From positions 1-23,325 of IMG/VR virus record IMGVR_UViG_3300044951_002183: a stretch of DNA of 23,325 nt; one strand, given 5' to 3'. This DNA comes from a virus. How positions within the stretch are numbered: the first letter of the stretch is position 1; every line of letters starts with the position of its first letter. This document shows positions 1 through 23,325 of the stretch, piece by piece. The notes under the pieces are model-generated. The model ran no database searches, was not told the DNA's origin, and saw nothing but the letters and a program-made list of their open reading frames with translations. Made by a program: the position numbers and the translations under genes.

Positions 1-48
1 GGTCTCTAGTTTCTGCTAAAATATACTTGTAAACAAAGAGAATCATCA

Positions 49-582
49 ATGAATGACCGTTTCCGTAAGACTCTTGTTCTTGCACTTCGACCGGATACCG
101 GAGAGAACGAAGCTGCAGCTGCCTTTAGCGCTCTTCGTAGAATGGCTTCAAGCGGAAACGTTTCTACGCTTCTAGATGAAAAGCCTGAAACTAAGGTTGT
201 TTATAAAGATAAAGTTGTTTATAAAGATAAAACCGTGTATATGGCTGAATCTTATACACACAAACTTACATATACAGTTAATATTAAAGCAACATACCTT
301 CAGGATTATATCCACACTGTTTTTACAAATGCAGTAAAAGGTGGTATGTGCATTCATATTATCCATCTAAAATCTTCTGATAACAAGATCACATCTCCAT
401 CAGAACTTAAGTTCAATGTTCTTGGATATGAAAAGGGTATTAAACGATTTTCTGATTTTCTTGATCGTGTTGAGCTCGAAATGCTTCAAAAATCACAGAA
501 TAATTCTAAAGCACCTGATTACTCAGACAAAGTGAAAAAGCCTGGTTTTATGAAGCAACTTTTTCGAGCCATATTTAACTAA
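49..582 (+). CDS. Phage protein with DUF2786-like N-terminus
   Basis: 177 aa, function unknown. Residues 4-33 (FRKTLVLALRPDTGENEAAA region) resemble the helical N-terminus of DUF2786-type phage proteins. A short tandem repeat follows (VVYKDK twice, then TVY; an 18-nt unit is duplicated at DNA level around 196-231). The remaining ~115 residues look like a soluble alpha/beta domain, and the C-terminus is basic. No signal peptide or membrane segment is seen. The start at 49 has AGAGA 7 bases upstream. The gene may follow a small structured RNA at 3-41. The family resemblance is from memory and no activity can be assigned. Confidence 0.7.
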   Translation: MNDRFRKTLVLALRPDTGENEAAAAFSALRRMASSGNVSTLLDEKPETKVVYKDKVVYKDKTVYMAESYTHKLTYTVNIKATYLQDYIHTVFTNAVKGGMCIHIIHLKSSDNKITSPSELKFNVLGYEKGIKRFSDFLDRVELEMLQKSQNNSKAPDYSDKVKKPGFMKQLFRAIFN

Positions 583-588
583 AAGGTA

Positions 589-616
589 TTGACATTTACC
601 CAAATATGGATATAAT
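589..616 (+). promoter_or_regulatory. Sigma-70-type promoter
   Basis: TTGACA at 589-594 and TATAAT at 611-616, spacer 16. It lies directly behind the gene ending at 582 and would serve the small gene at 656 and those after it. Confidence 0.85.
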
Positions 617-655
617 AGTCTATGACAAAATGATGTAATATGGAAAGATTATAAT

Positions 656-835
656 ATGCAAGTATATAATGATGTTTGGGGTAAAGTAAGGTGTCAAGTC
701 TCGGATCAAGTCCATGTTAAAGTACCAATGCAAATTTGTAATGAAGCCTGGAGACAATTATGGGGTTCAAATGCAAGACATATTTCACGTCAAGTATTTC
801 ATACATTAAATGAACTAGATGAAACCAGTCTATAA
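656..835 (+). CDS. Small QV-repeat protein
   Basis: 59 aa. GGAAAG sits 8 bases before the ATG, and a near-consensus promoter (589-616) lies just upstream, so it is very likely expressed. The N-terminal half carries a degenerate repeat of the form xQVxDQVxVKV (residues 8-24). The C-terminal half (NEAWRQLWG... RQVFHTLNELDE) keeps the same W/V/Q-rich flavour. This resembles the DQVxDQV repeat proteins found in many phages, and a much more regular copy lies on the minus strand at 11209-11394. Function unknown. A 13-bp direct repeat (790-802 and 836-848) flanks the end of the gene. Confidence 0.7.
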   Translation: MQVYNDVWGKVRCQVSDQVHVKVPMQICNEAWRQLWGSNARHISRQVFHTLNELDETSL

Positions 836-894
836 TCAAGTATTTCATGAACTCTTAGACTAAAAATATAAAAATACACAGAAAAGGAAAAAAG

Positions 895-1317
895 ATGAGT
901 GACTTTAAAGACTTTGCAGGACAGACTCTAAAGTGGACCGCTATCGGTGGTGTTTGTTTAGGTATTGTTGCTGGTGGGGCATTTTTGCTCAATGTTGCAA
1001 CCCAACCTCTTCGTACCGCTGGTGGTGTTATCAATCGAACATTTGATGCAGACAATGTGATTGCTAAATATGAATGGTTCCATGATGCACATGGACAATA
1101 CCAAGCACGAGTCAATCAAATTGTGTCGACCCGACAAATGTATATCGAAGAGAAAGATGTTGCCGAGCGTTCTCGCCTTCGGATTGAACTATCTGCACAA
1201 CGTCAATCTTGCCGTGATATCGTGACTCGATATAATGCAAATGCTACCAAGACTAATGTCTCGATTTTCCAAGGTCGAGAAGCACCTTCTTCCCTTAACA
1301 TTCAAACTTGTGAGTAA
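895..1317 (+). CDS. Membrane-anchored phage protein
   Basis: 140 aa. A glycine-rich hydrophobic segment at about residues 14-36 (AIGGVCLGIVAGGAFLLNVA) gives one N-terminal membrane anchor. It is followed by a ~100-residue polar helical region with two cysteines (SCRDI and the C-terminal TCE) that could form a disulfide if exported. AAGGAAAA precedes the ATG. It is followed after 6 bases by a lipoprotein gene, so the two probably act together at the envelope. The type looks familiar from other T4-like phages, but no function is known to me. Confidence 0.75.
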   Translation: MSDFKDFAGQTLKWTAIGGVCLGIVAGGAFLLNVATQPLRTAGGVINRTFDADNVIAKYEWFHDAHGQYQARVNQIVSTRQMYIEEKDVAERSRLRIELSAQRQSCRDIVTRYNANATKTNVSIFQGREAPSSLNIQTCE

Positions 1318-1323
1318 TATATA

Positions 1324-1854
1324 ATGAATAAGATGATCTTCCCCGTCGTTGCTCTAGTTTCTGGCGCTATTCTTCTTACTGGTTGTAATGAAGATAAGCC
1401 TGCACAACCACAAGTAAAGAATGCCCAGGCTGAACTTGCCCAACGAGCAGCAAATTCAATTCAGTTCACCGATAATGCTGAAATTGACAATATCAAGAAC
1501 CGAGTTGAACTTACCAGCAAGCCAGGTCTTCTTGGTTATGTAATTCTATTCAATGAATCCGGACAGCCCATTATGTATGAAGGTGTTCGTGGTAAGATTA
1601 CTTCTGGTTCTAAGCGCCTAACAGCACCCGATCGTGCACAACAGATTTCCACTCATGGCAATAACGGCGGTCAGCACTCTGTGGTTCGCCAAGCACCATC
1701 TGATGAAGGAACTTATGGTTCTTCCAACCCATATATCTTCTATTGGAATATTGATGGTGTTTATCGCCAGTGGAGTGGCCACTATCTCTATTCTACACAG
1801 CCAATGCGTCTAACCATTCAGCCTCTAGTTGTTAATATTGAGGAAAAGAAGTAA
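1324..1854 (+). CDS. Putative lipoprotein
   Basis: 176 aa. The N-terminus is a lipoprotein signal: basic MNK, a hydrophobic run, then lipobox LTGC with Cys21 as the predicted lipidated residue, followed by NEDK. The mature part is polar with a Gly/Ser/His-rich middle (HGNNGGQHSVV) and a WNIDGVYRQWSGHYLYS stretch suggesting a beta domain. Its stop overlaps the RpiB start (TAATG, 1 base), indicating translational coupling. It lies downstream of a membrane protein and upstream of secreted PstS. Function unknown. Confidence 0.8.
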   Translation: MNKMIFPVVALVSGAILLTGCNEDKPAQPQVKNAQAELAQRAANSIQFTDNAEIDNIKNRVELTSKPGLLGYVILFNESGQPIMYEGVRGKITSGSKRLTAPDRAQQISTHGNNGGQHSVVRQAPSDEGTYGSSNPYIFYWNIDGVYRQWSGHYLYSTQPMRLTIQPLVVNIEEKK

Positions 1855-2306
1855 TGGATTATACCATTACAATTGGTTGTGATCATGCAGGTCTGGAGCT
1901 AGCCCGAGAAATCTCGGTATGGCTCTTTGACTCTGGTCATAAGATCCACACTTTCTTTCCGGCACCAAATACACACGTTGATTATCCAGACTATGCCCAT
2001 AGAACATGTTCTTCCGTTACTCTAGAATCTCACACTACAAGTCGTGGTATTCTGGTCTGTGGTTCTGGTGTAGGCATGGCAATTGCGGCTAATCGACATG
2101 CTGGAATTCGTTGTGTAAATACAAATGATCCAGAGATTGCTAAGATTGCAAGAGAACATAATGATGTAAATGTTCTTGCACTTGGTGCTCGATTTGCATC
2201 TGATAGAGATAAAATCTGGAATTGCATCACTAATTTCCTTCAGACTAAATATGAAGGTGGGCGACATGAACAACGAGTTATGAAACTATTTGGAGTATAT
2301 AAATGA
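1854..2306 (+). CDS. rpiB: Ribose-5-phosphate isomerase B
   Basis: 150 aa, full length for the LacAB/RpiB family. It interconverts ribulose-5-phosphate and ribose-5-phosphate in the non-oxidative pentose phosphate pathway. Visible family marks are the GCDHAG N-terminus (D10, H11), DYPDYA, LVCGSGVGMAIAAN with the catalytic-type Cys69, the EHNDVNVLALGAR block with His102, and the C-terminal YEGGRHEQRV. All match the E. coli RpiB pattern. It overlaps the lipoprotein by 1 base and PstS by 4 bases (ATGA). As a phage metabolic gene it probably feeds ribose-5-phosphate to nucleotide and PRPP synthesis, and hence to NadV encoded at 8466. Family assignment is firm; the metabolic role is inferred. Confidence 0.93.
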   Translation: MDYTITIGCDHAGLELAREISVWLFDSGHKIHTFFPAPNTHVDYPDYAHRTCSSVTLESHTTSRGILVCGSGVGMAIAANRHAGIRCVNTNDPEIAKIAREHNDVNVLALGARFASDRDKIWNCITNFLQTKYEGGRHEQRVMKLFGVYK

Positions 2307-3271
2307 AATTTGTAATTGCAGGCTTAACGGCAACTCTACTGACTACAACAGCACATGCACAAGTACTAAACGGTGCTGGTGCTACATTCCCTGCACCGAT
2401 TTATTCTAAATGGGCAGAAGAATCTAAATCTGCTGGATTTGGAATTAACTATCAAGCAATTGGTTCTGGTGGTGGGCAAAATCAAATCATCAACCGAACA
2501 GTTGATTTTGGAGCATCAGATGCTCCTATGACACTAGAAAAACTAAAACAATATAATCTGTTTCAAGTTCCTACGGTTATGGGATCGGTTGTTGTTATTG
2601 TAAATATTCCTGGTATTGCTACAAATACCTTAAATATTTCTGGGCAAAATCTAGTTGATATTTTCAATGGTAAGATTACCAAATGGAATGATCCAAAGAT
2701 TGTTGTAGATAATCCAAGTTTAAAACTACCTAATATGGCAATTGCACCAGTCTATCGTGCTGATGGTTCAGGTACCACATTTGTGTTTGTTTCATATCTA
2801 CATTCACAAGATAAAGATTTTAGTGTGCCTGCGGTATCAATCAAGTGGAATGCTGGTTCAGGCGCCCGTGGTAATGATGGCGTAGCAGCCACTGTAAAGC
2901 GCATGCCGGGATCAATCGGTTATGTTGAAAAAGTTTTTGCCACAAATAATAATATTCCAACTGCAGTGCTAAAGAGTGCAACTGGAGCTTGGGTAGCACC
3001 TAGCAATAAAAGCTTTATGGCAGCAGTAGCTAAAGCAGATTGGTCGGATACTAATGAAGCAAATGTAATTAATCGCTCTTGTGATGAATGCTATCCTATT
3101 GTATCCGCAACATATGTTCTTATTCCCAAGGACTCTAAGAAGCTAAATGAGATTACAAGTTGGCTAGAATGGGTTTATAAAAATGGAAATGCCTCAGCGA
3201 TTTCCCTTGACTTTATCCCACTTTCGGATTATAATAAGGGTATGGTAATCAAACAACTAAAGAATCAGTAA
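2303..3271 (+). CDS. pstS: Phosphate ABC transporter substrate-binding protein PstS
   Basis: 322 aa, slightly shorter than E. coli PstS. A Sec signal peptide is visible (residues 1-19, cleavage after AHA). The mature protein begins with the PstS hallmark GAGATFPAPIYSKWA. The phosphate-binding segments follow: IGSGGGQNQI, VDFGASDAPM and the DGSGTTFVF loop. The product would bind inorganic phosphate in the host periplasm and hand it to the host PstCAB permease; no permease genes are present here. Phage-borne pstS is known from marine T4-like phages. It is translationally coupled to rpiB. It has no obvious promoter of its own and no Pho-box-like element that I could recognise. Confidence 0.95.
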   Translation: MKFVIAGLTATLLTTTAHAQVLNGAGATFPAPIYSKWAEESKSAGFGINYQAIGSGGGQNQIINRTVDFGASDAPMTLEKLKQYNLFQVPTVMGSVVVIVNIPGIATNTLNISGQNLVDIFNGKITKWNDPKIVVDNPSLKLPNMAIAPVYRADGSGTTFVFVSYLHSQDKDFSVPAVSIKWNAGSGARGNDGVAATVKRMPGSIGYVEKVFATNNNIPTAVLKSATGAWVAPSNKSFMAAVAKADWSDTNEANVINRSCDECYPIVSATYVLIPKDSKKLNEITSWLEWVYKNGNASAISLDFIPLSDYNKGMVIKQLKNQ

Positions 3272-3281
3272 TAGTTTAACT

Positions 3282-3356
3282 GCGCCTATAGCTTAACAGT
3301 AAAGCCGACAGCTCATAACTGTCTTGATCTCCGGGCAGAACGGGGTGGGCGCACCA
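3282..3356 (+). tRNA. Atypical tRNA with CAT anticodon (Met or Ile2)
   Basis: 75 nt with encoded CCA. The acceptor GCGCCTA pairs with TGGGCGC (one T-G). D-stem is GCTT/AAGC. The anticodon stem GACAG/CTGTC encloses loop CTCATAA. T-stem is CTCCG/CGGGG. Two core features are missing. The D-loop (AACAGTA) lacks the usual GG, and the T-loop is GGCAGAA instead of TTCRANY. The anticodon stem lacks the three G-C pairs of initiators, so it is an elongator Met or a lysidine-type Ile tRNA. It lies 10 bases after pstS and shares the transcript. It could be a functional odd tRNA or a decayed one. Confidence 0.8.
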
Positions 3357-3368
3357 AAGGAATATATC

Positions 3369-3596
3369 ATGCTACTAAAAGACTTCATTTCATTACTTCA
3401 AGATAAATATGAGAATGCAACTGCTGATGAAGCATATCTTGAAGTAATGGGTGAACCTGAAATTTATGTAGATACATTTGAAGAAGCAGGTGGATATCGG
3501 TATGTTTATGCCGGCTATTCACCGGATATCAAAGTTGATATGGATCCTGCTAATGGTAATTACGTAATATCTGCTTTTGGAGATTCTCGTGAGTAA
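3369..3596 (+). CDS. Small acidic protein of unknown function
   Basis: 75 aa, acidic (MLLKDFISLLQDKYENATADEA...). The start at 3369 is chosen because AAGG sits 8 bases upstream and longer in-frame starts would lie inside the tRNA. It has no membrane segment or recognisable motif. It sits between two tRNA genes, and its last codons overlap a TTGACA (3598-3603) in front of the next tRNA. Not recognised. Confidence 0.65.
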   Translation: MLLKDFISLLQDKYENATADEAYLEVMGEPEIYVDTFEEAGGYRYVYAGYSPDIKVDMDPANGNYVISAFGDSRE

Positions 3597-3597
3597 A

Positions 3598-3626
3598 TTG
3601 ACAGGTTCTATTTTTAAAGCTAAAAT
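3598..3626 (+). promoter_or_regulatory. Promoter-like sequence abutting tRNA-Leu
   Basis: TTGACA at 3598-3603, spacer 17, TAAAAT at 3621-3626. The match is good, but the expected start (about 3633) falls inside the tRNA beginning at 3627. It cannot therefore make the full tRNA and would instead serve genes downstream, or be fortuitous. Confidence 0.4.
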
Positions 3627-3700
3627 GCCCGTATAGCCCAATTGGCAGAGGTAGCAGTTTCAAAAACTGTGTGTTGTCGGTTCGAATCCGACTACGGGTA
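3627..3700 (+). tRNA. tRNA-Leu(CAA) with short variable region
   Basis: 74 nt, no encoded CCA (CAT follows the discriminator A). Acceptor is GCCCGTA/TACGGGT. The 3-bp D-stem with a large GG-containing loop is typical of Leu/Ser tRNAs. The anticodon stem GCAGT/ACTGT encloses loop TTCAAAA with anticodon CAA at 34-36. The T-arm GTCGG-TTCGAAT-CCGAC is canonical. The variable region is only 5 nt (GTGTT), although leucine tRNAs normally carry a long variable arm. Confidence 0.85.
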
Positions 3701-3708
3701 CATAAGCA

Positions 3709-3759
3709 CTCGAAAATTATAAATAGCAATATCAATAAGACTATTTATAATTTTCGAGG
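3709..3759 (+). promoter_or_regulatory. Hairpin masking the endonuclease ribosome site, with an internal late-promoter-like box
   Basis: Perfect 18-bp inverted repeat (3709-3726 with 3741-3758, loop 14). The 3' arm contains the GAGG ribosome site (3756-3759) of the GIY-YIG gene starting at 3769, so read-through transcripts would hide it. The 5' arm contains TATAAATA (3718-3725), identical to the T4 late-promoter core. A transcript started there would begin near 3731, lack the 5' arm and leave the site open. This is the same logic as described for I-TevI of T4. Structure and motifs are seen directly; regulation is inferred. Confidence 0.7.
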
Positions 3760-3768
3760 TTAGCTCAA

Positions 3769-4455
3769 ATGTTTTATACTATCTATAAAATTACTAATAA
3801 AATTAATAACAAATATTATGTAGGTAAACATCAAACCAAAAATTTAGATGATAATTATATGGGTTCTGGTAAACTTATCAAAGCAGCCATTAAAAAACAT
3901 GGTAAAGAAAACTTTAAAAAAGAAATATTACATATATTTGATAATGAATTAGAAATGAATACCAAAGAAAAAGAATTGGTTGTAGTAAGTGAATCAACTT
4001 ATAATCTTATTGAAGGTGGTAAGGGTGGGTTTAGTTACATTAATAAAAATAATCTTAAATTACCACTTAATGAAAATAGCAAACAAAAAATAGCAAATAC
4101 TGTCAGAGAACATTGGCAAAATGGTGTTTATGAAAAAAATAAACAAAAGTTAATTAAACAAAATAGAACAATAAAGAAATCTACAAATTTTTCAATTAAT
4201 AAATCTATACTTAAAAAAGCATTAGAACAAGCACAATCTCCCAATGCTGTTATGAAAAGAAAACAGACTTTTATAGAAAATAAACATCAACAAGGATCAA
4301 AAAATTCTCAGTTTAATACCTGCTGGATTAATAATGGTTTTGAAAATAAAAAAATTAAAAAAGATCAACTTGAAATTTATCTTGAACAAAACTGGATAAA
4401 AGGTAGGTTGATCCTTCAAAAGGAAATATATTATGGAAGATATGAAGTTTTGTAA
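3769..4455 (+). CDS. GIY-YIG homing endonuclease (Seg-like, free-standing)
   Basis: 228 aa. The N-terminal GIY-YIG nuclease domain is visible: TIY at residues 4-6, YVG at 17-19 followed by KHQT, then the GSGKLIKAAIKKHGKENF segment (about 32-50) typical of Seg and I-Tev enzymes, and ENLYN-type STYNLIEGGKGGF (about 75-88). The rest is very Lys/Asn-rich, as in DNA-binding tails of homing endonucleases, with a NUMOD-like NSKQKIANTVREHW segment near 104-117. It probably makes double-strand cuts that spread its own gene. It is strikingly more A/T- and Lys/Asn-rich than its neighbours, which fits mobile DNA. Its 3' end overlaps the next gene by 23 bases. Expression is probably delayed by the upstream hairpin. 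Confidence 0.88.
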   Translation: MFYTIYKITNKINNKYYVGKHQTKNLDDNYMGSGKLIKAAIKKHGKENFKKEILHIFDNELEMNTKEKELVVVSESTYNLIEGGKGGFSYINKNNLKLPLNENSKQKIANTVREHWQNGVYEKNKQKLIKQNRTIKKSTNFSINKSILKKALEQAQSPNAVMKRKQTFIENKHQQGSKNSQFNTCWINNGFENKKIKKDQLEIYLEQNWIKGRLILQKEIYYGRYEVL

Positions 4456-4654
4456 AGATTGTAAATTTGAAAAGCGTGATCCTATGTCTTATATTCCTAT
4501 TTTAGGGATACCATTTAAAAAGTATTCTAAGTGTGGTCATCCGAAATTTGTGGAGATTGATTCAGTTACAGGTCGAAGTGCTTACAATTCTTATTGTGCC
4601 GTTATTAGAATATTTAAATGTGGTGATGAAGCCAAATACTTTGAACCAAAATAA
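4433..4654 (+). CDS. Small cysteine-rich, probably zinc-binding protein
   Basis: 73 aa with CKDC at residues 6-9, CGH (about 34-36) and two more cysteines (SYCAV and KCGDEAKYFEP), enough for one zinc site. AGGA 8 bases before 4433 supports this start; a second ATG three codons later is possible. Similar short CxDC... CGxEGKxFEP proteins occur widely in phages with no known function. It overlaps the endonuclease tail and ends just before the promoter at 4658. Confidence 0.75.
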   Translation: MEDMKFCKDCKFEKRDPMSYIPILGIPFKKYSKCGHPKFVEIDSVTGRSAYNSYCAVIRIFKCGDEAKYFEPK

Positions 4655-4657
4655 TGG

Positions 4658-4686
4658 TTGACAAGCACTAAAGCCTAATATATAAT
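4658..4686 (+). promoter_or_regulatory. Sigma-70-type promoter
   Basis: TTGACA (4658-4663), spacer 17, TATAAT (4681-4686). It serves the gene at 4714 and probably runs into RNA unit A. Confidence 0.87.
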
Positions 4687-4713
4687 CCACTTATACAATG
4701 AATGAGGTGAAAA

Positions 4714-5070
4714 ATGAGTCGAGGTCGAGTTAATACCTTTTGTGTTGAGCCTTTCAATAACAGCTTTGAGCAGGAAGTAAAGCCTGGAAATAAGGTTGTC
4801 TTTGCCGCAACTTCTTGGAAACGTACACGACTTGAAGAAGGCATTTTTAATGGTGTAAATAAGAATAAGTCTGGGCAGATTCAATCCGTTCGAGTTTCTT
4901 ATCCTATTATCAAGTATGTGCCAAATGGCAAGACTGAGTCTACCACATATCAGCGATATAACTATCAAACACGAAGGTATGAAGAAGTTACCTATAATCG
5001 GATGCTTTTTGATGAAGTGCCAGGTACAGGGCATTCTACTCTTCAACTAATGCGTGTGTTTAAGATCTAA
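4714..5070 (+). CDS. Conserved-looking phage protein of unknown function
   Basis: 118 aa, basic, no signal or membrane segment. A GAGGTG ribosome site lies a few bases before the ATG, directly behind a consensus promoter. The sequence alternates charged and aromatic residues (RYNYQTRRYEEVTYNRMLFDEVPGTGHSTLQLMRVFKI) and reads like a small beta-rich domain. No motif is recognised. Its position between a strong promoter and the RNA array suggests co-transcription with unit A. Confidence 0.7.
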   Translation: MSRGRVNTFCVEPFNNSFEQEVKPGNKVVFAATSWKRTRLEEGIFNGVNKNKSGQIQSVRVSYPIIKYVPNGKTESTTYQRYNYQTRRYEEVTYNRMLFDEVPGTGHSTLQLMRVFKI

Positions 5071-5082
5071 TAATACAATTAA

Positions 5083-5141
5083 GGATTTGTTTCAGCAACT
5101 AAAAAAGTTTTTATTGGAAAAAACAAAAACACACCAATCCG
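5083..5141 (+). ncRNA. Array RNA unit A (stem-closed, TTCAGC motif)
   Basis: 5' arm GGATTTG (5083-5089), then T, then TTCAGC (5091-5096), an A-rich interior, and 3' arm CCAATCC (5134-5140) followed by G. Six of the seven terminal pairs form, with one T-C mismatch. It is the only unit upstream of the promoter at 5152, so it would be transcribed from 4658. Same plan as units B-F. Confidence 0.6.
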
Positions 5142-5151
5142 AAAAAATCTA

Positions 5152-5180
5152 TTGACATTGACATAAATCTGGTATATAAT
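5152..5180 (+). promoter_or_regulatory. Promoter of the RNA array and TROVE gene, with doubled -35
   Basis: TTGACA at 5152-5157 is immediately repeated at 5158-5163. TATAAT at 5175-5180 is 17 bases from the first copy. The expected start, near 5187, is about 16 bases before RNA unit B. Confidence 0.87.
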
Positions 5181-5202
5181 ACGCTTATAAATTAAGGAAT
5201 AA

Positions 5203-5255
5203 GGGTTGGGTTCAGCCTATAAAAGCTAATCCAAACAGCAACCAAGTCCAACCCG
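5203..5255 (+). ncRNA. Array RNA unit B
   Basis: Terminal stem GGGTTGG (5203-5209) with CCAACCC (5248-5254), seven perfect pairs. G then TTCAGC follows the 5' arm, and G then CTAACT follows the 3' arm. The interior is 32 nt and C/A-rich after the motif. It is the first unit behind the promoter at 5152. Confidence 0.72.
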
Positions 5256-5264
5256 CTAACTTAT

Positions 5265-5331
5265 AGATTCGTTTCAGCAATCAAATAGCAATTGACCTTG
5301 TAAATCAAAACTGCAAAAAAAAGCGAATCTG
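5265..5331 (+). ncRNA. Array RNA unit C
   Basis: Terminal stem AGATTCG (5265-5271) with CGAATCT (5324-5330), seven perfect pairs. T then TTCAGC inside, G then ATATCT after. The first ~22 interior bases match unit D (CAGCAATCAAATAG against CAGCAAACCAAATAG), so the two are related. The rest is A-rich with no clear internal hairpin. Confidence 0.72.
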
Positions 5332-5339
5332 ATATCTAA

Positions 5340-5441
5340 AGGATGTTTTCAGCAAACCAAATAGTAGCTCATCGGTAGAGCAAAGTGTCCTCAAAACACC
5401 TGGTAGTTGGTTCAAATCCAACCTAAAAAAACAACATTCTG
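5340..5441 (+). ncRNA. Array RNA unit D, with tRNA-like core
   Basis: Terminal stem AGGATGT (5340-5346) with ACATTCT (5434-5440), seven pairs with one G-T. T then TTCAGC inside, G then CTATCT after. The interior holds a near-complete tRNA-like core at 5367-5422. It has D-arm GCTC-ATCGGTA-GAGC, an anticodon-like arm GTGT-CCTCAAA-ACAC (TCA in the anticodon position, C instead of the universal U33), and T-arm GTTGG-TTCAAAT-CCAAC. Unpaired linkers of ~18 and ~11 nt separate the core from the terminal stem, so it is not a normal tRNA. The plan recalls bacterial YrlA Y RNAs, which are tRNA mimics bound by Ro60 proteins. Confidence 0.78.
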
Positions 5442-5458
5442 CTATCTTCTAAGAATAA

Positions 5459-5559
5459 AGAATAGTTACAGCAACATAAAAATCTTCTCTTTGAACAAGA
5501 ACCGTGGTCGTTCGATTCGACCGTTGCGAGGCTGGTGCCAGGAAAAGCATGCTATTCTG
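5459..5559 (+). ncRNA. Array RNA unit E, with T-arm mimic
   Basis: Terminal stem AGAATAG (5459-5465) with CTATTCT (5552-5558), seven perfect pairs. T then TACAGC (one change from TTCAGC) inside, G then TTATCT after. The interior contains a canonical T-arm-like hairpin GGTCG-TTCGATT-CGACC at 5506-5522 and a GC-rich stretch (GGCTGGTGCCAGG). No D-arm is evident. Length is about the same as units D and F. Confidence 0.75.
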
Positions 5560-5571
5560 TTATCTTACTTA

Positions 5572-5672
5572 AGATTAACTTCCGCTAAAAACAATCTCCA
5601 GTCACTTTTTGTGATATCAAAGAACCCAACGATCTGGGCGCAGGTGTGATAACTTGCAGATCGGTTAATCTG
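5572..5672 (+). ncRNA. Array RNA unit F, adjacent to the TROVE gene
   Basis: Terminal stem AGATTAA (5572-5578) with TTAATCT (5665-5671), seven perfect pairs. C then TTCCGC inside, G after. The interior folds into a hairpin GTCAC-TTTTT-GTGAT (5601-5615) and a longer one at 5630-5663 (CGATCT/AGATCG and GCAGGT/ACTTGC, with a GGGC bulge). It ends 20 bases before the start codon at 5693. Confidence 0.72.
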
Positions 5673-5692
5673 TCAATGAAAGGAACTATATT

Positions 5693-7120
5693 ATGAACGC
5701 TTTTGCTAAAGCTGCTCTCAATCAAACTACTCGTACCACAAACGGTATGAAGGCTCTAAAGAGCACAACCAATCCATGTGTTGATCTATTCTATAAGATC
5801 GGTGCTTCACGTGGTAAGAATATCCTACCAGACTTTATTGCAGCATATGTTCAAGATAAGGAACTTGCTTGCCGTATTGCTCTATGGGCTCGTGATATTC
5901 GATCCGGTGCAGGTGAACGTGAAATTTTCCGTTCTATTCTTGCATATGTCTCTGATAACGATCCAAATATGGCTTCTCGTCTAGTACTTCGTGTACCAGA
6001 ACTTGGGCGTTGGGATGACGTATTCTCTACTTCTGGTGAAGCACGTAATATTGCTATTGGAATGGTTCGACGTGCTCTTGCAACACGTGATGGTCTAGCT
6101 GCAAAGTGGATGCCACGTAAGGGACCAATTGCTATTGAACTTCGTAATGCTCTAGGTTTCACTCCTAAGCAGTACCGTAAGACTCTAGTCAATCTCTCTT
6201 CTGTTGTTGAGAGCCAGATGTGCGCTAAAGATTGGGATTCTATCAACTTCAATCATGTCCCATCTGTTGCTTCTGCTCGCTATAAGAAGGCCTTCAACCG
6301 TAATACTACCAAGTATAAGGAATGGACATCAAAGCTTGTCAGCACTGATCCTAAGGTTCGTGAAGAAGTCAAGATCAATGCTGGTGCAGTCTATCCTTAT
6401 GATGTACTCAAGGGTAAGATTAGTCACTATCGGACTTCAGCTGGGTACTCTCAAGCAGAACTAAATGCTGTTCGGGCTCAGTGGGAAGCACTACCAAACT
6501 ATATGAATGGTTCAAACGTTCTTCCTCTGGTTGACGTTTCTGGATCCATGACATGCCCAGTTGGTGGTTCTAGCACCACATCTTGCCTTGATGTGGCTGT
6601 TTCTCTTGGTCTGTATTGTGCTGATAAGAATACTGGGGACTTTAAGGACATGTTCCTTACATTCTCTAGTCAACCAGAACTACTAACTCTTCGTGGTAAT
6701 ATCCTACAGAAGATTGATCAGATGATTAAATCTTCATGGGCTATGAGCACCAACATTGTTGCCGCAATGGATCTAATCCTTCACACTGCAGTCAATGGTA
6801 ATGTGCCACAGGAGGATATGCCTTCCACTCTTCTTATTCTTTCAGACATGCAGTTTAATCAATGCGCTCGCTTTGATGGCTCTGCTATGGAAACATTCCG
6901 TCGCAAGTTTACAGATGCCGGTTATACAATGCCAAAGATTGTTTTCTGGAATCTAAATTCACACGACAATGTTCCTGTAAAGGAAAATGAGAATGGTGTG
7001 GCTCTAGTCTCTGGTTTCAGCCCATCTATCCTCAAGTCTATTCTGGCTTCCGATCTAGAACAGTTTACACCAGAGGCAATGATGATGAAGACCCTTATGG
7101 CTGAAAGGTACAATTTCTAA
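5693..7120 (+). CDS. TROVE/DUF2828-like RNA-binding protein with vWA domain (Ro60-type)
   Basis: 475 aa. The N-terminal ~250 residues are helical-repeat-like with TROVE/DUF2828 signatures: DLFYKIGASRGK, ALWARDIRSGAGEREIFRSI (about 63-82), VPELGRWDDVF, and the LSSVVESQMCAKDWDSINFNHVPSVAS block. The C-terminal half is a von Willebrand A domain. Its MIDAS motif DVSGS has metal ligands D281, S283 and S285, followed by LLILSDMQFNQ. Ro60 proteins pair this HEAT-ring plus vWA layout to hold Y RNAs and misfolded RNA ends, and work with RNases such as PNPase. AGGA lies 9 bases before the ATG, and a six-unit RNA array lies directly upstream on the same transcript. DUF2828 and TROVE are hard to tell apart by eye. 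The RNA-binding role is inferred from architecture and context. Confidence 0.82.
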   Translation: MNAFAKAALNQTTRTTNGMKALKSTTNPCVDLFYKIGASRGKNILPDFIAAYVQDKELACRIALWARDIRSGAGEREIFRSILAYVSDNDPNMASRLVLRVPELGRWDDVFSTSGEARNIAIGMVRRALATRDGLAAKWMPRKGPIAIELRNALGFTPKQYRKTLVNLSSVVESQMCAKDWDSINFNHVPSVASARYKKAFNRNTTKYKEWTSKLVSTDPKVREEVKINAGAVYPYDVLKGKISHYRTSAGYSQAELNAVRAQWEALPNYMNGSNVLPLVDVSGSMTCPVGGSSTTSCLDVAVSLGLYCADKNTGDFKDMFLTFSSQPELLTLRGNILQKIDQMIKSSWAMSTNIVAAMDLILHTAVNGNVPQEDMPSTLLILSDMQFNQCARFDGSAMETFRRKFTDAGYTMPKIVFWNLNSHDNVPVKENENGVALVSGFSPSILKSILASDLEQFTPEAMMMKTLMAERYNF

Positions 7121-7302
7121 TGAATATTGTACTTGTTGTCTCTATGTTAATCGGTGGGGTTCCTACGGGCTCCCCGATTAATCTACAGAGCACTAGCCCT
7201 GATTGCAGAGATGAGATAAATATGGTTGAGCATATGAATAGCGTATTTCAGAAGCATAAGTCTGAAATTCAATATAAGATTATAGAGTGTAAAAAGACTT
7301 AA
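7120..7302 (+). CDS. Small protein with hydrophobic N-terminus, coupled to the TROVE gene
   Basis: 60 aa, start overlapping the TROVE stop (TAATG). Residues 1-13 are hydrophobic (NIVLVVSMLIGG), and the rest is polar with two cysteines. It could be a weak signal or membrane peptide. Codons 10-21 lie in a strong hairpin (7147-7159 with 7172-7181), so an RNA function of this stretch is also possible. Not recognised. Confidence 0.5.
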   Translation: MNIVLVVSMLIGGVPTGSPINLQSTSPDCRDEINMVEHMNSVFQKHKSEIQYKIIECKKT

Positions 7303-7306
7303 TACT

Positions 7307-7381
7307 ATCAGTGTGGTGTAGCGGTAACATGCCGGTCTCCAAAACCGTGCGTCCTGGGTTCGAATCCTAGCACTGGTGCCA
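7307..7381 (+). tRNA. tRNA-Trp(CCA)
   Basis: 75 nt with encoded CCA. Acceptor ATCAGTG/CACTGGT (one T-G). D-arm GTGT-AGCGGTA-ACAT. Anticodon loop CTCCAAA with CCA, stem CCGGT/ACCGT with one unpaired outer position. T-arm CTGGG-TTCGAAT-CCTAG. Canonical T-loop, unlike the CAT tRNA at 3282. Confidence 0.92.
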
Positions 7382-7391
7382 AACTTTTTGA

Positions 7392-7419
7392 TTGACAACC
7401 ACCACAGGTGGTATATAAT
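7392..7419 (+). promoter_or_regulatory. Promoter of the NAD salvage operon with operator-like palindrome
   Basis: TTGACA (7392-7397), spacer 16, TATAAT (7414-7419). The spacer is almost filled by a perfect inverted repeat ACCACC-ACA-GGTGGT (7398-7412), placed where a repressor would block polymerase. Confidence 0.85.
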
Positions 7420-7452
7420 ATACATATAAATTGTTTCTTAGGAGTTAAGAAC

Positions 7453-8448
7453 ATGAAAACATTAGGCGTATTCATTGGGCGTTTTCAGCCCTTACATGAA
7501 GGTCATATTCAGGCAATCAAGGTTGCCGCTAAGCAAGTAGACCTTCTTCTGGTCCTTATCGGTTCGGCTAATCAGTGCCGTAGCATTAAAAATCCATGGA
7601 CCTATTCAGAGCGAGTTCAGATGTTCCATTCAAAATGGGAACAGATTGACAATCTGATTGACATTCTTCCCCTTAATGACTATCAATACTCCCATACTCA
7701 GTGGATGGCAGATGTACGTGCAAGCGTAGAGTATACCCAAAAGAATTGGGGCATCTATTCACCACCGACTCTTTTTGGTCACACAAAAGATGGTAATGAC
7801 TATCTTAACTGGTTTCCAGATTGGAACTTCAAAAATATTGAAGCCGAATATACAGTAAATGCTACATCTATTCGTGCAAAGATGTTTGCAGAACATGATA
7901 AGCGTATGCCGGAAACGGTCTATCAAGATCATCTGTTCTATAAGAAAGAACAAGAACTGTTTGCAAACTATCCATTCCCTGATACTCTCAACTTCAACTG
8001 CTCTGATGCTGTTCTAGAATGTCAGGGTCATGTTCTTCTAATCCAACGTAAGTTTGCTCCAGGTGCTGGATGTTGGGCTCTACCAGGTGGATTTAGAAAT
8101 AATAAAGAAACTTTTCTTGATTGTGCTATTCGTGAACTTCAAGAAGAAACAAATGTTCGAGTACCAGAAAAAGTTCTTCGTGGCTCTATTGTCAAGACTC
8201 AACTTTTTGATTCACCGTCTCGATCATTTGGCTTGCTAAGGAATACATTAGCAGTCTATATGAGGATCAGTCCAAATCCAGACTATTCTCTACCACGAGC
8301 AAATGGCGCCGATGATGCTGCACTATGTAAATGGGTGCCACTCACTGATGCTCTTAATACATATGAGCTCTATGATGACCATGCTGCTATTATCTCTACT
8401 ATGACTGGTGTTATGCCAATGCCAGCTTTTACCAAACTTAAGAAATAA
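7453..8448 (+). CDS. nadM: Bifunctional NMN adenylyltransferase / Nudix hydrolase
   Basis: 331 aa. The N-terminal nucleotidyltransferase domain has GRFQPLHEGH (residues 9-18), NPWTYSER and a C-terminal SIRAK in the place of the SxTxxR motif. It joins NMN and ATP to make NAD. The C-terminal domain has a Nudix box (GGFRNNKE... RELQEETNV) with the catalytic REx2EE intact and N in place of the usual Gly near its end. This fusion is known from bacteria and as NatV of vibriophage KVP40. The start at 7453 is chosen for AGGAG upstream; the longer frame would begin inside the promoter. NadV follows after 17 bases, so the pair forms a nicotinamide-to-NAD operon. The symbol nadM is used for the NMNAT activity. 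Confidence 0.93.
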   Translation: MKTLGVFIGRFQPLHEGHIQAIKVAAKQVDLLLVLIGSANQCRSIKNPWTYSERVQMFHSKWEQIDNLIDILPLNDYQYSHTQWMADVRASVEYTQKNWGIYSPPTLFGHTKDGNDYLNWFPDWNFKNIEAEYTVNATSIRAKMFAEHDKRMPETVYQDHLFYKKEQELFANYPFPDTLNFNCSDAVLECQGHVLLIQRKFAPGAGCWALPGGFRNNKETFLDCAIRELQEETNVRVPEKVLRGSIVKTQLFDSPSRSFGLLRNTLAVYMRISPNPDYSLPRANGADDAALCKWVPLTDALNTYELYDDHAAIISTMTGVMPMPAFTKLKK

Positions 8449-8465
8449 GATAAGGAGTTTATCTA

Positions 8466-9851
8466 ATGACTATTCTAAAAAATATTCTACTTAATGTTGA
8501 CAGCTATAAAGTTTCAATGTTTGAACAATACCCAGAAGGGACTGAAATTGTTCACAGCTACATTGAATCACGAGGTGGTGAACATCTAGAAACTTTATTC
8601 TTTGGTCTACAGGGTTTCATTAAAGATTATCTTCTAACGCCGGTGACAATGGCAGACATTGATCTAGCAGAAGAAATTATGCAAGCCCATGGTGAACCAT
8701 TTAATCGTGTTGGTTGGGAATATATTGTTACCAACCACGGTGGTAAACTACCAGTCCATATCCGTGCAGTTCCAGAAGGTACTATTGTTCCTGTAAGTAA
8801 TGTTCTACTTACTATTGAAAATACAGATCCAAATTGTTTTTGGTTGACAACACATTTGGAAACAGCTCTGCTTCGTGCAATTTGGTATCCTACAACTGTA
8901 GCAACCAACAGCAAAGCCATCAAGAATCTAATTAAAGGATTCTTAGAAAAGAATGGTGATCCTGCTGGACTTAGCTTTAAACTTCATGACTTCGGTGCAC
9001 GTGGTGTTTCAAGTCAAGAATCCGCTGGAATTGGTGGTGCTGCGCATCTAATTAATTTCATGGGTACTGATACCATTGCGGGTATTCTTTGGGCTCGTGA
9101 GCATTATAATGCAGGCATTGCTGGTTTCTCTATTCCAGCCGCAGAACACAGCACAATTACTAGTTGGGGTCGCCCATATGAAGTAAAAGCATATGAAAAT
9201 ATGCTGAATAAGTTTGCCAAGCCTGGTGCTATTCTTGCTGTTGTGAGTGATAGTTATGATGTATTCAATGCAGCAGAAAATCTCTGGGGTGGTGAGCTGA
9301 AACAAAAGATCATCGACTCTGGTGCTACTCTGGTTATTCGACCAGATTCTGGTGAACCGGTTGCTGTAAATTGTAAACTTATTCAGCTCCTAGATAAGAA
9401 ATTTGGCTCTACAGTAAATGATAAGGGATACCGAGTCCTGAATAATGTTAGATTAATCCAGGGTGATGGGGTCAATTATAACACAGTCAAGGATATCCTT
9501 ACTGTCTTTGATAATAACGGCTACTCTGCTGATAATATTGCTTTTGGTATGGGTGGTGCTCTTCTTCAACAGGTGAATAGGGATACACAGAAATTTGCAA
9601 TGAAATGCTCTGCTGTGCGAATCGGTAAACATGATTGGAGAAAAGTTCTAAAGGATCCTATTACCGATTCAGGTAAGAAAAGCAAAGCAGGTCTACTTGA
9701 ACTGTGGCGTAAAGATAATAAATTTGCCACAAGTGAAACAACACCTGAATTACTCAATGGTTGGAAACATGGACTTGAAACCGTTTACCTTAATGGTAAA
9801 CTAATCCGTGATATGACTTTTGAGGAAATTAGGAACAATTCAAATAGCTAA
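8466..9851 (+). CDS. nadV: Nicotinamide phosphoribosyltransferase
   Basis: 461 aa, the usual NAMPT length. It converts nicotinamide and PRPP to NMN. Family blocks are clear: KLHDFGARGVSSQESAGIGG, AAEHSTITSWG, VSDSYDVFNAAENLWG, LVIRPDSGEP, IQGDGV and NIAFGMGGALLQQVNRDT. GGAG lies 7 bases before the ATG. Together with the upstream NMNAT it rebuilds NAD in two steps. This is the enzyme pair reported for phage NAD reconstitution (NARP2) that counters NAD-depleting defences. It would also support replication simply by maintaining NAD. Transcription ends at the terminator at 9858. Confidence 0.95.
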   Translation: MTILKNILLNVDSYKVSMFEQYPEGTEIVHSYIESRGGEHLETLFFGLQGFIKDYLLTPVTMADIDLAEEIMQAHGEPFNRVGWEYIVTNHGGKLPVHIRAVPEGTIVPVSNVLLTIENTDPNCFWLTTHLETALLRAIWYPTTVATNSKAIKNLIKGFLEKNGDPAGLSFKLHDFGARGVSSQESAGIGGAAHLINFMGTDTIAGILWAREHYNAGIAGFSIPAAEHSTITSWGRPYEVKAYENMLNKFAKPGAILAVVSDSYDVFNAAENLWGGELKQKIIDSGATLVIRPDSGEPVAVNCKLIQLLDKKFGSTVNDKGYRVLNNVRLIQGDGVNYNTVKDILTVFDNNGYSADNIAFGMGGALLQQVNRDTQKFAMKCSAVRIGKHDWRKVLKDPITDSGKKSKAGLLELWRKDNKFATSETTPELLNGWKHGLETVYLNGKLIRDMTFEEIRNNSNS

Positions 9852-9857
9852 ACTAAA

Positions 9858-9888
9858 AAGGGAGAACCTAGGTTCTCCCTTTATTTTT
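9858..9888. terminator. Bidirectional intrinsic terminator
   Basis: 11-bp perfect stem (9858-9868 with 9871-9881; GGGAGAACC core) followed by TTTATTTTT on the plus strand, with an A-run on the other side. It separates the NAD operon from the convergent minus-strand operon, whose last stop codon (9887-9889) lies in the T-tract. Confidence 0.9.
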
Positions 9889-10111
9889 ATGGTTCATATC
9901 CCATACGAAGCAAATCATGTATATATAATAAAGCGGTTTCCTTTGCTGAATCCAGAGAAAAATGCATCCCTTTTGAATTTACAACTTTATCTTTCCACAT
10001 TATAAAATAAACACCATAATTTGGTTGATATGCTATTGATACCTCAGTTGTGTTTAAATTTAAAACACCGGGTGAAGTTACTATCCATTCTGGTTCAAGA
10101 TCAAAATTCAT
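9887..10111 (-). CDS. EW...MGxEP family small protein, copy 1
   Basis: 74 aa from ATG 10111, chosen because GGAG lies 5 bases upstream and because the start then aligns with its plus-strand relative at 14159. Shared pattern: EWxVxxPG, LxTTE, YxIxWKxKxV, AK, DLLxMGxEP. It is a small alpha/beta-looking protein with no known function. A longer frame exists but would run through the hairpin at 10131-10167. A TATAAATA on the minus strand (10146-10153) could drive it late. Confidence 0.75.
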   Translation of the reverse strand: MNFDLEPEWIVTSPGVLNLNTTEVSIAYQPNYGVYFIMWKDKVVNSKGMHFSLDSAKETALLYIHDLLRMGYEP

Positions 10112-10130
10112 TTCTTCTCCATACGAAAAA

Positions 10131-10174
10131 CCCATGTGAACCTGATATTTATAATCAGACACATGGGTTTTTTT
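10131..10174. terminator. Bidirectional terminator-like hairpin
   Basis: CCCATGTG (10131-10138) pairs with CACATGGG (10160-10167), with an inner stem CTGAT/ATCAG, then seven Ts on the plus strand and five on the minus strand. It separates two minus-strand genes. The apical loop holds TATTTATA (minus-strand TATAAATA), a T4-late-like box facing the gene at 10111. Confidence 0.7.
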
Positions 10175-10184
10175 ATATTATAGA

Positions 10185-10457
10185 CTATTCTGATAAGATT
10201 CTATAATTGACAGTTACATATTCACCAAACTCATCTAAGATTTGTTTTCGAAGAACATTTCTTGCATTTTGGACCATAACACCATTTTCTTTTGTGTCAT
10301 GCACAGTGATTGTTTTAGTTCCACAATTCTTAAGAACCTTAGCTTCAATGACATACTTTCTGTATTTACTTAAATCTTTCTTTTTTCGAAGATCTGTAAA
10401 GTAGCCATAAGGCTTATTGTTCCAGATATCTTCTAGTTCTTCTCGTGTAAAATTCAT
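10185..10457 (-). CDS. Hypothetical protein
   Basis: 90 aa, basic, starting MNFTREELEDIWNNKPYGYF. The first half is helical with a Lys-rich patch (RKKKDLSKYRKY), and the second half looks beta-rich. It overlaps the SWIM-protein gene by 4 bases (ATGA), so the two are translationally coupled and may act together. No motif is recognised. Confidence 0.7.
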   Translation of the reverse strand: MNFTREELEDIWNNKPYGYFTDLRKKKDLSKYRKYVIEAKVLKNCGTKTITVHDTKENGVMVQNARNVLRKQILDEFGEYVTVNYRILSE

Positions 10458-10819
10458 GATGCTTCCTTAATGTGTTTGCATGTACGCCTGAAACCAAATC
10501 CAGTGCACGTACATGTGCTATGTTTACCGTCAATTGTAACGGTGTAAATTTCTCCTTTGGAGCCCTTTACATTAAATGTTTTGATGGGGTTTATTGGCTT
10601 AGCAACTACAGGCTTTTGTGTCGTATCATCAATAGAAACAATTAATCTTTTGGGGATGATGCGCATCTTGGATGGAATATCAGCCGTAATGCACAATGAA
10701 TCTGCTTCAGCCCAGGTTGGTATGGGTAGAAGTTCACCATAGAAAGTATCATATTGATCAATATGAAAGAAGCACAAATGCTTTCTATCCCACATTGGAT
10801 TTTTAGCTACAATTTTCAT
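10454..10819 (-). CDS. SWIM-type zinc-finger protein
   Basis: 121 aa from ATG 10819; a longer frame needs a TTG start and a hydrophobic leader and is less likely. The C-terminus carries CTCTGFGFRRTCKHI, a compact CxC...CxH SWIM zinc finger preceded by VKGSKGEIYTVTIDG, a pairing seen in many phage SWIM proteins. SWIM fingers usually bind DNA or protein. The N-terminus (KNPMWDRKHLCFFHID) is aromatic-rich with no known fold. The ribosome site is weak (GGTG). Confidence 0.78.
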   Translation of the reverse strand: MKIVAKNPMWDRKHLCFFHIDQYDTFYGELLPIPTWAEADSLCITADIPSKMRIIPKRLIVSIDDTTQKPVVAKPINPIKTFNVKGSKGEIYTVTIDGKHSTCTCTGFGFRRTCKHIKEAS

Positions 10820-10876
10820 CACAACACCAAAAACACAAAAATTAGAAAAGCAAAAACCAAAATCCAAGTAATTACA

Positions 10877-11191
10877 TCACTGAATTCCAAGCGCATTATT
10901 GTTTTTCCTCCATATGATCCGTGCAGCCTGTTTTACAATACATACACCAGTCATTAATGACCAACCTTCTTGAGCTTCTATTAGGAGTTGGTCACAAATT
11001 AGAGGCTTGAGATTATACACTAGCTTATCCCATTTACTAAGTTCAATATCCTTGAAGGTTTCATCCTTAGATAGGATAATATCATTTCCAAGCTTAGAGT
11101 CAACATAAGAAAGCACTTCTGGTGTTACAAATTGACTATAGTACTCATCAAATGTGCACCGAGTGTAAAGATAATCACGCCTAATATACAT
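10877..11191 (-). CDS. Hypothetical protein downstream of the QV-repeat gene
   Basis: 104 aa (MYIRRDYLYTRCTF...). Start 11191 is chosen: GGA lies 7 bases upstream, and it begins 17 bases after the stop of the QV-repeat gene. A longer open frame (to 11437 or 11482) runs back through the 12-bp repeats as SSQG/SSHG units, but that is most likely the repeat read in a second open frame. It has a Lys/Asp-rich helical centre and an aromatic C-terminal part. Not recognised. Confidence 0.7.
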   Translation of the reverse strand: MYIRRDYLYTRCTFDEYYSQFVTPEVLSYVDSKLGNDIILSKDETFKDIELSKWDKLVYNLKPLICDQLLIEAQEGWSLMTGVCIVKQAARIIWRKNNNALGIQ

Positions 11192-11208
11192 TTTATTATC
11201 CGTTTTAA

Positions 11209-11394
11209 TTATAAGTTTTGATCCAAGATTTGATCCCAGACTTGATCCAAGACTTGAATCCATACTTGATCCCCGACTTGATCCCCGACTTGATCCATGA
11301 CTTGATCCATGACTTGAACCTCGACTTGATCCATGACTTGAACCCTGACTTGAACCCTGACTTGAACCCTGACTTGACCCAAGACTTGCTTCAT
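11209..11394 (-). CDS. QVxD tandem-repeat protein
   Basis: 61 aa made almost wholly of four-residue repeats, Q-V-x-D/V, about fourteen of them (GQVRVQV... DQVWIQVLDQVWDQ). The DNA is a 12-bp tandem repeat. The x codon is always NNG, with its first two bases freely varying (TTG, AGG, ATG, GAG, GGG, TGG); the rest is nearly fixed. The start is strongly supported: TAATG overlap with the upstream stop and GGAG 8 bases before the ATG. Phages often carry such DQVxDQV proteins, with no known function. A degenerate relative is at 656-835. The same DNA is also open as SSQG repeats in another frame. Confidence 0.72.
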   Translation of the reverse strand: MKQVLGQVRVQVRVQVRVQVMDQVEVQVMDQVMDQVGDQVGDQVWIQVLDQVWDQILDQNL

Positions 11395-11600
11395 TAAATT
11401 GGCTCCAGTTCCCAACGTTGGCTGATGACTTGCTCATGTGTAATCCAGCGCATATCAGCTTTAGGATCATCCTTAGGAACAATAAGAAGTTTAGATGTGT
11501 CTAAGAAATGGGATTGCACAATCCATTCCTCACCAAAGCGCTTAATTGCACCACGTTCTGTGTTTCGAGTAGGTTTCCATTTAACAAATTTAGTCGACAT
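11394..11600 (-). CDS. Small basic hypothetical protein
   Basis: 68 aa, beginning MSTKFVKWKPTRNTERG, with W at several positions and a WITHEQV segment near the end. It overlaps the upstream gene's end by 11 bases and its own stop overlaps the next start (TAATG), so it sits in a tightly coupled run. AGGT lies about 7 bases before the ATG. No family is recognised. Confidence 0.68.
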   Translation of the reverse strand: MSTKFVKWKPTRNTERGAIKRFGEEWIVQSHFLDTSKLLIVPKDDPKADMRWITHEQVISQRWELEPI

Positions 11601-12033
11601 TTTTACTACCTACAGGTTCAGTAATTTCAAACGTATACCATCCACTACCATCTTTCTTAGGCTTAGGCATGGAAGGATCAGTGTAACCATATTTGGTCAT
11701 AAGCATCTTAGCAAAGCGATGACAATTTGGGATATCAAAACTGGAGAATGAAACACGACGAATGCCAGATGGCACAACCACTGGCTTCTTGCGCTCGGTC
11801 AGCATTTCAGGAAGAAGAAACCTGGAGTTATCAAAGAATGCACGCTTGGCTGGAATAGCTGGCGCTACATTAGATGTTAGGGTTGCAGCATATTCATCAG
11901 CCTTTTGAACTTCCTTGGGATGCCGTTTGGCATGAGCCTTCTGACGAGCAATTACTTCCTTCTCCACTGGAGCTGGGTTAACCGCATCGATCTTAGACTT
12001 GTTCTTAGAACCCTTAGGGCGACCACGAGGCAT
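11590..12033 (-). CDS. AT-hook-like basic protein
   Basis: 147 aa. The N-terminus MPRGRPKGSKNKSK is a textbook AT-hook-like PRGRPKG motif, suggesting binding in the minor groove of A/T-rich DNA. A Lys/Arg-rich helical stretch (ARQKAHAKRHPKEVQKADEY, about 29-48) and a C-terminal domain ending in GSGWYTFEITEPVG follow. AGGAG lies 7 bases before the ATG, and a consensus minus-strand promoter lies just upstream (12058-12085). It could be a DNA-binding regulator. Function is inferred only from the motif. Confidence 0.75.
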   Translation of the reverse strand: MPRGRPKGSKNKSKIDAVNPAPVEKEVIARQKAHAKRHPKEVQKADEYAATLTSNVAPAIPAKRAFFDNSRFLLPEMLTERKKPVVVPSGIRRVSFSSFDIPNCHRFAKMLMTKYGYTDPSMPKPKKDGSGWYTFEITEPVGSKNVD

Positions 12034-12057
12034 GTTGCTCTCCTAGATTACGTACCG

Positions 12058-12085
12058 ATTATACCATACTCACAAAAAATGTCAA
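12058..12085 (-). promoter_or_regulatory. Minus-strand promoter of the AT-hook gene
   Basis: On the minus strand TTGACA (12085-12080), spacer 16, TATAAT (12063-12058). The -35 lies in one arm of the inverted repeat at 12074-12113. Confidence 0.85.
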
Positions 12086-12214
12086 GGGTTCTTTCGGCGC
12101 CTTGACATTTTTTCGTGAATAGAGCTTTTTGCTCTTAACAACCCTTTTATGAAACTTCGGGTCAATAAGAACCCTAGCCATAGGGTTACGTTTTATCTGC
12201 TTTCGCTTTGACAT
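12059..12214 (-). CDS. Small basic KRNPxA...RVVKxKKxYxRK protein
   Basis: 51 aa from ATG 12214 (GGAG 10 bases and GGAA ~4 bases upstream). It is highly basic (SKRKQIKRNPMARV, KFHKRVVKSKKLYSRK). It matches a short protein type common in phages and proteobacteria with RNPxAxxL...RVVKxKxxYxRK and no known function. It overlaps the end of the metallopeptidase gene by 29 bases. Its last codons pass through the inverted repeat and the next promoter. Confidence 0.7.
   Translation of the reverse strand: MSKRKQIKRNPMARVLIDPKFHKRVVKSKKLYSRKNVKAPKEPLTFFVSMV
12074..12113. terminator. 14-bp inverted repeat, terminator-like, overlapping a promoter
   Basis: Perfect arms 12074-12087 and 12100-12113, with a 12-base loop; each arm reads CCTTGACATTTTTT outward, giving a GG/CC-based stem and a T-run on both strands. 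On the minus strand its 3' arm is also the -35 region of the promoter at 12058-12085. Confidence 0.6.
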
Positions 12215-12647
12215 TCTTCCAGTGCTCCATGAATCGAACGTAAAGACCAAGTTCACGCCCGAATGCTTCGATTTCCCACGGTAGATCCCAATAGTCCATG
12301 GTATTGGTATTTACCATCACGCCACGAAACTTAGTCACGTATGGCGTGCGCTCATATTGCCTTGACTCACCGGTGGCGTACTGCTTCACATGGACCATCT
12401 CATGAGCCAGTGCAATCAGCATATCCTTAACCGAACGCTTCGGGTTGATATGCAAATTGAACTCACGAGGGCGAGCAATTTCGTCCGAATCACATTGACC
12501 ATCCACACCCTCACCCTTGAAAAAGACGTCGACAGTCAAGTTCTTGACAAGCTGACGGTTCATGAGCATTGATGCATAGAACCGAACCGCTTCGGTTACC
12601 ATGTCGGACGAGAGCTTGGGTGGGCACTTACAGACTGATACTTGCAT
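12186..12647 (-). CDS. SprT-like zinc metallopeptidase
   Basis: 153 aa. The HExxH zinc motif is at H82-E83-MV-H86 in LIALAHEMVHVKQYATGE, and a downstream glutamate in DLPWEIEAFGREL is the probable third zinc ligand. This is the SprT/phage-metallopeptidase layout. The N-terminus is helical, and a beta part (EFNLHINPKR) precedes the active-site helix. Substrate unknown; related proteins act on DNA-protein crosslinks or phage and host proteins. It is preceded by a copy of the recurrent promoter-leader cassette (12673-12701), with GAGGG 4 bases before the ATG. Confidence 0.85.
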   Translation of the reverse strand: MQVSVCKCPPKLSSDMVTEAVRFYASMLMNRQLVKNLTVDVFFKGEGVDGQCDSDEIARPREFNLHINPKRSVKDMLIALAHEMVHVKQYATGESRQYERTPYVTKFRGVMVNTNTMDYWDLPWEIEAFGRELGLYVRFMEHWKNVKAKADKT

Positions 12648-12672
12648 GATACCCTCAATTGATCATAGTCTG

Positions 12673-12701
12673 GTTATAATCCAACCTGGGATTAAAGTCA
12701 A
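12673..12701 (-). promoter_or_regulatory. Promoter-leader cassette copy 1 (minus)
   Basis: TTGACT (12701-12696), spacer 17, TATAAC (12678-12673), then leader AGACTATGAT...GAGGG to the metallopeptidase ATG. Near-identical to the copy at 12974-13002. Confidence 0.78.
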
Positions 12702-12946
12702 CCAGAAATTTCTTCCACGTCTGCGTGCACGCTGGTGTAGCCCTCCACATAATATCCGTCGGTGCTGCGCTCCATGTCAAAGGCCTTCTGAATGGCATCC
12801 AGCACATTGCGGGCCTGCACCGGAGGGTATACAGCCTTGTTGACGTGCGGACCCGGATCATCCGTAGGGTATACAAAGGTCAGCGTAACCCTGTAGGTCT
12901 TCATCGGGGCAGGCTTACGGAAAAAACCAAACAGCTTGCAGATCAT
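12698..12946 (-). CDS. Hypothetical protein behind cassette copy 2
   Basis: 82 aa from ATG 12946, chosen because the leader's GAGGG lies 7 bases upstream; longer frames would start inside the promoter. The sequence has a beta-rich core (MKTYRVTLTFVYPTDDPG), a helix (ARNVLDAIQKAFDME) and YYVEGYTSVHADVEEISG. Its stop codon lies inside the -35 box of the next cassette. It uses more GC-rich codons than the flanking operons. Function unknown. Confidence 0.75.
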   Translation of the reverse strand: MICKLFGFFRKPAPMKTYRVTLTFVYPTDDPGPHVNKAVYPPVQARNVLDAIQKAFDMERSTDGYYVEGYTSVHADVEEISG

Positions 12947-12973
12947 CTTTAGACCCTCATTCATCATAGTCTG

Positions 12974-13002
12974 GTTATAATCCAATCTGGGATTAAAGTC
13001 AA
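12974..13002 (-). promoter_or_regulatory. Promoter-leader cassette copy 2 (minus)
   Basis: TTGACT (13002-12997), spacer 17, TATAAC (12979-12974), leader AGACTATGATGAATGAGGG, then the ATG at 12946. Confidence 0.78.
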
Positions 13003-13178
13003 CCATGGTCAGGTAAAAGGTCGAGCTTTTCACGGCGCCGGAGAGCTTCAGCCACGAGCTGTCCGATGCTGCCGCGGCAGTATGCTTCCCGCTGCATCAC
13101 ACGGTCAAAAAGCACCCTTTCGTTATCAGTGAGTGTGCCGCGGATCGTATCAAAGATCAGCTTATCGTTGTCGGTCAT
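12999..13178 (-). CDS. Small charged helical protein behind cassette copy 3
   Basis: 59 aa: MTDNDKLIFDTIRG... ending RRREKLDLLPDHG. Mostly helical and charged. The ATG at 13178 follows the leader's GAGGG by 6 bases. The stop (12999-13001) is embedded in the -35 of cassette copy 2. It is the first gene of the minus-strand operon leaving the 13.2-13.6 kb divergence region. Codons are GC-richer than in most of the window. Not recognised. Confidence 0.7.
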   Translation of the reverse strand: MTDNDKLIFDTIRGTLTDNERVLFDRVMQREAYCRGSIGQLVAEALRRREKLDLLPDHG

Positions 13179-13204
13179 CTTTAACCCTCATTCATCATAG
13201 TCCC

Positions 13205-13233
13205 TTTATACCATCACATGCTTTAAAAGTCAA
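13205..13233 (-). promoter_or_regulatory. Promoter-leader cassette copy 3 (minus)
   Basis: TTGACT (13233-13228), spacer 17, TATAAA (13210-13205), leader GGACTATGATGAATGAGGG. It is the leftward member of the divergent pair flanking the iteron region. Confidence 0.8.
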
Positions 13234-13244
13234 CCCCAACAAAA

Positions 13245-13591
13245 TCAATAGGTTAGCCATGAATTGGTTCTAACCCATTGAAAAGATTACCAAAATTTTT
13301 TTCGGTGATCCGCAACTTTTTTGGGCATCAACCCTTACTTGGAACCAAAACCTAATCTTTTCAATGGGTTAGGCTTTCCAAGATGTCTAATCTTTTCAAT
13401 GGGTTAGGTTCTAAAAACGTCCCTACCCGACCTAAGCCACTGTGGATGGGTTATCATACCGCTAGGATCACTTAGCACGATCTCAGACGTATTCTTAGCT
13501 AAGTGATTGATATGATTAGGCTTAAAAAAAATATAAGAAATATGTAGATTTTTTTGGTAATCTTTTCAATCACTTAGCCCTAACCCATTGA
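13245..13591. repeat. Non-coding divergence region with iteron-like repeats
   Basis: No convincing gene from 13234 to 13602. The core AATCTTTTCAATGGGTTAG occurs forward at 13353-13373 and 13388-13408 and inverted at 13271-13291. Partial copies are at 13245-13258, 13558-13570 and 13581-13591 (inverted half). A second element ATCACTTAGC is at 13467-13476, inverted at 13498-13507 and direct at 13569-13578. The first two form a 10-bp stem with a 21-base loop. A/T-runs lie between. The region is flanked by divergent promoters. It is a candidate replication origin or shared operator array. Confidence 0.75.
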
Positions 13592-13602
13592 TATCCTTAC
13601 GG

Positions 13603-13631
13603 TTGACTTTTATCCATCCTGGTGGTATAAA
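13603..13631 (+). promoter_or_regulatory. Promoter-leader cassette copy 4 (plus)
   Basis: TTGACT (13603-13608), spacer 17, TATAAA (13626-13631), leader AGACTATGATGAATGAGG. It is the same module as the minus-strand copies, in the opposite direction. Confidence 0.8.
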
Positions 13632-13658
13632 GAGACTATGATGAATGAGGAACGGAAG

Positions 13659-13865
13659 ATGCTCAAAGCCACCCCACTGATGATCCGATTCGTTAAGATG
13701 CTCCCGGCTGATCAGCGGATCACTGCGGTCGTTCGAGCGGAGCGGGTCTATGCTGCTGCCCTGACTCAGCTGACTCGCTTTGATGACTTCGGGCACGAGC
13801 AGAATGTTGCCATGGCACTCGAGGCGGCTGAAGCCGAACTGGCTTATATGGCAAACCAGCCCTAA
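13659..13865 (+). CDS. Small helical protein behind cassette copy 4
   Basis: 68 aa from ATG 13659. This start is chosen by homology of the leader (GAGG 8 bases upstream) with the other cassettes; an in-frame ATG at 13638 lies within the leader. Alanine-rich helices (AVVRAERVYAAALTQLTRF, AMALEAAEAELAYMA). GC-richer than the flanking operons. Function unknown. Confidence 0.7.
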   Translation: MLKATPLMIRFVKMLPADQRITAVVRAERVYAAALTQLTRFDDFGHEQNVAMALEAAEAELAYMANQP

Positions 13866-13872
13866 TCAGGGG

Positions 13873-13901
13873 TTGACTTTAATCCCAGGTTGGATTATAA
13901 A
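13873..13901 (+). promoter_or_regulatory. Promoter-leader cassette copy 5 (plus)
   Basis: TTGACT (13873-13878), spacer 17, TATAAA (13896-13901). The -35 to -10 stretch is nearly identical to minus-strand copies 1 and 2. The leader starts TGACTATGAACAAGG and has diverged. Confidence 0.78.
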
Positions 13902-13925
13902 ATGACTATGAACAAGGTGACCGAT

Positions 13926-14159
13926 ATGGAAAAGAAGGATAATGATATGAATAGACTGATTCCCGTTGCCCGCCACAATCCCACTGTATTTGTGCGGAGT
14001 GATCTTGTAGCCACCATGAATATTGTGATTCATAGCACACATGTAGAGTTGCAAATCCTTCTTACCCTTGGCACAACGGTGTGTGAGCGGTTTGACTCAC
14101 TCACAGAGGCTTCTGATGCTGCGGTGCGCATCTGTAACCTATGCAATCAGGGCAAGTGA
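13926..14159 (+). CDS. Hypothetical protein
   Basis: 77 aa from ATG 13926 (AAGGTGA upstream). A start at 13947, with GAAGGA 8 bases upstream, is equally possible and would give 70 aa. It has a beta-rich middle (TVFVRSDLVATMNIVIHSTHVELQILLTL) and a C-terminal helix with CNLC that could hold a metal or disulfide. Its stop overlaps the next start (TGATG). Not recognised. Confidence 0.65.
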   Translation: MEKKDNDMNRLIPVARHNPTVFVRSDLVATMNIVIHSTHVELQILLTLGTTVCERFDSLTEASDAAVRICNLCNQGK

Positions 14160-14386
14160 TGAACTCTTTTAATCCACAAACTGAATGGAAAGTTGTGCGG
14201 CCTGGTGAGATTACACTACCCACCACCGAGCTGACAATTCGTCTCCGGGCTGATTGGGAAGATGGCCATCGTTACCAAATCTTGTGGAAAGGTAAGGAGG
14301 TGGGTGAGAGCATGACTCTTAACTTTGCCAAAACTATAGCACATGATTGGGTGCGTGATCTTTTGACAATGGGAATTGAACCGTAA
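14159..14386 (+). CDS. EW...MGxEP family small protein, copy 2
   Basis: 75 aa, relative of the minus-strand protein at 9887-10111. Shared residues: EWxVxxPG, LxTTE, YxIxWKxKxV, AK, DLLxMGxEP. The start at 14159 overlaps the upstream stop, and it aligns with the relative's start. This copy is inserted after a GC-richer gene. Function unknown; the conserved C-terminal DLLxMGxEP suggests a real fold. Confidence 0.78.
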   Translation: MNSFNPQTEWKVVRPGEITLPTTELTIRLRADWEDGHRYQILWKGKEVGESMTLNFAKTIAHDWVRDLLTMGIEP

Positions 14387-14398
14387 GGGTGACTAAGA

Positions 14399-14593
14399 AT
14401 GACTCAAGATGAGTTTGAACAGAAGGAAGCAGAGATCCTTGAGCGCCTTCCGTACCAGCTTAGAAATGCAATCAGCTGGATGGCTTATGATCGAGGGCAC
14501 AGCTGTGGATATGAAGAGATTCTTATCCATGTACGTGAAATGGTAGATGCTCTAGAGCAACCTATTCTTGATCTCATTGATAGTATGCGTTGA
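14399..14593 (+). CDS. Small acidic helical protein
   Basis: 64 aa, strongly acidic and helical (QDEFEQKEAEILERL..., DALEQPILDLIDSM). AAGGGTGA precedes the ATG. The stop codon (14591-14593) lies within the -35 box of the next promoter. It has no motif and is not recognised. Confidence 0.68.
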   Translation: MTQDEFEQKEAEILERLPYQLRNAISWMAYDRGHSCGYEEILIHVREMVDALEQPILDLIDSMR

Positions 14594-14620
14594 CTTTAAT
14601 TCCAAGTTGGTGTATATATA
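14590..14620 (+). promoter_or_regulatory. Promoter of the lipoprotein gene (cassette-related)
   Basis: TTGACT (14590-14595), then TATATAAT (14613-14620); the spacer is 17 if -10 is taken as TATATA. The upstream half (GTTGACTTTAATTCCAAGTTGG) is split here as GTTGACTTTAAT plus TCCAAGTTGG, clearly related to cassettes 1, 2 and 5. Confidence 0.72.
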
Positions 14621-14644
14621 ATCCATAACCTATGGAATAATCTT

Positions 14645-14848
14645 ATGCTAAAAGCTCTATCACTCCTAACCATCTCTGTCACTCTTGCTGGGTGTGTCGC
14701 TGTGCCCGTCGATGACGTATATGGTGCACCATATACGTCATCGTCCGTGATTTATGTTCCACGACCTGTTTATATCCCTCAACCTTACTATAACTATAAT
14801 TCATATAATCCATATTATCGTCCCCGCTATTATAGGCACTATCGTTAA
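14645..14848 (+). CDS. Tyr/Pro-rich lipoprotein
   Basis: 67 aa. A signal with lipobox LAGC (Cys17) is followed by VAVPVDDVYG. The mature part is dominated by Tyr, Pro and Asn (VPRPVYIPQPYY..., NPYYRPRYYRHYR), so it is probably an extended, sticky surface tail. Codons for VDDVYGAPYTSS sit in a perfect 34-bp palindrome (14710-14743). Phage lipoproteins of this size can act in superinfection exclusion or as outer spanins, but nothing here decides it. Confidence 0.75.
   Translation: MLKALSLLTISVTLAGCVAVPVDDVYGAPYTSSSVIYVPRPVYIPQPYYNYNSYNPYYRPRYYRHYR
14710..14743. repeat. Perfect 34-bp palindrome inside a gene
   Basis: 17-bp half-sites, no spacer, centred on GGTGCACC, reading CGATGACGTATATGG outward from each end. 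It is within the coding sequence of the Tyr/Pro-rich lipoprotein. Confidence 0.95.
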
Positions 14849-14851
14849 GTC

Positions 14852-15040
14852 ATGAATAATGTGAGGGATGAAGTTAGAGATGATTTGTGGAACTGGGTTT
14901 ATGATAAAACTAATGAAGTTTGTGAGTATGGATATTCATTAGATGTTCTTGCTGCTACAGACTCTATTCTTTTTGGAATATTATTTCCACATGATGAGTT
15001 TGTTAGAATAGGATTATATAATTTAGATGACCATGGGTAA
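14852..15040 (+). CDS. Small acidic VRDDLW protein, copy 1
   Basis: 62 aa, acidic, starting MNNVRDEVRDDLWNWVYDK. It begins 3 bases after the lipoprotein stop. A 22-nt stretch (14869-14890) coding EVRDDLW is identical to 15250-15271 in the gene at 15233, so part of this gene is duplicated there. The repeated V/D/W wording recalls the QV-repeat proteins of this phage. Function unknown. Confidence 0.65.
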   Translation: MNNVRDEVRDDLWNWVYDKTNEVCEYGYSLDVLAATDSILFGILFPHDEFVRIGLYNLDDHG

Positions 15041-15233
15041 TAATATGCAATGTAATTGTGAAAAGCAAAGCATCACTCGTACCACAGCCTATCATAATAA
15101 GGGTAAGGGAAAGACTTTTTGTTGCTTTAATTGTGATTCGTGGTTCTTCAGCCACAGACCTACCGCAAGTAAGCACAAGAAGCTTAAGAAGATGCGCCGT
15201 GTTAAGCCAGCTCATCGTGATTGGCAAGATTGA
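15027..15233 (+). CDS. Small basic cysteine-rich, probably zinc-binding protein
   Basis: 68 aa, with CNC near the N-terminus and CCFNC around residues 32-36, probably one zinc site, then a strongly basic tail (SKHKKLKKMRRVKPAHRDW). It looks like a small nucleic-acid-binding protein. The start is uncertain: ATGs at 15027, 15033 and 15045 are all in frame, with no clear ribosome site. It overlaps both neighbours (TGATG at its end). Confidence 0.65.
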   Translation: MTMGNNMQCNCEKQSITRTTAYHNKGKGKTFCCFNCDSWFFSHRPTASKHKKLKKMRRVKPAHRDWQD

Positions 15234-15415
15234 TGCTGTATACTAATATTGAAGTTAGAGATGATTTGTGGGATTCTGCATATGACATTGTTTATTCTAA
15301 AATCAAAACATCATTGACAAGAACAATTGCAGATGATACTTATCATACGATAACCTTCATTAATCATGGGATTAAAACTCCCATTATATGGGAACTAAAA
15401 GATGCAGTTGCTTAA
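15233..15415 (+). CDS. Small VRDDLW protein, copy 2
   Basis: 60 aa from ATG 15233, coupled to the upstream stop. After MLYTNI it repeats EVRDDLW from the gene at 14852 (identical 22-nt DNA), then diverges completely. This is probably a recombination product or duplicated start segment. Function unknown. Confidence 0.62.
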   Translation: MLYTNIEVRDDLWDSAYDIVYSKIKTSLTRTIADDTYHTITFINHGIKTPIIWELKDAVA

Positions 15416-15782
15416 ACCGCATATCAATAATATCGGTTCAACTAAGTCTAAACCCTCTGCTAAACAACTTCAGGCTAAAGCAGAACATGAGGCTTGGCTT
15501 AAGCGTAATGGTGTTCATCCAGAACAACTGAAGCACAAGCCAAAAGCCAAGACTACTTTGCCTTCTTATAAAACAGAAAAAGTTCAACTTTCAAACACAA
15601 TTGTTGATGGTGGGCGGGATAGGTCCATTATGAGCAATCTCTATAAAGAATCTGTAGCGGTTCAACGTAAGATTCTTGAAAAAGCTAAGCGTACCGAGAT
15701 TGCTTATAATAAGGGTGGTCTTGTGTATGTGACTGATGGAATGGATATTAAAACTATGGGAAGTAGGAGTCGACGACCGTGA
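15402..15782 (+). CDS. Conserved phage protein, function unknown
   Basis: 126 aa, basic. The order AEHEAWLKRNGVHPEQL, LSNTI, VQRKILEKAKRTEIAYNKGGLVYVTDG, DIKTMG is one I recognise from conserved T4-like phage proteins of unknown role (the KRTxxAYNKGxxxYxTDGxDxxTxG ending). It overlaps the gene before it by 14 bases and the phosphoesterase by 4 bases. Confidence 0.75.
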   Translation: MQLLKPHINNIGSTKSKPSAKQLQAKAEHEAWLKRNGVHPEQLKHKPKAKTTLPSYKTEKVQLSNTIVDGGRDRSIMSNLYKESVAVQRKILEKAKRTEIAYNKGGLVYVTDGMDIKTMGSRSRRP

Positions 15783-16291
15783 GCACAACTTTTGTTATCA
15801 GTGATACCCATTTTGGGCATGCTAACATTCTCAAGTTTCTAAATGAGGATGGTTCACGTGTTCGCCCAAACTGGGAAGATGTTGACGTGATGAATGAAGA
15901 TATGATCAATCGCTGGAATCATATCGTGGCACCAAATGATAAGGTTTATCATCTTGGTGATGTTGTAATCAATCGACGTTATCTAAATCTAGTTGATCGC
16001 TTGAACGGCAAGAAGGAACTGGTCTTAGGCAATCATGATATCTTTGAGACCACTGACTTCTTGAAGCACTTCAAGCGTGTTCATGGATCAGTGAAGTTTG
16101 ATTCATTGGTGCTAACACATATTCCGGTTCATCCTACAATGCTACCGCGGTGGGCACTTGGGAATGTTCATGGGCATGTGCACTGCAATTCTCTTTCTGA
16201 TCCACTCTATAAGAATGTATCAGTAGAGGTCATTGATTATGTACCAATGCCTATGGATAATATTTTAGAGGAAATGCGTAAAAATCTCTAA
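15779..16291 (+). CDS. Calcineurin-like metallophosphoesterase
   Basis: 170 aa with all core metal motifs: DTH (D9, H11 in VISDTHFGH), GDVV after VYHL, GNHD, a histidine in LTHIPVH, and GHVH. This is a dinuclear-metal phosphoesterase of the small phage/YfcE-like type. The substrate cannot be read; nucleotide or RNA phosphoesters are possible. It starts with GTG in a GTGA overlap with the upstream stop, so translation is coupled. It ends just before the promoter at 16311. Confidence 0.88.
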   Translation: MSTTFVISDTHFGHANILKFLNEDGSRVRPNWEDVDVMNEDMINRWNHIVAPNDKVYHLGDVVINRRYLNLVDRLNGKKELVLGNHDIFETTDFLKHFKRVHGSVKFDSLVLTHIPVHPTMLPRWALGNVHGHVHCNSLSDPLYKNVSVEVIDYVPMPMDNILEEMRKNL

Positions 16292-16310
16292 AAAACTCCT
16301 AAATAAAATA

Positions 16311-16338
16311 TTGACTTTTTCTTAAAGTCTGGTATAAT
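16311..16338 (+). promoter_or_regulatory. Sigma-70-type promoter
   Basis: TTGACT (16311-16316), spacer 16, TATAAT (16333-16338), ahead of the gene at 16366. Confidence 0.83.
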
Positions 16339-16365
16339 CTCATTGAGGATAAAAGGATATATCTA

Positions 16366-16557
16366 ATGGCTACCGCTAAAAACAACCAATTTCTAGTGAC
16401 CTTTACCCAAAAGATCACTGACTCGACATCACCAGACTATGGTTATGTTGTTGAGAACTCAATGAAATTTAAGTCGTTTGATGCGGCCCATACCTTTATC
16501 CGTAGTCTGACTCGAGTCAATCTAATTGGTAAGCCCGTAATTGAGGAGATTAATTGA
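16366..16557 (+). CDS. Small hypothetical protein
   Basis: 63 aa, basic N-terminus, beta-strand-like sequence (NQFLVTFTQKI, YGYVVENSMKFKSF), then a helix (DAAHTFIRSLTRV). It directly follows a consensus promoter. Similar short phage proteins with KxFxTxxxAxxFIR wording exist, without function. It is followed after 1 base by a 37-aa gene. Confidence 0.68.
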   Translation: MATAKNNQFLVTFTQKITDSTSPDYGYVVENSMKFKSFDAAHTFIRSLTRVNLIGKPVIEEIN

Positions 16558-16558
16558 T

Positions 16559-16672
16559 ATGTCTAACGTGAAGATGATTACTCGCTATGATATTACAACT
16601 CACACTTGGCTTCTAGGTTATTATTCTGGTTGGCGTTGGGTTACTGTGGGTTCCTGGAAGAATGCTGCTTAA
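16559..16672 (+). CDS. 37-aa tryptophan-rich microprotein
   Basis: 37 aa: MSNVKMITRYDITTHTWLLG then YYSGWRWVTVGSWKNAA, with four Trp. AGGAG lies about 10 bases before the ATG. It starts 2 bases after the previous stop and its own stop overlaps, by 4 bases, the convergent outer-spanin gene. The sequence reads like a beta-hairpin. Short but well placed. Confidence 0.58.
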   Translation: MSNVKMITRYDITTHTWLLGYYSGWRWVTVGSWKNAA

Positions 16673-16959
16673 TCCAACTCTTCATTAGCTTCAGCGGTCG
16701 TCTTGGCTTTCTCAAGGAAAGCTTTGACGGCCGTTAAGCTATTTTTACATTCTAAATTATTGGTGTGTAGTTGAATTAAAAGCTTTGCTACTTGAATATC
16801 TGTGAGTGTTTGTGAATTTGGAAATAATGCTATTGTTGGGCATCTATACATTTTTTCATCTGGTAATACAACTAGTTGTTTTTGTTTAGTAATGAACTGT
16901 TGTGGTTCAGAAGCACAACCAGATAAAAATATAACAATAGCAGCTAATAGGATTCTCAT
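16669..16959 (-). CDS. Outer-membrane spanin lipoprotein (Rz1-like)
   Basis: 96 aa. The signal MRILLAAIVIFLSGC has lipobox LSGC (Cys15), then ASEPQQ. The mature part has two cysteines (YRCP, LECKN) and the LTDIQVAKLLIQLHTNN...CKNSLTAVKAFLEKA pattern I know from phage o-spanins. It would sit in the inner leaflet of the outer membrane and bridge to the upstream i-spanin to fuse membranes at lysis. Coupled to it by ATGA (4-base overlap). Confidence 0.82.
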   Translation of the reverse strand: MRILLAAIVIFLSGCASEPQQFITKQKQLVVLPDEKMYRCPTIALFPNSQTLTDIQVAKLLIQLHTNNLECKNSLTAVKAFLEKAKTTAEANEELD

Positions 16960-17333
16960 TTATTCTTCTCCAAAGACTTTGCAAGTCCCTCAACTGTATT
17001 TTTAAGAATATCAGAAGCAGGTCTATCATTTCTTTTAGCATCAGTTGATCCTAGATAAGTGGACACTGATTCAAGTTTTCTTGATATTTTTTGATTTTCT
17101 TCTAAAAGATCCCGTGCTGCTTCTTGTTGTACTTTTGATATTTTTTCTTGTTTTTCCAAGAAGTCTTGTTGATCTTTAAGTGATTGCTCCATTTGTTTTT
17201 GATTAAAATCCATTAGTGCTTGGCGCTCTATATCTCTTTTCCAAGCATAATAAATACCACAACCTGATCCAATTAGAGTAATTGCTATAAAAACATATAT
17301 TACTATTTTGCTTCCGCTGAATATCCCTAGCAT
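16956..17333 (-). CDS. Inner-membrane spanin (Rz-like)
   Basis: 125 aa. One N-terminal membrane segment (about residues 9-30, IVIYVFIAITLIGSGCGIYYAW) is followed by a long charged coiled coil rich in Gln/Glu/Lys (about 34-95). This is the i-spanin layout. It directly precedes the lipoprotein partner on the same strand. No clear promoter is seen upstream on the minus strand. The pair is embedded between plus-strand genes, away from the endolysin at 18475. Confidence 0.8.
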   Translation of the reverse strand: MLGIFSGSKIVIYVFIAITLIGSGCGIYYAWKRDIERQALMDFNQKQMEQSLKDQQDFLEKQEKISKVQQEAARDLLEENQKISRKLESVSTYLGSTDAKRNDRPASDILKNTVEGLAKSLEKNK

Positions 17334-17355
17334 ATTTTTTTCCTTAGGAACTTAA

Positions 17356-17547
17356 ATGTATATTTTAGAAGAAGATTTTGTAAAGTTAGCATCTGAAGAA
17401 TTTGAGTATGGAAGCTCATATGCCCATTTGTTGAGCATTGGTGAACTATTCAAAGAAGCTGGATTAACACCGATCTATATTTATGATCCTGAAGAAAATA
17501 GTGTTTATATAACAACAAAAGAAAAAAGTGAAAATACTTTTCACTAA
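17356..17547 (+). CDS. Small acidic hypothetical protein
   Basis: 63 aa, acidic (MYILEEDFVKLASEEFEYGS..., YIYDPEENSVYITTKE), probably a small alpha/beta domain. AGGA lies 6 bases before the ATG. No recognisable family. It stands alone between the divergent spanin pair and the Hsp20 promoter. Confidence 0.65.
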   Translation: MYILEEDFVKLASEEFEYGSSYAHLLSIGELFKEAGLTPIYIYDPEENSVYITTKEKSENTFH

Positions 17548-17550
17548 TTG

Positions 17551-17580
17551 TTGACAAATGTTGATTGTGGTGTATAAATA
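17551..17580 (+). promoter_or_regulatory. Hsp20 promoter, sigma-70 and possibly late type
   Basis: TTGACA (17551-17556), spacer 16, TATAAA (17573-17578). The -10 extends to TATAAATA (17573-17580), the T4 late core, so early and late use are both possible. Confidence 0.8.
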
Positions 17581-17638
17581 ATCTTGGATTGCCTTATGGG
17601 ATCCAAATATCAATAACCTTGCTTTTAGGAGGTATCAC

Positions 17639-18112
17639 ATGACCTTATGGAAAACTTATAATTTCGACACATCTAATATTGACCGCTATTTTGTAGGCGT
17701 TGATACTATGATGAAAAAAATGGTGGATGGTGCGGCATTTGTCGCCAATACAGCAATGTCTAATTTCCCACCTTACAATATCAAAAAGATTCAAGACAAT
17801 AAGTATGTCATCGAGATGGCTGTTGCTGGATTTGGCAAACAGGATCTTGAGATTACTTTAGAAGATAATAAACTCTTAATTAAGGGTAACACTTCTTTAA
17901 ACACAAAAGATAAAGAGGGAACGCAATATCTATACCAAGGCATTGCTGCACGTAATTTTGCTCGTGCATTCACTCTAGCTGATAATGTTGAGATTCAAAA
18001 TGCTGAACTTATTAATGGCATGCTTCGTGTCTGGCTAGATACCATAACACAAAAACCAAATGTAAAAAATATTGAAGTGGTTGAAAAAACCGAGCAAAAA
18101 ACAAAAGAATAA
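17639..18112 (+). CDS. Small heat-shock protein Hsp20
   Basis: 157 aa. The alpha-crystallin domain spans about residues 46-140: FPPYNIKKIQDNKYVIEMAVAGFGKQDLEITLEDNKLLIKG, GIAARNFARAFTLADNVE and LINGMLRVWLDT. These are classic IbpA-type blocks, including the GxL motif. The tail is charged. Phage Hsp20 is known from T4-like cyanophages and probably keeps phage proteins soluble. A very strong AGGAGG ribosome site and a dedicated promoter with a late-type box suggest high expression. Confidence 0.92.
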   Translation: MTLWKTYNFDTSNIDRYFVGVDTMMKKMVDGAAFVANTAMSNFPPYNIKKIQDNKYVIEMAVAGFGKQDLEITLEDNKLLIKGNTSLNTKDKEGTQYLYQGIAARNFARAFTLADNVEIQNAELINGMLRVWLDTITQKPNVKNIEVVEKTEQKTKE

Positions 18113-18121
18113 GAGAAAAAA

Positions 18122-18298
18122 ATGATTAAAAATATTTGGGGTCGCCTTGTTAGGCGACTCCGTGCTATTAATGCGTATTACAGTGTCCATAATGACCTGG
18201 GTCGCTTATCAAACAGAAGTTTAGCAGATATTGGTATATCTAGATGCCAAATTGACTATTTTGCAATTAGGGCATATTACAAAGCTAAGGAAGGTTAA
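18122..18298 (+). CDS. DUF1127 protein
   Basis: 58 aa. The C-terminal half LGRLSNRSLADIGISRCQID is a clear match to the DUF1127 (YjiS-like) core. The N-terminus is basic (WGRLVRRLRAINAYY). Host DUF1127 proteins are small, basic and in several species linked to RNA binding and phosphate or carbon metabolism. The first codons lie in a strong 9-bp hairpin (GGGGTCGCC with GGCGACTCC). It follows hsp20 by 9 bases and shares its transcript. Confidence 0.83.
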   Translation: MIKNIWGRLVRRLRAINAYYSVHNDLGRLSNRSLADIGISRCQIDYFAIRAYYKAKEG

Positions 18299-18299
18299 C

Positions 18300-18431
18300 A
18301 TGATTTATAAACTATTCGAATTATTTACAATTTACACTGAATCTTTAAATGTTAAGCCAACAGTAGATAATAGAGAAGCTAAAGCAATTAGACGTGAACT
18401 AGAGTCTAAACAAACACCACATAACATCTAA
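18300..18431 (+). CDS. 43-aa basic protein
   Basis: 43 aa from ATG 18300 (AAGG upstream, 1 base after the DUF1127 stop): MIYKLFELFTIYTESLNVKP, then a charged tail with REAKAIRRELES. An alternative upstream frame would overlap DUF1127 and is not favoured. It is the last gene before the terminator at 18437. Not recognised. Confidence 0.58.
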   Translation: MIYKLFELFTIYTESLNVKPTVDNREAKAIRRELESKQTPHNI

Positions 18432-18436
18432 ATACT

Positions 18437-18462
18437 GGGGCATTTATTGCCCCTTTATTTTT
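18437..18462 (+). terminator. Intrinsic terminator after the hsp20 operon
   Basis: Stem GGGGCA (18437-18442) with TGCCCC (18448-18453), loop TTTAT, then TTTATTTTT. It lies 12 bases upstream of the endolysin start. Confidence 0.9.
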
Positions 18463-18474
18463 TAGGAGAAAATA

Positions 18475-19086
18475 ATGATTACATTAGAATTGCTACAAGG
18501 AATGTTTCCGAGAACCAAGGCATTAGTTCTAGAAACATATGTTGATCCACTGAATGAAGTATGTGGTAAATTTGAAATCAACACAACAGAAAGAATTGCA
18601 ATGTTTCTTGCTCAAGTTGGGCATGAATCAGGTGGTCTTAGTGTTATTCAAGAGAATTTAAACTATAGGGCTGAAAGATTAGCGGTTGTATTTCCAAAAT
18701 ATTTTAAAGATGTAAATACCTCAACCTATGCTCATAATCCAGAAAAGATTGCTAATAGAGTCTACGCTAGTAGAATGGGCAATGGCAATGAAGCATCTGG
18801 TGATGGTTATAAGTATCGTGGGCGTGGTTTGATTCAGCTCACTGGTCGCAATAACTATGCTTCTTTTGCTTCAGATATGGGTATGAGTATTGATGAAGCG
18901 GTTGAATATCTTTCCACACCCGAAGGTGCTACCATGTCGGCTGGCTGGTATTGGAATAAAAATAATCTTAACCAATGGGCAGATAATTCAGATGTACTTA
19001 CCGTCACTAAAAAGATTAATGGTGGTACTATTGGTCTAGCTGAAAGAGAACATCTTTTCCATTATGGTATGACTCTTTTGGGTTGA
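18475..19086 (+). CDS. GH19-type endolysin (muramidase/chitinase fold)
   Basis: 203 aa. Catalytic-region signatures of glycoside hydrolase family 19: FLAQVGHESGGL with the probable catalytic Glu, then YKYRGRGLIQLTGRNNYASF and an SAGWYWNKNNLNQWAD segment. It would cut peptidoglycan at lysis. No signal peptide, so export would need a holin (none recognised here) with the spanins at 16669-17333. AGGAG precedes the ATG, directly after a terminator. No separate promoter was found, so expression may depend on read-through. The stop lies in the -35 of the polymerase promoter. Confidence 0.92.
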   Translation: MITLELLQGMFPRTKALVLETYVDPLNEVCGKFEINTTERIAMFLAQVGHESGGLSVIQENLNYRAERLAVVFPKYFKDVNTSTYAHNPEKIANRVYASRMGNGNEASGDGYKYRGRGLIQLTGRNNYASFASDMGMSIDEAVEYLSTPEGATMSAGWYWNKNNLNQWADNSDVLTVTKKINGGTIGLAEREHLFHYGMTLLG

Positions 19087-19111
19087 CATTTGGGATAGGG
19101 TGTAATAATAT
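19083..19111 (+). promoter_or_regulatory. DNA polymerase promoter
   Basis: TTGACA (19083-19088), spacer 17, TAATAT (19106-19111); the -10 is weaker than in other units. The -35 contains the endolysin stop codon. Confidence 0.65.
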
Positions 19112-19137
19112 TACTCTTGGTATTCCTGGAGAAGCAT

Positions 19138-21648
19138 ATGTCGGTTTTTTATACTAATGTCTTTAGCCGTGGTGATCGTGTATTTGTTCGTGGCTATCGT
19201 AATGGGCGCCGCTTTGCGGAAATTGTTAATTACAAACCCTATCTCTTTATTCCAGCTAGGAAAGAATCACGCACCGAGTTTCGAACTCTAGATGGTAAAC
19301 CTGTCGAAAAACTAGAGTTCGACTCTATTTCTGATACCCGTGAATTTCTAAAGCGATACGATGGTGTGGATAATATGGAAATCCATGGGTTATCCAATTT
19401 TCCATATCTCTATATCTACGATAATTATCGTGGTGAAATCAACTATGATTCATCCAAAATCAATATCATCTCTCTTGATATTGAAACACGTAGTGATGAT
19501 GGATTTCCAAATATTGAAACCGCAGATAAAGAAGTAACTGCTATTACAATTTCACGTCGTGGTGAAATGATCGTATTTGGTCTGAAGCCTTATAAGCCAA
19601 AATCAGATAAAATTACTTATATTCATTGTAAGGATGAGTGGGAACTATTGGATAAGTTCCTACATGTTTGGCAATCTGGTCGATTCCTCCCTGATGTTCT
19701 TACTGGATGGAATATTGAGTTCTTTGATATTCCCTACCTTGTGAATAGGATTACAAATATCCTAGGCAAGGAACAAGCTAAAAAACTATCTCCATGGGGA
19801 ATCCTTGAGGAACGTAAAATTGTTTCACATGGTAAGGAAAATACTACCTACACTCCTGCCGGCATCAACGTTCTAGACTATCTTCAATTATACAAGAAGT
19901 TTTCATTTGGTAATGAGGAAAGCTATAAGCTTGATAACATTGCTGAAGTGGTTCTTGGTGAGCGCAAGGTGGATTATAAGTCCATGGGTTATGAATCACT
20001 AGAGGATCTATATCAACGCAATCCGGAACTATTCTTTGATTATAACATTCAGGACACAGCACTGATTGATCGCTTTGAGGAAAAGCTTGGGTTCATTGAA
20101 TTAGTCATGGCTTTTGCATATGATGCTAAAGTCAACTATGTTGATACCATGACCACAGTGAAGCCATGGGATATTATTGTTCATAATTATCTTATGGATC
20201 GGTGTATTGTTGTTCCTCAGTTTAGTAAAAAAACAAATGATGTGCAACTTATGGGTGGTCACGTTAAGGAAATTAAGCCTGGTATGTATCGTTGGGTGGT
20301 TTCTTTTGACTTGACTTCACTTTACCCACATCTTATCATGCACTATAATATCTCACCAGAGACTAAGGTTGGGCGTGAACAATATTGGCCTGTTCTTAAT
20401 TCCTTAATTAGTGGTCATGCAGTTGTAGAAGATCATGGATATTCATATGCGGCAAATGGTGTAAAATTTACCAAGCAAAAGCAGGGCTTTGCACCAGCAC
20501 TTATGGAAAAGATGTTTAATGATCGTGCCAAGTATAAAGACAAAATGCTTGAAGCCAAAAAGAAACTAGAGACTACTGCTCTAGACTCTCTGGAACGAAA
20601 AATGACTACTAATGAAGTTGCTAGATATCATAATCTACAGCTTGCAAAAAAGATCCAATTGAACAGTTTCTATGGTGCTCTATCAAATCAATATTTCCGT
20701 TGGTTCGATTTTGATATGGCAGAGGCTATCACTTCCTCTGGTCAGCTTGCTATTCAGTGGGTTGAACGATATATCAATGAATATCTTAACACCGTTCTTA
20801 AAACCAAAGCAGTTGATTATGTGATTGCATCCGACACAGACTCACTCTATATTAATATGGAACCACTAGTAAATATTCTAGGGGTCGCCGATCCTCTAAA
20901 AATTGTAGAAGTGTTAGATAAGTTTTGCAATACAAAGATTCAAAATGTAATTAAAAAATCTTTTGATGATTTAGCAGATTACATGCATTCCTATGATAAA
21001 AAGATGTTTATGAAGCGTGAAACAATTGCTGATAAGGGTATCTGGAAAGCAGCAAAGATGTACATTCTAAATGCCTGGAATATTGAGGGTGTTCAATTTA
21101 CTGAACCACAACTTAAAATTCAAGGTATTGAAGCCGTTCGATCCTCTACTCCTAAAGTATGCCGAGCACACATTAAAAAGTGTCTCAGTATTATTATGAA
21201 TAATGATGAGGAAACTCTACATCAATTCATTGATAGGTTTAGGAATGATTTCATGAAACTTCCATTTGAGGATGTTGCATTTCCACGTGGTATGAATGGG
21301 ATGGAAAAGTATCATGATCGTAATACTATCTATTCTAAAGGCACTCCAATTCATGTAAAGGGTGCTCTACTTTATAATAACTTGATTAAAAAACGTGAGC
21401 TTGATAAGAAATATCAACTCATTGGTGATGGTGACAAAATCAAGTTTGCCTATCTGAAATTACCAAATCCACTTATGGAGCACGTTATTTCTGTTCCTGA
21501 TGAACTACCTGAGGAACTTGATTTCACAAAATATATTGACTATGATTCTCAGTTTAACAAGTCTTTTCTAGAACCAATCAAGGGCATTGTAGAAATTATT
21601 GGTTGGGATGTAGAAAAGCGTAGCACATTGGAGTCGTTCTTTGGCTAA
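19138..21648 (+). CDS. Family B DNA polymerase (T4 gp43-like)
   Basis: 836 aa, slightly shorter than T4 gp43. The replicative polymerase with proofreading. The exonuclease motifs are intact: DIE (D114, E116), NIEFFD (N192, D197) and YNIQD (Y302, D306). Polymerase motif A is DLTSLYPH (D391; H398 replaces the common Ser), motif B is KKIQLNSFYG (504-513), and motif C is DTDS (D566, D568). KKMFMKRE... KGIWKAAKMYIL follows in the thumb region. The start at 19138 has GGAG 8 bases upstream; a longer frame is not needed. It is followed by overlapping small-protein and recombination genes, forming a replication block. Both activities look functional. Confidence 0.96.
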   Translation: MSVFYTNVFSRGDRVFVRGYRNGRRFAEIVNYKPYLFIPARKESRTEFRTLDGKPVEKLEFDSISDTREFLKRYDGVDNMEIHGLSNFPYLYIYDNYRGEINYDSSKINIISLDIETRSDDGFPNIETADKEVTAITISRRGEMIVFGLKPYKPKSDKITYIHCKDEWELLDKFLHVWQSGRFLPDVLTGWNIEFFDIPYLVNRITNILGKEQAKKLSPWGILEERKIVSHGKENTTYTPAGINVLDYLQLYKKFSFGNEESYKLDNIAEVVLGERKVDYKSMGYESLEDLYQRNPELFFDYNIQDTALIDRFEEKLGFIELVMAFAYDAKVNYVDTMTTVKPWDIIVHNYLMDRCIVVPQFSKKTNDVQLMGGHVKEIKPGMYRWVVSFDLTSLYPHLIMHYNISPETKVGREQYWPVLNSLISGHAVVEDHGYSYAANGVKFTKQKQGFAPALMEKMFNDRAKYKDKMLEAKKKLETTALDSLERKMTTNEVARYHNLQLAKKIQLNSFYGALSNQYFRWFDFDMAEAITSSGQLAIQWVERYINEYLNTVLKTKAVDYVIASDTDSLYINMEPLVNILGVADPLKIVEVLDKFCNTKIQNVIKKSFDDLADYMHSYDKKMFMKRETIADKGIWKAAKMYILNAWNIEGVQFTEPQLKIQGIEAVRSSTPKVCRAHIKKCLSIIMNNDEETLHQFIDRFRNDFMKLPFEDVAFPRGMNGMEKYHDRNTIYSKGTPIHVKGALLYNNLIKKRELDKKYQLIGDGDKIKFAYLKLPNPLMEHVISVPDELPEELDFTKYIDYDSQFNKSFLEPIKGIVEIIGWDVEKRSTLESFFG

Positions 21649-21949
21649 GTACGATTATGGCGCTGGATGCCCATGTGGATTATATCGTGAATGTGAACCA
21701 AATTGTGAATATAAGGAAATAAAAATGCAAGAGCATGACTTTGGATTCTCATTTGCAGATTCTACTGAACTTACAGCTGAAATTGATACCGCAACCGAAA
21801 AGCTCGAAAAGCTTAGGGCTATGATTTTACCATTCTTAAAAAATTTAAAGCAAAATCCTGAAAAGGATATTATTAAATGGAATGGTAAAGATAGAATCAA
21901 GAAAATTGATGAGTTTATTGGAAAGATCAATGTTTTGGTTGACAGTTGA
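21641..21949 (+). CDS. Conserved phage protein with Cys-rich N-terminal extension; two likely starts
   Basis: 102 aa from TTG 21641, which has GGAG 7 bases upstream and overlaps the polymerase stop. Residues 1-28 are Cys-rich (YDYGAGCPCG, RECEPNCEY), probably metal-binding. In the same frame ATG 21725 has AGGA 7 bases upstream and begins a 74-aa protein: MQEHDFGFSFADS..., a coiled helix, then FLKNLKQNPEKDIIKWNGKDRIKKIDEF. It matches a family common in T4-like phages (FGFS... NLxxNPEKDxIxWP). Either one fused protein or two products from two starts. Function unknown. Confidence 0.78.
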   Translation: MAKYDYGAGCPCGLYRECEPNCEYKEIKMQEHDFGFSFADSTELTAEIDTATEKLEKLRAMILPFLKNLKQNPEKDIIKWNGKDRIKKIDEFIGKINVLVDS

Positions 21950-21967
21950 CATTGACTAATATATAAT
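21939..21967 (+). promoter_or_regulatory. uvsX promoter with repeated -35 boxes
   Basis: TTGACA (21939-21944), spacer 17, TATAAT (21962-21967). Two more copies follow the first (TTGACA at 21946, TTGACT at 21952), at unsuitable spacing. Confidence 0.85.
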
Positions 21968-21995
21968 TCATTATTGCAGATATATTGGAGAAATT

Positions 21996-23036
21996 ATGAA
22001 CGATTTACGTTCTCGTCTTATTAAAAATAGCACAGTTGATTTTACTTCCACACTTACGGATTCAAAGATCTTTAATAAAAAGGATATGATCCACACACCA
22101 GTTCCTGGCATTAATATTGCTCTGAGTGGTAATTTGGATGGTGGACTTACACCAGGCCTATTGGTTCTAGCGGCACCATCAAAACACTTTAAAACCGCTT
22201 TCAGTCTTCTTATGGCTTCTTCATTTATTAAGAAATACCCTGACGGTATAATTCTATTTTATGATTCAGAATTTGGCACACCAGAATCTTATTTTACTTC
22301 ATTTGGTGTTCCACTAGAATCCGTTGTCCACACACCAATTACGGATATTGAACAATTAAAGTTTGATATTATGCAACAATTGAGTGAACTTAAGCGTGAA
22401 GATAAAGTTATGATTGTGGTTGACTCCGTGGGCAATCTTGCTTCAAAGAAAGAAGTAGAGGATGCTCTAAAAGGAAGTTCTGCTGCTGATATGACTCGGG
22501 CTAAACAACTCAAGTCACTATTCAGAATGGTAACACCTCATCTAACGCTTAAAGACATTCCTATGGTTGTTGTAAATCATATCTATATGACACAGGAACT
22601 ATATTCTAAGGCAGTTGTCAGTGGTGGCACCGGTGTATATTATTCTGCCGATAACATTTGGATCATCGGTCGTCAACAAGATAAGGATGATAAAGAACTT
22701 AAAGGTTATCACTTTATTATCAATGTTGAAAAATCTAGATATGTAAAAGAAAAATCTAAGATTCCCATTACAGTAAATTTTGATTCTGGTATCAATAAGT
22801 GGTCGGGATTCCTTGACTTAGCTCTGGAAGCAGGGTATATTACAAAACCAAAGCAAGGTTGGTATGCAACTTTGAATAAAGAAACTGGTGAACTAGGTCC
22901 AAATAAGCGTGCAGCAGATATTATTGATAACAATGATTTCTGGAAAACTCTTCTAGAAAACACAGACTTCTCAACTTGGATTAAAAACAAGTATAGTTTA
23001 TCATCAACTGATATGATTGAAGAAGAAAATGAATGA
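21996..23036 (+). CDS. uvsX: UvsX-like RecA-family recombinase
   Basis: 346 aa. Strand-exchange ATPase for recombination-dependent replication and repair. Walker A is APSKHFKT (residues 60-67), which lacks the canonical second Gly but resembles the T4 UvsX form (PSKSFKS). Walker B is VMIVVDSVGNL. HIYMTQELYSKAVVSGGTGVYYSADNIWII corresponds to the DNA-binding L2 and following strand. YHFIINVEKSRYVKEKSKIPI fits the UvsX C-terminal part. GGAG precedes the ATG. The order uvsX, small gene, gp41-like helicase follows T4 (uvsX-40-41). Confidence 0.94.
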   Translation: MNDLRSRLIKNSTVDFTSTLTDSKIFNKKDMIHTPVPGINIALSGNLDGGLTPGLLVLAAPSKHFKTAFSLLMASSFIKKYPDGIILFYDSEFGTPESYFTSFGVPLESVVHTPITDIEQLKFDIMQQLSELKREDKVMIVVDSVGNLASKKEVEDALKGSSAADMTRAKQLKSLFRMVTPHLTLKDIPMVVVNHIYMTQELYSKAVVSGGTGVYYSADNIWIIGRQQDKDDKELKGYHFIINVEKSRYVKEKSKIPITVNFDSGINKWSGFLDLALEAGYITKPKQGWYATLNKETGELGPNKRAADIIDNNDFWKTLLENTDFSTWIKNKYSLSSTDMIEEENE

Positions 23037-23286
23037 TAAAAATTGGCTGAATACATTCTATAGTACCGATGGTAGAAAATATGCTGTAATTAATTCTATA
23101 TCAAATTCAATTTATGTAGAATTTTATCAAGATGAAGTGATAGTGGGTGGTGTGGAAATCAAAGAGCATAACACCCACTATGCACAATCTATTGCCGAAA
23201 ATTTCTGTAATGGTATACTTAAACTAAAGCCATGGAGCTCCAATGAGTCTATCAAATCTGATCTTTGCGAATCTAATAAACAGTGA
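23029..23286 (+). CDS. Small protein between uvsX and the helicase gene
   Basis: 85 aa from ATG 23029, overlapping the uvsX stop by 8 bases. Beta-rich N-terminal half (YAVINSISNSIYVEFYQDEVIVGGVEI) with a C-terminal helix (YAQSIAENFCNGILK). It occupies the place of T4 gene 40, but no similarity can be claimed. It overlaps the helicase start by 44 bases. Ribosome site weak. Not recognised. Confidence 0.68.
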   Translation: MNDKNWLNTFYSTDGRKYAVINSISNSIYVEFYQDEVIVGGVEIKEHNTHYAQSIAENFCNGILKLKPWSSNESIKSDLCESNKQ

Positions 23287-23325
23287 AGAATATGGTCGCA
23301 AAGTTCTTCCTTATATAAAAGAAGA
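23243..23325 (+). CDS. Replicative helicase (gp41/DnaB-like), 5' end only
   Basis: 27 complete codons, cut by the window end: MSLSNLIFANLINSEEYGRK, then VLPYIKE. The xLxNLxxNEEYxRKVLPxxK pattern is that of the N-terminus of T4-like gp41 helicases, and the place after uvsX agrees. GGAG lies 5 bases before the ATG. The gene overlaps the upstream gene by 44 bases in another frame. Only the N-terminal domain start can be seen. Confidence 0.75.
   Translation, partial: MSLSNLIFANLINSEEYGRKVLPYIKE

What the first reader, a model, noticed from the sequence alone, without database searches (positions are those of the whole stretch)
5083..5672. Array of six stem-closed RNAs directly upstream of a phage Ro60-like gene
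Seen directly: six consecutive units (A-F), each bounded by its own 7-bp inverted pair. The arms differ in sequence between units but always pair (GGGTTGG/CCAACCC, AGATTCG/CGAATCT, AGGATGT/ACATTCT, AGAATAG/CTATTCT, AGATTAA/TTAATCT; unit A with one mismatch). That is strong covariation. One base inside each 5' arm sits TTCAGC (TACAGC in E, TTCCGC in F). Every 3' arm is followed by G, and in B-E by GNTAWCT. Established: Ro60/TROVE proteins bind Y RNAs whose 5' and 3' ends pair, and bacterial Y RNA genes usually lie beside the Ro60 gene. Inference: this is a multi-copy phage Y-RNA-like family bound by the protein at 5693, with the stem plus TTCAGC as recognition site. The usual bacterial Y motif (GGUCCGA/UUGACC) is not obvious, so the family would be new. 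Alternative: tRNA-like decoys for host anticodon nucleases.
Basis: partly seen in the sequence, partly recalled or inferred. Interest (0 to 1): 0.92.

Follow-up and report, generated by a model that had tools for sequence, protein, structure and literature searches.

The report
Phage Y-RNA-like array beside Ro60 gene
Many bacterial viruses that carry a relative of the Ro60 RNA-binding protein also encode nearby rows of small folded RNAs, all closed by a changing but always matching 7-base-pair stem and carrying the same short tag (CAGCAA); they are probably the protein's partner RNAs, and they look unexpectedly like an RNA class thought to exist only in social amoebae.

Summary
The six units are real and belong to a large, unnamed RNA family. 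Their grammar is a 7-bp covarying end stem, three bases, CAGCAA (or CCGCAA), a variable interior, then G(U) after the 3' arm. In related IMG/VR loci, 106 of 309 motif sites have a perfect partner arm (105 followed by G), against a mean of 4 with swapped arms. A covariance model finds units in named phages of Vibrio, Cronobacter, Pseudomonas, Stenotrophomonas, Listeria and Mycobacterium that were not used in training, and in none of seven control phages below E=1e-3. In contigs over 100 kb, all 23 hits lie within 13 kb of the DUF2828 gene on its strand. The protein folds like Ro60/Rsr. Long units often carry tRNA-like domains, some circularly permuted as in bacterial YrlA (Rfam YrlA 39-46 bits, below threshold). 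Best reading: a Y-RNA-like partner family of the phage Ro60, with interchangeable effector modules. Binding and discrete RNAs remain untested. The ends also resemble dictyostelid Class I RNAs (AG...CAGCAA...CUGU; Rfam RF01414 in register but below threshold), which could mean a shared ancient RNP.

The parts
4658..4686 (+). sigma-70 promoter, 12/12 consensus (TTGACA-17-TATAAT); would drive the 4714 ORF and unit A
5083..5141 (+). unit A (arms 5083-5089 and 5134-5140, one mismatch; G at 5141)
   Evidence: model R1 35.1 bits, E 6.8e-7, not in training
5152..5180 (+). sigma-70 promoter, 12/12 consensus, in front of units B-F and the DUF2828 gene; promoter region conserved in L003
5203..5255 (+). 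unit B, 53 nt, stem GGGTTGG/CCAACCC + G
5265..5331 (+). unit C, 67 nt, stem AGATTCG/CGAATCT + G
5340..5441 (+). unit D, 102 nt, stem AGGATGT/ACATTCT + G, encloses a tRNA-like domain
5362..5425 (+). tRNA-like domain in unit D: D, anticodon and T arms, acceptor stem reduced to about 3 bp
   Evidence: Rfam tRNA 35.1 bits, gathering 29; not called by ARAGORN
5459..5559 (+). unit E, 101 nt, stem AGAATAG/CTATTCT + G, encloses a T-arm-like hairpin (GGTCG TTCGATT CGACC)
   Evidence: T-stem compensated in L003
5572..5672 (+). unit F, 101 nt, stem AGATTAA/TTAATCT + G, structured interior (z -2.5)
5693..7120 (+). Ro60-like protein, 475 aa (DUF2828 + DUF7788/vWA with MIDAS D281xS283xS285), proposed partner of the RNAs

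Best explanation
The array encodes a set of Y-RNA-like noncoding RNAs that partner the phage Ro60 homologue at 5693. Shown: units with a covarying 7-bp end stem and a CAGCAA tag just inside the 5' arm; a family found across distant phages with the Ro60-like gene and clustered near it; a Ro60 fold for the protein; tRNA-like, often circularly permuted, interiors in part of the family. Inferred: units B-F are transcribed from the consensus promoter at 5152, cut out of the transcript between the stems, and bound through stem + CAGCAA to the Ro60 ring, while the different interiors act as exchangeable effector modules (tRNA mimics in D and E, other folds in B, C and F) that tether or occupy host or phage RNA-handling proteins, as YrlA-type Y RNAs do.
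For: Pairing and covariation far above chance, including compensatory changes between orthologous units. R1 hits untrained DUF2828 phages at E 7.7e-11 to 4.7e-5 (S13, KVP40, Lumos, Astolliot, DLP6, A511), 20/20 IMG/VR records (some trained), and 0/7 control phages below 1e-3 (five of them checked to lack PF11443; the best control hit, phiKZ, starts inside an apparent ORF). All 23 hits in contigs over 100 kb are within 13.1 kb and on the gene's strand. Fold match to D. radiodurans Rsr 2nvo E 1.5e-7 and TROVE 9kop TM 0.53. Permuted tRNA domains in 9 units, 0/5756 control windows. YrlA matches to whole units L046:1220-1337 and in Lumos, 39.3 bits each.
Against: No expression or binding data for this phage. 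YrlA matches stay below the gathering score (69) and rest on the tRNA-like part; no window unit matches YrlA. The end region of YrlA does not align with the phage ends. Protein homology to Ro60 is visible by fold only, and domain placement in the model is uncertain (TM 0.36 to 2nvo). Some trained units come from contigs later scanned. In several phages the units are kilobases from the gene, within tRNA islands that could bring any small RNA together.
Confidence: 0.8

Rival explanations
1. The units are tRNA-like decoys or sponges that occupy host anticodon nucleases or other tRNA-targeting defences, independent of the Ro60 homologue.
For: tRNA-like interiors in D and E and in many long units, with selection on T-stems; arrays sit in tRNA islands; competitive inhibition of an anticodon nuclease was proposed for YrlA (PMC7790460).
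Against: Half of the 200 units are 75 nt or shorter with no tRNA-like part yet share stem and tag; decoying does not explain CAGCAA or the tie to DUF2828.
Confidence: 0.1
2. The region is a structured leader or processing element of the DUF2828 mRNA, for example for autoregulation or RNase sites.
For: In the window units B-F lie between a strong promoter and the gene on the same strand.
Against: Units lie downstream of the gene in wV8, BE22, KP13-16 and Lumos and up to 13 kb away elsewhere; unit number varies (two extra units in L003); interiors are unrelated to each other.
Confidence: 0.05
3. The units are degenerating tRNA genes, remnants of a phage tRNA island.
For: 7-bp end stem followed by one unpaired base resembles an acceptor stem with discriminator; tRNA-like remnants in D and E.
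Against: Decay would not keep 7-bp complementarity with compensatory changes nor an almost fixed CAGCAA tag that tRNAs lack.
Confidence: 0.02

Closest known systems
Bacterial Y RNA YrlA (Rfam RF02553) with Rsr/Ro60; reported near Ro60 in many bacteria and some phages (Chen et al. 2014, title and abstract from memory; cited in PMC12282133)
   Same: Ends pair to form the stem, gene close to a Ro60-fold gene, permuted tRNA-like domain (T arm, closed acceptor, D arm) in part of the units; sub-threshold model matches 39-46 bits
   Different: Below the 69-bit gathering score; different tag next to the stem (CAGCAA); stem sequence free to vary; multi-copy arrays in which most RNAs lack the tRNA-like domain
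Dictyostelid Class I RNAs (Rfam RF01414; PMC7919456)
   Same: Covarying end stem, tag beside the 5' arm (CCUUACAGCAA in Dictyostelium), 3' CUGU, A before the first G, about 60 nt, multi-copy with variable interiors; RF01414 hits in register in KVP40, Listeria, Staphylococcus and the window
   Different: All hits below gathering score (best 27.4 of 41.5); tag 4 bases from the stem in Dictyostelium and 3 in phages; eukaryotic promoter element; the proven binder Rnp1A is an RRM protein; the high-GC mycobacteriophage units do not hit RF01414
Phage tRNA gene arrays
   Same: Location, size range, tRNA-like folds
   Different: No functional acceptor or normal anticodon context; shared tag; permuted domain order

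Membership tests
Ro60/Rsr (TROVE + vWA) for the 5693 protein | Ro60 fold | tested here: met
   Foldseek top hits 2nvo (E 1.5e-7, prob 1.00) and 9kop TROVE domain (E 3.2e-7, TM 0.53); model pLDDT 74.7
Ro60/Rsr (TROVE + vWA) for the 5693 protein | MIDAS metal site DxSxS | tested here: met
   D281, S283, S285 and D385 invariant in 40 homologues
Ro60/Rsr (TROVE + vWA) for the 5693 protein | Pfam TROVE domain by sequence | tested here: not met
   Only DUF2828 and DUF7788 match; no Ro60 hit by sequence in PDB
Bacterial Y RNA / YrlA (RF02553) | Rfam gathering score | tested here: not met
   Best 46.0 bits of 69; no window unit listed
Bacterial Y RNA / YrlA (RF02553) | 5' and 3' ends pair | tested here: met
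Bacterial Y RNA / YrlA (RF02553) | Gene near a Ro60-fold gene | tested here: met
Bacterial Y RNA / YrlA (RF02553) | (Permuted) tRNA-like domain in at least one RNA of the set | tested here: met
   9 permuted units in the family plus Lumos; in the window unit D is tRNA-like in normal order and E has a T arm
Bacterial Y RNA / YrlA (RF02553) | Bound by Ro60; tRNA-type modifications | not testable with these tools
   needs biochemistry
Dictyostelid Class I RNA (RF01414) | Rfam gathering score | tested here: not met
   Best 27.4 of 41.5 bits, KVP40 unit
Dictyostelid Class I RNA (RF01414) | Covarying end stem with 3' CUGU | tested here: met
   C79 U80 G81 (U82) in A2; CTG ends in the window's C, D, E and F; definition from PMC7919456
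Dictyostelid Class I RNA (RF01414) | 11-nt motif CCUUACAGCAA beside the 5' arm | tested here: inconclusive
   CAGCAA in 153/200 units, spacing 3 instead of 4; some Staphylococcus units read CUUACAGCAAU exactly
Dictyostelid Class I RNA (RF01414) | DUSE promoter and developmental function | not tested
   eukaryotic feature, not applicable to phage
tRNA (RF00005), unit D only | complete cloverleaf with 7-bp acceptor joined to it | tested here: not met
   Rfam 35.1 bits over positions 5-66 of 71; ARAGORN makes no call

The most novel reading that the evidence does not exclude
Phage DUF2828-associated RNAs and dictyostelid Class I RNAs are one ancient RNA class: partner RNAs of Ro60-type (DUF2828/TROVE-vWA) proteins recognised by AG...CAGCAA...CUGU. 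DUF2828 homologues in amoeba-type giant viruses would be a route between the two worlds. Class I RNAs, held to be unique to social amoebae, would then be eukaryotic Y-RNA relatives.
Probability: 0.25. Interest if true: 0.92.

Novelty: new variant of a known kind. Interest (0 to 1): 0.82.

Why it matters
At least 682 deposited phage genomes carry this Ro60-like gene, mostly annotated as hypothetical or RNA-binding. A shared, recognisable RNA grammar for its partners makes phage Ro60 function testable at once in laboratory phages (Felix O1-like wV8, mycobacteriophage Lumos), and gives a set of Y-RNA-like molecules with exchangeable modules on one scaffold. Circularly permuted tRNA mimics in so many phages point to a tRNA-handling protein as target. 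If the dictyostelid link holds, it would give Class I RNAs a protein partner and an origin.

Tried and rejected
DNA similarity search of the array against phages found only the coding part and a tRNA-Trp. Single-sequence structure prediction failed (pLDDT 42.9), replaced by an alignment-based model. Sequence search of the protein in PDB gave nothing relevant. A scan of bacterial and archaeal species genomes with the window protein found no relative, so no cellular host copy was available for comparison; that scan reaches close relatives only. The idea that the hugely expressed RNA of Listeria phage CKA15 is this family was rejected: it is ROOL, and the real units lie closer to the gene. Individual folding energies are not informative (z -0.3 to -2.5); the case rests on covariation. 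The phiKZ control hit was looked at and starts inside an apparent ORF. Papers on Class I RNA binders (Avesson 2011), Chen 2014 and the 2020 Ro60 review were not held.

Full report
WHAT IS THERE. Each has two 7-nt arms that pair, one base, then T[T/A]C[A/C]GC, and G after the 3' arm. Unit A has one mismatch and D one wobble. Two consensus-perfect sigma-70 promoters (12/12) lie at 4658-4686 and 5152-5180; the second precedes units B-F and the gene, so unit A belongs to the upstream transcript. In the relative L003 (protein 86% identical) this promoter region and units B-F are conserved, and two further units lie between E and F.

IS IT MORE THAN CHANCE. In 81 sequences around IMG/VR homologues and the window, the strict grammar gives 121 units on the coding strand, 1 on the other strand and 5.2 in dinucleotide shuffles. 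Holding motif sites fixed, 106 of 309 have a perfect partner arm downstream and 105 of these are followed by G; with arms swapped among sites the means are 4.0 and 1.6, and the effect appears only when exactly one base separates the arm from TWCMGC. In alignment A2 (39 short units from many phages) all seven pairs change on both sides; covariation score 0.858 against 0.228 shuffled and at most 0.179 slid. Units in A2 were chosen because they pair, so 100% pairing is by construction; the swapped-arm test and the orthologue comparison are the independent evidence. Between the window and L003, D goes from AGGATGT/ACATTCT to AGGATGG/CCATCCT and E from AGAATAG/CTATTCT to GGAATAA/TTATTCC, and the T-stems inside D and E also change in a paired way.

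HOW WIDE IS THE FAMILY. Model R1, trained with window units B and C, finds all six window units. On 13 whole named DUF2828 phages, 12 have a hit at E up to 0.5 and ten below 1e-3; of those ten, six gave no training sequence: S13 7.7e-11, KVP40 2.6e-7, Lumos 1.5e-6, Astolliot 2.5e-5, DLP6 2.6e-5, A511 4.7e-5. CP81 and Enterococcus A2 carry units by direct pairing next to the gene. Seven control phages give nothing below 1e-3 (T4, phiKZ, SPO1, 44RR2.8t, S-PM2, T5, K); five of them were checked and lack PF11443. The best control hit (phiKZ, 0.0095) starts inside an apparent ORF. Twenty of 20 IMG/VR records have hits; in the eight contigs over 100 kb (1.59 Mb) all 23 hits are on the gene's strand and within 13.1 kb of it, and ten are within 1.5 kb. 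With the spacer relaxed, 200 distinct units with 76 different arms are seen in 93 of 110 loci, including some short control fragments; the core is CAGCAA in 153, length 41-204 nt, 106 of them 75 nt or shorter; consecutive units are often only 8-9 nt apart.

INTERIORS. Three kinds recur. (1) Short units with a weak hairpin. (2) tRNA-like: unit D matches the tRNA model with D, anticodon and T arms in normal order (35.1 bits); nine units in Klebsiella KP13-16, E. coli wV8, Cronobacter S13 and IMG/VR phages hold a circularly permuted domain, T arm then a closed 7-bp acceptor hairpin then D arm, against 0 of 5756 control windows; Lumos has one too. (3) Long 150-175 nt units with a conserved TTGAAGG element and partly covarying internal helices.

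THE PROTEIN. Pfam gives DUF2828 and DUF7788, PHROGs an RNA-binding family. The alignment-based model (pLDDT 74.7) matches D. radiodurans Rsr 2nvo (E 1.5e-7) and a TROVE structure 9kop (E 3.2e-7, TM 0.53) first among 350,542 chains. The MIDAS residues are invariant. Low TM to 2nvo (0.36) probably reflects uncertain placement of the two domains.

MECHANISM. Ro60/Rsr proteins bind Y RNAs by the stem formed by their ends, and the other part of the RNA recruits an effector (established knowledge); in D. radiodurans Y RNA tethers Rsr to PNPase (PMC7790460). The phage units have the same anatomy, and whole tRNA-like units align to the YrlA model end to end (39.3 bits). The shared parts of all units are exactly the end stem and CAGCAA, so these are the likely contact for the shared protein, while interiors vary freely and are the likely effector modules. 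This step is inference. Whether effectors are host RNases, tRNA-modifying enzymes or anticodon nucleases is open.

MEMBERSHIP. The protein is a Ro60-fold protein but not a TROVE-domain protein by Pfam sequence score. The RNAs work like Y RNAs by architecture and genomic association, but are not members of RF02553 by its score, and the end region differs. Hence: new variant of a known kind. Y RNAs near Ro60 in some phages were reported before (Chen et al. 2014, known here only from its title and abstract by memory and from the citation in PMC12282133); what is new is the common grammar, the arrays, the breadth and the mostly tRNA-free members.

THE DICTYOSTELID RESEMBLANCE. Rfam RF01414 (Class I RNA) appears below threshold, always in register with the 5' end of a unit: window A, C, D (E 0.14-2.3; for A the model pairs the 5' arm with a later 3' segment), L091 (0.077, 0.55), L100 (0.25, 1.2), KVP40 (27.4 bits, E 0.04) and S13 (E 7.2), L010 (E 4.3), L046 (0.91). 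No RF01414 hit fell outside a unit in any scan, including 57 kb of loci. PMC7919456 describes Class I RNAs as: a conserved A before the invariant first G, 6-bp covarying end stem, motif CCUUACAGCAA, 3' CUGU, about 60 nt, and found only in dictyostelids. The phage ends read AG...CAGCAA...CUGU. Among 6871 chance 7-bp end stems on the opposite strand, 5 have CAGCAA at that place, 18 end in CTGT and none has both. Against: scores are below the gathering cut-off, the tag is one base nearer the stem, both sides are A/U-rich, units are related so hits are not independent, and Lumos short units do not hit. I give common identity 0.25.

LIMITS. No expression data for this phage, no binding data. E-values from R1 are rough. 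Loci come from a capped similarity search, so diversity is uneven.

Noticed in passing
L100:3708-4259 (Listeria phage CKA15, OR088597.1): The extremely abundant noncoding transcript CKA15_059-061, which its discoverers tentatively called Y RNA or sRNA (PMC12282133), is covered end to end by a ROOL RNA match (RF03087, 90.1 bits, gathering 99.1, E 2e-18). The Y-RNA-like units are instead at L100:4902-5165, just before CKA15_055.
   Followed up: partly
L100:5239-6759: The DUF2828/Ro60-like protein CKA15_055 was found by mass spectrometry in purified virions (20 peptides, 57% coverage; PMC12282133), so the RNP may be packaged and delivered.
   Followed up: no
L083:5878-6120 (Cronobacter phage S13): Deposited tRNA-Ser and tRNA-OTHER genes partly overlap unit 5929-6048, which holds a permuted tRNA-like domain; the calls look like artefacts made of halves of units.
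   Followed up: partly
L003:2604-2868: Two extra units sit between the orthologues of E and F: recent gain or loss of whole units in the array.
   Followed up: yes
window 7408-9851: A NadM-Nudix-like gene and a NAMPT/NadV gene (NAD salvage) follow directly after the Ro60-like gene and tRNA-Trp; the Stenotrophomonas phage DLP6 has similar genes near its homologue.
   Followed up: no
window 3769-4455: GIY-YIG homing endonuclease gene upstream of the array, which may mobilise the region.
   Followed up: no
window 2303-3271: Phosphate-binding PstS-like protein (PBP_like_2) carried by the phage.
   Followed up: no
window 10877-11482 (minus strand): ORF with a run of Gly-Ser-Ser-x repeats (GSSQGSSHGSSRGSS...) of unknown function.
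   Followed up: no
giant viruses (BFVD hits): DUF2828/DUF7788 homologues with the same fold occur in Pithovirus, Marseillevirus and Mimiviridae relatives; whether they have units nearby could not be checked.
   Followed up: no
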